Source: Salinisphaera orenii subsp. orenii MK-B5
GTDB lineage: Bacteria; Pseudomonadota; Gammaproteobacteria; Nevskiales; Salinisphaeraceae
Assembly: GCF_003788635.1 (NCBI RefSeq)
Contig: NZ_AYKH01000040.1
Coordinates: forward strand, 1-64,000
Length of the DNA stretch: 64,000 nt
Reading direction: 5' to 3'
Shown: positions 1 through 64,000 of the stretch, piece by piece
Position numbering within the stretch: position 1 is the first letter of the stretch
How the letters are laid out: the number at the start of each line of letters is the position of its first letter
Made by a program: the position numbers and the translations under genes
The notes under the pieces: generated by a model
The model's input: only the letters and a program-made list of their open reading frames with translations
The model's database searches: none
Told to the model about the DNA's origin: nothing

Positions 1-1876
1 CCAGCGTCTCCCAGCGCGCCAGCGCCGTCTCCAGTTCCCGTTCGGCTGCGGCCACGCGCTCGCTGGCTGCCCGGATCTCGGTCTGGGGACGGTCGTAGAA
101 GCCCGGCGCGTTGAACTCCGCCTCCAGCTCGGCGATCCGTGTCTCCAGCGTCTCGATCGTATCCGGCAGGGCGCGCAGTTCCTTGCGCTCGGCGCTGGAC
201 AGCGGGTTGGCGGTGGGTGCCGGCGCCGTCGCCGGTTTCGAGGCGCCGCGGCCGCCCGTCTTCTTTCGGGGCTCGGCGGCTCGTGTCGGCGTCGGCCGCT
301 GCCGCAGCCAGTCGGAATAGCCGCCGACGTACTCGCGCACGTCGCCCTCGTCCTCGAAGACCAGCGTGCTGGTGACCACGTTGTCCAGAAACGCACGATC
401 GTGGGAGACCAGCAGCAACGTGCCGTCGTAGTTCATCAGCCGCTCTTCCAGCAGTTCCAGCGTCTCAACGTCGAGGTCGTTGGTCGGCTCGTCCATGACC
501 AGCAGATTGGCGGGCCGGGTGAACAGCTTGGCCAGCAGCAGCCGATTGCGCTCGCCGCCGGAGAGTACCTTGGTCGGCGACCGTGCGCGCTTGGGCGAGA
601 ACAGGAAATCGCCCAGATAACTCATCACGTGCCGATCCTGGCCGTTGATGGTGATCGAGGAGCGCCCCTGGGCCACGTTGTCGAGCACGCTGATGGAATC
701 GTCGAGGGCCGCGCGGTGCTGGTCGAAGTGGGCGACCTCGATGTTGGTGCCGAGCTTGACCTCGCCGGCATCCGGCGCGAGGCGACCGAGCAGCAGGTTG
801 ATCAGCGTGGTCTTGCCGGCGCCGTTCGGGCCGACGAGGCCGACCTTGTCGCCGCGCTGGATGATCGTGGACAGATCGTTGACGATGGGTTTGTCCGCCC
901 AGCCGTAGGACAGGTTCTCGGCCACGATCACGTGCTTGCCGGAGCGGGCCGCGTCCTGGGTCACGATGTTGGCGCTACCGCCGCGCTCGCGGCGCTCGGC
1001 GCGTTCGGCGCGCATGGCCTTGAGCTCGCGCACGCGGCCCTCGTTGCGGGTCCGCCGGGCCTTGATGCCCTGGCGGATCCATACCTCTTCCTGAGCCAGG
1101 CGCTTGTCGAAGGCGGCGTTGGCCTTCTCCTCGTCGGCCAGCATCTTTTCCTTGCCTTCGAGAAAACGGTCGTAGTCGCCGGGCCAGGAGGTGAGCTTGC
1201 CGCGATCGAGATCGACGATGCGGGTGGCCAGATTGCGCAGGAAGGCGCGGTCATGGGTTATGAACAGCAGCGCGCCGTTCCAGTTCAGCAGCATCTCCTC
1301 GAGCTGGTCGATGGCGCTGATATCGAGATGGTTGGTGGGCTCGTCCAACAGCAGCAGATCGGGCGCCTGAACCATGGCACGGGCGAGTAGCACGCGCCGT
1401 TTCTGGCCGCCCGACAGCGACTCGAACTGCCAGTCGGCGCCGAGCTTGAGCCGCGACAGCGTGCTCTCGACCTGCTGGGCCAGCGTCCAGCCGTCGGCGG
1501 CATCGACCGCGGCCTGGGCCTTCGAGAAGGCATCCATCACGTCCTCGCCGGCGGACAGCCGCGCGGTCAGGTCGTGAAAACGGGCCAGCGCTTCGCCGAC
1601 ATCGCCGAGCCCGGCCGCGACCACATCGAACACCGGGCCGTGGGTGCCGGCGGGCACTTCCTGCTCCAGCCGGGCCACGCGCAGATCGGCCCGGGATTCG
1701 CGCAGGACCTCGTCCGGTTCGATCTCGCCGGAGACGATGCGCATGAGCGTGGACTTGCCGGTGCCGTTGCGGCCGACGAGCGCGACCCGCTCGCCGCGGT
1801 CGATGGCCAGTTCGGCGTCGTCGAGCAGCGGCTGGGTCCCGTAGGCCAGCCGCAGGTTGCGCAGTTGCAGCATCAT
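1..1876 (-). CDS. uup: ABC-F family ATPase Uup (3' end beyond window)
   Basis: This is a soluble ABC-F protein with two ATP-binding cassettes and no membrane domain. The family acts on ribosomes or on branched DNA intermediates; Uup is linked to precise excision of transposons. Read from the start at 1876, the first Walker A is GRNGTGKST (residues 35-43), followed by LSGGQ and LLLLDEPTNHLD. The second cassette has GPNGAGKTT, LSGGERNR and VMDEPTNDLD. The stretch preceding the second signature (HVMSYLGDFLF) and VETLELLEE are Uup-like. The C-terminal part has the VGGYSDWLRQR linker and a charged coiled coil, as in Uup rather than YheS or EttA. About 625 codons are present, so only a few C-terminal residues are missing. 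Met-Met starts at 1876 and 1873 are both possible. It is divergent from rmuC. Confidence 0.93.
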   Translation of the reverse strand, partial: MMLQLRNLRLAYGTQPLLDDAELAIDRGERVALVGRNGTGKSTLMRIVSGEIEPDEVLRESRADLRVARLEQEVPAGTHGPVFDVVAAGLGDVGEALARFHDLTARLSAGEDVMDAFSKAQAAVDAADGWTLAQQVESTLSRLKLGADWQFESLSGGQKRRVLLARAMVQAPDLLLLDEPTNHLDISAIDQLEEMLLNWNGALLFITHDRAFLRNLATRIVDLDRGKLTSWPGDYDRFLEGKEKMLADEEKANAAFDKRLAQEEVWIRQGIKARRTRNEGRVRELKAMRAERAERRERGGSANIVTQDAARSGKHVIVAENLSYGWADKPIVNDLSTIIQRGDKVGLVGPNGAGKTTLINLLLGRLAPDAGEVKLGTNIEVAHFDQHRAALDDSISVLDNVAQGRSSITINGQDRHVMSYLGDFLFSPKRARSPTKVLSGGERNRLLLAKLFTRPANLLVMDEPTNDLDVETLELLEERLMNYDGTLLLVSHDRAFLDNVVTSTLVFEDEGDVREYVGGYSDWLRQRPTPTRAAEPRKKTGGRGASKPATAPAPTANPLSSAERKELRALPDTIETLETRIAELEAEFNAPGFYDRPQTEIRAASERVAAAERELETALARWETL

Positions 1877-1908
1877 GGGCGCGAGAGCATCGCGATCTGG
1901 AAAAGAGA

Positions 1909-1925
1909 GCGCGTATTGTACGCGC
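1909..1925. promoter_or_regulatory. Palindrome in the uup/rmuC divergent spacer
   Basis: The sequence GCGCGTA-TTG-TACGCGC is a perfect 7-bp inverted repeat with a 3-base centre. It lies 33 bases upstream of the uup start. The reverse strand of its centre reads TACAAT, a reasonable -10 hexamer for uup, although no good -35 is visible 17 bp upstream. It could be an operator or simply part of the promoter. Nothing identifies a regulator. Confidence 0.3.
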
Positions 1926-2033
1926 TGCCCGGACGCCGGACTCCATCGTCGGCGCGGGTGCGGCCGCACGCGCCAGCGGGGCGGCGTTAGACTGAGTGCC
2001 ATCGCATTCCGCTGCCGGCCGAACGCTCCATCG

Positions 2034-3434
2034 ATGACCACGCAAGCCATTGTTCTGATTGTTTCCGCGCTGCTGCTGGGCGTCCTTGTCGGCGCGGCGC
2101 TGGCCGTGCTCTGGGCGCGTTCGGCCCAGGCCCGTCTGGAAAGCGCCCGCGACAGTGCCCGACAGACGGCCGAGAATGAGGCGGGCGCGCATGCGAAGAC
2201 GCGCGAGGCGCTCGAGTCCGTGCGCCAGGCGTTGACCGAGGCGCGCAGCGAGAACGCCCGGCTGGAGACGCGGCTCGACAGCGAACGCCGTAACAGCGAG
2301 GACAAGCTCAAGACGCTGACCGAAGCGCGCGAAGCCCTCACCCACCAGTTCAAGACGCTGTCCCAGGAAATCCTGGAAGAGAAAAGCCGGGCCTTCACCG
2401 AACAGAACAAGGCCAGCCTCGAGCCGTTGCTCAACCCGCTGCGCGAGCATATCGGCCGCTTCGAAAAGCAGGTCCGCGAAGCCTACGATCAGGAAAACCG
2501 CCAGCGCAGCGCGCTCGCCGAGCAGGTGCGCCTGCTGGAGCAGTCCAACAAGGCGATCGCCGAGGACGCGACCAATCTGGCCAACGCCCTGCGCGGCGAA
2601 TCCAAGACCCAGGGCAACTGGGGCGAGATGATTCTGGAGACGGTGCTGGAGCGCTCGGGCCTGGAGAAAGGCGTCCAGTACGAGACGCAGTTCTCGGTCA
2701 CCACCGAGGACGGCAGCCGCCAGCTGCCGGATGCGGTCGTGCATCTGCCGGAGCAGCGCAGCATCGTCGTCGACGCCAAGGTGTCGCTGACGGCCTATCT
2801 GCGGGTCCAGGAGGCCGGGGACGAGGACGCCCGAAAAACCGCACTCGCCGACCACGTCGCCTCGGTGCGGCGTCATCTCAAGCAGTTGTCGGCCAAGAAC
2901 TACCAGCATATCGACGCCATACAGACGCTCGACTACGTGTTCATGTTCATTCCCTCCGAGGCGGCCTATGTCGAGGCGCTGCGCGGCGATTTCGACCTGC
3001 AGCGCGAAGCGCTCGACGCCAATATCGCGCTGGTCTCGCCGACCACGCTCATGCCCATGCTGCGCGCCATCGCCAATCTCTGGCGGCTGCAGCAGCAGGA
3101 GGAGAACGCCGCCGAGATCGCCGAGAAGGCCGGCGCGCTGCACGACAAGTTCGTGGGTTTTCTCGACGATCTCGACAAGCTCGGCCGGGCCATGGATACG
3201 GCCAACAAGGCCTACGAGGGCGCGCGCAACAAGCTCGTCGAGGGCCGCGGCAACATCGTGCGCCGCAGCGAGGAGTTGAAGAAGATGGGTGCGAACACCA
3301 GCAAGTCGATCGGACAGTCCTGGCAGCGTAACGCCGCGCTGGCTGCTGCCCGCGGGGACGCCGACGACGGCATCTCCGACGACGAGGACGACGACAGTCT
3401 CACCGACCACGACGAGGCCCGCGACGCGCCATGA
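2034..3434 (+). CDS. rmuC: DNA recombination protein RmuC
   Basis: RmuC-family protein of 466 residues. The family limits recombination at inverted repeats and has a predicted restriction-endonuclease-like core. Residues 5-25 form one membrane anchor. Residues about 30-190 are a long charged coiled coil. The RmuC core follows, with the family-typical GNWGEMILE, VVDAKVSL and DYVFMFIPSE segments. The C-terminus ends in a strongly acidic tail (ISDDEDDDSLTDHDE) not needed by the family. The start chosen is the ATG at 2034, because it puts the membrane segment at the N-terminus; the open frame continues further upstream but that part is arginine-rich and unlike the family. The stop overlaps the next start (ATGA), so the two genes are probably co-transcribed. 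Confidence 0.93.
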   Translation: MTTQAIVLIVSALLLGVLVGAALAVLWARSAQARLESARDSARQTAENEAGAHAKTREALESVRQALTEARSENARLETRLDSERRNSEDKLKTLTEAREALTHQFKTLSQEILEEKSRAFTEQNKASLEPLLNPLREHIGRFEKQVREAYDQENRQRSALAEQVRLLEQSNKAIAEDATNLANALRGESKTQGNWGEMILETVLERSGLEKGVQYETQFSVTTEDGSRQLPDAVVHLPEQRSIVVDAKVSLTAYLRVQEAGDEDARKTALADHVASVRRHLKQLSAKNYQHIDAIQTLDYVFMFIPSEAAYVEALRGDFDLQREALDANIALVSPTTLMPMLRAIANLWRLQQQEENAAEIAEKAGALHDKFVGFLDDLDKLGRAMDTANKAYEGARNKLVEGRGNIVRRSEELKKMGANTSKSIGQSWQRNAALAAARGDADDGISDDEDDDSLTDHDEARDAP

Positions 3435-4534
3435 GCCTGACAGACCAACTCGCCGAACTGCGCGAACGCATCCCGCCGGTGAACGCCGAGCGCGCCGCCG
3501 AACTGGCGCGCTCCGGCGCGCTGCTGGTCGATATCCGCGAGGCCGATGAGATCGCCCAGGGCACGCCCGTGGGCGCGAAGCCGCTCGGCCGCGGCTTTCT
3601 GGAGATGCGTCTGGAGCAGGAGGTCAGCGGACCCGATCAAACGGTGCTGCTGTTGTGCGCGTCGGGCTCGCGTTCGCTGCTCGCCGCCGACCAGCTCGCG
3701 CGTCTGGGCTATAGCGACGTGCGTTCGGTCGAGGGCGGTTTCGATGCCTGGAAGGACGCCGGCCTGGCGTTCGAGACGCCCACCATGCTCGACAACGCCG
3801 ATCGCGCCCGCTATGCCCGCCAGCTCACCCTGCCCGAGGTCGGCGAGGCGGGCCAGACGAAACTGCGCGACGCGCGCGTGCTGGTCATCGGTGCCGGCGG
3901 GCTCGGCTCACCGGCGGCCTATTATCTGGCCGCGGCCGGCGTGGGGCATATCGGCATCGTCGATCACGACGTGGTCGATCGCTCCAACCTGCATCGCCAG
4001 ATCCTGCATCGCGATGCCAGCGTCGGTCAGCCCAAGGTGCGCTCGGCGATGGCCGCGCTCACGGCCCTCAACCCGAGTATCGCCATCGAGCCGATCGAGG
4101 CGCGGGTGAGCGCGGACAATGCGGCCGGGCTGGTCGACGACCACGATCTGGTGGTCGACGGCTCGGACAACTTCAGCGCCCGCTATGCGGTCAACGATGC
4201 CTGCGTGGCGGCGCGGATCCCGCTGGTCTATGGCGCGGTCGAGCGCTTCGCCGGTCAGGTCGGCGTGTTCCCGGCCGGCGGCCGGCCCTGTTACCGCTGT
4301 CTGTTCGCCAGCGCGCCGCCGGCGGGCAGCGCGCCGACCTGTGCCGAGGCCGGCGTGCTCGGGGTCGTGCCCGGCATCGTCGGCACGCTGCAGGCGCTGG
4401 AGGCGATCAAGCTGATCGTGGGCATGGCCGACACGCTCGCCGCGCGCGTGCTCACGCTGGATGCGGCCACGCACCGCTGGCGCAGCCTGCAGATTCCGGC
4501 CGATCCGGCCTGCCCGGCCTGCGGCACGCCGTAG
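3431..4534 (+). CDS. moeB: MoeB/ThiF-type adenylyltransferase with N-terminal rhodanese domain
   Basis: E1-like enzyme that adenylates the C-terminus of a sulfur-carrier protein such as MoaD or ThiS (367 aa). Residues 1-115 are a rhodanese domain with the active loop CASGSR (Cys76) that could carry persulfide sulfur. Residues 120-367 are the ThiF/MoeB domain, with the nucleotide loop GAGGLGS (154-160), DHDVVDRSNLHRQ, DGSDNF, and two zinc-binding pairs (CYRC at 287-290 and CPAC at 361-364). Cys304 in TCAEAG is in the place of the catalytic cysteine. MOCS3-like fusions normally have rhodanese at the C-terminus; here it is at the N-terminus, an order also seen in some proteobacteria. Its partner could belong to molybdopterin, thiamin or thiouridine synthesis, and no carrier gene is adjacent. 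Confidence 0.85.
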   Translation: MSLTDQLAELRERIPPVNAERAAELARSGALLVDIREADEIAQGTPVGAKPLGRGFLEMRLEQEVSGPDQTVLLLCASGSRSLLAADQLARLGYSDVRSVEGGFDAWKDAGLAFETPTMLDNADRARYARQLTLPEVGEAGQTKLRDARVLVIGAGGLGSPAAYYLAAAGVGHIGIVDHDVVDRSNLHRQILHRDASVGQPKVRSAMAALTALNPSIAIEPIEARVSADNAAGLVDDHDLVVDGSDNFSARYAVNDACVAARIPLVYGAVERFAGQVGVFPAGGRPCYRCLFASAPPAGSAPTCAEAGVLGVVPGIVGTLQALEAIKLIVGMADTLAARVLTLDAATHRWRSLQIPADPACPACGTP

Positions 4535-4660
4535 ACGCGCCGCACAGCGCCGGCAGCGCAGACGCCTGATACGTTTGTAGACTGGCGCCCGGCGTATCCG
4601 CGTTGCTATCGTTCGCCACGCACAGCGTCCGCCTGAGGCGCGAAACCGCGGGGAGATCCA

Positions 4661-6367
4661 ATGCCGGCCTTTTTTCTGATCGTCATGGCGCTGGTCGCCT
4701 TCTATCTGGGCTATCGTTTCTATTCGCGGTATCTGGCCGAGAAGGTCTACGCGCTCGATCCCAATTTCCGCACCCCGGCGCATGAAATGCGCGACGGTGT
4801 CGACTTCGTGCCGACGCACAAGCACGTGCTGCTCGGGCACCACTTCACCTCGGTGGCGGGCGCCGCCCCGATCGTCGGCCCGGCGATCGCGGTCTACTGG
4901 GGTTGGCTGCCGGCGCTGACCTGGGTGATCCTGGGCACCATCTTCGCGGCCGGCGTGCACGATCTCGGCTCGATCGTCGTATCCGCGCGCAATCGCGGCC
5001 AGAATATCGGCACGCTCTCCGGCAAGGTCATCAGCGCGCGCGCCAGTACCCTGTTTCTACTGATTATTTTCTTTCTGCTAACGCTCGTGAACGCCGTGTT
5101 CGGCGTGGTGATGGCGATCCTGTTCGAGTCCAACCCGGGCGCGGTGATCCCTGCGCTGATCGTGATTCCGATCGCGGTCTTCATCGGGCAGTGGGCCTAT
5201 CGGCTGGGGCGTTCCATCATCATCCCGTCGATCGTCGGCCTGCTGCTGCTCTATATCGCGATCCCGATCGGCCAGGCGTATCCGATCGAGGTCGACGGGT
5301 TGGCTTCGGCGATCGGCCTCGAGGTGCGCACCACCTGGATCCTGTTGATCTTCGCCTACACCTGGATCGCTTCGCGCCTGCCGGTGTGGATCCTGTTGCA
5401 GCCGCGCGACTACATCAACGGCCAGCAGTTGATCGTGGCGCTGTTCGTGATCTTCCTCGGCGTGCTCGTCGGCTGGGATACGGTTAGCGCGCCCGCGGTC
5501 AACGAGGTCTCGGCGGATTCGCCGCACTGGTTCCCGTATCTGTTCATCACCGTCGCCTGTGGCGCGATCTCGGGCTTTCACAGCCTGGTCGCGTCGGGCA
5601 CGACGTCCAAGCAGCTCGACAAGGAGCCCGAAGCCCGCTTCGTCGGCTACGGCGGCGCCCTCGGCGAGGGCGCGCTGGCGCTGGCCGCGATCCTGGCCTG
5701 CACCGCGGGTCTGGGCGCAGCCGGCGAATGGAATACCGCCTACGCCGACTTCGGCGCCGCGTCGGGCGGGGCGCTCGGCCATTTCGTGACCGGTACCGGC
5801 CACTTCCTTAGCAACCTCGGCATTCCGGCTACGCTCGGCGCGACCTTCGCCGCGGTGGTGGTCATCACCTTCGCCGGGACGACGATGGACACCGGCATCC
5901 GGCTGCAGCGCTACATTCTCGCCGAGATCAGCGAACTGGCCGGCTTCAAGGCGCTGTCGGGGCGTGTGAATCTGCTTACTACGCTGGCCGTGCTGATCCC
6001 GCTGGGTCTGGCGCTGGTGCCCGGCGGCGACGACGCCGGCGGCAAGGGCTTCGCCTTCGGTCGCCTGTGGACGCTGTTCGGTACCACGAACCAGCTCACC
6101 GCCGGCCTGGCGCTGTCGGTGATTGCGGTCTGGGTGCTGGCACGCAACCGCAATCCGCTCGCGGCGATCGTGCCGCTGGTGTTCCTGCTGTTCATGACCA
6201 CCTGGGCGCTGCTGCTCAATCTGGTCGACTTCTTCCAGAAGGGTGACTGGCTGCTGCTGGCCATGGACGCGGCGATCTTCGTCCTCGCGGCCTGGCTGAT
6301 CGTGGAAGCGGTGACCGCGCTCAACCGCCAGCGCGGCGCGCGCGACCCGGCGGCCGCGGATCGATGA
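4661..6367 (+). CDS. cstA: Carbon starvation protein CstA family transporter
   Basis: Multi-span membrane protein of 568 residues, of the CstA/peptide-pyruvate transporter family. Members take up pyruvate or peptides, often under carbon limitation. It opens with a membrane helix and the family-typical stretches HKHVLLGHHFTSVAGAAPI and GPAIAVYWGWLPAL near residues 48-85. About a dozen or more further hydrophobic segments follow, including GAISGFHSLVASGTTSKQL. E. coli CstA is near 700 residues, so this is the shorter type. A good ribosome-binding site (GGGGAGAT) precedes the ATG. The stop overlaps the next start by four bases (ATGA), placing it first in an operon with two small cysteine-motif proteins. 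No tandem second cstA copy is present. Confidence 0.9.
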   Translation: MPAFFLIVMALVAFYLGYRFYSRYLAEKVYALDPNFRTPAHEMRDGVDFVPTHKHVLLGHHFTSVAGAAPIVGPAIAVYWGWLPALTWVILGTIFAAGVHDLGSIVVSARNRGQNIGTLSGKVISARASTLFLLIIFFLLTLVNAVFGVVMAILFESNPGAVIPALIVIPIAVFIGQWAYRLGRSIIIPSIVGLLLLYIAIPIGQAYPIEVDGLASAIGLEVRTTWILLIFAYTWIASRLPVWILLQPRDYINGQQLIVALFVIFLGVLVGWDTVSAPAVNEVSADSPHWFPYLFITVACGAISGFHSLVASGTTSKQLDKEPEARFVGYGGALGEGALALAAILACTAGLGAAGEWNTAYADFGAASGGALGHFVTGTGHFLSNLGIPATLGATFAAVVVITFAGTTMDTGIRLQRYILAEISELAGFKALSGRVNLLTTLAVLIPLGLALVPGGDDAGGKGFAFGRLWTLFGTTNQLTAGLALSVIAVWVLARNRNPLAAIVPLVFLLFMTTWALLLNLVDFFQKGDWLLLAMDAAIFVLAAWLIVEAVTALNRQRGARDPAAADR

Positions 6368-6819
6368 TCACGGCGTGCCGAACCGATCGCCCCGAGGCGA
6401 GCGCCGGCGCGGTGACGACGCACCAGGTGATCCTGGTGCGCGAGCAGGATGCGCAGCACAGTGGCTCCGGCTGTTGCGGCCGTCTGGGTGCGCGCGATTC
6501 GGCGCTCGGCGGGGCGGCGGACTTCAGCCACAGCCGGGCGCGCATGGAACGGATCGGGGCCGTCTATCGCGACCTGGCCGCGGCCGCGCCCGAGCTCGAT
6601 CTGATCGTGGCCGACCCGCGTAACCTGCTCTGGCTGTATCCGACCGTCTGGCGGGCCGCGCGTCGCCGCGGCCTCGGTTGGGCAGCGACGATTCGCTCCA
6701 TGGCCCGGGCCGGCGCGCCGATGGCGGTGGTCTGCGACGGTGACACGCTGTATTCGGGGCGTCTGCCCGCGACCGACACCGTGGTCGCGCGGGTGCTCGA
6801 GCGCATCGCGCAGGATTGA
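6364..6819 (+). CDS. Conserved-looking small protein with SGSGCCGRL motif, cstA operon
   Basis: I do not recognise a named family. The protein has 151 residues, no signal peptide and no membrane helix. A short variable N-terminus leads to a strand (HQVILVRE) and then the motif SGSGCCGRLG (residues 33-42), whose vicinal Cys37-Cys38 pair in a glycine-rich loop looks like a redox or metal-binding site. The middle (residues 60-115) is helical and the end has VCDGDTLYSGRLP, suggesting an alpha/beta, possibly thioredoxin-like, fold. It overlaps cstA by four bases and is followed by the Cys-Cys-tailed protein, so translation is probably coupled. The function is unknown; the neighbourhood suggests a role coupled to CstA or to the downstream ATPase. 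Confidence 0.7.
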   Translation: MITACRTDRPEASAGAVTTHQVILVREQDAQHSGSGCCGRLGARDSALGGAADFSHSRARMERIGAVYRDLAAAAPELDLIVADPRNLLWLYPTVWRAARRRGLGWAATIRSMARAGAPMAVVCDGDTLYSGRLPATDTVVARVLERIAQD

Positions 6820-6866
6820 ACGCGCGGCAACACGGTGACCGCATTCATCACGACAGGCATGTCGAC

Positions 6867-7130
6867 ATGGCCGACGAGAAAAGCCTGTGGCGTCGGTTCT
6901 CCGACTACCACGACGAACTGTTCATGGCGCCCTGGCGCGCCGGCATCGCCCGCGAGGCGCGCTCCGAAGAAGACGTGCTCGTCGCCCTGCTGTTTCTGGA
7001 GGCGCTGGGGATTCCCGGCCCGGCCGACTACTACGCGCTCGAACTCTATCCGGATCTGATCGAGTCGTTCCACCGCTGGCACCAGCGCATGGGCATGGAC
7101 ACCTTTCCCGAAGCCGGCGTGTGCTGCTAG
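6867..7130 (+). CDS. Small protein ending in Cys-Cys (cory-CC-star family)
   Basis: An 87-residue soluble protein whose last two residues are cysteines directly before the stop (VCC). From memory this matches the small family annotated as cory-CC-star, found beside ArsA-like ATPases. Visible features are an aromatic N-terminal helix (SLWRRFSDYHDELFMAPW), an acidic middle with LLFLEALGIPGPADYYALELYPDL, and a short linker before the Cys-Cys tail. The ATG at 6867 is preferred; in-frame codons back to 6816 would need a TTG start. It is the third gene of the cstA cluster. The ATPase that normally neighbours such proteins comes next, but is separated here by a repeat. A terminal CC pair suggests metal binding, redox chemistry or tail recognition, none of which is demonstrated. 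Confidence 0.75.
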   Translation: MADEKSLWRRFSDYHDELFMAPWRAGIAREARSEEDVLVALLFLEALGIPGPADYYALELYPDLIESFHRWHQRMGMDTFPEAGVCC

Positions 7131-7158
7131 CGCCCGTTGGTTGTTCGTCCGTGCGCCG

Positions 7159-7367
7159 CGTTGGAGACCGCCAAGCGTGTCCGGCAGGGCGCGAGCCGCC
7201 GGGGCCGGGTCTGCCACAACCGGGGTTTGCCACGCCGCCGGGTGCCCCTGGTTATGGCGGGGCGTCCGATTCTTCAGCCCCAGCGCCGATGACATGGACA
7301 AGATGTGGCCATCCAGCGTTGCAGCGCGCCTGTACAGCGTGACGGCGCGAGCCCGCGCGACGCCTCC
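7159..7367 (+). repeat. Dispersed intergenic repeat, copy 1
   Basis: The only gene-free part of 7131-7560 with recognisable structure. It is diverged but clearly alignable by eye to the reverse complements of 51122-51341 and 22202-22316. Shared blocks in order are CGTTGGANACCG, GTGTCC.GCA.GGCG.GAGCCG, AACGCCG-like CACGCCGCCGGGTG, and GGCCATCCAGCGTTGCAGC (with 51122-51341 only). It carries no open frame consistent with a protein and no transposase. It lies between the Cys-Cys-tailed protein and the ATPase, which suggests insertion into a former operon. In the remaining 7368-7560 I see nothing beyond GC-rich spacer. Confidence 0.6.
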
Positions 7368-7560
7368 TCTGGCCGCAGCACGACGCTTGGCGCGCAGGCC
7401 TGCGACCCGTCAACCGGCCATAGCGCCCGGTCGCGCCCACGATCGCGATACGCGGCGATCGGAACCTCGGCTGCGCTTCGCCTGGCCCGCGAGCGTCAAA
7501 AGCTCGCGCGACGCGTATGGCCGACACGCGCGCCGCGCATGAACCCGCTGGAGACGCCCG

Positions 7561-8523
7561 ATGGCGAATGAGCACCACCACGACGGCCCGACCCGCTTCT
7601 ACCTGTTCGGCGGCAAGGGCGGGGTCGGCAAGACCACGCTGGCCGCGGCCCACGCGCTGCGCCTGGCCGGCGAGGGCCATCGCACCCTGCTGGTCTCGAC
7701 CGACCCGGCGCATTCGGTCTCCGACCTGCTCGAGACGCGGCTGGGCGATCAGCCGACCGCGGCCGGCGAGCGCCTCTGGGCGATGGAGATCGATCCGGAG
7801 GCCGATGCACGCGCCTATGTCGAAGGCATCCGCGAGGACGCCGAGGCGGCCGTGTCCAAGGCGGTGCTGCCGGCGCTCGACCGGCATCTCAAGCTCGCGG
7901 TGCAGGCGCCGGGCACGGCCGAGTCGGCGCTGTTCGATCGCTTCACCCGCATCATGACCTGGTGCCCCGGCGATTACGACCGCATCGTCTTCGATACCGC
8001 GCCCAGCGGCCATACGCTGCGCCTGCTCACGCTGCCGTCGATGCTGGGCGCCTGGGTCGAGGGCCTGCAGGCCCAGCGCGCGAAGGTGAACAAGCTTCAG
8101 GGCATGTGGCGCACGATGGCCGGCGTGAGCGAACCCGAGCGCGAGGATCGCGTACTCGTACGGCTTCGCCAGCGCGCGGAGCGCTTCGCCGAGGCGCGCC
8201 GGCGCCTGCACGCCGAGGCCGTGTTTCATCCGGTGCTGCTGGCCGAGCGCCTGCCGATCGAGGAGACCGCGCGCGTGATCGAGCAGCTGCGCGATACCCA
8301 GATTCCCATCGGCGCGCTCTACGTGAACCGACTCTGGCCGGAGGACCCGGCCAGCGCCTTCGTCACCGAGCGCGTCGCCCAGCAGAACGAATATCTGGCC
8401 GAGATCCGCGATCGCTTCGCGGCCTTCGAACGCGTCGAGGTCGCCCAGAGCGCGCGCGATATCGTCGGCCGCCACCAGCTCGTGGATCTGGCCGCACGCC
8501 TGGGCGACGCCGCGCCCGATTGA
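7561..8523 (+). CDS. ArsA/Get3-family ATPase
   Basis: Soluble SIMIBI-class ATPase of 320 residues with a single ATPase domain. The deviant Walker A is FGGKGGVGKTT (residues 16-26), switch I is DPAHSVSD (48-55) and switch II is DTAPSGHTLRLL (145-156). It has one cysteine only (Cys135, in TWCPGDYD). It therefore lacks both the CxxC zinc-dimerisation motif of Get3 and the three metalloid-binding cysteines of ArsA. That argues against arsenite efflux and against a classical tail-anchored-protein targeting factor. The N-terminus has a short His cluster (EHHHDG). The neighbouring small CC-tailed protein is the likely partner by association. A GC-rich repeat-containing gap of 430 bases separates it from that protein, so it may have its own promoter. 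Confidence 0.85.
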   Translation: MANEHHHDGPTRFYLFGGKGGVGKTTLAAAHALRLAGEGHRTLLVSTDPAHSVSDLLETRLGDQPTAAGERLWAMEIDPEADARAYVEGIREDAEAAVSKAVLPALDRHLKLAVQAPGTAESALFDRFTRIMTWCPGDYDRIVFDTAPSGHTLRLLTLPSMLGAWVEGLQAQRAKVNKLQGMWRTMAGVSEPEREDRVLVRLRQRAERFAEARRRLHAEAVFHPVLLAERLPIEETARVIEQLRDTQIPIGALYVNRLWPEDPASAFVTERVAQQNEYLAEIRDRFAAFERVEVAQSARDIVGRHQLVDLAARLGDAAPD

Positions 8524-8533
8524 GGCGACGCAA

Positions 8534-9730
8534 TCAGACCGCTAGTGCCCGGTCGCCGTCCGGCGTCTGCGGGCGCACCCACTGCGAGGTCGACAGGATG
8601 CGCGTTTCGTCGCAGCGATCGGCATAGCGCTGGGCCACGTCGATGATCTCGCCGAGCAGCTGTCCGCGCAGGGTGGTCGGTTCCAGGCCGAGATCGAGCA
8701 GGCAGCGGTTGTCCACGCACAGATCGTTCTCGGCGGCCTCACGGCGCGGGTTGTCCATATGGCGGATGCGCGCGCCGGTCAGGCCCGCGACCAGCTTCGC
8801 GAGTTCGCCCACGCGCCAGGTCTCGGTCATCTGGTTGTAGATGCGTACGCGTTCGCCGGCGTTTGGCGCGTTGCCGATCGCCATTTCGATACAGCGCACC
8901 GTGTCCTGGATATGGATGAAGGCCCGGGTCTGGCCGCCGCTGCCGTGCACGGTCAGATCGTGGCCGACCGCGGCCTGCATGAGAAAACGATTGAGTACGG
9001 TGCCGTAGTCGCCGTCGTAGTCGAAACGGTTGATCAGACGCTCGTCGAGGCGCGTCTCGCGCGTCTGCGTGCCCCAGACCACGCCCTGGTGCAGGTCGGT
9101 GATCCGCAGGCCGTCGTTCTTGTTGTAGAAATAGAACAGCAGTTGATCCTGCGTCTTGGTCATGTGGTAGATGCTGCCGGGGTCCGGCGGGAACAGGATC
9201 TCGCGCTGGGTGCGCGCGCCCGCGCTGTCGTCGACCTCGACGGTGAGATAGCCCTCGGGAATGCGCAGGCCGCCGCCGTAGCCGTACACGCCCATCGTGC
9301 CCAGATGCACCAGATGCGCGTCGACGCCGGTCTCGACCAGGGCGCAGAGCACGTTCTGGGTGGCGGCGAGATTGTTTTCGAGCGTATAGCGCTTGGCCCG
9401 TGCGTGCTTCATGGAATAGGGCGCCGAGCGCTGTTCGGCGAAGTGCACGATGGCGTCGGGGGCGAGCCGGTCGATGGTCGCCTCCAGACGGTCGTATTCG
9501 CGGGCCACGTCCATGTGCAGGGCGGCGATGGTGCGCCCGGTCGTGCGCTTCCAGATATCCAGACGCACGTCGATGGGCGCGATCGGCGTGAGCGAGGTCA
9601 CGCCCAGTTCGTTGTCGATATGCCGGCGCGAGAGATTGTCGATGATCGTCACATCGTGGCCGCGACCGGATAGGTGCAGTGCGGTCGGCCAGCCGCAGAA
9701 ACCGTCGCCGCCGAGTATCAGGATCTTCAT
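8534..9730 (-). CDS. sqdB: UDP-sulfoquinovose synthase
   Basis: Extended short-chain dehydrogenase that converts UDP-glucose plus sulfite to UDP-sulfoquinovose, the head-group donor of the sulfolipid SQDG (398 aa). The NAD loop is GGDGFCGWPT (7-16), a signature of the SqdB/SQD1 family. Catalytic residues are visible as Thr145 in LGTMGVYG, Tyr188 and Lys192 in YHMTK. The segments HFAEQRSAPYSM, QGVVWGTQT, RFDYDGDYGTVLNRF and GQTRAFIHIQDT are also SqdB-typical. Length matches the family. Its start overlaps the stop of the upstream glycosyltransferase by four bases, so the pair forms a translationally coupled two-gene operon. This gene set is familiar from phototrophs; here it sits in a heterotroph-like genome. 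Confidence 0.95.
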   Translation of the reverse strand: MKILILGGDGFCGWPTALHLSGRGHDVTIIDNLSRRHIDNELGVTSLTPIAPIDVRLDIWKRTTGRTIAALHMDVAREYDRLEATIDRLAPDAIVHFAEQRSAPYSMKHARAKRYTLENNLAATQNVLCALVETGVDAHLVHLGTMGVYGYGGGLRIPEGYLTVEVDDSAGARTQREILFPPDPGSIYHMTKTQDQLLFYFYNKNDGLRITDLHQGVVWGTQTRETRLDERLINRFDYDGDYGTVLNRFLMQAAVGHDLTVHGSGGQTRAFIHIQDTVRCIEMAIGNAPNAGERVRIYNQMTETWRVGELAKLVAGLTGARIRHMDNPRREAAENDLCVDNRCLLDLGLEPTTLRGQLLGEIIDVAQRYADRCDETRILSTSQWVRPQTPDGDRALAV

Positions 9731-10773
9731 CGCGAGATCTCCAGTGCCAGGGTGTTCGAGCCGTGGGAGCGCGGGCGCGCGAGTGCGAGCTGTGCGGCGA
9801 ACTCGGCCGCCGAGGCCGCCCAGCCGTTGGCGCGCGCGTAGGCGATGCCGGCCTGCCCGTCGAGTTCGACCGCGGCGAGCGCGGCGGCGCGCAGATCCTC
9901 GTCGAGCACGCCGGTGACGTGCGGCTGCACGACCTGCATCGGCCCGGTGACCGGATAGGCCGCCACCGGCACGCCGCAGGCCATGGCTTCCATGAGCACC
10001 AGGCCCAGGGTGTCGGTACGGCTGGGAAAGACCATGCAGTCGGCCGCGCAGATATGGCGCACGAGATCCTCGCCCAGGTGCATGCCCGCGAAGTGCACGT
10101 CGGGATGACGGCGTTCCAGGGCCGCCCGCGCCGGGCCGTCGCCGACCACCAGCTTGCTGCCCGGCAGCTCGAGATCCAGAAACGCCTCGACGTTCTTTTC
10201 GGGCGCGACACGGCCGAAGTACATGAACACCGGCCGCGGCAGATCGAGCGCGGCCGGTTCGACCGGGCGGAACAGCCGGGTATCGACCCCGCGCCGCCAG
10301 AGTGCGAGCCGCGCAAAGCCCTGGTCCGACAGGAAATCGACCATCGGCGGCGTGCTGACCAGCGTCCGCACGCCGCGCCGATGAAACCGGTTGAGCACGC
10401 GATAGCCCAGGCCCACGGGGATCAGCGGCCAGCGGGCGTTGATGTATTCGGGGAAGCGGGTATGAAACGACGTCGTGAATCGCCAGCGCCGCAGCCGGCA
10501 GTACAGCCAGCCGGCCAGGCCGACGCTGCCTTCGGTGGCGATATGCACCGCATCGGGCGCGAAGCGCTGCAGGCGCCGGGCCACGCCCGGCAGCGGCGCG
10601 GCGGCCAGGCGAATCTCGCGATAGGTCGGGCAGGGCACGGTCACGAACAGACCGGGATGGATCACCAGGACTTCGTGGCCGGCCCGCTCGAGCTCGGCCA
10701 CCAGGGCGGTCAGTGCGGTCACCACGCCGTTGACCTGCGGCCGCCAGGCGTCGGTGAGCAGTGCGATGCGCAT
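9727..10773 (-). CDS. GT4 glycosyltransferase, probable sulfoquinovosyltransferase (SqdX-like)
   Basis: GT-B fold retaining glycosyltransferase of family 4 (348 aa). The N-terminal loop DAWRPQVNGVV (8-18) is typical of SqdX, MgtA and related lipid glycosyltransferases. The C-terminal half has YFGRVAPEKN and the donor-binding region FPSRTDTLGLVLMEAMACG, where the first acidic residue of the EX7E motif is Asp instead of Glu. Coupled by an ATGA overlap to sqdB, it most likely transfers sulfoquinovose from UDP-sulfoquinovose to diacylglycerol at the inner membrane. Alternatives are another diacylglycerol glycosyltransferase of the Agt type. It is the first gene of the operon; the upstream region contains a Pho-box-like array. 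Confidence 0.82.
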   Translation of the reverse strand: MRIALLTDAWRPQVNGVVTALTALVAELERAGHEVLVIHPGLFVTVPCPTYREIRLAAAPLPGVARRLQRFAPDAVHIATEGSVGLAGWLYCRLRRWRFTTSFHTRFPEYINARWPLIPVGLGYRVLNRFHRRGVRTLVSTPPMVDFLSDQGFARLALWRRGVDTRLFRPVEPAALDLPRPVFMYFGRVAPEKNVEAFLDLELPGSKLVVGDGPARAALERRHPDVHFAGMHLGEDLVRHICAADCMVFPSRTDTLGLVLMEAMACGVPVAAYPVTGPMQVVQPHVTGVLDEDLRAAALAAVELDGQAGIAYARANGWAASAAEFAAQLALARPRSHGSNTLALEISR

Positions 10774-10859
10774 GCGCCTTCCCCGTTTCGTTGCCGGCCC
10801 GAGAGGTTCGGGCCGGTGTCACGCTGGGCGCAGTGTGGCGTGCGCGGATAACGCCGCGA

Positions 10860-10886
10860 TGACGGCCGGATTGCGGTTTGTTGACA
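10860..10886 (-). promoter_or_regulatory. Pho-box-like array upstream of the sulfolipid operon
   Basis: Read on the minus strand, TGTCA (10886-10882) and CGTCA (10864-10860) are spaced exactly 22 bases apart, twice the 11-bp PhoB half-site period. A degenerate middle unit (CGCAA) lies between them. A TTATCC hexamer follows about 13 bases downstream and could serve as -10. Regulation by PhoB would fit a phosphorus-free lipid pathway. The middle repeat is poor, so this is a tentative call. Confidence 0.35.
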
Positions 10887-10893
10887 GCTCGGG

Positions 10894-10919
10894 GCGCCGG
10901 CCGCGACAGCGGCCGGCGC
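10894..10919 (-). terminator. Perfect stem-loop after the oxidoreductase gene
   Basis: GCGCCGGCCGC and GCGGCCGGCGC form a perfect 11-bp stem with a GACA loop. It begins 8 bases after the stop of the minus-strand oxidoreductase gene. There is no U-run, so it may act with Rho or as an mRNA-end stabiliser. It also insulates the sqd promoter from the upstream gene. Confidence 0.55.
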
Positions 10920-10926
10920 GATCGCC

Positions 10927-11907
10927 TCAGTCCTGCGGCTTGATGACCACCTTGCCGGAGGCGCGACGCGAGGCCAGAAGCGTGATGGCTTCGCCGCCGC
11001 GCGCCAGGGGATACGTCGCCGAGACGTGGGGCCGCAGCCGGCCCTCGCCGAGCCAGGTGAACAGCTGTGTCAGCTGTTTCCGGTTCGCCTCGGGTTCGCG
11101 CTTGACGAAGCTGCCCCAGAACACGCCCACGATCGAGCAGCCCTTGAGCAGGGCGAGGTTGAGTGGCGGTTTCGGGATCTCGCCGCTGGCGAAGCCGATG
11201 ACCAGCAGCCGCCCGCGCCAGGCGGTGCCGCGCAGCGCGGCTTCGGTGGCCGGGCCGCCGACCGGATCGTAGACGACATCCACGCCGCGGCCGCCGGTGC
11301 GGTCCTTGATCGCGGTCTTGAGATCCTCCTCGCCGTAATTGATCGTCTCGTCCGCGCCGTGCTCGCGGCAGACCGCGAGCTTGTCCTCGCTCGAGGCCGC
11401 GGCGATCACGTGCGCGCCCAGGGCCTTGCCGATCTCGATCGCCGCCAGGCCCACGCCGCCGGAGGCGCCGAGCACCAGCAGACTTTCGCCGGACTGCAGC
11501 GCCGCGCGGTCGGCGAGCGCGTGATAGGTCGTGCCGTAGGTCATCACGAACGCCGAAGCGGTGACATGATCGACGCCCGCCGGCATGGGGATGACGCGAT
11601 CGGCCGGGGCGGCCACCTGTTCGGCGAAGGCGCCGTAGGTGGTGAAGGCGATGACGTCGTCGCCGACGGCGACGTGATTCACGTTGTCGCCCACCGCCGA
11701 GACCACGCCGGCGAGCTCGCCGCCCGGCGAGAAGGGCAGCTCGGGCTTGGTCTGATACTTGTTCTCGATGATGAGGCTGTCGGGGAAGTTGACCGCGGCC
11801 GCCTGGACGTCGATACGGACATCGTCGGGGCCGATCTCGGGCGCGGCGATGTCCTCCACGACCAGCGTCTCCGGCGGACCGAACTGCTTGCAGAGCAGTG
11901 CTCTCAT
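10927..11907 (-). CDS. Zinc-independent NADPH:quinone oxidoreductase family protein
   Basis: MDR-superfamily oxidoreductase of 326 residues resembling quinone reductase/crotonyl-CoA-reductase-like enzymes. The N-terminal catalytic domain has no zinc-ligand cysteines or histidines in the usual ADH positions. The start is MRALLCKQFGPPETL and the segment AVNFPDSLIIENKYQTKPELPFSPG is typical of quinone oxidoreductases. The NADPH-binding Rossmann segment is VLGASGGVGLAAIEIGKALGA near residues 145-165. It lies downstream of a TetR regulator on the same strand, separated by 180 bases that contain a palindromic operator-like site over its promoter. The substrate is unknown; a role in acyl or quinone reduction is possible. 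Confidence 0.85.
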   Translation of the reverse strand: MRALLCKQFGPPETLVVEDIAAPEIGPDDVRIDVQAAAVNFPDSLIIENKYQTKPELPFSPGGELAGVVSAVGDNVNHVAVGDDVIAFTTYGAFAEQVAAPADRVIPMPAGVDHVTASAFVMTYGTTYHALADRAALQSGESLLVLGASGGVGLAAIEIGKALGAHVIAAASSEDKLAVCREHGADETINYGEEDLKTAIKDRTGGRGVDVVYDPVGGPATEAALRGTAWRGRLLVIGFASGEIPKPPLNLALLKGCSIVGVFWGSFVKREPEANRKQLTQLFTWLGEGRLRPHVSATYPLARGGEAITLLASRRASGKVVIKPQD

Positions 11908-11952
11908 TCTCGTCTCCTCGATTGGGGCGCGCGGTCCGCGCCTCGATTTCCG

Positions 11953-11971
11953 GTTATAACGAACGTTCGTT
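11953..11971 (-). promoter_or_regulatory. Palindromic operator overlapping the oxidoreductase promoter
   Basis: AACGAACGTTCGTT at 11958-11971 is a perfect 14-bp palindrome. On the minus strand it is followed immediately by TATAAC (11958-11953), a good -10 hexamer, with a weak GAATAT 17 bases before it. A symmetric site filling the spacer just upstream of the -10 is the classic arrangement for a TetR-type repressor. The TetR gene next door is the natural candidate, which is an inference. Confidence 0.55.
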
Positions 11972-12063
11972 CAGCATATTCTGCCTGATCGTGGCCATGA
12001 CGTGACCGCGGCGACGCGCAGAACCGACGGAGCCCGGCCGGTGCCACGGTCGCGACGGCCTAT

Positions 12064-12085
12064 GGCCGGCGGGGCGTAGCCGGCC
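12064..12085 (-). terminator. Stem-loop directly after the tetR stop
   Basis: GGCCGGC and GCCGGCC form a 7-bp stem with an 8-base loop, starting one base after the stop codon of the minus-strand TetR gene. No U-run follows. It would partly separate the regulator from the downstream oxidoreductase. Confidence 0.35.
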
Positions 12086-12086
12086 C

Positions 12087-12719
12087 TCAGCCCGGCCTGT
12101 GGCGGGCCAGCACGGCGGCGACCGCGGCCTCGCAGGTGCGCTCCACCTTGGCCGCCGAGGGGCGGCGCTGGTCGTTGAGCATCCGCGGCCAGAAGACCAC
12201 GCTCGATATCATGCCCAGAAACTGCTCCGCAGCCAGGCCCGGATCGGCCACGACCAGCGTGCCCAGCGCGTGCTCGCGCTCGAAGTAGCGCTTGACCGCG
12301 GCCAGAAACGGGCCGTGACCGCGCTGCTCCAGCGCGTGGCCGAGCTGGGGCAGGCGCACGGCTTCCGCGATGAGCACCCGAACCAGCGGCTGGAAATGCG
12401 GCGTGAGGATCAGTCGCGCATAGCGTTCGGCGATCTGCGGCAGCACCGCGGCCGGCTGGCCGGTGGGCAGCGTGTCCAGCGATTCGGCGGCGCCATCGAG
12501 AAAGGTGCGTTCGATGATCTGGGCGAAGAGCTCGTCCTTGCTCGGGAAATGCCGGTAGACGGTGGCCGTCGATACCGCCGCGGCGGCGGCGATGCGGTTG
12601 AGGCTGGTGCCGGCGAAACCGCGTTCGAGAAAACAGTCGAGCGCGGCGTCGAGGATCGCCGCGCGCTTGGCCCGGAAGATCCGGCGCTGGTAGGCCGCTG
12701 CAGGACTCGCGCTCGTCAT
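12087..12719 (-). CDS. TetR/AcrR family transcriptional regulator
   Basis: One-component repressor of 210 residues. The N-terminal helix-turn-helix spans about residues 18-65, with ILDAALDCFLERGFAGTSLNRIA and STATVYRHFPSKDELF, which are standard TetR recognition elements. The C-terminal ligand domain (PLVRVLIAEAVRLPQL and following) resembles the AefR-like group. Just after its gene lies a perfect palindrome in the promoter of the same-strand quinone-oxidoreductase gene, its likely target. The other possible target is the divergent acyl-CoA carboxylase operon, since AtuR of the Pseudomonas atu cluster is also a TetR protein. No ligand can be inferred from sequence alone. Confidence 0.9.
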   Translation of the reverse strand: MTSASPAAAYQRRIFRAKRAAILDAALDCFLERGFAGTSLNRIAAAAAVSTATVYRHFPSKDELFAQIIERTFLDGAAESLDTLPTGQPAAVLPQIAERYARLILTPHFQPLVRVLIAEAVRLPQLGHALEQRGHGPFLAAVKRYFEREHALGTLVVADPGLAAEQFLGMISSVVFWPRMLNDQRRPSAAKVERTCEAAVAAVLARHRPG

Positions 12720-12746
12720 GACCGTCCGGGTGAAATCGATGATGCG

Positions 12747-12775
12747 AGTCTAGCGGCTGCGCCGCTCGGTCTAAA
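12747..12775 (-). promoter_or_regulatory. Predicted promoter of tetR
   Basis: On the minus strand TTTAGA (12775-12770) and TAGACT (12752-12747) are 17 bases apart, a fair sigma-70 pair. The start codon is 28 bases beyond the -10. The spacer includes the inverted repeat AGCGGC-TGC-GCCGCT, which could be an autoregulatory site. Confidence 0.4.
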
Positions 12776-13254
12776 GTGAGCCACTCGACTTGACGGCGTG
12801 GCGAGCGAGTAGCACGCTTTCGGCCACTACATGCGAAGACTGTCGCGGCGCGTCGGGCCGACCGGCTCGCAGCCGCAGACAGCGGCCTTTCGAGAGGAGA
12901 GGATCGTGTCATCGATCCGGCACCACGGCGCGCCGAGCGCCGGTCATTCCAGCCACGCGGGTGCGCCTGTGGCCCGCCGTCTTCAGCCGTATCGCGCGCG
13001 TGCCGGCGGGTGTCGGGGCGCAGGACGGCCGCGTGCCGCGGCGGTTCGCGTCGCGAGTGTCCAGCGTCGGACGGATACGGTTCGGGCTCGATCTGAGGCT
13101 TTCCCGGCGTCGCGCCTGCTGGCGCCGAGGTCGAACGGCGTGAAGCCCGCCCCGGGCCGCGTCGGCGACCTGTTTCTGCAGGCCGGGTACGGCGGCTTCG
13201 CGCTCGGGCCGACGACGCGGAGGCCGCTTCAAGACGACGGCGGAGCGTTCTGAC
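12776..13254. other. Gene-free spacer between tetR and the acyl-CoA carboxylase operon
   Basis: About 480 bases of GC-rich sequence. Open frames exist on both strands but are arginine/proline/glycine-rich and show no domain or start signal. I see no copy of the dispersed repeat, no tRNA and no clear terminator. It presumably holds the promoter of the carboxylase operon, but no convincing -35/-10 pair stands out. Confidence 0.5.
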
Positions 13255-14871
13255 GTGACGGTCCTGTCCTCCACGGTGGACGTCGAGTCCGAAGACCATC
13301 GCCGCAATCGCGAGGGCATGCTCGCCGCGGTCGAGGCGCTGCGCGACGTGGAAGCGCGCGTTCGGGCCACCGAGCAGAGCAAGGCCGCGCGCTATCGCGA
13401 GCGTGAACAGCTGCTGCCGCGCGATCGGGTCAACCTGCTGCTCGATCGCGGCTCGCCGTTTCTGGAGCTGTCGACGCTGTGCGGCTACGGCTGCCACGAC
13501 GATACCGACGGATCGCTGGCCGGCGGCAACAGCATCTGCGGGATCGGCTACGTGGCCGGCGTGCGCTGCATGATCAATGCCTCCAACAGCGCGATCAAGG
13601 GCGGCACGATGACGCCCTGGGGCGTGCAGAAGACCCTGCGCATTCAACAGATCGCGCTCGAGCAGAAGCTGCCGATCGTCTCGCTCATCGAGTCCGGCGG
13701 CGCCAACCTGCTCTATCAGGACGAGATGTTCATCGAGGCCGGACGGACCTTCGCCAACCAGGCGCGTCTGTCGGCGGCCGGCATTCCGCAGATCACGGTC
13801 GTGCACGGCTCGTCCACGGCCGGGGGCGCCTATATGCCCGGCCTGTCGGACTACGTGATCATGGTGCGCGGCCAGGCCAGGGTCTTTCTCGCCGGCCCGC
13901 CGCTGCTCAAGGCCGCCACCGGCGAGATCGCCGAGGACGAGGCGCTGGGCGGCGCCGACATGCACGCCGGCACCGCCGGCACCTGCGAATACCTGGCCGA
14001 GGACGACGCCGACGGCGTGCGCCAGGCGCGCGAGGTCATGGGCCGCCTGGACTGGCCCGTCCGCGCGCCGCGTCCCGAATCGGCCCCATTCGCGCCGCCG
14101 CGCTACGACATCGACGAGCTCTGCGGCATCGTCGCCGCCGATCACAAGACACCCTACGATTGCCGCGAGGTGATCGCGCGCCTGGTCGACGATTCGGATT
14201 TCGACGAGTTCAAGGCCGACTTCGACGCACAGCTCGTCTGCGGCCACGCCGCCGTGGAAGGGCGCAGCGTGGGCGTGATCGGCAACAACGGCCCGATCAC
14301 CACTAAAGGCGCGAACAAGGCCGCCCAGTTCATCCAGCTGTGCTGCCAGTCCGAGATTCCGCTGGTGTTCCTGCAGAACATCACCGGTTACATGGTCGGC
14401 AAGGACGCCGAGCAGGCCGGCATGGTCAAGCACGGCTCGAAGATGATCCAGGCGGTCGCCAACGCCCACGTGCCCAAGATCACGTTCGTGATCGGCGGCT
14501 CCTTCGGCGCCGGCAACTACGGCATGTGCGGGCGCGGTTTTTCGCCGGATTTCATCTTCGCCTGGCCGAACTCGCGCACCGCGGTGATGGGCGGCGAACA
14601 GGCCGCGGGTGTGATGCAGATCGTCACCGAAGGCAAGTACGCGGCGCGCGGCGAAGCCGTGCCCGAAGGCATGCTCGACGAGATGCACGCCCGTATCACC
14701 GGCGCCTTCGACAAGCAGGGCCATGCCTTCTACGGCAGCGCGCGCCTGTTCGACGACGGCCTGATCGACCCGCGCGACACCCGCCGCGTGCTGGCGCTCA
14801 CGCTCTCGGTCTGTCGCGAGGCGCGCCAGCGCACGCTGCGGCCCACCGACTTCGGCGTCGCGCGTTTCTAG
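13255..14871 (+). CDS. atuC: Acyl-CoA carboxylase carboxyltransferase (beta) subunit, geranyl-CoA carboxylase-like
   Basis: Biotin-dependent carboxyltransferase of 538 residues that moves CO2 from carboxybiotin to a beta-methyl-branched enoyl-CoA. It has the crotonase-like carboxyltransferase core with ASNSAIKGGTMTPWG, LIESGGANLLYQ, HGSSTAGGAYMPGLSDY and the second-half QNITGYMVG and GGSFGAGNYGMCGR oxyanion loops. The PGLSDY version and the small residue before GRTF (EAGRTF, where methylcrotonyl-CoA carboxylases have a bulky Phe before GR) favour a geranyl-CoA-type pocket. The gene order beta, dehydrogenase, hydratase, alpha is that of atuCDEF rather than liuABCD. Translation starts at a GTG (13255) preceded by GGAG. 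Methylcrotonyl-CoA carboxylase of leucine breakdown is the main alternative. Confidence 0.8.
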   Translation: MTVLSSTVDVESEDHRRNREGMLAAVEALRDVEARVRATEQSKAARYREREQLLPRDRVNLLLDRGSPFLELSTLCGYGCHDDTDGSLAGGNSICGIGYVAGVRCMINASNSAIKGGTMTPWGVQKTLRIQQIALEQKLPIVSLIESGGANLLYQDEMFIEAGRTFANQARLSAAGIPQITVVHGSSTAGGAYMPGLSDYVIMVRGQARVFLAGPPLLKAATGEIAEDEALGGADMHAGTAGTCEYLAEDDADGVRQAREVMGRLDWPVRAPRPESAPFAPPRYDIDELCGIVAADHKTPYDCREVIARLVDDSDFDEFKADFDAQLVCGHAAVEGRSVGVIGNNGPITTKGANKAAQFIQLCCQSEIPLVFLQNITGYMVGKDAEQAGMVKHGSKMIQAVANAHVPKITFVIGGSFGAGNYGMCGRGFSPDFIFAWPNSRTAVMGGEQAAGVMQIVTEGKYAARGEAVPEGMLDEMHARITGAFDKQGHAFYGSARLFDDGLIDPRDTRRVLALTLSVCREARQRTLRPTDFGVARF

Positions 14872-14880
14872 GAGCCTGAG

Positions 14881-15027
14881 ATGACACAAGCGAACGAGGT
14901 CCCGCGCGCAGAAGGCCCGAGTGTCGCCGACGCACCGGCAACACATTGCCTGCGCGGATATTCGGGCAGGCCGTGTGCGGCGCGTGCTCGCAACGGCGCG
15001 CGCCGCCGTCGCGCCGGGGGCGCCTGA
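14881..15027 (+). CDS. Possible 48-residue ORF in the carboxylase operon
   Basis: A short frame begins with ATG nine bases after the carboxyltransferase stop, preceded by the good ribosome-binding site AGGAG. It ends TGATG, sharing a base with the dehydrogenase start. This makes it well placed for translational coupling. The peptide starts MTQANEVPRAEG and ends in a basic run (GARRRRAGGA); it contains two cysteines and no recognisable domain. It fills a gap that would otherwise be 155 bases. It may be a true small protein, a leader that couples translation, or chance. Confidence 0.35.
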   Translation: MTQANEVPRAEGPSVADAPATHCLRGYSGRPCAARARNGARRRRAGGA

Positions 15028-16175
15028 TGTTCACCCACGAGCACGACGAGATCCGGCGCACCACCGAGCGCTTCATCGAAGAACAGGTCAACCCACAGGT
15101 GCGCTCCTGGGAAAACGCCGGCATCTTCCCGGCCCATGAGCTGTTCAAGGGTCTCGGCGATCTCGGCCTGCTCGGCATCACCAAGCCAGAGGAATACGGC
15201 GGCCTCGGGCTCGATTACTCCTACCAGCTCGCCTTCGCCGAGAGCCTCGGGCGCATGACCTGCGGCGGCATTCCCATGGCCGTGGGCGTGCAGACCGACA
15301 TGGCCACGCCCGCGCTGGCGCGCTACGGCAGCGACGAGCTCAAGCGCGACTTCCTCGCGCCGGCCATCGCCGGCGATCAGGTCGCCTGTATCGGCGTGTC
15401 GGAACCGGGTGCGGGCTCCGACGTCGCCGGCATCACGACCACGGCCCGGCGCGAGGGCGACGACTACGTCATCAACGGCCAGAAGATGTGGATCACCAAC
15501 GGCACCCAGGGCGACTGGATCTGCCTGCTGTGCGTGACCGGCGGTGAGTCGAAGCACAGCGACAAGTCGCTGATCGTGGTGCCGCTGGACGCGCCCGGCG
15601 TCAATCGCGAAACGCGGCTCGACAAGCTCGGCCAGCGCAGCTCCGATACGGCGATCATCTTCTTCGACGACGTGCGTGTGCCGGCGCGCTACCTCATCGG
15701 CGAGGCCGGCCAGGGCTTCGTCTATCAGATGCAGCAGTTCCAGGAGGAGCGGCTGTTCCTCGCCGCCAGCATTCTCGAGGCCATGCAGCGGGTGTTCGAC
15801 GATACCGTCACCTACACCCGAGAGCGCCGGGCCTTCGGCCAGAGCGTGATCGACAACCAGTACGTGCAGTTCACGCTGGCCGAACTGGCCACCGAACTGG
15901 AGGCGGCGCGTGCGCTCACCTACCAGGCCACCGCGGATCTCGTCGCCGGGCGCGACGTCACCCGCAACGCCTCGATGGCCAAGCTCAAGACCAGCCGGCT
16001 CGCGCGCCAGCTCACCGATACCTGCCTGCAGTTCTGGGGCGGGCAGGGCTATATGGCCGAATCCACCACCGCCCAGTTCTATCGCGATCTGCGCCTGCAT
16101 TCGATCGGCGGCGGCGCCGACGAGATCATGCTGCAGATCATCGCCAAGCGCCTCGATCTGCATTCGACCGCATAG
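15027..16175 (+). CDS. atuD: Acyl-CoA dehydrogenase (citronellyl-CoA dehydrogenase-like)
   Basis: FAD-dependent acyl-CoA dehydrogenase of 382 residues that introduces the alpha-beta double bond. It contains CIGVSEPGAGSDVAG (residues 121-135) and KMWITNGTQ of the FAD/substrate site, and the C-terminal QFWGGQGYMAE. The C-terminal position occupied by the catalytic Glu of short/medium-chain enzymes (YEGT) is Gly here (SIGGGADEI). Glu241 in EERLFLA aligns with the isovaleryl-CoA dehydrogenase catalytic Glu in LERLVLA. This supports a branched substrate. The ATG at 15027 is chosen; upstream codons in frame are unlike the family. In this operon it would feed the carboxylase. Confidence 0.82.
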   Translation: MFTHEHDEIRRTTERFIEEQVNPQVRSWENAGIFPAHELFKGLGDLGLLGITKPEEYGGLGLDYSYQLAFAESLGRMTCGGIPMAVGVQTDMATPALARYGSDELKRDFLAPAIAGDQVACIGVSEPGAGSDVAGITTTARREGDDYVINGQKMWITNGTQGDWICLLCVTGGESKHSDKSLIVVPLDAPGVNRETRLDKLGQRSSDTAIIFFDDVRVPARYLIGEAGQGFVYQMQQFQEERLFLAASILEAMQRVFDDTVTYTRERRAFGQSVIDNQYVQFTLAELATELEAARALTYQATADLVAGRDVTRNASMAKLKTSRLARQLTDTCLQFWGGQGYMAESTTAQFYRDLRLHSIGGGADEIMLQIIAKRLDLHSTA

Positions 16176-16184
16176 GAAACCGAC

Positions 16185-17003
16185 ATGGCACTACCCGAGA
16201 CCACTGCGCTCGCCCTCGACCGGCAGGACGGCGTGCTGCATGCCACCCTCGATCGCCCCGACGCCGGCAACGCGCTCGACGCCGGGCTCATCGACGATCT
16301 GGTGAACACCTTCAACGCGGTCCGTGACGACCGCAGCGTGCGCGTCGTCGTGCTGCGCGGGGCCGGCGACCATTTCTGTGTCGGCGCCGATCTGAACGCG
16401 CTCGCGGACTTCGACGGTGACGACGCGAGCGCTCGCGACGAAGCCACCGCGCACAGCCGGCGCTTCGGGGAGCTGCTCGAAACCGTCGACGCCGCCCCGC
16501 AGGCCGTGATCGCACTGGCCGACGGCGCGGCCCTGGGCGGCGGTTTCGGGCTGCTGTGCGTGGCCGACATCACCATCGTCACCACCGATACGCGCATGGG
16601 TATGCCCGAGGCGCGGCTCGGTGTGCCGGCCGCCCAGATCCTGCCGTTCGTGGTCGCGCGCATCGGCGCCGCCGAGACCCGACGGCTCGGCATCTGCGGT
16701 CATCAACTCAAGGGCGGCGAAGCCGCGCGACTGGGCATCGCCCACGATGTGGTCGACGACGCCGAGGCCGGCGAGGAGCGGATCACCGCCGTGCTCGAGG
16801 ATGTGCTGGCCTGCGCGCCCGGGGCGATCGCGGAGACCAAGCGCATCGTCCGCGCGGCGCGGACCGCCGAGCCCGCCGCGCTGCTCGACGCCGGCGCCGA
16901 GACGTTCACCGACTGTCTGACCGGCGACGAGGGGCGCGACGGGGTACGCGCGTTTTTCGACAAGCGGGCGCCGTACTGGGCGCAGGGTGATGGCGATGCC
17001 TGA
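16185..17003 (+). CDS. atuE: Enoyl-CoA hydratase/isomerase family protein (isohexenylglutaconyl-CoA hydratase-like)
   Basis: Crotonase-fold protein of 272 residues. The oxyanion-hole segments are FCVGADLNAL near residues 65-75 and DGAALGGGFGLLCVADI near 112-128, followed by the typical GMPEARLGVPAAQ. An RBS (AGGAAA) lies 5 bases upstream of the ATG and the gene follows the dehydrogenase by 9 bases. In the atu pathway this step hydrates the carboxylated isohexenylglutaconyl-CoA; in the leucine pathway the equivalent is methylglutaconyl-CoA hydratase. The operon order argues for the former. Residue choices alone cannot settle the substrate. Confidence 0.82.
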   Translation: MALPETTALALDRQDGVLHATLDRPDAGNALDAGLIDDLVNTFNAVRDDRSVRVVVLRGAGDHFCVGADLNALADFDGDDASARDEATAHSRRFGELLETVDAAPQAVIALADGAALGGGFGLLCVADITIVTTDTRMGMPEARLGVPAAQILPFVVARIGAAETRRLGICGHQLKGGEAARLGIAHDVVDDAEAGEERITAVLEDVLACAPGAIAETKRIVRAARTAEPAALLDAGAETFTDCLTGDEGRDGVRAFFDKRAPYWAQGDGDA

Positions 17004-17030
17004 AGCGACCGGGAGCCCGGAGGCCCGCGG

Positions 17031-19016
17031 ATGCGCGCCCTGAACAAACTGCTGGTGGCCAACCGCGGCGAGATCGCCGTACGGCTGATCCGCGGCGCCC
17101 GGGCGCTCGGCTGGTCGAGCGTCGCGGTGTATTCCGAGGCCGACGCCGACGCGCCGCACGTGGCGCTCGCCGACGAGGCCGTGTGCATCGGCCCGGCGCC
17201 GGCGGCCGAGTCCTATCTGTCGATAGCGCGGCTGATCGAGGCGGCCCGGGCCACCGGCGCGGATGCCGTGCACCCGGGCTACGGCTTTCTGGCCGAGAAC
17301 GCCGCCTTCGCGCGCGCGATCGAGGACGCCGGTCTCGTCTTCGTCGGCCCGGCCCCCGACGCCATCGCGCTCATGGGCGCCAAGCGAGCGGCCAAGCAGC
17401 GCATGATCGAGGCCGGCGTGCCCTGCGTGCCGGGCTACGAAGGCGCGGCCCAGGACGATGACGTGCTGTGCGCCGAGGGCGAGCGCATCGGCGTGCCGAT
17501 CATGGTCAAGGCCTCGGCCGGCGGCGGCGGACGCGGCATGCGTCGCGTCGAACGCATCGCCGATCTCGCCTCGGCGATCGCCTCGGCGCGCTCCGAGGCG
17601 GCCTCGGCCTTCGGTTCCGACGAGCTGATTCTGGAGAAGGCGGTCACCGGCGCGCGCCACGTCGAGATCCAGGTTCTGGCGGATCACCACGGCCACGTCA
17701 TCCATCTCGGCGAGCGCGACTGTTCGGTACAGCGGCGGCATCAGAAAGTCGTCGAGGAAGCTCCCTCACCGGCGGTGGACGCCGCGCTGCGAGCGCGGAT
17801 GGGGGCCGCGGCCGTGGCGGCGGCCCGGGCCATCGACTACCGCGGCGCCGGCACGGTGGAATTCCTGCTCGAGCCCGACGGCGCCTTCTACTTCATGGAA
17901 ATGAACACGCGCCTGCAGGTCGAGCATCCGGTGACCGAGATGGTCACCGGGGTCGATCTGGTCGCCTGGCAGCTGCGCATCGCCGCCGGCGAGCCGCTCG
18001 CGCTGGCGCAGGATGCGATCCGCTTCGAAGGCCATGCCATCGAAGTGCGGCTGTGTCTCGAGGACGTCACGCAGGACTTCATGCCGGCGACCGGCACGAT
18101 ACACCGTTGGCGCCCGCCGGCCGGACCGGGCGTGCGCGTGGATCACGGCCTGGCCGACGGGCTGGTCGTCTCGCCGCATTACGATTCCATGGCCGCCAAG
18201 CTCATCGCCACCGGCGCCACGCGTGACATCGCCCGTCGACGCCTGATCGGAGCGCTGGACGACACGCTGCTGTTCGGGCCGACCAGCAATCGCGATTTTT
18301 TGCGCCGTATCCTGGCGCATCCCGTCTTCGCCGGCGGCGACTTCGATATCGGCTTCGTCGAACGGCACATGGCCGACGCGCTGGAGCGCGAGCGCCCGCC
18401 GGCGCTGCACCGCGCGCTCGCGGCGGCCGCGATGCATCATCAGGAGGCCGTCGCCCTGGCCGACAGTGCCGGGCTCGACGCCTCGCTGCTGGGCTGGCGC
18501 AGCGCCTATGCCGACGAAGCACCGATGATCCTGGATGACGGCGAGACCCGCCATGCATGCCGGCTCGCCTGCGACGGCGCGGGCCGCTACCGCGTATGCG
18601 TCAATCAAGCGTGGATCGAACTGGGGCTGACCGCATCCGCGGACACGCGGCTGGACTGGCACCACGCCGGCGTGCATCGACGCGCCCATGCGCTTCGGCA
18701 CGGGGCGTGCCTCTGGCTGGCCGCCGAAGGCGTGACCCTGGCCTATGAGGACGTGTTGCGTCGTCCGCCGGCCTCGGCCGATGCGGCCGGCGACGGTCGC
18801 ACGGTCGCGCGCATGGACGGCCGCATCCAGCGTGTGGACGCGGTCGCGGGCCAGTCGGTGCGCGCCGGTGACACGCTGCTCGTGCTCGAGGCGATGAAGA
18901 TGGAGTTCGTCGTGGCCGCCGACGTGGACGGCACGGTCGAAGCCGTCCACTGCCGGGCCGGTGACCAGGTCGCCGCGCGCCAGTTGTTGCTCGTGATCAC
19001 GCCCGACACGGCTTGA
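17031..19016 (+). CDS. atuF: Acyl-CoA carboxylase biotin-carrying (alpha) subunit, geranyl-CoA carboxylase-like
   Basis: Biotin carboxylase plus biotin carrier in one chain (661 aa). Residues 1-450 are the ATP-grasp biotin carboxylase domain, with KASAGGGGRGMR and EMNTRLQVEHPVTEM as the ATP and bicarbonate-site landmarks. A linker domain follows. The C-terminal biotinyl domain has LEAMKMEF with the biotinylated Lys at about residue 623. The RBS is GGAGG in the 28-base gap after the hydratase. It partners the carboxyltransferase at 13255 as an alpha6beta6-type enzyme, by family knowledge. No HMG-CoA lyase gene follows, which weakens a leucine-catabolic reading. The stop codon overlaps a possible TTG start of the next frame. 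Confidence 0.88.
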   Translation: MRALNKLLVANRGEIAVRLIRGARALGWSSVAVYSEADADAPHVALADEAVCIGPAPAAESYLSIARLIEAARATGADAVHPGYGFLAENAAFARAIEDAGLVFVGPAPDAIALMGAKRAAKQRMIEAGVPCVPGYEGAAQDDDVLCAEGERIGVPIMVKASAGGGGRGMRRVERIADLASAIASARSEAASAFGSDELILEKAVTGARHVEIQVLADHHGHVIHLGERDCSVQRRHQKVVEEAPSPAVDAALRARMGAAAVAAARAIDYRGAGTVEFLLEPDGAFYFMEMNTRLQVEHPVTEMVTGVDLVAWQLRIAAGEPLALAQDAIRFEGHAIEVRLCLEDVTQDFMPATGTIHRWRPPAGPGVRVDHGLADGLVVSPHYDSMAAKLIATGATRDIARRRLIGALDDTLLFGPTSNRDFLRRILAHPVFAGGDFDIGFVERHMADALERERPPALHRALAAAAMHHQEAVALADSAGLDASLLGWRSAYADEAPMILDDGETRHACRLACDGAGRYRVCVNQAWIELGLTASADTRLDWHHAGVHRRAHALRHGACLWLAAEGVTLAYEDVLRRPPASADAAGDGRTVARMDGRIQRVDAVAGQSVRAGDTLLVLEAMKMEFVVAADVDGTVEAVHCRAGDQVAARQLLLVITPDTA

Positions 19017-19599
19017 TTGCGCTGTTGAACCGATGGCGCCGAGTCGTGGCGGGCGGCATTTCCGCCCGGCGAGTCGTACGGACGAGCTCTGGTCTCGCGG
19101 CGCTGTCGGGGCTGATGCTCCTGTCCGCCTGTGCGAGTTCCCGGATTGAGGCCGTGGTCGACCCGGCACACGCGGACACGCGCTACGACGGTTTCATCGT
19201 CTACGCCGCCTTCGACGATGTCGGCCTGCGCATGCGCTACGAGCGCGCGCTGTGCGCGCGCCTGATCGCCGCCGGCCATGCCTGCACGACCATGATCGCG
19301 GCCGCGCCGCCCACACGTGAACAGGACGCGGCCAGCCGCCACGCCGCCAGCCGCAACAGCGGCGCGCAGGCGACGCTGCTGATCGAGTTCGCCGAGGTGA
19401 CCGGGGATGCGCGTCGTCTGTTGGCCGGGGGCGCCCCGGCTACGAGATCCGTGTGATCGACAACAGCGCCCAGACCGTGGCGCAGCTGATCAGCGTGGCC
19501 GGTCGACGCGACGGCAGCCCGTCGCAGCGGGCCACCGAACTCGCCGATGCGGTCGTCGCCGGTCTGCGTTCGGGAACGCTGCTTTACGAGCGTCCGTGA
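19013..19599 (+). pseudogene. Lipoprotein gene interrupted by an apparent frameshift
   Basis: The first frame (from a TTG at 19013 or a downstream GTG) encodes a lipoprotein signal with lipobox LSAC (LMLLSACASS), then a conserved-looking domain to FAEVTGDARRLLAG, and stops at 19456. Immediately after a G5/C4 run at about 19425-19437, another frame continues with a coherent amphipathic sequence (GYEIRVIDNSAQTVAQL ... ATELADAVVAGLRSG) to a stop at 19597-19599. One base appears to be missing in the homopolymer run. Restoring it would give about 195 residues. It may be a genuine disruption, a phase-variable tract or a sequencing error. The family is not recognised. Confidence 0.55.
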
Positions 19600-19620
19600 G
19601 GCTTCGACAGACCCGTGAAG

Positions 19621-19696
19621 TGGAGCGGCGGACGAGATTCGAACTCGCGACCTCGACCGTGGGAGGGTCGCGCTCTACCAACTGAGCTACCGCCGC
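19621..19696 (-). tRNA. tRNA-Gly (anticodon CCC)
   Basis: A 76-base cloverleaf read on the minus strand. The acceptor stem is GCGGCGG paired with CCGCCGC, the D arm is GCTCAGTTGGTAGAGC, the anticodon arm is CGACC-CTCCCAC-GGTCG with anticodon CCC, and the T arm has TTCGAAT. The discriminator base is T and the CCA end is encoded. All stems pair perfectly. It decodes GGG codons. It stands alone between the broken lipoprotein gene and the epimerase gene, on the opposite strand to both. Confidence 0.97.
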
Positions 19697-19831
19697 ACAG
19701 GCGCATTGATAACCCGATACGGCGATGCTTTGCAAGTACGGCGTTGGCATGGCGCAACGCGGCGGCCCCGGCGCGCGTATATTGCTGGAACCCTGTTCCG
19801 CCGCCGCGCTCCGCGTTGCTAGAGTACGACC

Positions 19832-20743
19832 ATGAAGACAGCACTCATCACCGGGGGTACCGGCTTCATCGGCCGGCATCTGTGCGCCGATCTGCGGTCG
19901 GACGGCTGGGCGGTCACGGTGGCCACGCGCGATGCCGAGGCGGCCGAGCGCGTGCTGCCGGCCGGCGTGCAGCCGGTCGAGTCCCTGACCGCGGCCGATC
20001 CGGCCGACGCGGTGATCAATCTGGCCGGCGAGAATCTGGCCGGCGGGCGTTGGACCGAGGATCGCAAGCGGGAGATGCGCGAGAGCCGCCTGCGGATCAC
20101 GCGCGAGCTCACCGACGTCATCACGCAGTGGGAGACGCCGCCCTCGGTGCTGGTCAGCGGTTCCGCCGTGGGCTACTACGGCGCCCGCGGCGATGACGTG
20201 CTCGACGAGGAGGAGCCGCCCGGGGACGAGTTCCAGTCGGAACTCTGCCTGGCCTGGGAGCAGGCCGCGCGCCGCGTCGAGGGCGCCGGCATCCGCTTGT
20301 GTCGGATTCGTACCGGCATCGTGCTCGGCGCGAACGAAGGGGCGCTGGCGCAGATGCTGCCGCCGTTCCGGTTCGGACTCGGCGGCCATTTCGGCAGCGG
20401 TCGGCAGTTCATGCCCTGGATCCACATCCGGGACGAGATCCGCGCGATCCGTTTCCTCATGGCCGAGCCGGGCTGCAGCGGGGCCTACAATCTGACCGCG
20501 CCGGAGCCGGTCAGCAATCGCCAGTTCAGCGCCACGCTGGCCCGGGTGCTGCACCGGCCCAAGATCGCCTGGGTGCCCGGCCCCGTGCTGCGGCTGATGC
20601 TCGGCGAGATGGCACACCTGCTGCTCACCGGCCAGCGGGCGGTGCCTGCAGCGCTCGAGGCGGCCGGTTTCGCTTTCGAATATCGTCACCTGCAGCCGGC
20701 GCTCGCCGATCTGCTGACGGACGATCCAGCGCGCGCGGCCTGA
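19832..20743 (+). CDS. TIGR01777 family epimerase (YfcH-like)
   Basis: Extended SDR-type protein of 303 residues. The nucleotide loop is ITGGTGFIGRHL (6-17), followed by the TIGR01777-typical INLAGENLAGGRW and SAVGYYG segments. The C-terminal extension (PKIAWVPGPVLRLMLGEMAHLLLTGQRAVP) is the DUF1731 domain. The substrate is unknown in the family, which includes E. coli YfcH. A TAGAGT hexamer 14 bases upstream of the ATG may be part of a promoter, though no good -35 is visible. The stop overlaps the next start by one base (TGATG), so it is coupled to the FAD-linked oxidase. Confidence 0.85.
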   Translation: MKTALITGGTGFIGRHLCADLRSDGWAVTVATRDAEAAERVLPAGVQPVESLTAADPADAVINLAGENLAGGRWTEDRKREMRESRLRITRELTDVITQWETPPSVLVSGSAVGYYGARGDDVLDEEEPPGDEFQSELCLAWEQAARRVEGAGIRLCRIRTGIVLGANEGALAQMLPPFRFGLGGHFGSGRQFMPWIHIRDEIRAIRFLMAEPGCSGAYNLTAPEPVSNRQFSATLARVLHRPKIAWVPGPVLRLMLGEMAHLLLTGQRAVPAALEAAGFAFEYRHLQPALADLLTDDPARAA

Positions 20744-22167
20744 TGGCGGCACGGATTCTGGAGGCGCTCGCCGGCGTGGTCGGCGCCGACGAGGTGCTGA
20801 CCGGCGACGCGGCGCAGCCCTATTTGCAGGAATGGCGGGGCGCCTTCCAGCCGCGGGCGCTGGCGGTCGTGCGGCCCGCGGACACGGCCATGGTGGCGGC
20901 GGTGGTCCGGGCCTGCATCGACGCCGACTGCGCGATCGTGGCGCAGTCCGGCAACACCGGCCTGGTCGGCGGCTGCGCCGCGGACGATGCCCGCCGGCAC
21001 GTGATTCTGTCGCTGGAGCGGCTGTCGGCGGTGCGTGGCATCGATGTCGACAACGCGACCCTGACGGTCGAGGCCGGCTGCACCCTGGCGGACGCGCAGC
21101 GCGCGGCCGCCGATGCGGGCCTGTATTTCCCGCTGACCCTGGCCTCGCGCGAGCGCTGTCGCATCGGCGGCAACCTGGCCACCAACGCCGGGGGGTTGAA
21201 TGTGGTCCACTACGGCAACACGCGGGATCTCGTGCTGGGGCTGGAAGTGGTCACGGCCGACGGGCGTGTCTGGGACAATCTCACCGGGCTGCGCAAGGAC
21301 AACAGCGGCTTCGATCTCAACGATCTGTTCGTGGGCAGCGAGGGGGCGCTGGGCATCATCACCGCGGCGGTGTTCAAGCTCCACTCGCCGATCGTTCAGC
21401 AGTCTGTCGCCCTGTTCGGGCTCGACACGCCCGCGCAGGCCGTCGGCGTGCAGCGGCGGCTGACCGCGGCCTCCGGTCACAATCTCACCGGCTGCGAACT
21501 GATGTCGCGCCAGGCGGTGGCGCTGGCCTGCGCGCACATCGAAGGCTGCGCCGAGCCGTTCGAAGCGGCCTGCGACTGGTATCTGCTGGTCGAGCTGGCG
21601 AGCTCGGCCTCCGGCGACTGGCTCGCCGCCGCCCTTGGCGGCGCGATTGCGGATCTGCGCGCCGAGGGCATTGTCCGCTCGGTGCGTGTGGCCGCCGACG
21701 CCGCCGGCGCCCGCGATATCTGGCATCTGCGCGAATCACTGCCGCCGGCCCAGGTCGCCGAAGGCGCGTCGATCAAGCACGACATATCGCTGCCGGTGTC
21801 GCGCCTGCCGGCGTTTCTGGATCGCGCCCTGCCGGCCGTGCGCGAGGCCCTGCCCGGCGTTCGGCCCTGCCCCTTCGGCCACGTCGGCGACGGCAACCTG
21901 CATTTCAATCTGTCGAAGCCGGCCGGGAGCGACGATGCGGCCTTTCTGTCCGAGACGGCCCGGGCGAACGCCGTGGTCCACGACATCGTCGCCGAGATGG
22001 GCGGGTCCTTCGCCGCCGAGCACGGGATCGGCCGTCTGAAGGTCGCCGCACTCGCCCGCTACAAGCAGCCGGTCGAACGCGACATGCTGATCGCGATCAA
22101 ACGCGCGCTGGACCCGGACAACCGGCTGAACCCGGGCGCGGTCGTGGATCTGGACGCTCCGAGCTAG
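20743..22167 (+). CDS. FAD-binding oxidoreductase (D-2-hydroxyacid dehydrogenase, GlcD/DLD type)
   Basis: Flavoprotein of 474 residues with a PCMH-type FAD-binding domain and a GlcD/D-2-hydroxyglutarate dehydrogenase C-terminal domain. The FAD region has QSGNTGLVGGC near residues 67-77 and GGNLATNAGGLNVVHYGNTRDLVLG. The C-terminal metal/substrate region has CPFGHVGDGNLHFN and EHGIGRLK. These fit D-2-hydroxyglutarate or D-lactate dehydrogenases that feed electrons to the respiratory chain. The ATG at 20743 overlaps the preceding stop. A longer open frame upstream lies over the epimerase and is not real. The exact hydroxyacid cannot be told from sequence. Confidence 0.88.
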   Translation: MAARILEALAGVVGADEVLTGDAAQPYLQEWRGAFQPRALAVVRPADTAMVAAVVRACIDADCAIVAQSGNTGLVGGCAADDARRHVILSLERLSAVRGIDVDNATLTVEAGCTLADAQRAAADAGLYFPLTLASRERCRIGGNLATNAGGLNVVHYGNTRDLVLGLEVVTADGRVWDNLTGLRKDNSGFDLNDLFVGSEGALGIITAAVFKLHSPIVQQSVALFGLDTPAQAVGVQRRLTAASGHNLTGCELMSRQAVALACAHIEGCAEPFEAACDWYLLVELASSASGDWLAAALGGAIADLRAEGIVRSVRVAADAAGARDIWHLRESLPPAQVAEGASIKHDISLPVSRLPAFLDRALPAVREALPGVRPCPFGHVGDGNLHFNLSKPAGSDDAAFLSETARANAVVHDIVAEMGGSFAAEHGIGRLKVAALARYKQPVERDMLIAIKRALDPDNRLNPGAVVDLDAPS

Positions 22168-22201
22168 GGTCTGTTAACACGCCATGGCAGGTCGCGGCAC
22201 G

Positions 22202-22316
22202 GCGCTTGTCCCGAAGGGTGGAGCCTCAAATCGCGCACTGCGGCGTTGCCAGTCTTGATCGTGGCGCGCCACGTTCCGACTCGCGCCTTGCAGCCCACGG
22301 TGTACGGTATCCAACG
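22202..22316 (-). repeat. Dispersed intergenic repeat, copy 2 (shortest)
   Basis: Read on the minus strand it starts CGTTGGATACCG and shares GCAAGGCGCGAG, GGCAACGCCGC and CGGGACAAGCGC with the copy at 51122-51341, and the first half with 7159-7367. It sits in the 589-base gene-free region 22168-22756 between the FAD oxidase and nuoN. Next to it, at 22168-22183, is GTCTGTTAACACGCCA, reminiscent of insertion-sequence ends, but no transposase or matching second end is seen. The rest of the gap (22317-22756) shows only GC-rich, proteinless frames. Confidence 0.55.
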
Positions 22317-22756
22317 CGGGGTGGATTGCCGGCCCGGCGGCTATGACAACGATTGACCCGCCAGCGGCGCTTTTCGTGCACGCGCATGTCGCGTTGGCGC
22401 ACAGCTGGTGGCGGCCGCATCGGCCCTGGAATGCGGGCGCGATATGAGTCCCCGTGGGTGCGCCCGCTGCCGGGCGCCGTCGCGGCGTCGATGCATGCGC
22501 GCGATCAGCGGCGAACCGAACGCGCTCGGGGCATGGGCCGGTCGATGCCCTGGCTGGATCGCGGGCGATGGCCGGAAGCTTCTCGCCCCGCTGCTTCGTG
22601 AAAAGCTCCTGCGTCGACGGCTCGCTCCGGGGCAGGGCCGGCGCGGCGCCGGCCACCGCGCGCCGGCTTCGCCGACCGTGACGATCACTACGGGTAGCCC
22701 GACGCCGAAAGTCCGGCATCCGCCCCTCGCCGCGAATTGCGACGGTCGCGCGTGGT

Positions 22757-24208
22757 CTAGCCGCCGTTCATCACCGCGGCGTCGACGAGCGCGATCAGCG
22801 GCTGCGGATAGATACCGAACAGAATCACCGCGGCCGAGAGTAGGAGCACCATGATGCCGCCCGACTGCTGTCCCCAGCCGGAGACCGCGTCGCGGCGGCT
22901 CTGGCCCGGCTCGACTAGATACAGGATGATCATCACGCGCAGGTAGTAGTACAGCCCGATCCCGCTGCCGATGACGATGCCGCCGACCAGCCACCACAGC
23001 CCGCTCTGGACGCCGACCGCCAGGGCGTAGAACTTGCCGATGAAGCCGGCGGTCATCGGGATGCCGGCCAGCGACAGCATCATCACGGTCAGCACCGCGG
23101 CCAGATAGGGCCGGCGCCAGAACAGGCCGCGGTAGTGGTGCAGGGCGCCCGCGTCGGTGCCGGAATAGGGGCTGGACACCAGCGTCACCACGCCGAACGC
23201 ACCCAGCGTCGTGGCGACATAGGTCGCCAGATAGATGCCGACGGTTTCGATGCCGAGCTCGCCACCGGCCACCACTGCGGTCAGCAGATAGCCCAGATGC
23301 GCGATCGACGAATAGCCGAGCAGACGCTTGATGTTGTTCTGACGCAGCGCCAGCAGATTGCCGATCAGCATCGAGGCCAGGGCGATGACCCCGATCAGCG
23401 TCAGCAGCCAGCCGTCGTCGGCCGGCGGTGCGAGGCTGAAAAAGCGTGCGAGCAGCGCGAACACGGCCACCTTGCTGACCGTGGCCAGAAAGGCCGAGAC
23501 TGGGCCGGGTGCGCCTTCGTAGACGTCCGGCGTCCACAGGTGGAAGGGCACGAGCGAGAGCTTGAACGCCAGCGCGACCACCATCATGCCGACGCCCGCG
23601 AGCATCCAGGTCGAGCCGACCCCGTCGGTCGCGGCCTCGGCGAGCTCGGCGAACACCAGCGTGCCCGAGGCGGCGTAGAGCAGCGCCATGCCGAACAGGA
23701 GAAAGGCCGACGCGGCGCCGGAAAGCACCATGTACTTGAGGCCGGCCTCGAGCGAAATCCGGTCGCGATAGGTATAGGCGACCATGCCGTAGAGGGGTAC
23801 CGACAGCAGTTCGAGGCCGATGAACAGCGAGGCCATGTGGCGGGCCGCGATCAGCGCCAGCGCACCGCCGGCCGAGCACAGCAGCAGGACGTAGAATTCC
23901 TCGCGCCGGTCGGGGAGCGTCTCGAGATAGGCGTGCGCCAGGGTGGAGCAGGCCAGCGACGCCACCAGCACGATCGCGCCGAACAGGACCGAATAGTTGT
24001 CGATGATGAACAGCGGCGTCACCTCGAGCGGGGTGACCTGGAGTACGCCCAGCAGCGAGATGAGTGCGGCGTTCAGCCCCACGACCGTGATCGTCGCCGC
24101 AGTGAAGTGATGGCGGCCGACCGCGATGGTGCCGATCACGGCCACGATCGTCGCGCAGATGATCAGCAGCGGCGCGAGCGCGATGACGTTGGTGAGGAAG
24201 TCGTTCAT
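22757..24208 (-). CDS. nuoN: NADH-quinone oxidoreductase subunit N
   Basis: Antiporter-like membrane subunit of complex I (483 aa, family length). About 14 hydrophobic segments are visible. The mid-protein helix contains KYMVLSGAASAFLLFGMALLY and the conserved proton-channel lysine in AFKLSLVPFHLWTPDVYEG. Quinone-reduction energy is transmitted through this arm to pump protons. It is the last gene of the operon, 11 bases after nuoM. No terminator hairpin is obvious beyond it; a dispersed repeat lies further on. Confidence 0.95.
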   Translation of the reverse strand: MNDFLTNVIALAPLLIICATIVAVIGTIAVGRHHFTAATITVVGLNAALISLLGVLQVTPLEVTPLFIIDNYSVLFGAIVLVASLACSTLAHAYLETLPDRREEFYVLLLCSAGGALALIAARHMASLFIGLELLSVPLYGMVAYTYRDRISLEAGLKYMVLSGAASAFLLFGMALLYAASGTLVFAELAEAATDGVGSTWMLAGVGMMVVALAFKLSLVPFHLWTPDVYEGAPGPVSAFLATVSKVAVFALLARFFSLAPPADDGWLLTLIGVIALASMLIGNLLALRQNNIKRLLGYSSIAHLGYLLTAVVAGGELGIETVGIYLATYVATTLGAFGVVTLVSSPYSGTDAGALHHYRGLFWRRPYLAAVLTVMMLSLAGIPMTAGFIGKFYALAVGVQSGLWWLVGGIVIGSGIGLYYYLRVMIILYLVEPGQSRRDAVSGWGQQSGGIMVLLLSAAVILFGIYPQPLIALVDAAVMNGG

Positions 24209-24219
24209 GGCTTATTCGC

Positions 24220-25752
24220 TTACGGCGTCGGGGACGCGGAGACGGGTGCGGCGAACCAGTGGTTGACCTCGGTCATGGCGGTCTGCGAGACGTCGAGCAC
24301 CGACTGCGGATAGAGCCCCACCAGCAGCGTCAGCACGAGCAGCAGCAGCATCATGCTGTATTCGCGGAAATCGAGCCCGCCGAGCGACGTCTCGGCCGCG
24401 GGCGTGCCCCAGTACACCCGATGCATCAGCACCAGCGAGTAGACCGCGGCCAGCACGAGGCCGAAGCTCGCGATCACGACCACCCAGGGGAAGGCCTGAT
24501 AGGCGCCGAACAGGATCAGGAATTCACCGATGAAGTTGCCGGTGCCCGGCATGCCCAGCGACGCCATCACGAACACGAGCGCGAAGCCGGGCAGTGCGCC
24601 CATGCGACCGAACAGGCCGCCCATCTCGCGCATGTTCCGGGTGTCGATGCGCTCGTAGATCTGGCCGGAAATGATGAACAGCCCCGCGGCGGAGAAGGCG
24701 TGCGCCACCATCTGGGCGATCACACCCTGCAGCGCCAGCACGCTGCCCGAATAGATGCCGATGAGCACGAAGCCCATGTGCGAGATGCTGGAGCAGGCGA
24801 TCAGCCGTTTGACGTCGGTCTGGGCGTAGGCGAGCACCGCGCCGTAGTAGATCCCGAACAGACCCAGCGCCATCGCCACCGGCGCGAACTGGGCCGAGGC
24901 TTCGGGAAACAGCGGAATGGCGAAGCGCAGCATGCCGTAGGCCGCGGTCTTGAGCAGGATCCCGGCCAGATCCACCGAACCGGCGGTCGGCGCCTGGGCG
25001 TGGGCGTCCGGCAGCCAGCCGTGCAGCGGCACCACCGGCAGCTTGACCGCGAAGGCGATGAAAAAGCCGAGCATCAGGACATAGGCCAGCGGACCGTCCA
25101 GAGGTGTCTCCCGCAGCACCATGTAGTCGAAGGTGAAGGTGCCGGTCTGGCCGTAGTGGGTGAACACCAGCCCCAGAATCGAGACCAGCATCAGCAGGCC
25201 GCTGGCCTGGGTGTAGATGAAGAACTTGACCGCCGCCGAGATGCGCGTATTGCCCTTCGAACCGCTGTGGCCCCACAGCGCGATCAGGAAATACATCGGG
25301 ACCAGCATCATCTCCCAGAAGAAGAAGAACAGGAACAGATCCACGGCCAGGAACACGCCGATCACGCCGCCGATGATCCAGAGCAGGTTCAGATGGAAGA
25401 AGCCGATGCGGTTGGTGATCTCCTGCCAGGAACAGATCACCGCGAGCGCGCCCAGAAAGCCCGTCAGCGTGATCATGATCAGCGACAGGCCGTCGAGCGC
25501 CAGATGGAAGGAGATGCCGAAGCGATCGATCCAGGGCAGCTCGAACTCGCGGGTCCAGCTCGGCGAATCGCCGACGGCCCCGGGCAGCGAGTAGTCGCCG
25601 GTCAGCCACAGCCACAGCGAGAGCACGAGCACGATCCCCATGGTGGCGAGCGCGATCCAGCGCGGCACCTGGGACGGCGCGTGCCGGCTTTCCAGCTGCC
25701 AGCAGAGCAGGCCGCCGATGAAGGGGATGAACAACAGCCAGCAGAGGATCAT
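24220..25752 (-). CDS. nuoM: NADH-quinone oxidoreductase subunit M
   Basis: Antiporter-like subunit of 510 residues with about 14 membrane helices. The key segments are FFFFWEMMLVPMYFLIALWG (the conserved membrane glutamate, residues about 140-160), FAVKLPVVPLHGWLPDAHAQAPT and KRLIACSSISHMGFV. These are hallmark proton-pathway residues of NuoM. It is separated from nuoL by 43 bases, the largest spacing in the distal part of the operon. Confidence 0.96.
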   Translation of the reverse strand: MILCWLLFIPFIGGLLCWQLESRHAPSQVPRWIALATMGIVLVLSLWLWLTGDYSLPGAVGDSPSWTREFELPWIDRFGISFHLALDGLSLIMITLTGFLGALAVICSWQEITNRIGFFHLNLLWIIGGVIGVFLAVDLFLFFFFWEMMLVPMYFLIALWGHSGSKGNTRISAAVKFFIYTQASGLLMLVSILGLVFTHYGQTGTFTFDYMVLRETPLDGPLAYVLMLGFFIAFAVKLPVVPLHGWLPDAHAQAPTAGSVDLAGILLKTAAYGMLRFAIPLFPEASAQFAPVAMALGLFGIYYGAVLAYAQTDVKRLIACSSISHMGFVLIGIYSGSVLALQGVIAQMVAHAFSAAGLFIISGQIYERIDTRNMREMGGLFGRMGALPGFALVFVMASLGMPGTGNFIGEFLILFGAYQAFPWVVVIASFGLVLAAVYSLVLMHRVYWGTPAAETSLGGLDFREYSMMLLLLVLTLLVGLYPQSVLDVSQTAMTEVNHWFAAPVSASPTP

Positions 25753-25795
25753 CGGAGGTCCTTGAACGCGGTGATCGACATCATCATGCGCACCC

Positions 25796-27637
25796 CTAGC
25801 CGAACATCAGCGCCGCGAGCAGCGCGGTCGCGCCGGCCAGCACCGTGAGCGCATACCAGCGCAGGCGGCCGGTCTGAGTGGAGGACAGCGCGCCGTTGAG
25901 CGCCAGTGCCAGCGCGGGCACCGTATTGATGATCGAATTGATCCAGTCGCGCCGGTGGACGCGCGTGAGCATCAGATACGGGCGCACGAACGCGCGGTCG
26001 TACAGGCGATCGAAACCCCAGGCCTCGTGCCAGAGACGCCAGAGCGCCGTACCCCGCGGCGTCTCGCGGAGATGCCGCGCGGTCTCGCGGTTGCCGAGGA
26101 ACAGCGCCGCGGCGGCGCCGAGGCCGACGATCGCGACGACACTCGACAGGATCTCGACCGTCAGCTTGACCCAGCCGTGGCCGCCACCCTCGTGGCCCGG
26201 CAGCACATCCGCCAGCGGCGGGTGGATCCAGGCCCCGACGAAGGTGGAGAGCACGGCCAGCACGATCAGCGGCAGGTGATGGGCCACGCCGCGGCCGGCG
26301 TGGGCCTGCGTTCCGGCTTCGCCGTGGAAGGCGATGAAGATCATGCGGAAGGTGTAAAGCGCGGTCAGGAAGGCGCCCGCCAGCCCCGCGAACCAGAGCA
26401 CGTAGTGGCCGTTGGCGAACGACAGCCAGAGGATCTCGTCCTTGGAATAGAAGCCGGCGGTGATCAGCGGCAGCGCGGCCAGGGCGGCGCCGCCGATCAG
26501 GAACACCGCGTAGTCCAGCTTGAGCGTCCTGCGCAGCCCGCCCATCTTGAAGATGTCCTGCTCGTGGTGGCAGGCGATGATCACCGAGCCCGCGGCCAGG
26601 AACAGCAGCGCCTTGAAGAAGGCGTGGATCATCAGATGGAAGATCGCCGCATCCCAGGCGCCGGCACCCAGCGCCAGGAACATGTAGCCGATCTGGCTCA
26701 TGGTCGAATAGGCCAGCACCCGCTTGATGTCGGTCTGGCACAACGCGGCGAAGCCGGCCAGCAGCAGGGTCAGCGCGCCGATCACGCCCACCAGCATCAG
26801 CGCGATCGGGGCGAGTTCGAAGATCACGTGCATGCGCGCGATCAGATAGACGCCCGCGGTGACCATGGTGGCCGCATGGATCAGTGCGGAGACCGGCGTC
26901 GGGCCCGCCATGGCGTCGGGCAGCCACGTCTGCAGCGGCAGCTGGGCGGACTTGCCGACCGCGCCGCCGAGCAGCATGAGGGCGGCGAATGTGGCCATCG
27001 GGTCGCCCTCGGACCAGAGCTGCGGCGCGGCCTCGAGGATGCGCTGGATGTCGAGCGTGCCGAAGGCCGCGAACAGTGCGAACAGACCGATCGCCAGGAA
27101 CACGTCGCCGATGCGGGTGATGATGAAGGCCTTGAACGCGGCCCAGGCGTTGGCCTCGTCGCGATAGTAGTAGCCGATCAGCAGATAGCTGCACAGGCCC
27201 ACGCCTTCCCAGCCCAGGAACAGCAGCAGCAGGTTCTCGCCGAGCACCAGCAGCAGCATGCTGACGACGAACAGGTTCATGTAGGCGAAGAATCGCCCCA
27301 TGCCCGGGCCGCCCGCCAGGTCCTCGGTCATGTACCAGGCGGCGAACAGGTGGATGAGAAAGCCCACCCCGGTGATCACGCCGAGCATGGTCAGCGACAG
27401 GCCGTCGAGATACAGCGAGATGTCGGGCGTGAAGTCGCCCACCGCGACCCAGGTCCACAGGGTCACGGCCTCGCTGCCGCCGTCGAAACCCAGGATCAGC
27501 AGGCCGGTCATCAACGCGGCCAGGCCGATCGAACCGGCGCCGATGGCGGTTGCCGCGCGATCGGGCATGCGCGGCCAGAACGACAGCAGCAGCGTGCCCG
27601 CGAGCGGAAAGGCGATGGTCAGGGCGAGCATGTTCAT
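25796..27637 (-). CDS. nuoL: NADH-quinone oxidoreductase subunit L
   Basis: Largest antiporter-like subunit (613 aa), at the distal end of the membrane arm. It has [52 protein letters not shown] (split proton channel) and a long C-terminal region with the lateral helix. The Met-Asn-Met start at 27637 overlaps the nuoK stop in an ATGA. Longer in-frame extensions lie over nuoK and are rejected. Confidence 0.96.
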
Positions 27638-27942
27638 CCGTGCATCTCGCTGGCGGCGTCGATGTCGGTGGTCTTGAACCGTTTCTGCAGCTGCAGCAGC
27701 AGCCCCAGGCCGATGCTGGCCTCGGCGGCGGCGAGCGTGATCACGAGAATGAACATGATCTGGCCGTCCGGCTGGCCCCAGCGCGTGCCGGCGACGATGA
27801 AGGCCATGCCGGCGGCGTTGAGCATGATCTCGAGGCACATGAGGACGAACAGCGTATTGCGCCGCACGGCCAGGCCGACCAGGCCCAGCACGAACAGCAG
27901 CGCGGCCAGCGCCATGCCGTGCTCCAGCGGTACTCCGTTCAT
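27634..27942 (-). CDS. nuoK: NADH-quinone oxidoreductase subunit K
   Basis: Small three-helix membrane subunit (102 aa). It has the conserved membrane glutamates in [13 protein letters not shown] and [14 protein letters not shown]. The ATG at 27942 gives the usual length; an upstream in-frame start would add 13 unlike residues. It is coupled to nuoL by a four-base overlap and follows nuoJ by 10 bases. Confidence 0.95.
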
Positions 27943-27952
27943 CGTCGTCTCC

Positions 27953-28498
27953 CTATGACTTGCGCGCGTTGCGGCCTTCACGGGCCGTCTTGACGTGATC
28001 CGGCGGGCGTTCCTCGCGGCCCAGATGCGCGGCCACGACGAGCGCGGCGAGCAGCACGAACGCCGCCAGTTCCACGACCAGCACGTACGGGCCGAACATC
28101 TGCATGCCGATCTCGCGCGCGTTCAGCGGCGTGCCGTCGATGTGGGCGCCGGACTCCACGCCGCCCAGCGCCACGGCCACCACGCCCAGCAGCACGAGGC
28201 CGAGTACGCCGGGTCCGGCCCAGAGTCTGGGCGCCAGCCAGCTGCGTTCGCGCTGGGTCGTCTCGGCGTTGAAGTTGAGCATCATCACCACGAACACGAA
28301 CAGCACCATGATCGCGCCGGCGTAGACGATCACCTCCAGCGCGGCCGCGAACGGCGCGCCCAGCGCATAGAACACCACCGCCACCGCGAGCAGCGACGTG
28401 ATCAGGTAGAGCAGCGCATGCACCGCGTTCGCGCAGGTGATCACACGCATGGTGGCGGCGACGGCGACGATGGCGGCAGTATAGAAGGCAATTTCCAT
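27953..28498 (-). CDS. nuoJ: NADH-quinone oxidoreductase subunit J
   Basis: Membrane subunit of 181 residues with five predicted helices. The third carries [19 protein letters not shown], which contains the pi-bulge helix (residues about 57-75) involved in coupling. The C-terminus is hydrophilic and basic ([14 protein letters not shown]), a little longer than the E. coli tail. It lies 9 bases after nuoI. Confidence 0.94.
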
Positions 28499-28507
28499 GA
28501 TCGTCGC

Positions 28508-29056
28508 CTACGGCAGAAGGGTCTTGACGTCGACCGGCTCGGCCTCGTTGACGGCCTCGCCCTTGTCCTTGCCGCCGACGGCCATGCCGGCGACGCGATA
28601 GAAGTTGTAGCCGGGCCGCTTGCCCACGCCCGAGATCAGCAGGTCGGATTTCTCGTAGACCATGTTCTGACGGTCGAACTCGCCCATCTCGAAGTCGGGG
28701 GTGAGCTGGATGGCGTAGGTCGGGCAGGCCTCCTCGCAGTACCCGCAGTAGATGCAGCGCGAGAAATTGATGCGGAACGTCTCCGGATACCAGCGGCCGG
28801 TCTCGTCCTCGGTCTTGACCACGCTGATGCAGTCCACCGGGCAGGCGACGCTGCACAGGTTGCAGGCCACGCAGCGCTCGGCGCCGTCCGGGTCGCGCGT
28901 GAGCACGATGCGGCCGCGGTAGCGCGGCGGCAGATACGGCTGCTGTTCGGGATACAGGATGGTGTCCCGCTTGCGGAAGGTGTGCATGAACGTCATGCCG
29001 ATGGTGCGCAGGACACTCGACGTGGCGTTCCATGCGGTCTGTGCGGCGTTCAGCAT
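28508..29056 (-). CDS. nuoI: NADH-quinone oxidoreductase subunit I
   Basis: Peripheral-arm ferredoxin-like subunit (182 aa) that carries clusters N6a and N6b. Two complete 4Fe-4S motifs are visible: Cys62/65/68/72 ([12 protein letters not shown]) and Cys101/104/107/111 ([12 protein letters not shown]). The N-terminal amphipathic helix anchors it to the membrane arm. It lies 46 bases downstream of nuoH. Confidence 0.96.
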
Positions 29057-29102
29057 AGTCGGCTCGACGAACGGCGAAAACGAGGGTGACGGGGCGACGT
29101 GC

Positions 29103-30080
29103 TCATGCCATGGCCACCACGACGGCGCCGGTGATCGCGACGTTGACCAGCGCGATCGGCAGCAGGATCTTCCAGCCGAAGCTCATCAGCTGGTCGTAGC
29201 GGGGTCGTACGGTCGCCGCGCGCAGGAGCACGAAGAAACAGACGAAGAATCCGGCCTTGAGCGCGAACCAGACGAAGCCCGGCAGGATCGGCCCGAGCCA
29301 GCCGCCGAAGAACAGCACGGTGATCAGACAGGAGATCAGCACGATGCCGAGATACTCGCCCACGAAGAACATGCCGAACTTCATGCCCGAGTATTCGGTG
29401 TGGTAGCCGGCGGTCAACTCCTGCTCGGCCTCCGGCAGGTCGAAGGGCGCGCGGTGGATCTCGGCGCAGCCGGCGATCAGAAAGATCACGAAGGCCGGAA
29501 ACTGCGGGATGATGTTCCACATGCCGGCCTGAGATTCGACGATGACGCGCATGTCGAAGCTGCCGGCCAGCAGCACGACGCCCAGCAGCGACAGGCCCAT
29601 GAAGACCTCGTAGGAGATCATCTGCGCGGCAGTGCGCATGCCGCCCAGCAGGGCGTACTTGTTGTCGGAGGACCAGCCGGCCAGGATCACCGAATACACT
29701 CCGAGCGAGCTCATCGCCAGGATGAACAGCAGGCCGATGTTCAGGTCCACCACGCCGATCGTCTCGGTGAAGGGGACCACCGCGAATGCCATGATCGTGG
29801 TGAACATGATGATCGCGGGCGCGATCACGAACACCGTCTTGTCCGCGAACGGCGGGATCCAGTCCTCCTTGAAGAAGATCTTGATCATGTCCGCGGCCAC
29901 CTGGAGGATGCCGAACGGGCCGACGCGGTTGGGGCCGTAGCGGTCCTGCCAGACGCCCAGCAGGCGCCGTTCGACCCAGATCAGCAGGGCCGCGGCGATC
30001 ACCACGGCCAGCAGGATCGCGATGGTCTCGAACGCGGTCAGCGCGATGTCGAGCAGCTGATCGAAGGACAGGCCGAACAT
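29103..30080 (-). CDS. nuoH: NADH-quinone oxidoreductase subunit H
   Basis: Membrane subunit (325 aa) forming the quinone chamber with NuoB and NuoD. It has eight hydrophobic helices. Signature segments are [44 protein letters not shown] (the acidic loop) and [10 protein letters not shown]. The ATG at 30080 overlaps the nuoG stop by one base (TGATG). Confidence 0.96.
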
Positions 30081-32764
30081 CAGGGGGTGACCTCCGCGGG
30101 CAGGCGCAGGCCCTGCAGGCCCTCGAGGCCCACGGGCACGCCGACGGTCCGCTCCGGCAGGCTCGGGTCTATGCGCACCGGCAGGGCGTGGCGCTCGGTG
30201 CCGATGACCAGCTCCAGCGTCTCGGCGCCGGTCACGCCGAGCGCCTTCGCGCTTTCGGGGTTGAGGCTGAATTCGGCCGGCGGCGTGCGTTCGGCGATCG
30301 CCGGGGCCCGGGCCGACTGCGATTCGCTGCCGAAGATGTGATAGCAGGGTACGGCCTGCCAGCCGGCAACGCGCGTGATCGCGGCCGCGGCGTAGCCGTT
30401 GCCGTCGCCGCCGGGCCGGATCAGGCGCACGCCCGGATCGCCGCCGCGCAGGTGGCCGCCGACCTCGTCCTGGAAGCGCGTGATGGCCGCCTGGTTGGAA
30501 TCCCAGCCCGGTGTCCAGGCATAGGACATCAGCGAGCCCGGCGTGTTGGAGCCCTGATAGCCCTCCATCGAGAAGGCCAGCGGCGAGTCCGGATCCTGTT
30601 CCGGGCGGCGCTCGCGCACGTCGACGTTGGCGTAGAGCGCGGTGCGGCCGGAAAAGCGATGCGGGCTGCGCGGAAAGCGCATGCCGTCCTTGCGGAAGCT
30701 CTGCCCCGGGGCGGCGTTCTCGATGCCGGCGAACTGCGGCATGTCGGCGACGATCGCCGCGATCAGGTCGTCCATGCCCTGCCAGCCGGTGGGCTTGCCC
30801 AGGCCGCGTTCGAGATCGGCGCACCAGCGCCAGCCCTCCTGTAGCGGCGCGTCCGGGATGAAGACCTGGAAGAACCGCTGTGCGCGGCCTTCGTTGTTGA
30901 TCAGCGTGCCGTCGGCCTCGGCGAAGCTGCCGGCCGGCAGCACGTAGTCGGCGTTGGCGATGGTCGCGGTCATGCTGTGGTCGAGTACGACCACGTTGCG
31001 CGCGGCCTTGATGGCGGCGTCCACCCGGGCCTTCTCCGCCCGCTCGTAGAGGTCGTTCTGCATCACCACGAGGGTGTCGGCGCGCCGGCTCTCGATCGCC
31101 TCGAGGGCGGCGTCCACGTCGGGCGCGTCCATCATCGCCAGGCCGAGGCTGTTGGCTTCACTCAGGGTGAGGAACAGGCCGGCGTCGTCGTGCGCCGACG
31201 CCAGCGCCCGCATGGCATTGCCCGCGGCGTGCAGCACGGCCGGATCGCCGAGGCTCGTGCCGGCGACGATCAGCGGCTTGCGCGCGCCCTTGAGCGCGGC
31301 GGCGATCCGCTCGGCCTGGGCGCGGGTGGCATCGTCGATGTCGTCGGGCAGCGGGGCGTCGCCGTCGAGCGCATGCGCGACCGCGAACCCGAGTGCGGCG
31401 ATGCCGGCCGGGCGGTCGCGGAAGCACGCCGTGGCCACATCGTCCAGGCGCGTGGCCATCGGCGTGGCCAGATACATCGGGCTGTAGAGCTGCTGGCCCT
31501 CGTCGCGCACGGCGCGGGCGTGCCATTTCGGGATCTTGGCGGCCTCGGCCAGGTCGAGGAAGTTGTTGCGTACCGACTGCCGCAGCGACAGGGCCAGCCG
31601 CGGCGCGACCTGGGTGACGTCCTCACCGAGCACGAGCACCGCATCGCAGGATTCGACCTCGCGCAGCGTCGGCAGTCGGCCGGCGTGCTCGCGCAGCAGA
31701 CCGAGGGCCGCGCGGCTGGCCTGCGCGTCGGGCGCGCTCATGCCGTTGTGAAAGCCGTTCTCGCCGACCAGATGCCGCAGGGCGAAGTTGTCCTCGAGCG
31801 AAGCCCGCGGCGAGCCCACGCCGACGATGCCGTCGGCCTCGGCCAGCGCGTCGCGCAGATCGGCGAGCATGACGTCCATGTCCTGCGGCTCGAGCACGCC
31901 GTTGGCGTCGCGTTTGAGCGGCTGGCGCGGCCGGTCCTCGCGATTGACGAAACCGGCGCCGAAGCGGCCGCGGTCGCAGAGGAAGTAGTGATTGATCTCG
32001 CCGTGGTAGCGGTTCTGGATGCGCTTGAGGATGCCCTGGCGCGAACCCGGGCTGGTGTTGCAGCCCAGCGAGCAGTGGGTGCAGATGCCGGGGGCGTTCT
32101 GCATGTCCCACTTGCGGGTGTAGGTCGCGCCCAGCGTCTTGTCTGTGAACACGCCGGTCGGGCAGACCTCGACCAGGTTGCCGGAGAATTCGCTGTTGAA
32201 GGGGCCGTCGGCCTCGCGCCCGAAATACACGTTCGAGTGCGAGCCGAGCACGCGCAGGTCGTCGCCGTCGGCATAGTCGCGGTAGTAGCGCACGCAGCGG
32301 TAGCAGGCGATGCAGCGGTTCATCTCGTGGCTGATGAACGGGCCGAGATCCTGATTGCGATGGGTGCGCTTGGGCCCGCGATAGCGCCGGCGCGTGTGCC
32401 CGGTCATCAGGGTCATGTCCTGGAGGTGGCACTCGCCGCCTTCCTCGCAGACCGGGCAGTCGTGCGGGTGGTTGATCATCAGCCACTCGACGACCTGGGC
32501 GCGGAAGTCGCTGGCCTCGGTGTCGGCCACGGAGAAGCAGCCGCCATCGCTGGCCGGCGTCATGCAGGCCATCACGATCTGGCCCTGGTCGTCGTTCTCG
32601 TCCTTGTACTGCTTGACCGCACACTGGCGGCAGGCGCCGACGCTGTGCAGCTCCGGATGCCAGCAGAAGTAGGGCAGGTCGAAACCCTTGGAGAGCGCGA
32701 CCTTGAGCAGGTTGTCGGTGTCGTCCACCTCGTACTGCTTGCCGTCGATCGTGATCGTTGCCAT
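30080..32764 (-). CDS. nuoG: NADH-quinone oxidoreductase subunit G
   Basis: Largest peripheral-arm subunit (894 aa). Four cluster sites are readable. The 2Fe-2S N1b uses Cys34/45/48/67. N5 uses His99 and Cys103/106/112 (HPHDCPVC). N4 uses Cys151/154/157/201 (CIACYRC ... VCPTG). The off-path N7 site is complete: Cys228/231/235/263 with C-x2-C-x3-C-x27-C spacing. Residues 270-894 form the molybdopterin-oxidoreductase-like domain without cofactor. It follows nuoF by five bases. Confidence 0.96.
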
Positions 32765-32769
32765 GCCGA

Positions 32770-34101
32770 TTAAACCTGGGAGTTCGAGGCCGTGTTCGCC
32801 GGCTCGGTCAGCGACAGCGTATCGCTATCGTCCGGAATCAGCGCGGCGAGCTCGTCGCGGAAGTACTTGAGGCCGGATTCGAGCGGGCCCATCGCGCCCG
32901 GCGCGTGGGCGCAGAAGGTCTTGCCGGGGCCGAGCAGCTTCGTGTGCAGTTCCAGAAGCTCGATGTCGCCGGGGTGGCCCTTGCCGGCCTCGAGGTTGGT
33001 CAGGATGCGCTCGACCCAGGGCAGCCCGTCGCGGCAGGGCGTGCACCAGCCGCAGGACTCCTGGGCATAGAAATGCTCGAGGTTCTTCAGCACGCCGACG
33101 ATCGGGGTCGTCTCGTCCATGACCACCATGGTGCCGGTGCCCAGGCGGCTGCCGGCCGCGCCCACGCCCTCGTAGTCCATGGGGGTATCGAGATGGTCCG
33201 CGGTGAGCAGCGGGGTCGAGCCGCCGCCGGGCAGCAGCGCCTTGAGCCGACGGCCCTCGCGGATGCCGCCGAAGTGTTCCAGCAGGTCACCCATCCGGGT
33301 GCCCAGCGGCATTTCCGCCAGGCCCGGCCGGTTGACGTGGCCGGAGGCGCCGAACAGCTTGGTGCCGCCGTCCTTGTGTGCGCCGAGCTGTTTGTACCAG
33401 TCGGCACCGTTGCTGACGATGTGCGGCACGTTACAGATCGTCTCCACGTTGTTGACCGTGGTGGGCTGGCCGAACAGGCCCGAGGCGGCCGGGAAGGGCG
33501 GCTTGTGCCGGGGCACGGCCCGGCGGCCCTCGAGCGCGGACAGCAGCGCGGATTCCTCACCGCAGATATAACGCCCGGCGCTCATGTGCAGATAGATCTT
33601 GAGGTTGTAGCCGCTGCCGAGGATGTCGTTGCCGAGATAGCCGGCCTCGGTGGCCTCGTCGATCGCCTTCTGCAGGCGCCGCTGGCACTCCACGTACTCG
33701 CCGCGCAGGAAGACATAGGCGATGTCCGCGCCGATGGCGTAGCTCGAGATCGCCATCGCCTCGATCAGCTGGTGCGGATCGCCCTCCATGAGCAGGCGAT
33801 CCTTGAAGGTGCCCGGCTCCATCTCGTCAGCGTTGATCACCAGATACACATGCGCCGGGCGTTCTTCGGGGCGTTCCTCGAAGCGGGGCATGAACGACCA
33901 CTTCATGCCCGTCGGAAAGCCCGCGCCGCCGCGGCCGCGCAGGCCGGCCTCCTTGACCAGTTCGCCCACCTCGGTCGGCTTGAGCTCGGCGAGCGTCTTC
34001 TTGAAGGCCTCCCAGCCACCGGCCGCCTCGTATTCGGCGCGCCAGACCGGCTCGCGGCCCTCGCGGATGTTGCGGGTGAGTACCCGGGTCTCGTCCATCA
34101 C
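32770..34101 (-). CDS. nuoF: NADH-quinone oxidoreductase subunit F
   Basis: NADH- and FMN-binding subunit (443 aa). The FMN/NADH fold has GLRGRGGAGFPTGMKW near residues 48-63 and YLVINADEMEPGTFKD. The N3 4Fe-4S motif is ESCGWCTPCRDG near 345-356, with the fourth cysteine in KTFCAHAPGA. NADH oxidation starts here and electrons pass to NuoE and NuoG. The start overlaps the nuoE stop (ATGA). Confidence 0.97.
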   Translation of the reverse strand: MMDETRVLTRNIREGREPVWRAEYEAAGGWEAFKKTLAELKPTEVGELVKEAGLRGRGGAGFPTGMKWSFMPRFEERPEERPAHVYLVINADEMEPGTFKDRLLMEGDPHQLIEAMAISSYAIGADIAYVFLRGEYVECQRRLQKAIDEATEAGYLGNDILGSGYNLKIYLHMSAGRYICGEESALLSALEGRRAVPRHKPPFPAASGLFGQPTTVNNVETICNVPHIVSNGADWYKQLGAHKDGGTKLFGASGHVNRPGLAEMPLGTRMGDLLEHFGGIREGRRLKALLPGGGSTPLLTADHLDTPMDYEGVGAAGSRLGTGTMVVMDETTPIVGVLKNLEHFYAQESCGWCTPCRDGLPWVERILTNLEAGKGHPGDIELLELHTKLLGPGKTFCAHAPGAMGPLESGLKYFRDELAALIPDDSDTLSLTEPANTASNSQV

Positions 34102-34568
34102 TTGTACTCCGCCAGGATTGCGTCGACGCGATCGGGCGTCAGCCGGCCGTGATAATCCTCGCCGACCCGCATCGACGGGCCGTTGTCGCAGTCGCCCAGA
34201 CAGCAGATCGGCAGCAGCGTGAAGCGGTCGTCCGGCGTGGTCTGGCCGAACTCGATGCCCAGCGTCTTCTTCAGATACGCGAGGATTTCCTCGTAGCCGG
34301 TCAGATAGCAGGAGATCGAATCGCAGATCATGATCACGTGCCGGCCCACCGGCTGGCGAAAGATCAGGTTGTAGAAGGTCGCCACGGCTTCCATCTGCGT
34401 GGGTGTGACGCCGACCACGACCGCCGCGGCCTCCAGCGCCTCGTCGGAGACCCAGCCGCGGTGCTCCTGCACGATCTTGAGCGCCTCGATGGTCGCCGCC
34501 CCCGGGTCCTCGTAGAGGCTCATCTCGTGACGGATGGCCTCGATTTCGGTCTGGCTGAGTTCGATCAT
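34098..34568 (-). CDS. nuoE: NADH-quinone oxidoreductase subunit E
   Basis: Thioredoxin-like 2Fe-2S subunit (156 aa) carrying cluster N1a. The ligands are Cys82, Cys87, Cys123 and Cys127, with the standard 5/36/4 spacing (CDSISC ... CCLGDC). The N-terminal helical part ([18 protein letters not shown]) is typical. The ATG at 34568 overlaps the nuoCD stop by four bases. An open frame continuing upstream through nuoCD in another phase is not coding. Confidence 0.96.
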
Positions 34569-36313
34569 CGGTCCACGTCCGCCATCACGAAGTCGATCGA
34601 GCCGATGATCGCGACCAGGTCGGCCACCAGGCCGCCCTGGGAGATCAGCGGGATCTGCTGCAGGTGGGCGAAGCTCGGCGTGCGGATACGGGTGCGGTAG
34701 CTCACGGTGTGCTTGTCGGAGATGCTGTAGTAGCCGTTCAGGCCCTTGGTGCCCTCGACCATGGTCGCCGACTCCATCGCCGGGACGACCGGGCCCCAGC
34801 TCACGGTCAGGAAATGCGCGATGAGCGTCTCGATGTCCTGCATCGTGCGTTCCTTGACCGGCGGCGTGGTCAGCGGATGGTCCGCCTTGTAGTCGCCGGC
34901 GGGCATGTTCTTCATGCACTGCTCGATGATGCGACAGCTCTGGAACATCTCCTCGATGCGCACGTCGAGCCGATCCTGACAGTCGCCGTTGGTGCCGGTC
35001 GGCACCTCGAAGTCGAAGTTCTCGTAGCCGGAGTAGGGGCGGGCCTTGCGCAGGTCGAAGTCCACGCCGGTGGCGCGCAGCCCGGGGCCGGTGATGCCCC
35101 AGTCGATCGCCTCGTCCTGCGAGTAGGCGCCGATGTGCCTGGAGCGCTCGATGAGCACGCTGTTGCGCGCCATCGCCTTCTTGTACTCGGTCAGGCGCGT
35201 CGGGAACCAGTCCAGGAACTCCTTGACCTTGCGATCCCAGCCGTTGGGCAGGTCCATGGCCAGGCCGCCGATGCGGAAGAACGCCGGATGCATGCGAAAG
35301 CCGCAGATCGCCTCGATCACGTCGTAGGCCTTCTGGCGGTCGGAGAACATCCAGAAGATCGGGCTCATGGCGCCGATGTCCTGGACGTAGGTGCCGAAGA
35401 ACATCAGGTGACTGGTGATGCGGAAGAACTCGCAAAGCATCACCCGCGCGACCTTGACGCGCTCGGGCACCTCGATACCCAGCACCTTTTCTAGGTTCAT
35501 GACGTACGGCAGCTCGTTCATCACGCCGCCGAGATAGTCGACTCGATCCGTGTAGGGGATGTAGGTGTGCCAGGACTGGCGCTCGGCCATCTTCTCGGCG
35601 CCGCGGTGGTGATAGCCGATGTCCGGCACCGAGCCCACGATTTCCTCGCCGTCGAGCTGGAGCACGATACGAAACACGCCGTGCACCGAGGGATGGTTCG
35701 GGCCCATGTTGAGGAACATGAACTCCGTGTCCTCGGATTCGCGCTTCATGCCCCAGTCCTCGGGCTTGAACTGCAGCGCGTTCTCCTCCTCGTCCTGGCG
35801 CTTGGGGTCGAGATGCAGCGGCTCGAACTCGGTCGCCCGGGCGGCGTGGTCCTTGCGCAGCGGATGCCCCTGCCAGGTCGGCGGCATGAGAATGCGGCGC
35901 AGGTTCGGGTGCCCGTCGAAGGTGATCCCGAACATGTCCCAGACTTCGCGCTCGTACCAGTTGGCGTTGGGCCAGATGGCGGTGACGGTCGGGGTGTTCA
36001 GGTCCTGGTTCGACAGCGCGACCTTGATGCGGATCTCGGCCACGGGCGACAGGCTGAGCAGATGATAGACCACCGTGAAGTCGGCGGCCGGCTGGTTGGG
36101 GCGGTGTTCGCGCACGCGCTCGTCGATCGCGGTCAGATCGAAGAGCATGCGATAGCGCGGGGTGGCGCCCTGCTTGAGGAAGGTCAGGACATCGCGGATC
36201 CGGTCACGTCCGACCCAGAAGGTCGGCATGCCGTCCGCGGTGATCTGCGGGTGCAGCGTGGATTCGCCGAAGCGATCGACGAGTTGGCGCTGGATGTCGA
36301 CGGTATCGAGCAT
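34565..36313 (-). CDS. nuoCD: NADH-quinone oxidoreductase subunit C/D fusion
   Basis: Fused 30/49-kDa subunit (582 aa). Residues 1-185 are NuoC, with [27 protein letters not shown] as its landmark. Residues 195-582 are NuoD, with [36 protein letters not shown] and the C-terminal DFVMADVDR that lines the quinone pocket. The fusion is common in Enterobacteria, Pseudomonas and relatives and supports a gammaproteobacterial origin. It follows nuoB by 10 bases. Confidence 0.96.
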
Positions 36314-36323
36314 ACAGCCCCCG

Positions 36324-36971
36324 TCAGACCTCGTCCGGCGTGCGCAGCACGTCGGCCTGGCCGCGTTCGGTGCGCTTGCGATCGCGCATGGAGATCTTCG
36401 GCGCCCGGGTCACGCCTTGCGGCCCGATCATCCACGATAGCGGCCGCTTCTCGGACGAGATCGACTCCTGCAGCAGCAGCAGCCCCTCGAGGAAGGCCTC
36501 CGGGCGCGGCGGGCAGCCCGACACATACACGTCGACGGGCAGGAACTTGTCCACGCCCTGGACCACGGAATAGATGTCGTACATGCCGCCGGAGTTCGCG
36601 CAGGAGCCCATGGAGATGACCCAGCGCGGCTCCATCATCTGATCGTAGAGACGCTGGATCACCGGCGCCATCTTCAGAAAGCAGGTGCCGGCGATGACCA
36701 TCACATCCGACTGACGCGGGGTGGCGCGGATGACCTCCGAGCCGAAGCGTGCCATGTCGTGCGGCGCGGTAAGGGCCGTGGCCATCTCCACGTAGCAACA
36801 GGACAGGCCGAAGTTGAACGGCCACATCGAATTCTTGCGGCCCCAGGCGATCATGTCGTCGAGCTTCGCGGTGACCACGTTGCGGGCCAGCGCGTCCTCG
36901 AGGGTGCCGCCGTCCTGTCCGGCGGAGCCCGGCTTGGGGTTCTTGTCCGTACTGCTGAGAGACCAGGCCAT
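36324..36971 (-). CDS. nuoB: NADH-quinone oxidoreductase subunit B
   Basis: Peripheral subunit (215 aa) that carries the terminal cluster N2. The ligands are the tandem Cys58-Cys59 (GLSCCYVE), Cys124 ([10 protein letters not shown]) and Cys153 (VSGCPPRPE). The N-terminal 25 residues and the polar C-terminal tail beyond residue 185 are variable. It lies 46 bases downstream of nuoA. Confidence 0.97.
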
Positions 36972-37017
36972 TACAGACCGTCCTGTCGATGTTCGAATTG
37001 GAGCGCGGCGGCGCGAC

Positions 37018-37467
37018 TCACGTGTCGCGCCCCGAGAGGTTGCGCCGCCGATTGTTCTCGATCGCGGCCAGGCGATACTGGCGCGGCGCGCGTGGCGCCC
37101 AGTCGAGTGCGCCGATGCGCCATTCGTAGATCAGCCCCAGCGTGAGGATGCCGAGGAAGAACAGGAACGCGCCGTAGCCGGGCCAGCCCAGATCGGGCGC
37201 CGCGATTGCCCAGGCGAAGATGAACACCACCTCGAGATCGAACAGCACGAAGATGATCGCCACGAGATAGAACTTCGCCGAGAAGCGCATGCGCGCGCTG
37301 CCCGTGGGTTTGATGCCGGATTCGTAGGGCTGATTGCCGAGCCGCGAACTGTGGCGGCCGCCCAGCACCGCGGAAATACCCAGCATCGCCAGAATAAGGC
37401 CGATGGCGCCGGCCGTGAAGAGCAACAGGGGCCAGAGCACGACGGCTTGTTCGGTGGCGGCTTCCAT
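37018..37467 (-). CDS. nuoA: NADH-quinone oxidoreductase subunit A
   Basis: First gene of the complex I operon (149 aa). Three helices are visible, with the conserved [35 protein letters not shown] region split across helices 1-2. The ATG at 37467 is preceded by GGGGA. A longer frame upstream runs into the aconitase gene on the other strand and is rejected. The 270-base spacer to aconitase must hold the nuo promoter; a TATATT near 37534 is a weak candidate for its -10. Confidence 0.95.
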
Positions 37468-37680
37468 ATGGGTTCCCCATTGTACGCCAGCCGTCCCGCA
37501 CCGGTTGCCGGAGACGGCCGTCGATTTGCATGCAATATACAGGAAGCGGCGTCGAGCCGTCGTTCCCCTCGTGCTCGCGCCCGTATGCGCGCCTCTCAAC
37601 CCTAGTGGATTTGTCTTCGCATGGCGAGGCCCCCAGGCCGCCGGGCCCGGCCGTGCGCGTAAGGTCGTAGGCGAATCGCT

Positions 37681-37709
37681 TTGTGATCGCGGCGCGTGAC
37701 GTCTAGAGT
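37681..37709 (+). promoter_or_regulatory. Predicted sigma-70 promoter of the aconitase gene
   Basis: TTGTGA (37681-37686) and TAGAGT (37704-37709) are separated by exactly 17 bases. The start codon lies 29 bases downstream and is preceded by the ribosome-binding site CGGAGG. The fit to consensus and position is good for this GC-rich genome. Confidence 0.6.
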
Positions 37710-37737
37710 GGCGGCATAACCTTTTCGGAGGCATCCG

Positions 37738-39669
37738 ATGGCCAAGAACGTTGCACAGAAACTGATCGAATCGCATCTCGTCGACGGCGAGATGACGCCG
37801 GGCAAGGAGATCGCGCTCACCATCGATCAGACGCTGACACAGGACGCGACCGGCACGCTGGTCATGCTCGAGCTCGAGGCGATGCAGCTCGATCGCGTCA
37901 AGACCGAGATCTCGGCGCAGTACGTCGACCACAACCTCATTCAAGAGGACAACAAGAACCCCGACGACCACCTGTTTCTTCAGTCCGCCTGCGAGCGCTT
38001 CGGCGCCTGGTTCTCGCGCCCCGGCAACGGCATCTCGCATGCCGTGCACATGGAGCGCTTCGGCCGGCCCGGCAAGACGCTGCTGGGCTCCGACAGCCAT
38101 ACGCCGGCCGGCGGCTCGATGGGCATGCTGGCGATCGGCGCCGGGGGGCTGGAAGTGGCGATGGCGATGGCCGGTGAGCCGCTCTACACCAAGATGCCGA
38201 AAGTCTTCGGCGTCAAGCTCACCGGCAAGCTGCCGGACTGGGTCTCGGCCAAGGACGTGATTCTCGAGATGCTGCGTCGCCACGGCGTTTCCGGCGGTGC
38301 GGGCACCATCATCGAGTACTACGGCCCGGGCCTGGACAACCTCGAGGCCATGGACCGGCACGTGATCGCGAACATGGGCGCCGAGCTTGGGGCGACGACC
38401 ACCGTCTTTCCGGCGGATGCCGAGATCAAGCGCTTTCTGACCTCACAGGGCCGCGGGGACGAATACGAGGAATGGGTCGCCGACCCGGGGGCGAGCTACG
38501 ACAAGCACGACGAGATCGACATGTCGACGCTCGTGCCGCTGATCGCCAAGCCGACATCGCCCGGCAACGTGGTGCCGGTCTCCGAGGTCGCCGGCGGCGA
38601 ACTCTACCAGGCCTATATCGGCTCCTCGGCCAATCCCGGCTACCGCGACTTCGCGATGGCCGCGGAGATGGTGCGCGGCCGGCAGGCCAGCCAGAAGGTC
38701 TCCTTCGACATCAATCCGTCGTCACGGGCGATGCTCGAGACCCTGGCCCGTGACAATCTGCTCGGGCCGCTGATCGCCGGCGGCGCGCGCCTGCATCAGG
38801 CCGGCTGCAACGGCTGCATCGGCATGGGGCAGGCGCCGGCGCACAAGCGCAACAGCCTGCGCACCACGCCGCGCAACTTCCCCGGCCGCTCGGGCACCAA
38901 GGAGGACTCGGTGTTCCTGTGCTCGCCGGAGACGGCGACCGCCAGCGCCCTCATGGGCGAGATCACCGATCCGCGCACCCTCGATTTCGCCTATCCGCGG
39001 GTGTCCAATCCGGACGATCCGGTGATCAACGAGCGCATGCTCGAATCGCCGCTGCCCCTCGAGGAGGCGCGCCAGGTCGAACTGGTCAAGGGGCCCAACA
39101 TCGCCTCGCTGCCGGATTTCGACGGCATTCCGGACAGCTTCGATCTGCCGGTGCTGCTCAAGGTCGGCGACGACATCTCCACCGACGAGATCATGCGGGC
39201 CGGCGCCGAGGTGCTGCCGTTCCGCTCGAACATCCCCGAGATCGCCAACTTCGTCTACGACGTGGTCGACGAGCAGTACCCGACGCGCGCCAGGGATACC
39301 GGTGACCACGCCATCATCGGCGGCTCCAACTACGGCCAGGGCAGTTCGCGCGAGCATGCCGCGATCGCGCCGCGCTATCTCGGCCTGCGCGTGGTGATCG
39401 CCAAGGACTACGCCCGGATCCACTGGCAGAACCTGGTCAATTTCGGTGTCCTGCCGCTGACCTATGCCAGCGCCGCCGATCACGACCGGCTCGAGCAGGG
39501 CAGCAAACTGCGGATCTCGGGGCTGCACGAGGCGCTGGCCTCCGGCAACACGGTCAACGTCGAGACCGAGGGCGGCGATACGGTCGAGTGCCATCACGGC
39601 CTGTCGTCGCGGCAGATCGAGATCCTCCGGGCCGGTGGCCTGATCAACTGGAAGCGCGACCAGGGCTGA
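37738..39669 (+). CDS. Aconitate hydratase, short (Aquifex/mitochondrial-like) type
   Basis: 4Fe-4S TCA-cycle enzyme of 643 residues that interconverts citrate and isocitrate. It has GSDSHTPAGGSMGMLAIGAGG near residues 117-137, the cluster cysteines in AGCNGCIGMG and the third in SVFLCSPETA, and the swivelling C-terminal domain with IIGGSNYGQGSSREHAA. The length is far below AcnA/AcnB of E. coli (about 870-890) and fits the shorter Aquifex-type family. It is transcribed divergently from nuoA. A good promoter and RBS precede it and two hairpins follow. Confidence 0.9.
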   Translation: MAKNVAQKLIESHLVDGEMTPGKEIALTIDQTLTQDATGTLVMLELEAMQLDRVKTEISAQYVDHNLIQEDNKNPDDHLFLQSACERFGAWFSRPGNGISHAVHMERFGRPGKTLLGSDSHTPAGGSMGMLAIGAGGLEVAMAMAGEPLYTKMPKVFGVKLTGKLPDWVSAKDVILEMLRRHGVSGGAGTIIEYYGPGLDNLEAMDRHVIANMGAELGATTTVFPADAEIKRFLTSQGRGDEYEEWVADPGASYDKHDEIDMSTLVPLIAKPTSPGNVVPVSEVAGGELYQAYIGSSANPGYRDFAMAAEMVRGRQASQKVSFDINPSSRAMLETLARDNLLGPLIAGGARLHQAGCNGCIGMGQAPAHKRNSLRTTPRNFPGRSGTKEDSVFLCSPETATASALMGEITDPRTLDFAYPRVSNPDDPVINERMLESPLPLEEARQVELVKGPNIASLPDFDGIPDSFDLPVLLKVGDDISTDEIMRAGAEVLPFRSNIPEIANFVYDVVDEQYPTRARDTGDHAIIGGSNYGQGSSREHAAIAPRYLGLRVVIAKDYARIHWQNLVNFGVLPLTYASAADHDRLEQGSKLRISGLHEALASGNTVNVETEGGDTVECHHGLSSRQIEILRAGGLINWKRDQG

Positions 39670-39677
39670 CGTCGACA

Positions 39678-39736
39678 CCGGTGGGGCGCGCCACCGGCGG
39701 CGTCATCCGACCGAGATGCGGTGGGTTGCATCTCGG
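39678..39736 (+). terminator. Two consecutive stem-loops after aconitase
   Basis: CCGGTGG-GGCGCG-CCACCGG (39678-39697) starts nine bases after the stop, followed by CCGAGATGC-loop-GCATCTCGG (39711-39736), a perfect 9-bp stem with an 8-base loop. Neither has a U-run. Together they probably end or protect the aconitase transcript. Confidence 0.5.
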
Positions 39737-39760
39737 TGCCGGCCGATGCCGTGACACCGA

Positions 39761-40041
39761 CAGCCGTACGGCTGCCATACCGTGATCGGGCCCCGACCGC
39801 ATGCGGGCGCACGCGCCCGAGTCGTGAAGTCACGGATCGTATGGTTCGGCCTTTCGGCGCCATCCGCTGCCGCGTCGACGGATGGCGCGCCGATGGGGCA
39901 GGCCGTGTCTCCTCGCGCCGGCCCGGCGCGAATCCGGTGTCGCCAGGCATGCGTTTTCGGGCCCTTTGGCCTGCCGCCCGGCCTTTTCGCCCCGAGCCTG
40001 GTGGCGCGCGAATGCGGATCCCGCATGCGGCGCTGCCGCAT
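39761..40041. repeat. Spacer dense in inverted repeats
   Basis: Within the 456-base gene-free interval 39670-40125 there are several more perfect inverted repeats. They are CAGCCGTACGGCTG (39761-39774), GCGCCATCCG/CGGATGGCGC with a 12-base loop (39857-39888), ATGCGG-ATC-CCGCAT (40012-40026) and ATGCGGC-GCT-GCCGCAT (40025-40041). The last two share a CCGCAT/ATGCGG arm and could form alternative structures. No protein-like frame is convincing. The cluster resembles a REP-like or transcript-end region. Confidence 0.45.
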
Positions 40042-40047
40042 CGTTTT

Positions 40048-40076
40048 TTGTATCCGCGCCGCGACGGGCGTATTCT
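40048..40076 (+). promoter_or_regulatory. Predicted sigma-70 promoter of the pmtA-like gene
   Basis: TTGTAT (40048-40053) and TATTCT (40071-40076) are separated by 17 bases. The expected transcript start is near 40083, giving a 5' leader of about 43 bases before the ATG at 40126. A T-run immediately before the -35 could act as an UP-like element. Confidence 0.55.
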
Positions 40077-40125
40077 GCGCACGCCAATTCGGGGCCTCGT
40101 TGTTTTGGATCACGGGAATCATTCC

Positions 40126-40737
40126 ATGGATCAGCAATCCGTCGTTACCGCCTATCGCCGTCTGTCGCGTCAGTACGATCGTTTCTTCGGTCCGGTATTC
40201 GAGCAGGGCCGCCAGGTCTCCGTTCGGGCGATGGACTGCCAGCCCGGCGACCGCGTTCTGGAAGTCGGCGTGGGCACCGGCCTGTCGCTGGATCACTATC
40301 CCGAGGGCGTCGAGGTCGTCGGCATCGACGTCTCGCCGGAGATGCTCGACTATGCCCGCTCCCGCGTGAACGGCAACGCCGATCGTGTGACCCTGCAGGT
40401 CATGGACGGGCAGTCGGTCGACTATCCGGACGACAGCTTCGACAAGGTCGTGGCGATGTATGTGGTGTCGGTCGCGCCCGACCCGAAGAAGGTCATCGAC
40501 GAGATGAAGCGCGTCTGCAAGCCCGGCGGCGAACTGTTCATCGTCAACCATTTCAGCCAGGGCAAGGGGCCGATGGCGTCGCTCGAGCGGCTGGCCTCGC
40601 CGCTTTCGAAGCTGGTCGGCTTCCGTCCGTCCTTCCCGATGGCGGATTTTCTCGCGATGGCGGATCTCGACGTGGTCGAGACGCGTCCGGTCAACGCCTT
40701 CGGCTACTGGACGTTCATTCACGCCCGCAACCGCTAG
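40126..40737 (+). CDS. SAM-dependent methyltransferase, probable phosphatidylethanolamine N-methyltransferase (PmtA type)
   Basis: Soluble class I methyltransferase of 203 residues. SAM motif I is VLEVGVGTGLSL (44-55), with GIDVSPEMLDYARSR following and the late motif KRVCKPGGELFIVNHF. The opening MDQQSVVTAYRRLSRQYDRFFGPVFEQGR matches the Rhodobacter-type PmtA family that methylates phosphatidylethanolamine to phosphatidylcholine. The size also fits. The alternative is a ubiquinone/menaquinone-type UbiE-like methyltransferase. It has its own promoter and converges on the ligase gene with a gap of only nine bases. Confidence 0.75.
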   Translation: MDQQSVVTAYRRLSRQYDRFFGPVFEQGRQVSVRAMDCQPGDRVLEVGVGTGLSLDHYPEGVEVVGIDVSPEMLDYARSRVNGNADRVTLQVMDGQSVDYPDDSFDKVVAMYVVSVAPDPKKVIDEMKRVCKPGGELFIVNHFSQGKGPMASLERLASPLSKLVGFRPSFPMADFLAMADLDVVETRPVNAFGYWTFIHARNR

Positions 40738-40746
40738 CCGCGGCGC

Positions 40747-41745
40747 TCAGCCGCCGAACAGCTGCTGGCCGAGGGCGACGCGCGCGGCCGCGTCGTCCGG
40801 CACTTGGGCCAGTGCCCGGATCTGTTTCAGCCGCGAGAGCAGACCCATCTGGTTGGCGAGCTGGATGTTGAGCCCCGGGCGCGCGTTGTACTCGAGCACC
40901 AGCGGGCCGTGGTCGCGGTCCAGCACCACGTCCACGCCCAGATAGCCGAGCCGGGTCAGGTCGTAGGAGCGGGCGGCGAGCGTGAGCAGTTCGTCCCAGT
41001 CCGGGACCTGGATGCCGCGAACGCGATTGCCCGAATCGGGATGCGCGTCCAGCACGTTGTTGAACCACACCCCGTCCACGGTCCGGCCGCTGGCCAGATC
41101 GATGCCGGCGCCGATCGCGCCCTGATGCAGATTGGCCTTGCCGTCGGACTGACGCGTCGGCAGGCGGACCATGCTCGCGACCGGTACGCCGCGGAAGACG
41201 ATGGTGCGGATGTCGGGCACGCCCTGATAGCTGACCGCGTCGAACACCGCATGCGGTTTGACCCGGTATTCGATGATCGCCTTGTCCGGCAGCCCGCCCA
41301 GGCTGTACATGCCCGAAAGCGCGTTGGAGATGAAGTGCTCCAGCTCGCTGCGCGTCACGCTCGCGCCCGAGGCGCGCAGGAAGTTCACGCCGCGCCGGTC
41401 GGCGATCACCATGATGCCGTTGCCGCCCGAGCCCTGGGCCGGCTTGATCACGAATTCGCGCCGGCCGTCGAGGATCCGGTCCAGCTCGCGCACCTGGTGC
41501 TCGATCTCCACCACGCCGTAGAGCTCCGGCGTGGCGATGCCGGCGGCCAGCGCCAGCTCCTTGGTCTTGAGCTTGTCGTCGACCAGCGGATAGTGGCGGC
41601 GGTCGTTGTAGATGCCGATGTAGTCGCCGTTGCGCTCGTTCATGCCGAGAATGCCCAGCGCGCGCAGCGTCGACGGCATGCGCAGCGGCGGACTGTGCCG
41701 CATCAGGCGCAGCCGCGCACGCAGGCGTCGCCCCAGGGTCGTCAT
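40747..41745 (-). CDS. Alpha-L-glutamate ligase-like protein (RimK-related ATP-grasp)
   Basis: ATP-grasp ligase homologue of 332 residues. It begins with a basic leader and the segment LGILGMNERNGDYI, then DKLKTKELALAAGIATPELYG and the ATP-binding FVIKPAQGSGGNGIMVI. The metal-binding end has LGVDVVLDRDHGPLVLEYNARPGLNIQ, with acidic and Asn ligands. It belongs to the alpha-L-glutamate ligase homologue group that co-occurs with the two genes upstream. RimK-type enzymes add glutamate to protein or peptide C-termini; the substrate here is unknown. The start shares one base with the upstream stop. Confidence 0.88.
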   Translation of the reverse strand: MTTLGRRLRARLRLMRHSPPLRMPSTLRALGILGMNERNGDYIGIYNDRRHYPLVDDKLKTKELALAAGIATPELYGVVEIEHQVRELDRILDGRREFVIKPAQGSGGNGIMVIADRRGVNFLRASGASVTRSELEHFISNALSGMYSLGGLPDKAIIEYRVKPHAVFDAVSYQGVPDIRTIVFRGVPVASMVRLPTRQSDGKANLHQGAIGAGIDLASGRTVDGVWFNNVLDAHPDSGNRVRGIQVPDWDELLTLAARSYDLTRLGYLGVDVVLDRDHGPLVLEYNARPGLNIQLANQMGLLSRLKQIRALAQVPDDAAARVALGQQLFGG

Positions 41746-43286
41746 CAGCGCTGCCGGGCGATCGCCTTCGCCGACGCCCGGAAACGCCACAGCTCGGACA
41801 GGCGGTAGCCGGTGTAGCGGCCGGCCAGCAGCGTGAGCGCGAGCACGACCAGCAGCAGCTCGGGGAAGACGAAGGTCAGATACTCGGCCAGCGGATGCGT
41901 CATCACCACGAAGCCCACGGCCGCGACCGCGAGGCTGCCCAGCCCCGACATGATGGCGTCCCGGGGGCCGCTTTCGTCCCACATGATCGACATCCGCTCG
42001 ATCGTCATCGCCAGGATCACCATCGGAAACAGCGCGATCGACAGTCCGTGCTCCATGCCCAGCCGATGGGCGAGCACGGAGACACCGGCCATGATCAGGA
42101 TGACGATCGTGAGCATCGAGGCCAGCCGCGGGACCAGCAGCAGCTTGAGTCGCTCCAGATAGAAACGCACGAGCAGCCCCAGCGTGACGATGATCGTGAA
42201 CAGGATGCTGCCCCAGATCAGTTCGGTCTCGCGGAAGGCCAGCGCGATCAGCACCGGCATGAAGGTGCCGAACGTCCGCAGACCGATGAAGTTGCGCAGG
42301 ATCACCACCACCAGCGCGCCGAGCGGCACCGTGAGCAGTACCTTGTAGACGTTCTGGGTGGCGATCGGCAGGGCGAGCAGCGAGTATTCGAGAACGTCGG
42401 AATCGATCAGGCGGGCGCGCTGCTGGGCCAGCCCCATGACGTCGCGGGAAGAGCGGGTGGCCGAGAACTCGACGCGCGCGTCGTTCGCTCCCTCCAGGCG
42501 CGTCAGCGGCGCATCCCCCACGTGCCAGACCAGCGCGTCATCCGGGAAGCCTGCGTGGCCGTTACGCGGATTGAACGCCAGCCAGCGTTCGCCGTTGTAG
42601 ACCTCGAGCCAGGGCTCGAGGGTGCCGTGGCGCATGCTCTCGCTGAGACGCAGCACGTGCGCGATGCGCGTCGGGATGCGGGCGCCGGCCAGGACGTACT
42701 GAAGCTGGCGGACCTGGGCGGTCTCGTCGGCCGACTCGTTGCGAAGGACCTCCACCTCGGTATCCGGCGTCGGGTCGTTGAAGCGCCTGAGCAGCTCCTG
42801 CGTGAACGAGGGCGTGTCGGCCGAGCGGGAACGCACGTTGTCGAGCAGGGCGAACACGGCGGCGCGCTCCGGGTCGGTGTACTGCGGCACCTCGGGGTAG
42901 CGCGGTACGGGCGTCGTGCGCTCGCGATGCGCCTCGGGGTCCTCGGTCAGCACGAGGCGGTAATACAACGTCTGTTCGCCGCTCAGGTTGCGTGCCGCCC
43001 ACTGTGCGCTGCGGTTGGCGCCGTCCGCCTCCGTCGACAGGCCGAAGCCCGAGGAGATGAAATTCTCGTCGAGAATGGAAAAGCCCGGCGGCTCGTTGGG
43101 AATGTCGAGGCCGATCTTGGCGGCGCGTCCGGTGCCGTCGAAACGCAGCGTCGCTTCGACCGTCCACACCTGAGCCTGGCTGTCGGGCGCGAGCGGCACG
43201 CCGAGCCGATGAACCTTGTAGTAGCACAGGCCCAGCCCGCAGGCGACGAGCGCGAGCGCGAGCAGCTTGACATGCAGATTCTTCAC
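41745..43286 (-). CDS. Inactive transglutaminase fused to seven transmembrane helices
   Basis: Membrane protein of 513 residues. A single N-terminal helix (residues 5-25) is followed by a periplasmic domain to about residue 285 with the transglutaminase-like fold; it has ARIPTRIAHVLRLSE and LEPWLEVYNGERWLAFNP but no catalytic Cys. The C-terminal part has about seven hydrophobic helices (LLALPIATQNVYKVLLTVPL onward). This architecture corresponds to the Pfam pair described as inactive transglutaminase plus 7TM. It forms an operon with the retropepsin-like protease and the ligase homologue, so it may transmit a periplasmic signal to the cytosolic ligase. Confidence 0.9.
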   Translation of the reverse strand: MKNLHVKLLALALVACGLGLCYYKVHRLGVPLAPDSQAQVWTVEATLRFDGTGRAAKIGLDIPNEPPGFSILDENFISSGFGLSTEADGANRSAQWAARNLSGEQTLYYRLVLTEDPEAHRERTTPVPRYPEVPQYTDPERAAVFALLDNVRSRSADTPSFTQELLRRFNDPTPDTEVEVLRNESADETAQVRQLQYVLAGARIPTRIAHVLRLSESMRHGTLEPWLEVYNGERWLAFNPRNGHAGFPDDALVWHVGDAPLTRLEGANDARVEFSATRSSRDVMGLAQQRARLIDSDVLEYSLLALPIATQNVYKVLLTVPLGALVVVILRNFIGLRTFGTFMPVLIALAFRETELIWGSILFTIIVTLGLLVRFYLERLKLLLVPRLASMLTIVILIMAGVSVLAHRLGMEHGLSIALFPMVILAMTIERMSIMWDESGPRDAIMSGLGSLAVAAVGFVVMTHPLAEYLTFVFPELLLVVLALTLLAGRYTGYRLSELWRFRASAKAIARQR

Positions 43287-43304
43287 GCCGGGCGCCGCGG
43301 CTGT

Positions 43305-43877
43305 CTAGGCGTCGTCGTCTTCGTCCTGCGCGACGAATTCGGAGTCGTCGTCGCAGCTCGGCTCGCTCAGAAAGGTCTCGCTGACGTCGACCAGGCCCAG
43401 GTGTTCGATGGTGCGCCGGCCCAGCAGCATCGGATAGATCATCTCGCCGCGATCGCGCAGCGAGAACTGCTCCTCGTAGATCGTGTCGTTCATGCAGATT
43501 CGCAGCAGCACCACCGGGCGCTCATCGCTGCCGCCGGCGCCGGTGACCCGGAGACGGCGGAACAGCGGGCGTTCGAACTCGCGCTCGGCCATGTCCTCGT
43601 CACGCTGGTCTTCGATCCGCGTGGTGAAACGCACCCAGGTCTCGCCGTCGCGCTCGAAACGTTCGATATCGGTCGCATGCAGCGACGAGGTGAGCGCGCC
43701 GGTGTCGAGCTTGGCCTTCGCCTCCACGCCCCAGGGCTCGATGCGGGCGTTCTCGACCCAGCCATAGATCGTCTCGTCACCGTCCGCCAGGGCCGGTGTC
43801 AGCAGGCCCGGCATCAGCGCGAGAACGAACAGGCCGGAAACGAGAAAACGGAGACGGGGCGGTCGCATTCGTATCAT
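43305..43877 (-). CDS. Retropepsin-like (putative ATP-dependent zinc protease family) periplasmic protein
   Basis: Exported protein of 190 residues with an N-terminal signal/anchor (LFVLALMPGLLTPALA, cleavage near residue 31). The core is a retropepsin-like aspartyl protease fold with KLDTGALTSSLHA, where Asp58 of DTGA is the catalytic aspartate, and a second region MYPMLLGRRTIEHLG-like (IYPMLLGRRTIEHLG). The family name zinc protease is historical. The C-terminus is highly acidic (DEDDDA). It is the first gene of the three-gene set and lies 18 bases before the transglutaminase-7TM gene. Confidence 0.85.
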   Translation of the reverse strand: MIRMRPPRLRFLVSGLFVLALMPGLLTPALADGDETIYGWVENARIEPWGVEAKAKLDTGALTSSLHATDIERFERDGETWVRFTTRIEDQRDEDMAEREFERPLFRRLRVTGAGGSDERPVVLLRICMNDTIYEEQFSLRDRGEMIYPMLLGRRTIEHLGLVDVSETFLSEPSCDDDSEFVAQDEDDDA

Positions 43878-43935
43878 CCTGGAGTCGGTGGCGTGGTCGA
43901 GTCGGGGCGGGCGGAGTCTGCGGCCCGGTTCGGGG

Positions 43936-45237
43936 TCAGCGGTCGCGGTCGATCGCCCGATGGCCGATGTCGCGGCGATAGATCGCGCCGCGCCAGCTTA
44001 TTTTTTTCACGCCAGCATAGGCGCGCGCCTGGGCCGTGGCAACGTCGGCGCCCAGCGCGCACACGCAGAGCACGCGCCCGCCGGCGGTGCGCACCCGGCC
44101 ATCGTCGTCGAGCCGCGTGCCCGCGTGGAAGACCTGGGCACCGGTCGCCTCGGCCTCGGCGAGGCCCTCGATCACGTCGTCCTTGTCATACGGGCCCGGG
44201 TAGCCGCCCGCGGCCACCACGACGCCCACCGCGGCCTCGTCGCGCCAGCGTGCCTCGACCTGGTCGAGGCGCCCGGCCAGCGCCGCCTCGACGAGGTCGA
44301 CGAGATCGCTGTCCAGGCGCATGAGAATGGGCTGGGTCTCGGGATCGCCCAGGCGCACGTTGAATTCGAGCACGCGAGGATCGCCCCGGTCGTCGATCAT
44401 CAGGCCGGCGTAGAGAAAGCCCTTGAAGGCGTGGCCGTCGGCGGCCATGCCGGCGACCGTCGGCCGGATGACCTCGGCCATGACGCGCTCGGTGATGGCC
44501 GGGGTCATCACCGGGGCCGGGGAGTAGGCGCCCATGCCGCCGGTGTTGGGGCCGGTGTCGCCGTCGAAGGCCGTCTTGTGGTCCTGGGAGCTGGCCAGCG
44601 GCAGGATGTGTTCGCCGTCGACCAGCGCGATGAAGCTGGCCTCCTCGCCGACGAGAAAGCTCTCGGCGACGATGCGGGCGCCGGATTCGCCCAGGGTGCT
44701 GTCCTCGAGCATCGCGCGGGCGGCGGTCAGTGCCTCGTCCACGCTCGTGGCCAGATGCACGCCCTTGCCGGCGGCCAGGCCGTCGGCCTTGATCACGATC
44801 GGCGCGCCCGCCGCGCGGATGTGGCGTTCGGCCGCGGCGTAGTCCGTGAACACGGCGTAGTCCGCGGTCGGGATCGCATGGCGGGCGAGAAAATCCTTGG
44901 AGAAGGCCTTGCTGGCCTCGAGCTGCGCGGCGCCGCGGTGCGGTCCGAAGCAGGCCAGACCCGCGGCCTCGAACGCATCCACGATGCCGGCGGCCAGCGG
45001 CGCCTCCGGACCGACGATCGTGAGCGAGATGTCGTTGTCGCGGGCGAAATCGCGCAGGCCCGACACGTCGGCCGCATCGATGGCGATGTTGCTCACCCCG
45101 GCCATACCTGCAGTACCGGCGTTGCCCGGCGCGACACAGACGCGGTCCACGCGCGGTGATTGCGCGATCTTCCAGGCGAGGGCGTGCTCGCGCCCGCCGC
45201 CGCCGACGATGAGAATGCGATGCGCTGTCCGGCTCAT
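43936..45237 (-). CDS. purD: Phosphoribosylamine-glycine ligase
   Basis: ATP-grasp enzyme (433 aa) of purine synthesis that joins glycine to 5-phosphoribosylamine. It has the N-terminal ILIVGGGGREHALAWK (8-23), the ATP-binding FIKADG-type APIVIKADGLAAGKGV, and the C-terminal VLEFNVRLGDPETQPI with metal ligands. Length is typical. It is not next to purH, its frequent partner, which may lie elsewhere. A perfect palindrome GCCGGCGCGCCGGC sits about 90 bases upstream. Confidence 0.97.
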   Translation of the reverse strand: MSRTAHRILIVGGGGREHALAWKIAQSPRVDRVCVAPGNAGTAGMAGVSNIAIDAADVSGLRDFARDNDISLTIVGPEAPLAAGIVDAFEAAGLACFGPHRGAAQLEASKAFSKDFLARHAIPTADYAVFTDYAAAERHIRAAGAPIVIKADGLAAGKGVHLATSVDEALTAARAMLEDSTLGESGARIVAESFLVGEEASFIALVDGEHILPLASSQDHKTAFDGDTGPNTGGMGAYSPAPVMTPAITERVMAEVIRPTVAGMAADGHAFKGFLYAGLMIDDRGDPRVLEFNVRLGDPETQPILMRLDSDLVDLVEAALAGRLDQVEARWRDEAAVGVVVAAGGYPGPYDKDDVIEGLAEAEATGAQVFHAGTRLDDDGRVRTAGGRVLCVCALGADVATAQARAYAGVKKISWRGAIYRRDIGHRAIDRDR

Positions 45238-45361
45238 GCTCCCTGTCCGGTTGAGGCCTGGCCGAGGCTGGTGACGACGGCCCGCCCCCGCAGGCCGTCC
45301 AGGCGCGGCAAGCTTAGCAAAAAGCCCTGCCGGCGCGCCGGCTTCACGGCCGTCATCGTTT

Positions 45362-45388
45362 CGTCATCGCAGTGTCACGCGGCCGTGA
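45362..45388 (+). promoter_or_regulatory. Pho-box-like direct repeats upstream of the plcP-like gene
   Basis: CGTCA (45362), TGTCA (45373) and CGTGA (45384) are spaced at exactly 11 bases, the PhoB half-site period. A CATGCT hexamer about 15 bases after the first two repeats is a plausible -10, and the start codon follows 47 bases after the array. This is the better of the two Pho-like sites in the window. The assignment rests on spacing and the TGTCA core only. Confidence 0.5.
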
Positions 45389-45434
45389 TCTGGCCCGGTC
45401 ATGCTGATCTCACCATGCGAGCCAGGGCCACGCC

Positions 45435-46241
45435 ATGACCGCGAATCCGGACCAGCCGAACGCCACCCGGCGCTATCGCAGCGTGTTCGTTTCCGATGCC
45501 CATCTGGGCACCGCCGGCAGCCAGGCGGAGAAGCTGGCGGCCTTTCTCAAGCACTGCCGCTGCGATCGACTGTACCTGGTCGGCGACATCGTCGACGGCT
45601 GGCGACTCAAGTCGACCTTCTTCTGGCCGCAGGCGCACACGAACGTGATCCGGCGGATCCTGACCCTGTCCAAGCGCGGCACCCAGGTCTACTACGTGAC
45701 CGGCAACCATGACGACTTCCTGCGCAAGTTCGTGGACTACGAACTGCGCATGGGCAACATCCACGTGGTCAACGACGTGGTGCACGTCACCGCCGACGAC
45801 CGCCGCTTCTTCGTGATCCACGGCGATCTGTTCGACGTGGTCACACGCTATCACCGCTGGGTCGCGCGCATCGGCGACGTGGCCTACGTCACGCTGCTGC
45901 GGGTCAACCGGCACTTCAACAGCGTGCGCGCCCGGCTGGGTTATCCGTACTGGTCGCTGTCGGCCTACGCCAAGCACAAGGTCAAGTCGGCGGTGAATTT
46001 CATCGGCGAGTTCGAGAAGGCGGTCGCCCACGAGTGCCGGCGTCGCGGTTTCGACGGCATCGTCTGCGGCCACATCCATCACCCCGAGATCAAGACCATC
46101 GAGGGTGTGACCTACTGTAACGCCGGCGACTGGGTGGAGTCCTGCAGCGCGCTCGTCGAGCACGACGACGGCCGCTTCGAGATCGTCCACTGGGACGATC
46201 TCGTCGCCGAAGGGCCTGTCCGCACACTGCGCGCGGCCTGA
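45435..46241 (+). CDS. PlcP-like metallophosphoesterase (COG2908; often annotated UDP-2,3-diacylglucosamine diphosphatase)
   Basis: Calcineurin-like phosphoesterase of 268 residues. Metal-site motifs are SDAHLG (Asp21, His23), VGDIVDGWRL (Asp51), GNHDDFLR (90-97), IHGDLFD (128-134) and GHIHHPE. Compared with canonical LpxH, which has GNRDF, this protein has GNHD, the WPQAHTNVI segment and the WSLSAYAKHKVKSAVNFIG stretch. These fit the PlcP phospholipase C group that removes phospholipid head groups under phosphate starvation. A Pho-box-like array lies upstream. The product would be diacylglycerol for the SqdB/GT4 sulfolipid pathway in this window, an inference. An LpxH-type role in lipid A synthesis is the alternative. 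Confidence 0.75.
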   Translation: MTANPDQPNATRRYRSVFVSDAHLGTAGSQAEKLAAFLKHCRCDRLYLVGDIVDGWRLKSTFFWPQAHTNVIRRILTLSKRGTQVYYVTGNHDDFLRKFVDYELRMGNIHVVNDVVHVTADDRRFFVIHGDLFDVVTRYHRWVARIGDVAYVTLLRVNRHFNSVRARLGYPYWSLSAYAKHKVKSAVNFIGEFEKAVAHECRRRGFDGIVCGHIHHPEIKTIEGVTYCNAGDWVESCSALVEHDDGRFEIVHWDDLVAEGPVRTLRAA

Positions 46242-46310
46242 GGCCACGCTCGGCAGGCGCGCACGGGAGCCGCTAGAATCGCGCGGTCAGTCAGCCATGC
46301 GAGCCGGATC

Positions 46311-46847
46311 ATGCCCGCCGACACCATCCTTCACGACGGCGAGTTCCTGCGCCTGAAACGCCGCGACAACTGGGAATACGTCGAGCGCGCCAACGCGCGG
46401 GCGGCGGTGATCATCGTCGCGGTCACCGATGACGACGCCCTGTTGCTGGTCGAGCAGCCGCGGGTGCCGATCGGCGGGCCGGTGCTGGAGCTGCCGGCGG
46501 GGCTGGTCGGCGACATCGTCGGGGAAGAGGACGAAGCGCTCGAAATCGCGGCTGCGCGCGAGCTGGAAGAGGAGACGGGCCATCGTCCGGGCCGGCTGAC
46601 CTTCCTCTGCGCCGGCCCGCCGAGCGCCGGTCTGGCCAACGAGACCATGGCCTTCTACCGCGCGCACGACCTGACCCGCATCGACGCCGGGGGCGGCGAC
46701 GACAGCGAGCGGATCACGCCGCACGAGGTGCCGCTGGCGCAGATCGAGGCCTGGCTCGCCGCGCGCGAGGCCGAGGGCATACGGGTCGACCCCAAGATCT
46801 ACGCGGGCCTGTACTTCCTCATGCGCGATCGGCTGCCGGTCGGTTAG
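46311..46847 (+). CDS. NUDIX hydrolase, ADP-ribose pyrophosphatase-like
   Basis: Nudix-fold hydrolase of 178 residues. It opens with a FLRLKRRDNWEYVER strand region typical of ADP-ribose pyrophosphatases, then LLLVEQPRVPIGGPVLELPAGLVGD. The Nudix helix is AAARELEEETGH, but two extra residues separate its opening glycine from the REL core, so the box is not canonical. GPPSAGLANETMAFYRA is also ADP-ribose-type. A TAGAAT hexamer is 32 bases upstream of the start. The likely substrate is a nucleoside diphosphate sugar. Confidence 0.8.
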   Translation: MPADTILHDGEFLRLKRRDNWEYVERANARAAVIIVAVTDDDALLLVEQPRVPIGGPVLELPAGLVGDIVGEEDEALEIAAARELEEETGHRPGRLTFLCAGPPSAGLANETMAFYRAHDLTRIDAGGGDDSERITPHEVPLAQIEAWLAAREAEGIRVDPKIYAGLYFLMRDRLPVG

Positions 46848-47052
46848 CCGCGCACGAGCCAGCGCGCGACCGGGCGCTTTTGCTCCACGAACGAGACGCC
46901 GCGCGGGGCGTCCTCCGGCGCGGGCGGGTGAATCCGAGCCTCGGCTGCCGGGTCGGGACGCAACATGGGCCGATTGGTGGTCCGGTTTTTGGTAGCCGCC
47001 TCGACCGATCGCGCGCCGAGGCGCGCAGCGGGCCGCCCGGATCGTCCGGCTA

Positions 47053-47676
47053 TCAAAGGGGGACCAGGTCGATGTCGCCGATGGGCCGGTCGCTGGCCAG
47101 GCAGGCGGCATAGCCGGCCGCCAGTTCCAGTCGCCGCAGCGGCCAGTCGAGGCCGTCCAGCCGGGCGTGATCGGCGTGGAGCGTCAGCGCCTTGATGCGC
47201 GCCAGTCCGACCCGGCCGCTGGCCTTGACGGTGGCCTCACGCGCGCACCAGTAGTCGAAGAACCGCGGCGGGTCGGCCAGCGCGATCGCCCGTTCGTCAC
47301 CGCTCAGCAGTCGGGCCAGGCGTGTCGGCGAGCGCGGTCGTCGCGCTTCGACGTCCAGGCCGATCGCGGCGCCTTCCGGGGCGATGGCGCAGGCGACCAA
47401 TGCCTCGCTGTGGGAGATGTTGAACGGCGGCCCGCCGTCGATCTCCGGCCGGCCGTCCGCGCTGAAGCCGAGCCGCGCGAGCGCGCCGTCGTCAAAGCCG
47501 CGGGCGCGCAGCCCGTGATCCAGCAGCCAGAGGCCGGCGAGCGTGCGCCGGCGGGCCTCGATGCTGCGCATGCGATCGAGGCGCCCGCGGTATGCCGGCG
47601 GGAGGTCGGCGCGGGCGCCAAATCCATCCACTCGATCGCTGCTGGATGCATCTATTATGGTGTATAGTACATGCAT
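47053..47676 (-). CDS. 4'-phosphopantetheinyl transferase (Sfp type)
   Basis: Transfers the phosphopantetheine arm from CoA to carrier-protein serines (207 aa). The three Sfp-family motifs are FNISHSE (85-91), GLDVE (106-110, metal ligands) and WCAREATVKASG (143-154; the usual WxxKEA has Arg for Lys). It has the two-repeat Sfp size rather than the short AcpS type. It is divergent from the P450/FAAL-ACP genes, which include a carrier domain needing exactly this modification. The start at 47676 leaves only 77 bases to the preferred P450 start, so the promoters share a short AT-richer spacer. Confidence 0.9.
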   Translation of the reverse strand: MHVLYTIIDASSSDRVDGFGARADLPPAYRGRLDRMRSIEARRRTLAGLWLLDHGLRARGFDDGALARLGFSADGRPEIDGGPPFNISHSEALVACAIAPEGAAIGLDVEARRPRSPTRLARLLSGDERAIALADPPRFFDYWCAREATVKASGRVGLARIKALTLHADHARLDGLDWPLRRLELAAGYAACLASDRPIGDIDLVPL

Positions 47677-47753
47677 AGCGGAATCTTGATATGCCGAACG
47701 TCGGTGGCAGGCCCGTGGGCCGGACCCGCCCGATCGGCGCGGGGTCGTGCCAC

Positions 47754-49064
47754 ATGGCGAGCAGCCTATCCGAAACGTCGGCGCCGGTCGGTCTCGCCGG
47801 GCCGCGGACCGCGTTCCCGATCGCGCCGGACGACGAGACCCGGCGCATGCTGTGTCGCTGGCATGGCGAGTACGGGGCGGTGTATCGCGTGCCCGACACG
47901 CGCGGCGGGCCGGACCACTGGGTCGTACACGATCCGCGCCTGGTCCGGCTGGTGCTCGTGCAGCGCGGGGCGGACTACGAGAAGGGCCGGGGCCTGGATC
48001 GCGTGCGGCTGCTGCTGGGCGAGGGCATCATGGTCAGCGAAGGCGCCTTCTGGGCCCGCCAGCGGCGTCTGATGCAGCCGGCGTTCCGGCCCCGGGCCCT
48101 GGCCGATTTCAACGCCATGATGCTGGCCGAGAACCGTGCGCTCGCCGAGCGCTGGGCCGCTGCAGCTACAGGCGGCGCGGCCGTGGACGTGGCCGCGCAT
48201 ATCAGCGAGCTGACGCTGGTGATCGTGCTCAAGTCGATCTTCGGGCGCGATTACGCGGCGCTCGTGGCCGCCCATGGCAATCCCTTCGCCCTGCTGACCG
48301 AGGCGCCCGAACGCGATCTGCGCTTCGCGGCGCGCTTCCATCGCCTGACCGGGGTGGTCGCGGCCGTCGTCGAGCGGCGCCGGGCCGCACCGCGGCCGGC
48401 GTTCGATTTTCTCGGCCATATGCTGGCCGCGCGCAGCCGGACGGGCGCGTCGATGAGCACGCGGGCGCTCATCGACAAGGTCATGACCCTGATCGTCGCC
48501 GGCCACGAGACCACCGCGAGCCTGCTCGCCTGGGCGTGGTATCTCATCGCCACCCACGAGGATGTCTGCGCGCGGGCCCGGGTCGAGGCGGAGGCCGTCG
48601 ATGAGGCGGCGTTGGGGACTCATGGGCCCGGGGCCGATCTGCCGTTCATCGGTCGTGTCATCGACGAAACGCTGCGGCTGTATCCGCCCGGCTGGCTGCT
48701 GTCGCGTCGCGCCCGCGTGGACACGGATCTCGGCGCGCATCGGCTGCCGGCCGGGTCGCAGGTGTTCATCAGCCCCTATGTGCTCCATTGGCACGATGCC
48801 CACTGGCGCGATCCCGAGCGCTTCGACCCGGCGCGCTTCGCGCGCGGCGACGAGCCGGGCCACCGGTTCGCGTTCGTGCCCTTTGCCGCCGGGCCACGCC
48901 GCTGCGTGGGCGAGCACATGGCGCGCACGGAGATGGGGATGCATCTGGCGGTCATGCTGCGGCGCTTCACGCCGCGCTACGCCGGCGAGGCGCCCCCGGC
49001 GATGGAATCGCGCATCAACCTGCGGCCCGCGGCCGGAATTTATTTACAATTGACCCAGAGATAA
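47754..49064 (+). CDS. Cytochrome P450
   Basis: Heme-thiolate monooxygenase of 436 residues from the ATG at 47754; an alternative ATG at 47691 would add 21 residues but crowds the divergent gene. There is no membrane anchor, so it is soluble. The oxygen-binding I-helix motif is AGHETT, the K-helix is ETLRLYPP, and the heme loop FAAGPRRCVGEHMAR carries the cysteine ligand (residue 384 of this start). It is placed 18 bases before the FAAL-ACP gene, so the likely substrate is an acyl group or acyl-carrier thioester. No ferredoxin or reductase gene is adjacent. The CYP family cannot be set by eye. Confidence 0.9.
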   Translation: MASSLSETSAPVGLAGPRTAFPIAPDDETRRMLCRWHGEYGAVYRVPDTRGGPDHWVVHDPRLVRLVLVQRGADYEKGRGLDRVRLLLGEGIMVSEGAFWARQRRLMQPAFRPRALADFNAMMLAENRALAERWAAAATGGAAVDVAAHISELTLVIVLKSIFGRDYAALVAAHGNPFALLTEAPERDLRFAARFHRLTGVVAAVVERRRAAPRPAFDFLGHMLAARSRTGASMSTRALIDKVMTLIVAGHETTASLLAWAWYLIATHEDVCARARVEAEAVDEAALGTHGPGADLPFIGRVIDETLRLYPPGWLLSRRARVDTDLGAHRLPAGSQVFISPYVLHWHDAHWRDPERFDPARFARGDEPGHRFAFVPFAAGPRRCVGEHMARTEMGMHLAVMLRRFTPRYAGEAPPAMESRINLRPAAGIYLQLTQR

Positions 49065-49082
49065 GCAGTTCACGATCTTTCT

Positions 49083-51038
49083 ATGCCTTCATTCCATACC
49101 CTTGCCGAGGCGCTGGACGCGCAGATCGACGGCTCCGGCGAAATCGGTTTCATCGACGGCGCCAACGACGAGCGCCGCGTCAGCTACGGCCTGTTGTCGC
49201 GGGCCGCGCTGCGGCTGCTGGCCGTGCTCCAGGCGCGCGGTGCGCAGCCCGGCGATCCGCTCGTGCTGTTCGTCGACGATAATCTGCATTTCCTGCAGTT
49301 CTTCTGGGCCGCCATCTACGGCGGGCTGGTGCCGGTGCCCATCGCGGCCGGTGCCTCGGAGGTGCACTTGGAGAAACTGGCCCGGGTCTGGGCCCATCTG
49401 GACGAGCCGCGGGTGGTCGCCGGCGCCCGCCACATGGCGCGTCTGCGCGCCTACTTCGAGGCGCGTGGACAGGCCGATGCGGGCGCGCGCCTGGCCGACA
49501 ACGCGGTGTCCGACGAGCCCTCCGCCGTGGAACGCGAGGCGGTGCGGGCCACGCCGGGGCCCGACGACACCGCCTTCATCCAGTTCTCCTCCGGCTCCAC
49601 CGGCGATCCCAAGGGGGTGGTGCTCAGCCACGCCAACGTGCTCGCCAACATCCGTGCCATCAGCGAGGGCTCGCGCTTCGGCGCGCGCGAGGTGGCCGTG
49701 TCCTGGATGCCGCTGACCCACGACATGGGCCTGATCGGCTTTCACCTCACGCTGGTCTGCAACGGCTTCGATCATCATCTGATGGCAACGGACCTGTTCG
49801 CCCGCCGGCCGCTGCTGTGGCTTGACAAGGCCGCGGAGAAACGGGCCACGCTGCTGTGCTCCCCGAACTTCGGTTATCGCCACACGCTGCGGGCGATCGC
49901 CGCGCGGGGCCGGCCCGACGTCGATCTCTCGGCGGTGCGCCTGATCTACAACGGCGCCGAGCCGATCGCCGCGCCGCTGGTGCGCGAGTTTCTCGACACG
50001 CTGGCGCCGACGGGGCTGGCGGCCGGCACCATGTTCCCGGTCTACGGGCTGGCCGAGGCCAGCCTGGCGGCGACCTTCCCGCCGGCCGGTGCCGGGCTGC
50101 GCACGCGCCGCGTGGCGCGCGGCGAGCTCGGCGTGGGCGACGCCGTGCGTTTCGACGATTCCGATCAGGCCATCGAGCTGGTCGATCTCGGCCGCCCGGT
50201 GGCGGGCACGCAGCTGCGCATCGCCGATGCCGAGGGCCAGGCCCTGGCTGACGACGTCGTCGGCCGGGTGTGGATCCGCGGCGACAACGTCACCGCCGGG
50301 TACCACCGCAACGCCGCGGCCAACGAGGCCGCGCTGATGGGCGACGGCTGGCTCGACACCGGCGATCTCGGCTTCACCCACGACGGGAATCTGCTGATCA
50401 CGGGCCGGGCGAAAGAGATCATCTTCGTCAACGGCCAGAACCACTATCCGCAGGATCTCGAGAACGTCGCCCAGGCCGCGGCGGGCGTGGAACTCAACAA
50501 GATCGCCGCGGCCGGCGTGCGCCCGCCCGGCGGCGATGCCGACGAACTGGTGCTGTTCGTGGTCTTTCGCGGCCATCTCGCGGATTTCGTGTCGATGGCG
50601 CGCGAGATCGCGGCCGTTATCAACCACCACACCGGGCTGGCGGTCGCCCGCGTGCTGCCGGTCGCGCACATGCCCAAGACCACCAGCGGCAAGCTGCAGC
50701 GATCGCTGCTCGCCCGCGATTATGCCGACGGCGCGTTCGCAGACGTGGCCGCGGAATTGGACGCGCTGATGCAGCCCGCGGCGGCCGATGACGACGAAAT
50801 CGGCGATGGCGGCGACGTCGCCGCGGATCTCAAGGCGATCTGCGACGAGGTCGCGCCGAACAAGCGCATCGGCTACGACGACGATCTGTTCGAGATCGGC
50901 CTGTCGTCGCTGGAGCTGGCCCAGATCCACGAAGGCATCGAGGCCCGCTGGCCGGACCGGCTGGACATGACCGATCTGTTCGACTATCCGACGATCAACG
51001 ATCTGGCCGCGTTTCTGGAGCGCGAGCGCGTGGCCTGA
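49083..51038 (+). CDS. Fatty acyl-AMP ligase fused to an acyl carrier protein domain
   Basis: Adenylating enzyme of 651 residues. The ATP loop is QFSSGSTGDPKG (167-178), followed by WMPLTHDMGLIG (208-219) characteristic of the FAAL group, YGLAEASLA (321-329), GWLDTGDLG (422-430) and the C-terminal catalytic Lys537 in TTSGKLQR. Residues 575-650 form a carrier domain with DLFEIGLSSLEL; Ser609 is the phosphopantetheine site. It activates a fatty acid and may load it onto its own carrier. P450 upstream and a divergent phosphopantetheinyl transferase complete the minimal set. No elongating or releasing enzyme follows. Confidence 0.88.
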   Translation: MPSFHTLAEALDAQIDGSGEIGFIDGANDERRVSYGLLSRAALRLLAVLQARGAQPGDPLVLFVDDNLHFLQFFWAAIYGGLVPVPIAAGASEVHLEKLARVWAHLDEPRVVAGARHMARLRAYFEARGQADAGARLADNAVSDEPSAVEREAVRATPGPDDTAFIQFSSGSTGDPKGVVLSHANVLANIRAISEGSRFGAREVAVSWMPLTHDMGLIGFHLTLVCNGFDHHLMATDLFARRPLLWLDKAAEKRATLLCSPNFGYRHTLRAIAARGRPDVDLSAVRLIYNGAEPIAAPLVREFLDTLAPTGLAAGTMFPVYGLAEASLAATFPPAGAGLRTRRVARGELGVGDAVRFDDSDQAIELVDLGRPVAGTQLRIADAEGQALADDVVGRVWIRGDNVTAGYHRNAAANEAALMGDGWLDTGDLGFTHDGNLLITGRAKEIIFVNGQNHYPQDLENVAQAAAGVELNKIAAAGVRPPGGDADELVLFVVFRGHLADFVSMAREIAAVINHHTGLAVARVLPVAHMPKTTSGKLQRSLLARDYADGAFADVAAELDALMQPAAADDDEIGDGGDVAADLKAICDEVAPNKRIGYDDDLFEIGLSSLELAQIHEGIEARWPDRLDMTDLFDYPTINDLAAFLERERVA

Positions 51039-51121
51039 GCGGCGCCGAAACGCGCTTCTCAGGTCTGTTGGCGTTTCGTACGCGTCCACGCCAATCGCTT
51101 CCTGAAAAATCGACCATGGGC

Positions 51122-51341
51122 GGCAGGACGCGGCGTAGTGCGCGCCGCGCAGTCATTCTGCAACGGCGCGCTACAATGCTGGATTGCCGTCGTATCGTTG
51201 ATTTTACGGGCGCTTGTCCCGAGGGGTTCGGCCCTCCATGAAAGAGCGATTAGAGCGCCCGACGGCGTTACGAGCCTGGGCCGTGGAACGCCCAGCGACG
51301 GCGGCTCCCGCCTTGCGGGACACGGTTTGCCGTTGGAAACC
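51122..51341 (-). repeat. Dispersed intergenic repeat, copy 3 (longest)
   Basis: Fills most of the 332-base gap 51039-51370 between the FAAL gene and the convergent acyltransferase. On the minus strand it has ACCGTGTCCCGCAAGGCGGG, AACGCCGTCGGGCGC, CGGGACAAGCGCCC and GGCAATCCAGCATTGTAGCG, shared with 7159-7367 and 22202-22316. Its distal end folds into a hairpin with the perfect arms GCGCGCCG and CGGCGCGC. No coding capacity is evident. Confidence 0.6.
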
Positions 51342-51370
51342 AAAGCGCTCGTATGAAGCGTCTACAGAGC

Positions 51371-52105
51371 CTAGCCCTCGTCGCGCTTTCGGCCGCGACG
51401 GCCCGGTATCGGGTCCGCGCCCGCCATGCGATCGGCTTCGGCGCTGAGCGTGTCCAGTTGGTCGCCGAGTGCGGCCGCGCGGCTTTCCAGGTCCTCGCCG
51501 CGGGCGATCGACTGCGGCGCGCCGATGACGAGCGTCACCCGCGCGAACGGCTTGGGGATGATGACCCGGTCCCAGGATTTCAGCTGCCAGTAGCGATCGG
51601 CGGAGAAGGCCAGCGGCAGCAGCGGGGCGCGTGTCATCTGCGCGAGCATCACGGTGCCGCTTTTCACCCGGTTCGCCGGTCCGTGCGGGCCGTCCGGGTG
51701 GATGATCGGCGAAATACCCTCGCGCAGGGTCACGTAGAGCGCCCGAAGTGCCCGCGCGCCGGTGCGGGTCGCCGATCCGCGCACCACCGTCGCCCCCAGG
51801 CCGGTGACCAGACGGGCGGTGAGCTCGCCGTCCCGCGAGGGCGAGACGAGAAAGCCGGGGCGCAGCCCGCGGGCCCGGGCTTCGAGCAGATAGCTCACGC
51901 AGCCGGTCAGCCGCTGGTGCCAGCAGCAGGGCAAAAACGCCCGCTGTTCGTCGAGTAGCGCCGACAGGTGGGTCTCGCCGGCCACGTGCTCGATGCGCCA
52001 GCTCGCCCGCAGCAGGCGCGCGGCCAGCCGCAGCAGCGGCACGGCCAGCGGCATCCAGAAGCGTGTCCAGCCCGTAAGAGGCGTTGCCGAATCGTCGTCT
52101 GTCAC
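51371..52105 (-). CDS. Lysophospholipid acyltransferase family protein (DUF374), copy 2
   Basis: DUF374-type acyltransferase of 244 residues. The usual NHQSxxD block is replaced by CCWHQRL (60-66). Other family blocks are RPGFLVSPSRDGEL, VRGSATRTG, IIHPDGPHGPA and WQLKSWDRVIIPKPFA. One N-terminal hydrophobic stretch (LAVPLLRLAARLLR) suggests membrane association. It follows a paralogue on the same strand by seven bases, so they are probably co-transcribed. The acyl acceptor is unknown; a lipid head or amine is likely. Confidence 0.82.
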   Translation of the reverse strand: MTDDDSATPLTGWTRFWMPLAVPLLRLAARLLRASWRIEHVAGETHLSALLDEQRAFLPCCWHQRLTGCVSYLLEARARGLRPGFLVSPSRDGELTARLVTGLGATVVRGSATRTGARALRALYVTLREGISPIIHPDGPHGPANRVKSGTVMLAQMTRAPLLPLAFSADRYWQLKSWDRVIIPKPFARVTLVIGAPQSIARGEDLESRAAALGDQLDTLSAEADRMAGADPIPGRRGRKRDEG

Positions 52106-52112
52106 CTGTGCG

Positions 52113-52862
52113 TCAACCGTGTCCTGTCTGGGCCGCCTCGGCGAGTTCGTTGAGTGTGTCCAGGCGTTCGCCGATCTCCCGGGCGATGCGATCGGCGTGC
52201 GCGTCGTCCGTCAACGCGCCGATCGACCAGGGTTCGCCCACGGCGACGGTGAGTCGCGCGAACGGCTTGGGGATATGGCCGCTGTCCCAGGACTTCAACT
52301 GCCAGTAGCGATCAGCGGCGCAGCCGACCAGAAACAGCGGCGCGCCGGAACGACTCGCCAGTATGGCCGCCCCGACCTTGAACACGCCAGCCGGCCCCCG
52401 CGGGCCGTCGCCGTACATGGTCGGGGAAATACCCTCGCCGATCGCCTGCACCAGCGCCTGCATCGCGGCCTGGCCGGTACGGCTCGATGAGCCGCGGATG
52501 GTGGTCGCGCCGTGGGCCAGCGCCACCCGGGACAGGAATTCGCCCTCGCGCGACGGGCTGATGAGGAAACCCAGCCGCAGACCGCGCGGAATCAGCGTGC
52601 GCAGGAACAGCCCGCTGGGCACGATGCGCTGGTGCCAGCCGCAGGGCACCACCGGGCGACCGCCCTCGAGCGTGGCCCGGACGTGTTCGGCGCCGTGCAC
52701 GACCTCGATGCGGCAGGTCAGCCGGTACACCCACACCAGGACGATGCAGGCCCAGGCGGCCACGCGCATGACCATCCGCTGGCGCCAGGTCGGCGGTTTG
52801 CGGGGCTTCGACGCGCGCCGTCGGTCGCGCGCAGGGTCGGGCCGCTCGGGTTGTTCTGCCAT
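52113..52862 (-). CDS. Lysophospholipid acyltransferase family protein (DUF374), copy 1
   Basis: Paralogue of the downstream gene (249 aa). It has a basic, proline-rich N-terminus, one membrane helix (residues 31-47, VMRVAAWACIVLVWVYR), GWHQRI (76-81), LGFLISPSREGEF, IRGSSSRTG, MYGDGPRGPA and WQLKSWDSGHIPKPFA. The tandem copies share these blocks almost exactly but differ elsewhere, so they have probably specialised, as in two-step acylation. The ATG at 52862 is preferred; the open frame upstream runs antisense over pncB. It is divergent from pncB. Confidence 0.82.
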   Translation of the reverse strand: MAEQPERPDPARDRRRASKPRKPPTWRQRMVMRVAAWACIVLVWVYRLTCRIEVVHGAEHVRATLEGGRPVVPCGWHQRIVPSGLFLRTLIPRGLRLGFLISPSREGEFLSRVALAHGATTIRGSSSRTGQAAMQALVQAIGEGISPTMYGDGPRGPAGVFKVGAAILASRSGAPLFLVGCAADRYWQLKSWDSGHIPKPFARLTVAVGEPWSIGALTDDAHADRIAREIGERLDTLNELAEAAQTGHG

Positions 52863-53009
52863 CGACACGTCCGATGATTGTGGCCGCGGCCGGCGCTGTG
52901 GGCGAAAAAGGGCGACCTGCGATGCGGCGAGCCTATGCCCGTCGGCCACGAGTTGAAAGCGCGCACCAACGCTCGCACTGTCGTCGGACCATTCGTGCAC
53001 GATCAGCCT

Positions 53010-54494
53010 ATGGCCTTCCTGGGGCAACTCTATGGCCGCGCACCGGCGCTGCTGACCGATCTCTATCAACTGACGATGGCCTATGCGCACTGGCACAACG
53101 GCGGCCACGAGCGCGAGGCGGTCTTCCATCTGTTCTTTCGCGACGCGCCGTTCGACAACGGCTTCGCCATCGCCTGCGGCGTGGAGACGGTGCTCGACTA
53201 CGTCGAGCGCATGCGCTTCGAGGCCGCCGACATCGATTATCTCGCCACGCTCGAGGACACGGCCGGCAATCCGCTGTTCGCCCGCGGTTTTCTCGACTAT
53301 CTGGCCGATCTGCGCTTCAGCGTCGACATCGATGCCGTACCGGAAGGCACCGCGGTGTTCGCGCACCAGCCGATGCTGCGCGTGCGCGGGCCGATCCTGC
53401 AGGCGCAGCTGCTCGAGACCGTGCTGCTGAACCTGATGAACTTTCCGACCCTGGTCGCCACCAAGGCCGCGCGTATCGCCCACGCCGCCGGCGACGACCC
53501 GGTGCTGGATTTCGGACTTCGGAAGGCCCAGGGCATCGACGGCGGCGTATCGGCCTCGCGCGCGGCCTACATCGGCGGCTGTGCGGGCACCTCGAACGTG
53601 CTCGCCGGGCAGCTGTTCGGCATCCCGGTGTCGGGGACCCACGCCCACGGCTGGGTCATGGCCTTCGACGACGAAATCGACGCCTTCGACGCCTACGCCG
53701 ACGCGCTGCCCGACAACTGCATCTTCCTGGTCGACACCTATGACACCGTGCAGGGGGTGGAAAACGCCATCCGCGCGGGCCGCCGGCTGCGCGCCGCGGG
53801 CCACGAGATGGCCGGCATCCGGCTGGACTCGGGCGATCTCGCCGAACTCTCGCGCACCGCGCGACGCATGCTCGATGCGGCGGGTTTCGAATCGACCCGC
53901 ATCGCGGCCAGTTCCAGTCTCGACGAGCGGGTCATCGCCGATCTGCGTGCACGCGGCGCGCCGATCGTGCTCTGGGGGGTCGGCACGCAGCTGACCACGG
54001 CCCAGCCGGACGCCGCGCTGGACGGTGTCTACAAACTCGCCGCGATCCGCAACGACGACGGCCGCTGGTCCTATCGCATGAAGCTGTCGGATACGCCCGG
54101 CAAGCTCACCCGGCCCGGCGTGCACCAGGTGCGCCGTTTTCTCGACGAGGAGGGCGCGCCGGTCGCGGATCTGCTGTTCGACGAAGCCGCGCCGGAGACG
54201 GCCTGGGCCGGGGACACGGCGGACGGCGCCCGGGCCTTCGATCCCGATGCGCCGCATCGCGATCTGCTGCAGCCGGCGCTCGAGGGCGGTGCGCGCGTGG
54301 CCGAGGCCCCGGTGCTGGCCGCGGTGCGGGGGCACGCGCGTGGCGAGTTCGCCGCCTTCCGCGCGCGGCCGGATTATCCGGTGCTGGTCGATCGTTATCT
54401 CGACGAATCCACGAATGCGCTGCACGCCTGGCTGCGCGAGCGCATCGAGCGCGGCGCGGCCGCAGCACCCGAGTCCGAAGCGCGGGAGGTCTGA
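53010..54494 (+). CDS. pncB: Nicotinate phosphoribosyltransferase
   Basis: NAD-salvage enzyme of 494 residues that makes nicotinate mononucleotide from nicotinate and PRPP. It begins [14 protein letters not shown] (residues 15-28), then [36 protein letters not shown] and [13 protein letters not shown], which are the substrate and phosphate-binding regions. The ATG at 53010 gives the family length; the frame is open further upstream but that part is atypical. It is followed by the nicotinamidase gene after a single base, so the pair converts nicotinamide to the mononucleotide. Confidence 0.93.
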
Positions 54495-54495
54495 C

Positions 54496-55119
54496 ATGAA
54501 GGCACTGCTGCTGGTCGACATCCAGAACGATTTCCTGCCCGGCGGCGCGCTGGCCGTCGCCGACGGCGACGCCGTGGTGCCGGTGGCCAATCGGCTGATG
54601 CCGTGTTTCGAGCACGTGGTCGCCAGCCAGGACTGGCATCCGCCGCATCATCTGTCCTTCGCCGCCGAGCACGCCGGCTTCGATCCCTTTCAGGTCACCG
54701 AACTCGACGGTCTGGAGCAGATCCTGTGGCCGGTGCACTGCGTGCAGGGTTCGTCCGGGGCGAGCTTCGCCTCGGCGCTCGACGTGGCCGGCATCGACCA
54801 CGTCGTCCGGAAAGGTACCGACCCTCGCATCGACAGCTATTCCGCCTTCCACGACAACGGCCACCGCCAGGCCACCGGCCTGACCGGGCATCTGCACGCC
54901 CGGGGCGTCGAGCACGTGGTGGTAGTCGGGCTGGCCGCGGATGTCTGTGTGAAATTCACCGTCATGGATGCGCTGGCCGAAGGCTTCGGCGTGACGCTCG
55001 TGCGCGACGGCACCCGCGGCGTCGATATGCAGGCCGGCGATACCGACGCCGCGATCGAGGCCATGCGCGCCGCGGGGGCGGGGGTCGTCGACAGCGAAAG
55101 CCTGATTACCGACGCCTAG
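54496..55119 (+). CDS. pncA: Nicotinamidase
   Basis: Isochorismatase-like amidohydrolase (207 aa) that converts nicotinamide to nicotinate. The catalytic triad is visible as Asp8 (VDIQNDF), Lys106 (RKGTDP) and Cys151 (AADVCVKFT). The metal ligands are in QDWHPPHH (Asp46, His48 and a following His). The RBS is GGGAGG overlapping the end of pncB. The start at 54496 is one base after the pncB stop; a longer in-frame frame runs over pncB and is not real. Confidence 0.95.
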   Translation: MKALLLVDIQNDFLPGGALAVADGDAVVPVANRLMPCFEHVVASQDWHPPHHLSFAAEHAGFDPFQVTELDGLEQILWPVHCVQGSSGASFASALDVAGIDHVVRKGTDPRIDSYSAFHDNGHRQATGLTGHLHARGVEHVVVVGLAADVCVKFTVMDALAEGFGVTLVRDGTRGVDMQAGDTDAAIEAMRAAGAGVVDSESLITDA

Positions 55120-55158
55120 CAGGACGTGCGGCGCGGTGGCGCGTCGCGCATTGCCGCT

Positions 55159-57092
<1,934 letters not shown>

Positions 57093-57214
57093 GGCTGAGG
57101 GCCCGGCCGATGATTCAGCATCGATTCATCCGCGTGGGCGACACTTGAATCTCGTGCATCGCGCCCGAGTCGACCTTCGCGGGCGCGTCAAGCCAACGTA
57201 CAAGGACCAACCCG

Positions 57215-57601
57215 ATGACATATCCCATGATTCGCCAGACCCGCCGCGTCACGATCGCTGGTGCCGCCCTGGTCGGCCTCTGCCTCTCGAGCGGGGCGTT
57301 CGCCGATAACGATGATCTCATCACCACGGCCAGCACGGCCGGCACCACCGCCTACATCGTGGGCAAGAACGTGGACGACGACGACTTCGCCCAGGCCCAC
57401 GATTTCGCCGACACCCAGGCGGTGGCGCTCAAGCGCGAAGCCGCCACCGGTGGCGGCGAGAACATCGATTCGCTCGCGGCCCTGCTCGGCGAGGACGATG
57501 CGAGCGATCTGGGCGCCTGGATGCAGGCCAATTACGCGGAACTCTATGGCCGCGATGCCGGTGAGCAGAATCCGGTCGATCGGATCGTGGCGGCGCGTTG
57601 A
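57215..57601 (+). CDS. Small secreted acidic protein of unknown function
   Basis: A 128-residue protein with a clear Sec signal (basic RQTRR, hydrophobic VTIAGAALVGLCL, cleavage after AFA near residue 30). The mature part is acidic (DNDDLITT, KNVDDDDFAQAHDFADTQ) and ends YGRDAGEQNPVDRIVAAR. No cysteines remain after processing and no domain is recognised. It is a single gene with a strong terminator behind it and AAGGA upstream as a possible RBS. Confidence 0.72.
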   Translation: MTYPMIRQTRRVTIAGAALVGLCLSSGAFADNDDLITTASTAGTTAYIVGKNVDDDDFAQAHDFADTQAVALKREAATGGGENIDSLAALLGEDDASDLGAWMQANYAELYGRDAGEQNPVDRIVAAR

Positions 57602-57627
57602 TCGCTGGCGTGCGCTAGTGCGCAAGG

Positions 57628-57662
57628 GCGTCGCCTCGTTCCGGGGCGGCGCTTTTTTTTTT
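57628..57662 (+). terminator. Rho-independent terminator
   Basis: GCGTCGCC pairs with GGCGGCGC (one G-U) around a nine-base loop and is followed directly by ten T residues (57653-57662). It ends the transcript of the small secreted protein gene 26 bases after its stop. This is the cleanest intrinsic terminator in the window. Confidence 0.85.
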
Positions 57663-57802
57663 GTCGATGACCGGGAAAGCGGCGTTGTCGGGCTCGACAC
57701 GGGCCGAGTGTTGCAATCCCGCAGGCCGTAGTGTTCGATGCAACGAATGTTATCCGCGAGGTCGGCGCCCGTCGCCGGCCTCGCCCCATCGGACTCTGCT
57801 GC

Positions 57803-58732
57803 ATGACCACCGCGTATTTCAGTCACGAGGACTGCGCCCGCCACGACATGGGCGGCGGGCATCCGGAATCGCCCGGCCGGCTCGAGGCCGTCGAGAAGGG
57901 TCTCGGTGTCGTCGGCGTCGATCAACGGGTGCAGCGGCGCGTGCCCGAACCGGCGCCGTTCGAGGCCATCCGCCGCGTTCATACGGACGCTTACGTGGAC
58001 GGTATCGTCGCGGCTGCTCCGGACAGTGGTATGCGTCGACTCGACGGCGATACCGCCATGAACGCCTACAGCCTGTCGGCGGCCCGGCACGCGGCCGGTG
58101 CGGTGATCGATGCCGCCGACGCCGTCATGGCGGGCGAGGTCGCCAATGCCTTCTGTGCGGTTCGCCCGCCCGGCCACCACGCCGAGCGCGACCGGGCGAT
58201 GGGCTTCTGCCTGTTCGACAGCATTGCGGTGGGCGCGGCCCATGCGCTGGCGGTGCACGGTCTGTCGCGCGTGGCGATTCTGGATTTCGATGTCCACCAC
58301 GGCAACGGCACCGAAGACGTGTTCACCGACGAGCCGCGGGTGCTGTTCTGCTCGAGCTACCAGAATCCGCTGTTTCCGTTCACCTCGGACACCTCGATTC
58401 CCGGGCGCCTCATCAAGACGCCGCTGCGCCCCGGGACCGGCGGTCAGGTGTTCCGGCGGGCGATCGAGCGCGACTGGCTGCCGGCGCTGGATGCCTTCCG
58501 CCCCGAGATGATCTTCGTGTCGGCGGGTTTCGATGCCCACCGCTCGGACCCGCTGGCCGACCTGCAGCTCGAGGCCGAGGATTTCGCCTGGGTGACCGAA
58601 CGCATCTGTGAAGCGGCCGATCGCCACTGCGACGGACGCGTGGTGAGCACACTGGAGGGCGGTTACGCCCTGGATGCACTCGCCGCGAGCGCGGCCGTGC
58701 ACGTGGAGGGTCTATGCGATGCAGGCGAGTGA
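57803..58732 (+). CDS. Histone deacetylase family hydrolase
   Basis: Arginase/deacetylase-fold zinc hydrolase of 309 residues, of the bacterial HDAC/acetoin-utilisation/acetylpolyamine-hydrolase type. Active-site histidines are His125-His126 in RPPGHHAERD. The metal ligands are Asp163 and His165 in LDFDVHHGNG, with the second Asp in SAGFDAH. The C-terminal STLEGGYALDALAAS motif carries the usual glycine-rich loop. It probably removes acetyl groups from small amines or proteins. The ATG at 57803 is chosen over an upstream one that adds an atypical leader. Confidence 0.88.
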   Translation: MTTAYFSHEDCARHDMGGGHPESPGRLEAVEKGLGVVGVDQRVQRRVPEPAPFEAIRRVHTDAYVDGIVAAAPDSGMRRLDGDTAMNAYSLSAARHAAGAVIDAADAVMAGEVANAFCAVRPPGHHAERDRAMGFCLFDSIAVGAAHALAVHGLSRVAILDFDVHHGNGTEDVFTDEPRVLFCSSYQNPLFPFTSDTSIPGRLIKTPLRPGTGGQVFRRAIERDWLPALDAFRPEMIFVSAGFDAHRSDPLADLQLEAEDFAWVTERICEAADRHCDGRVVSTLEGGYALDALAASAAVHVEGLCDAGE

Positions 58733-59214
58733 CGGGCCGCCCGGCGATGGCCGGGCGCCTGGACGGCGGTAGGCGCGTCGTTCGCGGCTGTCTCTTGGGT
58801 ACTCTGGCCCTCGCCATCGCGGGCGCGGCGCCGATCGTGAGTGGCGCGGAAGCGACCGCGGATTCGAAGACCGGCAGCCAGGTGGGCGGCGGGGAGAACG
58901 CCGAGGGGCCCGAGGCCTCCGGCCGCCGCGAGTCCGGCGGCGACGCGGCGCGCGACCATCTCGAATTCAGCAATCAGTTCGCCAGCGAGTGCATGTATCA
59001 CCGCGCCGAGCTTCGGCGCATCGCGAACACGCATCCGCAGCGCGTCATCCGCGTCACCCTGGTCAGCTATCTGGGCCAGACCCGCAGCCAGGGCGAGAGC
59101 GTCAAGCGGCTGGCCCCCGGCGCCGATCCGGCGCCGCTGGGCTGCGACGCCAGCAGCGGTCTGGAACGACGCTGGGAGATCGTCGACGCGGAATACGTCG
59201 ACGACGCCGACTGA
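58714..59214 (+). CDS. Hypothetical secreted protein
   Basis: A 166-residue protein with an N-terminal signal (basic GRRVVRG then CLLGTLALAIAGAAPIVSG). A low-complexity linker rich in Gly/Ala/Glu (about residues 45-75) precedes a compact C-terminal part with two cysteines (SECMYHR and LGCDAS) that could pair. The start at 58714 has a strong GGAGGG site and overlaps the deacetylase gene by 19 bases; an ATG at 58747 is the alternative. No family is recognised. It ends 12 bases before the convergent TRAP permease. Confidence 0.6.
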   Translation: MRCRRVTGRPAMAGRLDGGRRVVRGCLLGTLALAIAGAAPIVSGAEATADSKTGSQVGGGENAEGPEASGRRESGGDAARDHLEFSNQFASECMYHRAELRRIANTHPQRVIRVTLVSYLGQTRSQGESVKRLAPGADPAPLGCDASSGLERRWEIVDAEYVDDAD

Positions 59215-59226
59215 GGTGGCTCCCGC

Positions 59227-61227
59227 CTAGGCGGCCGCGCCGGCACGACGGCCGCGGTTGGACCAGACCACGAACGCCAGCGCCGGCAGACCGAGCACGG
59301 CTGCGATGCTCCAGAGCTGGGTCTGGGCCAGCGGCACCGGGCCGCCGCCGGGGATCGCCAGCGCGAGTCCGGCCACGATCAGGCCCAGCCGGATCGGCCA
59401 CTCCAGCACGCGGTTGAGACAGAGGTTGCCGATCCCCGGCAGATAGCCCTGCATGGAACCCGCGATGAGCAGCACGCCGATCATGGCCTCGGTGAAGATG
59501 ATCGCGATCTCGACCGGGCTGCCCTGGAGGATCAGCGCCGGGTTGAGCACGAACAGGAAGGGGATGAAGTAGATCACGCTGCCCAGGCGCATGGCCTGAA
59601 AGCCGGTGGCCATGGGCCGTGCGCCGGCCACGGTGGCCGCTGCGAAGGCGCCGAGGGCGACCGGCGGCGTGATGTAGCTGAGCATGCCCCAGTAGAGGAT
59701 GAACAGATGCACCGAGAGCGCGTTCAGGCCGCCGCCGTTGATCAGCGCCGGTGCCAGCGCCACGGCGAGGAAGATGTAGGCAGCGGTCACCGTCATGCCG
59801 ATGCCGAGCACGAAGCTCGTGGCTGCACCCATCAGGAGGAGCACCAGCGTACTGCCGCCGGCCAGATAGATCAGATCGTTGGCGATTGTGCCGGACAGGC
59901 CGGTCACCGACAGGGCACCGATCAGCAGGCCCACGCCGCAGAGTATGGAGATCAGCTCCGAGAACAGCTTGGCGGAGGCGAAGAAGAAATCCTTGACCTC
60001 GGCCCAGCCCCAGCGCTGATACGGCAGCACCTGGTTGATGATCAGCAGCAGGGCGATCGCGTAGAACGGGGCGATCGCCTCCCGGCGCAGCACGAACAGC
60101 ATCCAGATCAGCAGGACGAACACGAAGATGAAGTACCAGCCTTCCTTGAGCGTCTGCTTGAGGGATGGCAGATCCTCCTGAGGCAGCCCGCGCAGGTCGT
60201 GACGCGCGGCATAGGCGTCGATCTGGATGAACAGGCCGGCGAAATACAGCACCGACGGCACCACGGCCGCGAGCGCGATCTCGCTGTAGGGGATGTTGAG
60301 AAAGCTGGCCATGATGAAGGCCGTCGCGCCCATCACCGGCGGCATGAGCACGCCGCCGGTCGACGCACAGGCCTCGACGCCGGCGGCATAGGACTTGCCG
60401 ATGCCGACACGCCGCATCGCCGGGATGGAGAGCACGCCGGTGGTGAGCACGTTGGTGATCACGCTGCCGCTCATCGAGCCCATCAGGCCGCTGGAGAAGA
60501 TCGATACCTTGGCCGGCCCGCCGCGAACGTGGCCGAGCAGGGCGAAGGCCAGGTTGATGAAGAACTTGCCGCCGCCGGTCTTCTGCAGCGCCACGCCGAA
60601 CAGCAGAAAGCCGATCACCAGGTTGGCGAACGCCTGTAGCGGGATGCCCATGATGCTCTCGCGGCTCATGGCGTGGTAGATGGCGGTCTGGCTCCAGCTC
60701 GACGGGAAGCCCTGGATCGGCCCGGGCATCATGTCGGCGAAGATCGGATAGATGCTGGCCAGGCCGACGATGATCGCGATCGGCAGACCGCCGGCGCGCC
60801 GGGTGGCCTCGAGCACCACCGCCCAGAACACGAAGCTCATGACGGTGGCATAGCCGGGGGCGGCATATTCCCAGCCGTAGTCCACGATCGCGGTCGCGTG
60901 GTAGACGAAGAAGCCGCAGGTACCCACCGCCACGAGAAACAGAATCACGTCGTACCACGGCGGGCTCGTGCGCTCGGTGGCCCCCCATGCGGGCCAGAGC
61001 ACATAGGCCAGCGGCAGCATGAGGGCGACCACCGTATAGAAGAACTGGCTCTCCACGGAGGTGATCACCGACAGGAAGCCGAGGTTCAGCAGATAGTCGA
61101 GCGTGATCAAGGTGAGCGCCAGGGCGGCCAGCCGCGGCAGCCAGGCCCAGGCACCGGCCAGCGGTCGTATGCCGGATACCTCGGCCTTGTCGCGTTCCTC
61201 AACGGGCGCATTCGTAGTCATGGACAA
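59227..61227 (-). CDS. TRAP transporter permease, fused small and large subunits (TAXI type)
   Basis: Membrane protein of 666 residues. The N-terminal ~180 residues hold about four helices corresponding to the small DctQ-like subunit. The remainder is a DctM-like large subunit with about 12 helices, including MSGSVITNVLTTGVLSIPAM and GGVLMPPVMGATAFIMASFL. Fused permeases of this kind pair with TAXI solute-binding proteins. Uptake is Na+/H+-coupled; the ligand is unknown. It follows the binding-protein gene after a 97-base gap with a strong hairpin. Confidence 0.92.
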   Translation of the reverse strand: MSMTTNAPVEERDKAEVSGIRPLAGAWAWLPRLAALALTLITLDYLLNLGFLSVITSVESQFFYTVVALMLPLAYVLWPAWGATERTSPPWYDVILFLVAVGTCGFFVYHATAIVDYGWEYAAPGYATVMSFVFWAVVLEATRRAGGLPIAIIVGLASIYPIFADMMPGPIQGFPSSWSQTAIYHAMSRESIMGIPLQAFANLVIGFLLFGVALQKTGGGKFFINLAFALLGHVRGGPAKVSIFSSGLMGSMSGSVITNVLTTGVLSIPAMRRVGIGKSYAAGVEACASTGGVLMPPVMGATAFIMASFLNIPYSEIALAAVVPSVLYFAGLFIQIDAYAARHDLRGLPQEDLPSLKQTLKEGWYFIFVFVLLIWMLFVLRREAIAPFYAIALLLIINQVLPYQRWGWAEVKDFFFASAKLFSELISILCGVGLLIGALSVTGLSGTIANDLIYLAGGSTLVLLLMGAATSFVLGIGMTVTAAYIFLAVALAPALINGGGLNALSVHLFILYWGMLSYITPPVALGAFAAATVAGARPMATGFQAMRLGSVIYFIPFLFVLNPALILQGSPVEIAIIFTEAMIGVLLIAGSMQGYLPGIGNLCLNRVLEWPIRLGLIVAGLALAIPGGGPVPLAQTQLWSIAAVLGLPALAFVVWSNRGRRAGAAA

Positions 61228-61273
61228 CCTGTCAGGGGTGGGGCGGCCCGCGGGCCGCGGTCAGAAACGAAAC

Positions 61274-61302
61274 GCGCACGGCGCGCGTAACGCGCCGTGC
61301 GC
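61274..61302 (-). other. Intercistronic stem-loop between the TAXI binding protein and permease
   Basis: GCGCACGGCGCG and CGCGCCGTGCGC form a perfect 12-bp stem with a five-base loop, placed 22 bases after the binding-protein stop. There is no U-run. In transporter operons such hairpins protect or partly terminate the message so that binding protein outnumbers permease; that role is an inference. Confidence 0.6.
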
Positions 61303-61324
61303 TCTGGACCGCCGGTGGTGATGG

Positions 61325-62482
61325 CTATTCGAAGACCACGTCCATGTCCTCGGCCTTCAGGGCCTCGGCGCGTGCTTCCATCCAGCCTTGCTTGAACGCC
61401 TCGTCGTCGCTCGGCGTGTCGCCGGCCTTGTATTCCTTCCAGGCGTCCATCAGCACGTTCTGGCGCTTGACCAGCATGTCCTGGTGCTGCTGCATCTCGT
61501 CGGTCCAGTGGCCGATCTCCTTGTAGTACTCGACCACCGCATCGTGGAAGGGGATCACCCATTCCATGTTCTGGTTGTCCAGCGCATAGCCGGCGTTGCC
61601 CGGTGCGGCGTCCTTGTACTTGTCGAAGTCCTCGATCAGCACCTTGATCAGGCTGCGCGCGGTTTCATCGTCGAGCCGATCGTTGCCGATCAGGATCGGA
61701 TAGGGGTAGCTGGCGCCAACCCAGGGGTTGTCCTTGCCGTAGTCGCCGGCGGCGGCCGTGGCTTCGTGGGGCTGGAAATAGGGCGCGACGGCCTTGAGCC
61801 GCTTCCAGCCTTCCTCGTTCTCGGGGTCCAGTCGCGGCCAGACGATCCCGCGCGGGCTGGCAGCCAGCTGCTGGGCGGGCGGCGCTACGCTCATGGTGAA
61901 CGAGGCGTCGGCCTGATTGGCGATGATGCCGTCGAACGAGCGACCGTAGCCGGGATAGTTGACGCGCTCGACGTCGTCCCAGGTCAGGCCGCCGAAGGCG
62001 AGAAAGGCTTCCGTGCCCTTGTTGAGCGCGTCGTCGCCGCGGATGTAGGCCACGCGCTTGCCTTCCAGGTCGGCGGGCGTCTCCACATCGACGTCGCCGG
62101 CGACCGCCACACCGAGCCCGAAGCTGGCGGTGGACGTCGCGATCACGCGGATCGGCTGCGGACCCCAGTCGCGGCCGGCGAACATCATCACGCCTTCGAA
62201 TCCGTAGTAGCTCGCGATGCCGCAGGCGCACAGCGGGACGCGGCCCACGCGCAGCGGCGTCATGCGTGAGACATCGTTCTCGCCGGGCAGAATGCGGACC
62301 GAGGTGCCATACTCGTTCTGCAGGAGGTTGCCGATGGATACCATCTGCGTGTACCCGGCCGAGCCGGTGCCGTAGGCGGTCATCGCGAGAGTGTCGGGTA
62401 GCGTCACGTCTTCGGCGGCGTGAGCGTTGGTGGCGCCCACCGCGAGTGCGGAGCACGCGAGCAGGGCAGTAAGAATGCGCAT
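61325..62482 (-). CDS. TAXI family TRAP transporter solute-binding protein
   Basis: Periplasmic binding protein of 385 residues. The Sec signal is RILTALLACSALAVGATNAHA, cleaved near residue 23. The mature part begins with a beta strand (LAMTAYGTGSAGYTQMVSIGNLL), a TAXI hallmark, and has GKRVAYIRGDDALNKGTEAFLAFGGL. It is longer than typical TAXI proteins (about 320) because of the C-terminal extension. The ATG at 62482 has a GAGGAG site upstream. It is the first gene of the operon, with an operator-like inverted repeat upstream. Confidence 0.9.
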   Translation of the reverse strand: MRILTALLACSALAVGATNAHAAEDVTLPDTLAMTAYGTGSAGYTQMVSIGNLLQNEYGTSVRILPGENDVSRMTPLRVGRVPLCACGIASYYGFEGVMMFAGRDWGPQPIRVIATSTASFGLGVAVAGDVDVETPADLEGKRVAYIRGDDALNKGTEAFLAFGGLTWDDVERVNYPGYGRSFDGIIANQADASFTMSVAPPAQQLAASPRGIVWPRLDPENEEGWKRLKAVAPYFQPHEATAAAGDYGKDNPWVGASYPYPILIGNDRLDDETARSLIKVLIEDFDKYKDAAPGNAGYALDNQNMEWVIPFHDAVVEYYKEIGHWTDEMQQHQDMLVKRQNVLMDAWKEYKAGDTPSDDEAFKQGWMEARAEALKAEDMDVVFE

Positions 62483-62507
62483 CGCAATCTCCTCAGCGGG
62501 TGTTTGT

Positions 62508-62539
62508 ATTTTGCATAGCAAAATGAAATTTTATTTTGC
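62508..62539 (-). promoter_or_regulatory. Inverted repeat plus third half-site upstream of the TAXI operon
   Basis: ATTTTGC-ATA-GCAAAAT (62508-62524) is a perfect 7-bp inverted repeat; a further ATTTTGC follows at 62533-62539. TTTTGC/GCAAAA symmetry of this size is common for GntR- or IclR-family operators of uptake genes. It lies 26 bases upstream of the start codon, where it would block transcription. No regulator gene is in the window. Confidence 0.55.
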
Positions 62540-62581
62540 TTCGACGAAGTTATCGACCCCGTCGCATACTGTCAACGAAAT

Positions 62582-62779
62582 TCACTCTAAGACTTTTGTC
62601 TTAGTGTCGGGCGTTTTTGGGCCCGGGGCAGCGGCGTACCGAATCTCGGTATTGTATTCAGCAACATAGAGTTGCTCGCCCGTGGTCGGGTTGCCTGGGT
62701 CTGCCCTGATTGGGGCTATTCCGCCGACCGTGCGGCGATGCGCGCGTTCGCCAAGCGGAAACGTAATTTTACGATGCAA
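62582..62779 (-). CDS. Doubtful 65-residue ORF in an AT-rich spacer
   Basis: From a TTG at 62779 the frame reads HRKITFPLGERAHRR..., then GNPTTGEQLYVAEYNTEIRY and a Lys/Thr-rich end. Its composition differs from the arginine-rich shadow frames common here. The DNA just upstream (62780-62850) is strikingly AT-rich, as in a promoter. No domain or RBS is recognised. It could be a degraded remnant of an inserted gene. Confidence 0.2.
   Translation of the reverse strand: MHRKITFPLGERAHRRTVGGIAPIRADPGNPTTGEQLYVAEYNTEIRYAAAPGPKTPDTKTKVLE
62587..62604. terminator. Small perfect hairpin CTAAGAC-TTTT-GTCTTAG
   Basis: A 7-bp stem with a TTTT loop inside the AT-rich spacer, between the TAXI promoter region and the ComEA-like gene. 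No U-run follows directly. It could be a second operator, a weak terminator, or the end of the doubtful ORF above, whose stop lies within it. Confidence 0.3.
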
Positions 62780-62865
62780 TATGCAGTTTTAATAATTAAG
62801 GCTATTTTGTGATTTTTAAGTAAAATTATCGTCTCGGCCTAAAGAAATTATTGGTCCCGCCGGTC

Positions 62866-62894
62866 TTGTACGGTCTTAACCGGCTCCCTAATCT
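62866..62894 (+). promoter_or_regulatory. Predicted sigma-70 promoter of the ComEA-like gene
   Basis: TTGTAC (62866-62871) and TAATCT (62889-62894) are 17 bases apart, close to consensus at both hexamers. The transcript would start near 62901, about 25 bases before the ATG. AAGGGAG at 62912-62918 serves as RBS. Confidence 0.65.
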
Positions 62895-62925
62895 TTCATC
62901 TCCTGCAATAAAAGGGAGACGAAAA

Positions 62926-63207
62926 ATGAAGGCACTGATCACTGCGCTGGCCCTGCTCGCCGGCATTTATGCCGGCGCCGCACTGGCCGAGGTGAACATC
63001 AACACGGCGGGGGCCGACAAGCTCACGGAACTCACGGGCATCGGGCCCAGCAAGGCCGATGCGATCATCCGGTATCGTGAAGAAAACGGCGATTTCGAAT
63101 CGGTCGATGCGCTGGATGACGTCAACGGCATCGGGGACAAGACGATCGAGGGTCTGCGGGCCAATGCGACCGCCGGCGCTGCGGGCGCCGATGAAGAGTC
63201 CATGTAG
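62926..63207 (+). CDS. Secreted ComEA-like helix-hairpin-helix protein
   Basis: A 93-residue protein with a cleaved Sec signal (LITALALLAGIYAGAALA, site near residue 21). A ComEA-type double helix-hairpin-helix DNA-binding domain follows directly (VNINTAGADKLTELTGIG, residues 23-40, then DDVNGIGDKTIEGLR). It ends in a short acidic tail. Full ComEA proteins anchor DNA during transformation; this is a free periplasmic form, with no comEC in view. A strong promoter and a terminator bracket it, so it is a one-gene unit. Confidence 0.88.
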   Translation: MKALITALALLAGIYAGAALAEVNINTAGADKLTELTGIGPSKADAIIRYREENGDFESVDALDDVNGIGDKTIEGLRANATAGAAGADEESM

Positions 63208-63233
63208 CGCGTTCGACGACGATCGTCGATTCG

Positions 63234-63259
63234 AAAGGCCCGCCTCGGCGCGGGCCTTT
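63234..63259. terminator. Bidirectional terminator between the ComEA-like and GST genes
   Basis: AAAGGCCCGC and GCGGGCCTTT form a perfect 10-bp stem with a six-base loop (CTCGGC). The A-run at one side and T-run at the other allow use in both directions. It serves the convergent genes at 62926 and 63265. Confidence 0.75.
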
Positions 63260-63264
63260 CTATG

Positions 63265-63930
63265 TCAGGCGTAGGCGTAGGGGCCGCCGCGTTCGAGCGC
63301 GCGCTGGTAGGCGTCCCGGGCGTGGATCCGTTCCAGGAAGGTCGCAAGTCGCGGGCAGCGCTCGGCCAGGCCACGCCGGCTTGCCGCGGCTTCCAGCGGA
63401 AAGCTCATCATGATGTCGGCCGCGGTGAAGTCGTCGCCGACGAACCAGTCGTGCTGGCGTAGCTCGTTCTCCATGTAGTCCAGATGCAGATCCAGCTGCG
63501 GTCGGATGAACTGCTTCTTCACGTTGGCGGAGATGGCCCGCGCGATCGGTCTGATCACCAACGGCGCCTTGCGCTCGACGGTATCGAAGACCAGGTGCAG
63601 CAGTAACGGCGGCATCGCCGAGCCCTCGGCGTAATGCAGCCAGTAGTCGTAGGCCAGCCGCTCCGGCGTGCCGGGTTCGGGGGCGAGCCGACCGTTGCCA
63701 TGGTGGGTCACGAGATAGTCGACGATGTGTCCGGTCTCCGCGACGGTGTGGCTGTCGTCGGTGATCACCGGCGACTTGCCCAGCGGATGCACCCGCCTCA
63801 GGCTGTCGGGCGCGAGCATCGTCTTCGGATCGCGCGCATAGCGCGTGATCTCGTAGTCGAGCCCGAGTTCTTCGAGCAGCCAGAGTACGCGCTGCGAGCG
63901 CGAGTCTTCGAGGTGGTGGACTGTGATCAT
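63265..63930 (-). CDS. Glutathione S-transferase family protein
   Basis: Cytosolic GST-fold protein of 221 residues. The N-terminal thioredoxin-like domain starts ITVHHLEDSRSQRVLWLLEELGL and has PLGKSPVITDD with ETGHIVDYL, the glutathione-binding loop (cis-Pro and Glu-Thr replacing Glu-Ser). The all-helical C-terminal domain includes FVGDDFTAADIMMSFPLEAA, the N-capping box motif. Substrate unknown; probably detoxification or redox. It is the last gene of the window on the minus strand, with about 70 bases of upstream sequence visible. Confidence 0.92.
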   Translation of the reverse strand: MITVHHLEDSRSQRVLWLLEELGLDYEITRYARDPKTMLAPDSLRRVHPLGKSPVITDDSHTVAETGHIVDYLVTHHGNGRLAPEPGTPERLAYDYWLHYAEGSAMPPLLLHLVFDTVERKAPLVIRPIARAISANVKKQFIRPQLDLHLDYMENELRQHDWFVGDDFTAADIMMSFPLEAAASRRGLAERCPRLATFLERIHARDAYQRALERGGPYAYA

Positions 63931-64000
63931 CGTCGCCTCTCGGTCCGATCCCGTGAAGCGCTCAAGATACGCGCGTTGGCACCGCTTTTCAGACCGGCGT

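Follow-up and report, generated by a model that had tools for sequence, protein, structure and literature searches.

What does a CstA transporter do in the company of two small proteins with adjacent cysteines and an ATPase of the ArsA/Get3 fold? The question is raised by four genes in the window, a 64,000-nucleotide stretch of DNA from Salinisphaera orenii subsp. orenii MK-B5 (Table 1). We read the cluster as a CstA-type importer of pyruvate or a related keto acid together with a dedicated thiol-based activation set, with a probability of about 0.45. The best reading of how the set works is that CstA would be activated through a relay of thiols (or selenols) whose timing the ATPase sets, with a chemistry that we infer. 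The combination of cstA, a Cys-Cys-tailed protein and an ATPase is known and widespread. What is novel is the CCGRL protein, which the earlier note on this DNA described without recognizing it as the new part, and the parallel with YbdD/YjiX of E. coli, which that note did not see.

Table 1. Features of the cstA cluster, with positions in the window
Feature	Position	Strand	Description
cstA	4661-6367	+	568 aa; PF02554, 452 bits (cut-off 27)
CCGRL protein	6364-6819	+	151 aa; no Pfam or NCBIfam family match; homologue alignment
cory-CC-star protein (presumed CstX)	6867-7130	+	87 aa; NF041419, 112.1 bits (cut-off 80)
ArsA/Get3-family ATPase, single-domain	7561-8523	+	320 aa; TIGR00345 (GET3/ArsA/TRC40), 243 bits (cut-off 135)

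The genes and their conserved order

The row of four genes on one strand that the earlier note described is real. The stop codon of cstA overlaps the start codon of the CCGRL gene as ATGA. Tight coupling is shown for this pair only, because 430 bases, occupied by mechanical open reading frames alone, split the CC-star gene from the ATPase gene. The order cstA, CC-star, ATPase recurs in all 100 homologous loci examined, which span Gammaproteobacteria, Bacillota, Gemmatimonadota, Spirochaetota and Balneolota; the arrangement is therefore more than chance. Linkage of the cluster is thus strong, and the earlier note, which had proposed to abandon its idea if the neighbourhood or the Cys-Cys terminus proved not to be conserved, was borne out on both counts: all 100 CC-star tails are exactly Cys-Cys. 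The link to cstA, which the same note called inference, was already published in 2010 (PMC2963123) and is the strongest part of the proposal.

That publication, by Castillo and Saier, reported operons of CstA, CstX and ArsA and noted that the ArsA cysteines are missing (PMC2963123). Their operons share with the window the transporter family, a partner of about 90 aa, a single-domain, cysteine-poor ATPase and the operon logic; from size and context, CstX is presumably cory-CC-star. The available text of their account differs in that it mentions neither the terminal Cys-Cys nor a CCGRL protein, which in the window is a second vicinal-cysteine protein, placed between cstA and CC-star.

The window CC-star protein ends exactly in Cys-Cys before the stop codon, and Cys86 and Cys87 are its only cysteines. 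Its structural model is helical (pLDDT 73, pTM 0.37), and the fold gave no useful PDB match. CstX has a single TMS according to Castillo and Saier (PMC2963123). In the window protein the most hydrophobic 19-residue stretch has a mean Kyte-Doolittle value of 1.46, against a median of 1.07 over 100 loci. This figure and the single-TMS description were counted against a thiol-activation reading. A selenocysteine (Sec) form of CC-star was absent from 25 places, drawn from 23 of 200 Bacilli genomes.

The ATPase carries a GKGGVGKT P-loop and a DTAPSGHT motif. Cys135 is its only cysteine, and it scores 141 bits against the 650 bits of the ArsA equivalog TIGR04291. It consists of one domain, whereas the arsenical pump ATPase ArsA has two, with three metalloid cysteines. 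Among 100 aligned ATPases (the window protein and 99 others), none has the CxxC of the Get3 zinc site, no cysteine is conserved and nine proteins have no cysteine at all. The claim that the ATPase lacks both the Get3 CxxC and the ArsA metalloid cysteines thus holds.

The transporter, the sole CstA found in its genome, belongs to the CstA family by PF02554 and falls short of the E. coli-type equivalog NF011590 (247 vs 1188 bits). It is of the short type (568 aa) and, by analogy, probably imports pyruvate or another keto acid with protons; pyruvate is suggested by E. coli work (PMC5847655). Cys300, in ACGAISGFH, is invariant in all 72 CstA sequences that we chose for alignment. A coupling of this residue to the possession of a partner was rejected, since Cys300 is also present in 12 partnerless CstA proteins.

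The CCGRL family and its candidate selenocysteine

The CCGRL protein is a member of a family that has no name so far and is probably of thioredoxin-like fold. The window copy has cysteines at positions 5, 37, 38 and 124, the vicinal pair Cys37-Cys38 lying in SGSGCCGRLG, and a DPRN motif. Its model, of low confidence (pLDDT 56), matches in topology a thioredoxin fold with vicinal cysteines. The structural matches are mostly of thioredoxin fold and include the ArsD-type entry 3ktb at E ~1, and three of five homologues match Thioredoxin_3 below cut-off. Like ArsD and VcpD (NF047871, ArsD-related vicinal cysteine protein), CCGRL has vicinal cysteines after strand 1 and a C-terminal D/N-G-x-x-x-x-G stretch, and occurs with an ArsA-family ATPase. 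The similarity never rises above threshold: three of 18 members match VcpD, with an E of 0.0023 at best, hhalign gives 33% with ArsD over the C-terminal 27 columns, and neither the window protein nor five homologues match PF06953 (ArsD) up to E 1. CCGRL also lacks the third ArsD cysteine. An identity as a true ArsD was rejected for want of similarity above threshold.

In nine of ten Bacilli places the gene next downstream of cstA encodes a CCGRL homologue; three of the ten also have CC-star and the ATPase, and a Cytobacillus plasmid carries all four genes. One homologue (L224) has no cstA in the 12 kb examined. The family is rare: it occurs in 2 of the 20 CC-star genomes reached through the loci, and among 201 genomes of the phylum of genome G595 only G595 itself has it. 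This rarity and the L224 locus were counted against a thiol-activation reading. A single origin of CCGRL was rejected, as the ATPase tree forces at least three changes, with gain or loss repeated, although long branches make the tree unsure.

In 3 of 19 CCGRL homologues (L212, L222 and L225), or 3 of the 11 in Bacilli, an in-frame TGA stands exactly at the first cysteine of the pair. The selenocysteine claim covers these three; the window copy has Cys37. A tblastn alignment runs across the TGA (44% over residues 1-125), with coding similarity on both sides. The set of selenocysteine genes checked differs between the genomes concerned: a tRNA-Sec match of about 69 bits was found in G595 and G598, with selB upstream in G595, and selA and selD are on the Cytobacillus plasmid. 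Selenocysteine genes alone do not predict the TGA, because five of the seven genomes with a strong tRNA-Sec match (ten tested) yielded CCGRL without it. In a candidate SECIS hairpin of the TGA homologues, the loop opens with two G residues. Other TGAs in the same loci score equally high (9/468, 11/392 and 13/560), 1 of 15 cysteine rows matches the hairpin score of the weakest TGA row, and Rfam SECIS families gave no match. Neither the order of G595 (one genome) nor the phylum sample (201 genomes) added a Sec homologue. In Cytobacillus spongiae (L212) the annotated gene begins at 5684, past the TGA at 5648, so a candidate selenoprotein of this kind is easily missed. CCGRL is absent from the family table of a 2026 list of 119 selenoprotein families (PMC13188914), and is a candidate new selenoprotein family.

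Partners of CstA in other genomes

The closest functional parallel of the cluster is YbdD/YjiX, the Cys-Cys-ended partners of CstA and BtsT in E. coli. A ybdD deletion mutant retains 20% of the wild-type pyruvate uptake and a cstA deletion mutant 13% (PMC5847655). YbdD ends in ARCC and YjiX in MRCC, and yjiX is followed by yjiA, which encodes a P-loop NTPase with a CxCC motif. The neighbour of YjiX at L205, homologous to YjiA, is by PF02492 a GTPase of the CobW type. The E. coli systems thus resemble the window cluster in a CstA-family transporter, a small partner ending in Cys-Cys, which in the case of YbdD is needed for pyruvate uptake, and, beside BtsT-YjiX, a P-loop NTPase. They differ in a longer CstA (~700 aa), a partner non-homologous to CC-star, an NTPase of the CobW type and the absence of any CCGRL seen. 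Comparisons of CC-star, the YbdD family and CCGRL by hhalign gave 0.9%, 0.5% and 1.2%, and homology between the three partner families was rejected.

Of the 30 YbdD-family loci with the best scores, 29 have a Cys-Cys tail and one was not parsed; Cys-Sec ends are reported from Epsilonproteobacteria (PMC4607533). The DUF466 or KCU-star selenoproteins (NF033934; PMC4607533) are this same family. Their vicinal pair, which may be Cys-Sec, is C-terminal with Sec second, whereas CCGRL, probably of thioredoxin-like fold, has its pair inside the chain, the candidate Sec coming first.

A survey of 397 Pseudomonadota genomes found CstA in 169, of which 71 have the YbdD family, 10 have CC-star, none has both and 88 have neither. 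CstA accompanies the partner in all 71 and all 10. Within 3 kb downstream of cstA, none of 12 partnerless loci read has an open reading frame ending in Cys-Cys; the same kind of test recovers the known partner in seven of seven YbdD-family loci, one ending in CPC. A partner is thus not always needed or is located elsewhere, which counts against the thiol-activation reading. At three of the 12 loci cstA is followed by a gene for an SO_0444 Cu/Zn efflux permease that has Cys-Cys no more than four residues from its end. Near CstA of other types, 0 of 20 loci (8 with and 12 without the YbdD family) gave an ArsA-type match. Among individually numbered loci, YbdD-family genes are present in L201, L203 and L205, CstA in L223 and CC-star in L212.

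Activation of CstA and competing readings

In a thiol-based activation set, CC-star would be the counterpart, not the homologue, of YbdD/YjiX: a small subunit that CstA requires for transport, with the C-terminal Cys-Cys as its working group. CCGRL, as a thioredoxin-like vicinal-dithiol protein (a selenolthiol in some Bacilli), may reduce, load or resolve the thiols of CC-star or those of CstA, in which Cys300 is the only cysteine conserved throughout. The ATPase might bind and release the Cys-Cys partner in an ATP-driven cycle, and YjiA, a different P-loop NTPase, may act likewise beside YjiX. The redox role, the direction of transfer, the role of the ATPase and the pyruvate substrate are all inferred.

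In the published alternative, ATP hydrolysis by the ATPase drives CstA transport directly, on the model of ArsA and ArsB, and CC-star physically connects the two (Castillo and Saier, 2010). The constant gene order and the reported co-evolution of the CstA, CstX and ArsA trees (PMC2963123) are in keeping with it. We nevertheless consider it unlikely, as E. coli CstA functions with YbdD (PMC5847655) and all 20 loci of other-type CstA are devoid of a nearby ArsA-type match. Much the same standing, that of an improbable reading, belongs to metal delivery, in which the tail of CC-star and the CCGRL pair bind a soft metal such as Zn and pass it to CstA, the NTPase being a metallochaperone. Vicinal cysteines can be metal ligands, and the CobW-type GTPase at L205, the CxCC of YjiA, the weak ArsD-type similarity of CCGRL and the Cu/Zn efflux gene adjoining three partnerless cstA genes all point that way; CobW-related proteins prefer Zn(II), according to the title of one paper (PMC7895991). 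Against it are the lack of a conserved cysteine in the ATPase, the restriction of CsoR/CstR-type genes to L212 and L226 among loci whose neighbours were read, and the TGA at the first cysteine, which suggests redox use. Sec at both kinds of site, in CCGRL and at the YbdD-family end, favors redox chemistry over plain metal holding.

The earlier note took the Cys-Cys tail for a client sequence of the ATPase, in the manner of Get3 and tail anchors. The invariant tail and the family of the ATPase fit this idea, which we do not favor and regard as quite improbable: CC-star lacks a hydrophobic end (-0.65 over the last 19 residues, Kyte-Doolittle), and YbdD-family proteins have the same end at CstA loci with no ArsA-type ATPase nearby. 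Least probable by far is that CstA forms the core of an efflux system for a metalloid (arsenic). The cluster does combine an ATPase of ArsA type with a protein weakly resembling ArsD, but the ATPase lacks the metalloid cysteines and scores far below the ArsA equivalog, CCGRL has no ArsD-family match, and the published survey reports no ars genes in these operons (PMC2963123).

Thiol activation may extend beyond this cluster. Somewhat more tentatively than for the window itself, we suggest that CstA-family transporters are thiol-activated, that they have been paired on at least three occasions with unrelated small proteins working through a vicinal Cys-Cys, for which Sec can substitute in two of the three families, that two types of P-loop NTPase (ArsA and CobW) service these partners and that CCGRL is an undescribed thioredoxin-like Sec-Cys family. 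The 2018 paper reporting the CstA-YbdD pair leaves the role of YbdD open (PMC5847655). A common end group, Cys-Cys or its selenium form, on unrelated CstA partners makes that question directly testable. LytS/LytTR-type sensor genes beside cstA in three Bacilli loci are in keeping with the reading of the window cluster; that only 3 of 109 loci have them speaks against it.

CstA, CC-star and the ATPase

The module of cstA, CCGRL, CC-star and ATPase genes is real and mostly known. What is new, as far as the searches reach, would be the family of the 151-aa protein (CCGRL) with its candidate selenocysteine variant, and a possible Cys-Cys theme common to CstA partners. All four open reading frames described in the earlier note are found in the window (table below). 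In profile searches CstA scores 452 bits against PF02554, the 87-aa protein 112 bits against NCBIfam NF041419 (cory-CC-star, here CC-star; cut-off 80), and the ATPase 243 bits against TIGR00345 (cut-off 135). CCGRL has no family match in Pfam or NCBIfam. The genome has a single CstA gene.

NF041419 is present in 17 of 61 genomes around the window (its own, 13 of the same genus, one of the same family and two of the same order); among 397 Pseudomonadota sampled, 10 have it, the window's genome counted. Wider stretches were fetched for 20 of these 26 genomes, and all 20 have the order cstA, CC-star, ATPase. The same order is found in 80 of 80 loci from a contig scan (the best 80 of 553 confirmed, rich in Psychrobacter), which also span Bacillaceae, Thermoactinomycetaceae, Gemmatimonadota, Spirochaetota and Balneolota. 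The conserved neighbourhood proposed for the 87-aa protein is thus seen in both sets, and its terminal Cys-Cys is kept in 100 of 100 CC-star proteins of homologous loci, in a similarity ranking that may favour complete tails. In a profile search of Bacilli, the CC-star matches at all 25 places extend to the final column of the profile.

The window ATPase has one cysteine, at position 135, as had been noticed. The lack of the Get3 CxxC extends to all 100 aligned ATPases (the window and 99 of 100 loci, one row with an unclear P-loop being dropped); nine of these have no cysteine, and the most conserved cysteine column is Cys in 63. The set of cstA, CC-star and ATPase is already known in outline from Castillo and Saier (2010; PMC2963123), who describe 26 cases in which CstA and a CstX of ~90 aa accompany an ArsA homologue of ~330 aa; the CstA, CstX and ArsA trees co-evolve, and the ArsA cysteines are lost. 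Size and context suggest that CstX is CC-star.

A rhodanese-MoeB type gene lies upstream of cstA in the window. It is next to cstA in six of eight wider same-genus loci and ~3 kb off in two; tblastn gave no match for it in the remaining 12 wider and 80 scan loci.

Coordinates of genes in the window and in fetched loci
Locus	Position	Strand	Feature
Window	3431-4534		Rhodanese-MoeB type gene (NF006444)
Window	4661-6367	+	cstA
Window	6364-6819	+	CCGRL
Window	6867-7130	+	CC-star
Window	7561-8523	+	ATPase
L224	5757-6176	-	CCGRL homologue
L226	3832-5850		Persulfide-type genes
L212	8834-11725		Persulfide-type genes
L192	3554-4747	-	SO_0444 family Cu/Zn efflux gene (NF033936)
L193	3102-4271	-	SO_0444 family Cu/Zn efflux gene (NF033936)
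L197	2730-3956	-	SO_0444 family Cu/Zn efflux gene (NF033936)

The CCGRL family and its candidate selenocysteine

All 14 genomes of the genus (the window's own and 13 others) carry CCGRL, which is absent from the one same-family genome with CC-star. With the window protein as tblastn query it is found in only one of the 80 scan loci, in Halobacillus and at the same position, and by profile in 2 of 20 genomes reached through CC-star scan loci. The family is rare, since among 201 genomes sampled in the phylum of G595, a genome discussed below, only G595 has it. A profile search of 200 Bacilli genomes found it in nine, at ten places. There CCGRL lies immediately 3' of cstA in nine of ten places, and CC-star and the ATPase follow it in three of ten. 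CC-star is present in five of these nine genomes vs 23 of 200 Bacilli overall. On a Cytobacillus spongiae plasmid (L212) all four genes are consecutive. The homologue at L224 has no cstA within the 12 kb fetched. Each of the five loci with a CCGRL-only type cstA (L226-L230) has an upstream ORF of ~180-224 aa, and the two searched gave no family above cut-off. Persulfide-type genes lie near cstA-CCGRL in two Bacilli loci, L226 and L212 (CsoR/CstR-like regulator, DsrE, rhodanese/MBL; TusA in L212).

A two-sequence model of CCGRL (pLDDT 56, weak) has thioredoxin topology. Most of its structural matches have a thioredoxin fold; the best scores Z 6.2 (95 residues at 3.8 A), which according to the tool may reflect no more than a shared arrangement. 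Foldseek gave no row at E 0.001, its top row being a designed protein (E 0.047), and Thioredoxin_3 (PF13192) matches three of five homologues below cut-off. Invariant in 18 aligned rows, with TGA read as Cys, are R26, Cys37-Cys38, G65, DPRN and G126, numbered as in the window protein.

Among 19 homologues besides the window's (eight from its genus, 11 from Bacilli), three have TGA at the first Cys codon of the pair: L222 (genome G595), L225 (G598) and the Cytobacillus L212. Coding similarity continues on both sides of the TGA (e.g., 44% over residues 1-125, Halobacillus vs Cytobacillus). G598 has two CstA-CCGRL loci, L225 with TGA, CC-star and ATPase, and L229 with Cys-Cys and neither gene. 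In a tRNA-Sec search of ten genomes, seven, including G595 and G598, gave matches scoring 65 to 72 bits and spanning 92 to 93 bases. Matches of at most 51 bits in the window's own genome, G768 and the Halobacillus genome are read as tRNA-Ser-like, because the tRNA-Sec family gives matches in 14 of 14 control genomes. Among the ten, the TGA is confined to genomes with strong tRNA-Sec; five of those seven have no TGA in CCGRL. In G595, cstA is preceded by selB at ~3 kb and by the tRNA at ~5 kb, a LytS-type sensor kinase lying in between; selA and selD are both on the Cytobacillus plasmid. At L227, where the pair is Cys-Cys, selA and an AIRS-type selD-like gene lie downstream of cstA-CCGRL on the opposite strand; putative ORFs of L228 and L230 resemble these by appearance.

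A hairpin with G at the first two loop positions lies 3' of each TGA. By criteria fixed after the sequences had been inspected, its strength is matched by 2 to 3% of TGAs in the same loci and by one of 15 Cys rows (15 of 17 in hand). No CCGRL-like family is in the 119-family table of a 2026 selenoprotein review (PMC13188914), and the sole NCBIfam relative is VcpD, sub-threshold. On these sequence grounds CCGRL is a good candidate for an undescribed selenoprotein family.

Cysteine pairs of CstA partners

In E. coli, pyruvate uptake is reported to fall to 20% of wild type without ybdD and 13% without cstA, leading the authors to deem both necessary (PMC5847655). The partners in CstA-YbdD and BtsT-YjiX end in Cys-Cys like CC-star (YbdD in ARCC, YjiX in MRCC), yet no homology between CC-star and the YbdD family (PF04328) is detectable. 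Of the 30 best-scoring YbdD-family loci, 29 have a Cys-Cys tail and one is unparsed, with a parser that demanded the final Cys and left the preceding one free; a member beyond these 30, in L208, ends CPC. The yjiX gene lies between btsT and yjiA; of 5426 E. coli genomes, 5332 match the yjiX-yjiA stretch along 80% or more of its length. The YjiA homologue of L205 is a CobW-type GTPase by family search. For some Epsilonproteobacteria, Cys-Sec ends of the YbdD family are described in PMC4607533, a paper with no mention of CstA in its main text.

Among the 397 Pseudomonadota genomes, 71 have the YbdD family and 10 have CC-star, all with CstA (71/71 and 10/10). None has both (chance 0.0035 assuming independent genomes, which they are not). 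A Cys-Cys partner is not a universal rule, because 88 of 169 CstA genomes have neither family.

Redox or metal

Cys300 of CstA, in ACGA(I/V)SGFH, is kept in 72 of 72 CstA chosen for alignment, and is the one cysteine that they all share, whether the partner is YbdD, CC-star, CCGRL or none that is known. The partner's two vicinal cysteines may act on CstA or a bound intermediate; CCGRL would recharge this pair, and the NTPase might time its binding. With selenocysteine (a candidate in CCGRL) in both kinds of partner, a redox role is likelier than the holding of a metal. The partner set may instead deliver metal: a YjiA-type GTPase may bind zinc (PMC7895991), and SO_0444 genes with Cys-Cys near the end come right after cstA in 3 of 12 loci with neither YbdD family nor CC-star. 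These three (442-457 bits, cut-off 300) are immediately 3' of CstA, their Cys-Cys at most four residues from the end, and SO_0444 is listed as a selenoprotein family in the 2026 review (PMC13188914).

Follow-up and report, generated by a model that had tools for sequence, protein, structure and literature searches.

P450BioI is a cytochrome P450 that acts on acyl chains while they are bound to a carrier, and in caryoynencin biosynthesis a P450 acts late. Loading of a fatty acid onto a dedicated carrier by a fatty acyl-AMP ligase (FAAL), with an oxidative enzyme modifying the chain there, has been described for JamABC and the polyyne cassettes (PMC11837247, PMC8406139). In the AcpXL-LpxXL cluster of rhizobia and Agrobacterium, which attaches a VLCFA to lipid A, a special carrier holds an unusual oxygenated fatty acid and a dedicated acyltransferase adds it as a secondary chain (PMC11901934). 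The DUF374 family has been identified as LpxJ, the late (secondary) acyltransferases of lipid A known from Helicobacter, Campylobacter, and Rickettsia, where the activity is 3' secondary acylation (PMC6148475). A locus in the salt-loving Salinisphaera orenii subsp. orenii MK-B5 has a likeness to each of these systems.

The window analyzed is a 64,000-nucleotide stretch of contig NZ_AYKH01000040.1, and Pfam profile matches show 3 intact genes at this locus. These are an Sfp-type 4'-phosphopantetheinyl transferase (PPT; 47053..47676, minus strand; PF01648, E 3e-7), a cytochrome P450 (47691..49064, plus strand; PF00067, 215 bits), and a FAAL-ACP didomain consisting of a fatty acyl-AMP ligase with a C-terminal carrier (49083..51038, plus strand; PF00501 and PF00550). 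The coordinates bear out the 18-base gap between the P450 and the FAAL given in the initial annotation. Two DUF374 (LpxJ-family) acyltransferases follow, acyltransferase a (51371..52105, minus strand; PF04028, 67.5 bits) and acyltransferase b (52113..52790, minus strand; PF04028, 61 bits; start codon uncertain). In Salinisphaera, the DUF374 genes lie on the strand opposite to the FAAL and are not co-transcribed with it.

The FAAL matches PF00501 with 182 bits and has a PKTTSGK motif in which K532 and K537 are conserved, indicating an AMP-binding fold with the A10-type catalytic lysine. Among NCBIfam models, it comes closest to the PRK09192 fatty acyl-AMP ligase family (385.8 bits, below the cut-off of 600), and the PDB chains nearest to FAAL-ACP are FAAL or FAAL-like domains. 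Across the region of the FAAL-specific insertion (331-370), there are no large gaps relative to the FAALs of E. coli (3pbk) and Legionella (3kxw), while McyG lacks about 19 residues there. The carrier domain (50838..51017, plus strand; PF00550, residues 586-645) places the phosphopantetheine Ser609 (codon 50907-50909) within GLSSLE, and at least 95% of 82 aligned homologs share this serine, so that the earlier identification of a FAAL with its own carrier at Ser609 holds.

Only 2 PP-binding domains were found genome-wide with PF00550, the FAAL carrier and one other that is presumably AcpP. The initial annotation saw no polyketide synthase or peptide synthetase nearby, and we likewise found no PKS or NRPS near the locus. 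Since just one other carrier is detected in the genome, PKS/NRPS use of FAAL-ACP is not likely here, and a remote assembly line was rejected on this count.

The PPT motifs G106xD108xE110 and W143xxxE147A148xxK151 are conserved in an alignment of homologs. This protein is the sole PF01648 match above cut-off in the genome, and a TIGR00516 search of 17 family genomes gave no AcpS above cut-off. A second, weak PF01648 match, some 23 kb downstream of the locus, belongs to a small protein resembling a monooxygenase and was therefore rejected as a candidate AcpS. The separate AcpS for the fatty acid synthase carrier that would accompany an Sfp-type enzyme dedicated to secondary metabolism was thus not detected. 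Because the PPT is the only PPTase detected in the genome, we rejected the idea that it is reserved for the FAAL carrier, and it is presumably a housekeeping gene as well.

The P450, the only one in this genome, has the haem Cys405 (codon 48903-48905), the ExxR motif (E326xxR329), and the acid-alcohol pair of the I-helix (AGHETT), all kept across 67 homologs. Its predicted model (pLDDT 85) has CYP184A1 with oleic acid, CYP97, and CYP102A1 as nearest PDB neighbors. The annotated start at 47691 leaves just 14 bases to the start of the PPT gene, and Met22 (47754) is the likelier start because neither homology nor confident modeling sets in before residues 17-40. A PF05118 (LpxO-type) hydroxylase candidate is encoded elsewhere in the genome and the P450 is therefore not needed for lipid A 2-hydroxylation, which weakens the idea that it is the default enzyme for that reaction. 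Nothing relevant on 2-hydroxy fatty acids in Salinisphaera was found in the open-licence papers searched, which is weak evidence.

Both DUF374 genes of this genome are at the locus. The residues essential to LpxJ (W60, H61, D86, D132, W172, and D173 in R. typhi numbering) correspond to W62, H63, D92, D138, W178, and D179 in acyltransferase a, where all are present. Among 73 sequences, W62, H63, D138, W178, and D179 are invariant where present, and position 92 is Asp in 64 and Glu in 8. Acyltransferase b, read from its translation against the alignment, agrees at these positions except for Glu in place of D92. LpxJ activity is a prediction from sequence for the locus proteins. The LpxL/LpxM family (PF03279) has a single gene in the genome, which fits either LpxL or LpxM. 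DUF374 is found in just 37 of 274 sampled gammaproteobacterial genomes.

To define the unit that is conserved, we used 2 surveys: the same 274 genomes, which contain 17 FAALs and in which P450 orthologs were taken as those above 300 bits, and 58 informative loci chosen by FAAL. All 14 strong P450 orthologs in the 274 genomes lie directly upstream of a FAAL, and 2 P450s with lower scores (about 211-217 bits) seem not to be members. Of the 17 FAALs, 13 have a DUF374 gene at a distance of no more than about 3 kb, 2 others abut an LpxL-family gene (G172, G033), and the remaining 2 are at contig ends. The 58 loci contain the P450 in 51 cases, DUF374 in 52, and the PPT in 34, with an LpxL-type gene also in 12. 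In one locus DUF374 is about 7 kb from the FAAL (L018) and in another none is near (L076), and in a third P450, FAAL, and DUF374 form one co-directional string (L102). A true P450-FAAL-ACP fusion of 1122 aa occurs in L089; many other fusions hinted at by long ORFs were rejected as read-through in another frame, leaving this as the sole real one. Some FAAL paralogs adjoin radical SAM proteins instead.

The conserved core pairs FAAL-ACP with a DUF374 acyltransferase, and in most cases the P450 gene directly precedes the FAAL. Lineages without a P450 gene at the locus retain the FAAL-DUF374 pair, which suggests that acyl transfer is the core function and the P450 a module for tailoring. The initial annotation had proposed a self-contained trio of P450, FAAL-ACP, and PPT and suggested its co-conservation as a check. 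The first 2 are strongly co-conserved across Gammaproteobacteria, but the PPT is absent from many loci, and the trio is the wrong unit: DUF374 equals the P450 in how often it accompanies the FAAL, and it persists where the P450 is lost. The suggestion that the DUF374 enzymes provide the acceptor step gains support from this linkage.

We put at about 0.5 the probability that enzymes of the locus oxidize an acyl group on a private carrier and then transfer it to a lipid of the envelope, where it most likely forms a secondary chain of lipid A. Judging from the sequence, the PPT would very likely arm Ser609 of the FAAL carrier. The FAAL would then adenylate a free fatty acid and load it onto its own carrier without CoA, as is established for the family. 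The P450 may hydroxylate or otherwise oxidize the carrier-bound chain, as suggested by the gene pairing, the one natural fusion, and the structural kinship with fatty-acid P450s. Finally, the DUF374/LpxJ-type enzyme would use the carrier-bound chain to form an ester, most likely on lipid A, supplying the release step that was earlier thought to be missing. Besides the linkage, points in favor of this scheme are the single LpxL-family gene of the genome, the location of both DUF374 genes at the locus, an unlinked gammaproteobacterial DUF374 beside KDO transferase and LpxK, the separate grouping of FAAL-linked DUF374s, and the correlated distances of the three proteins. In this scheme we infer both the acceptor lipid and the position oxidized. 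More tentative, and somewhat less probable, is the broader proposal of a widespread gammaproteobacterial pathway in which FAAL-ACP salvages free fatty acids, the P450 hydroxylates them on the carrier, and a specialized LpxJ subfamily installs them as lipid A secondary chains.

Loading and oxidation could proceed alike with the DUF374 enzyme acting on another lipid, such as a lysophospholipid, an amino-acid lipid, or another glycolipid, since members of the family could act on lipids other than lipid A. FAAL-linked DUF374s group apart from the others in a tree, with modest support (0.785), and most score 62-76 bits against the Pfam model versus 95-101 for many unlinked ones. They are also apart from an unlinked gammaproteobacterial DUF374 that adjoins a KDO transferase, LpxK, and a cytidylyltransferase. 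This divergence means that the acceptor may have changed, and the mannoside acyltransferase PatA is among the distant fold matches of the model. All of the LpxJ essential residues are kept, however, the best PDB neighbor of the acyltransferase a model (pLDDT 91.6) is LpxM, and LpxL-type lipid A acyltransferases are adjacent either in place of DUF374 or alongside it, leaving a different acceptor as a rather unlikely alternative. More doubtful still is a route in which DUF374 has an unrelated role: chain cleavage or hydroxylation by the P450 would yield a free fatty acid, hydroxylated or dicarboxylic, or a precursor, in the manner of P450BioI and pimelate. P450BioI is a known precedent on acyl-ACP, and a local thioesterase is not needed if hydrolysis happens elsewhere, but the DUF374 linkage persists without the P450 and across rearranged gene orders, and in the gene clusters inspected neither a thioesterase nor a biotin gene recurred. 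Cleavage of the P450BioI kind has no specific support at this locus.

FAALs are typically natural-product enzymes (PMC11837247), and FAAL-ACP might instead load the starter unit of a small secondary metabolite, with the jamaicamide and polyyne clusters as models and the P450 tailoring the starter. With only 2 PP-binding domains in the genome no assembly line is detected, and unlike a patchy metabolite cluster, the locus is shared by all complete Salinisphaera genomes, and the distances of its proteins are correlated across families. We consider this very improbable, and unless PF00550 overlooked a carrier, it can almost be dismissed in this genome. Equally improbable is that the genes are neighbors by descent alone and share no pathway. 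Inside Salinisphaera the housekeeping genes purD, NUDIX, NAPRT, and thiC are syntenic with the locus too, and the correlation of P450, FAAL, and DUF374 protein distances (r 0.83-0.90) can also arise from shared vertical descent. Outside the genus, however, the housekeeping synteny is gone while P450, FAAL, and DUF374 stay together in varied orders and strands, and the P450-FAAL fusion likewise argues for a common function.

If the salvage pathway to lipid A is correct, it would be the first involvement of a FAAL and of a P450 in lipid A biosynthesis within the literature searched. Bacteria would remodel an outer-membrane lipid with P450-oxidized fatty acids, taken up or recycled by a CoA-independent route, and LpxJ-type enzymes would gain a private acyl donor. 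Oxygenated lipid A chains not due to LpxO or AcpXL would thereby be explained, and the FAAL-P450-DUF374 set of many uncharacterized Gammaproteobacteria (Salinisphaera, Steroidobacteraceae, and others) would acquire a function. Our search of open-licence papers, which is weak evidence, returned nothing relevant that connects lipid A with a P450 or a FAAL, and no description of a gene set combining a FAAL-carrier, a P450, and an LpxJ-type acyltransferase.

Each of the known systems differs from the locus in a distinct way. P450BioI uses the carrier of fatty acid synthase and cleaves the chain for biotin, and it is not known to have a FAAL or an acyltransferase partner. The oxidative enzymes of JamABC and the polyyne cassettes are membrane desaturases, and their products are secondary metabolites rather than a membrane lipid. 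The locus acyltransferases share the Pfam family and essential residues of LpxJ, but no FAAL or P450 partner is described for the latter (PMC6148475), and the FAAL-linked proteins form their own group, in which 3' secondary acylation of lipid A is predicted. The AcpXL-LpxXL cluster is alphaproteobacterial, builds its chain de novo with AcpXL, FabF/FabZ, and a dehydrogenase, has no FAAL or P450, and uses an LpxL-type acyltransferase in place of the LpxJ type. No ketosynthase or dehydratase recurs in the gene clusters inspected, and because dedicated FabF/FabZ elongation genes do not recur, the Salinisphaera locus is not a member of the AcpXL-LpxXL system but would work like it.

The window carries an Sfp-type phosphopantetheinyl transferase (PPTase; 47053-47676, minus strand), a divergent P450 (47691-49064, plus strand) and, 18 bases after the P450, a fatty acyl-AMP ligase with a fused carrier domain (FAAL-ACP; 49083-51038, plus strand), placed exactly as in the initial annotation, which read these three genes as a self-contained acyl-oxidation cluster. 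Convergent with the FAAL are two DUF374 acyltransferase genes on the minus strand, a (51371-52105) and b (52113-52790). The FAAL shares 98% identity with its S. halophila YIM 95161 counterpart. In an alignment, the region of its FAAL-specific insertion matches FAAL structures from E. coli and Legionella without large gaps; McyG is missing ~19 residues there. The A10-type lysine and carrier Ser609 are present in the FAAL, as are the haem cysteine, ExxR and acid-alcohol motif in the P450, and all are conserved in homologs. Judged by sequence, the FAAL, carrier, P450, transferase and LpxJ-type acyltransferases are intact, retain their catalytic motifs and are co-inherited.

A genome scan with the FAAL as query gave loci whose best 80, of at least 576, are biased towards close relatives and come from Salinisphaera, Panacagrimonas, Steroidobacteraceae, Lysobacterales, Thiotrichales, Chromatiales and others. 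Among the 58 of these 80 with sufficient flanking DNA, a survey backed by a Pfam check placed a P450 directly upstream of the FAAL in 51, a DUF374 gene nearby in 52 and the transferase in 34; an LpxL-type lipid A acyltransferase was also close in 12. Since these loci were selected by their FAAL, we added an unselected sample of 274 genomes spread evenly over the Gammaproteobacteria. All 14 P450 orthologs above 300 bits in this sample lie immediately upstream of a FAAL, which in one genome (G265) sits at a contig edge. DUF374 is found within ~3 kb of the FAAL in 13 of the 17 genomes with a FAAL, an LpxL-family gene abuts the FAAL in its place in two (G172 and G033), and the FAAL lies at contig ends in the remaining two. 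Because DUF374 is present in just 37 of the 274 genomes, with 1-2 copies each, we estimate chance adjacency to a FAAL to be on the order of a fraction of 1% in each genome. Inter-protein distances are correlated (r 0.83-0.90), in part due to shared descent.

Locus L102 has P450, FAAL and DUF374 in that order on a single strand with the transferase divergent, and in L089 P450, AMP-ligase and carrier form a single 1122-residue protein. The DUF374-FAAL pair is kept where the P450 is missing (L038, L039, L045, L050, L051, L103 and L104), and since this linkage holds with or without the P450, the core consists of FAAL-ACP and the acyltransferase, to which the P450 is a frequent tailoring partner. 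The proposed trio holds for its P450-FAAL pairing but not for the transferase. Two tandem P450 genes precede the FAAL in L068 (1854-4170). In Salinisphaera sp. GH4 a frame change interrupts the P450 (L076:6657-7981), which reflects either gene decay or an error of assembly. In Panacagrimonas perspica a stand-alone second FAAL follows the FAAL-ACP (L030:10145-11956). The record named Endozoicomonas sp. G2_2 (L017) has the Salinisphaera gene order and an 82% identical FAAL, and its name is probably wrong. An FAD-dependent oxidoreductase resembling tryptophan halogenases follows the FAAL within a longer co-oriented cluster in two loci missing the P450 (L039:9836-11311 and L050:9997-11322) and may stand in for it. 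Directly upstream of FAAL paralogs in L042 (6642-7901) and L082 (6628-7998), also without a P450, is a radical SAM protein bearing SPASM-like cysteines.

The Salinisphaera genome that contains the window has one P450 gene, one LpxL/LpxM-family gene, one candidate LpxO-family hydroxylase and two DUF374 genes, both at this locus. Two PP-binding domains were detected in it, the FAAL carrier and presumably AcpP of fatty acid synthase, a count that all but rules out a PKS or NRPS assembly line as the destination. A search of 17 Salinisphaeraceae genomes detected AcpS in none, and the locus transferase is the sole PPTase detected here, as in several of these genomes. AcpP must then be a substrate of this enzyme too, as it is of PcpS in Pseudomonas aeruginosa, which rules out a transferase dedicated to the FAAL carrier. 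Possibly this Sfp-type enzyme is the natural replacement of AcpS in Salinisphaeraceae.

DUF374 is the LpxJ family, whose members in Helicobacter, Campylobacter, Wolinella and Rickettsia take the place of LpxM and attach a secondary acyl chain to lipid A at its 3' position (PMC6148475). W60, H61, D86, D132, W172 and D173 are essential in Rickettsia typhi LpxJ (PMC6148475), and we mapped them onto 73 DUF374 sequences of these loci using local peptides from the primer table of that paper. Five of the corresponding residues (W62, H63, D138, W178 and D179) do not vary in any sequence that has the position, whereas position 92 holds Asp in 64 sequences and Glu in 8. The confident model of DUF374 a (pLDDT 91.6) best matches, within the PDB, Acinetobacter LpxM and then PatA, with TM-scores of ~0.5 that indicate likeness at fold level only. 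One gammaproteobacterial DUF374 gene unlinked to a FAAL adjoins genes for a KDO transferase and LpxK, which fits a lipid A role in this class. A quick tree with modest support sets FAAL-linked DUF374s apart from unlinked ones, except that of L113 (3501-4861), which overlaps a PPTase gene in a genome of the class without FAAL or P450 matches and is possibly a remnant of the P450-FAAL-DUF374 locus. In several relatives (L037:2028-4550; also L032, L036, L045, L047, L051 and L073) the surroundings of DUF374 include two glycosyltransferases, one a PMT/ArnT-like membrane enzyme and the other of family 2, an arrangement that recalls lipid A sugar modification.

We expect with good confidence that the FAAL loads a fatty acid onto its own carrier. 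The P450 would then probably oxidize the chain while carrier-bound, as suggested by the P450-FAAL pairing, the one fusion and its closest structures, which are fatty-acid P450s (e.g., CYP184A1 with oleic acid, and CYP102A1). DUF374 would, with similar likelihood, transfer the acyl group from the carrier to an acceptor, more tentatively lipid A.

Among open-licence literature we found no paper linking FAAL, P450 and lipid A; a 2025 FAAL review (PMC11837247) does not mention P450s, and its sole "lipid a" string is unrelated to lipid A. In the rhizobial AcpXL-LpxXL system, a special carrier bears an oxygenated very-long-chain acid that a dedicated acyltransferase moves to lipid A (PMC11901934). 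The locus would work in a like manner, but it is not a member of that system, since its enzymes differ and no FabF/FabZ set was seen in the gene clusters inspected. With the JamABC and polyyne cassettes (PMC11837247) it shares the logic of FAAL, carrier and oxidase, although here this logic appears without an assembly line.
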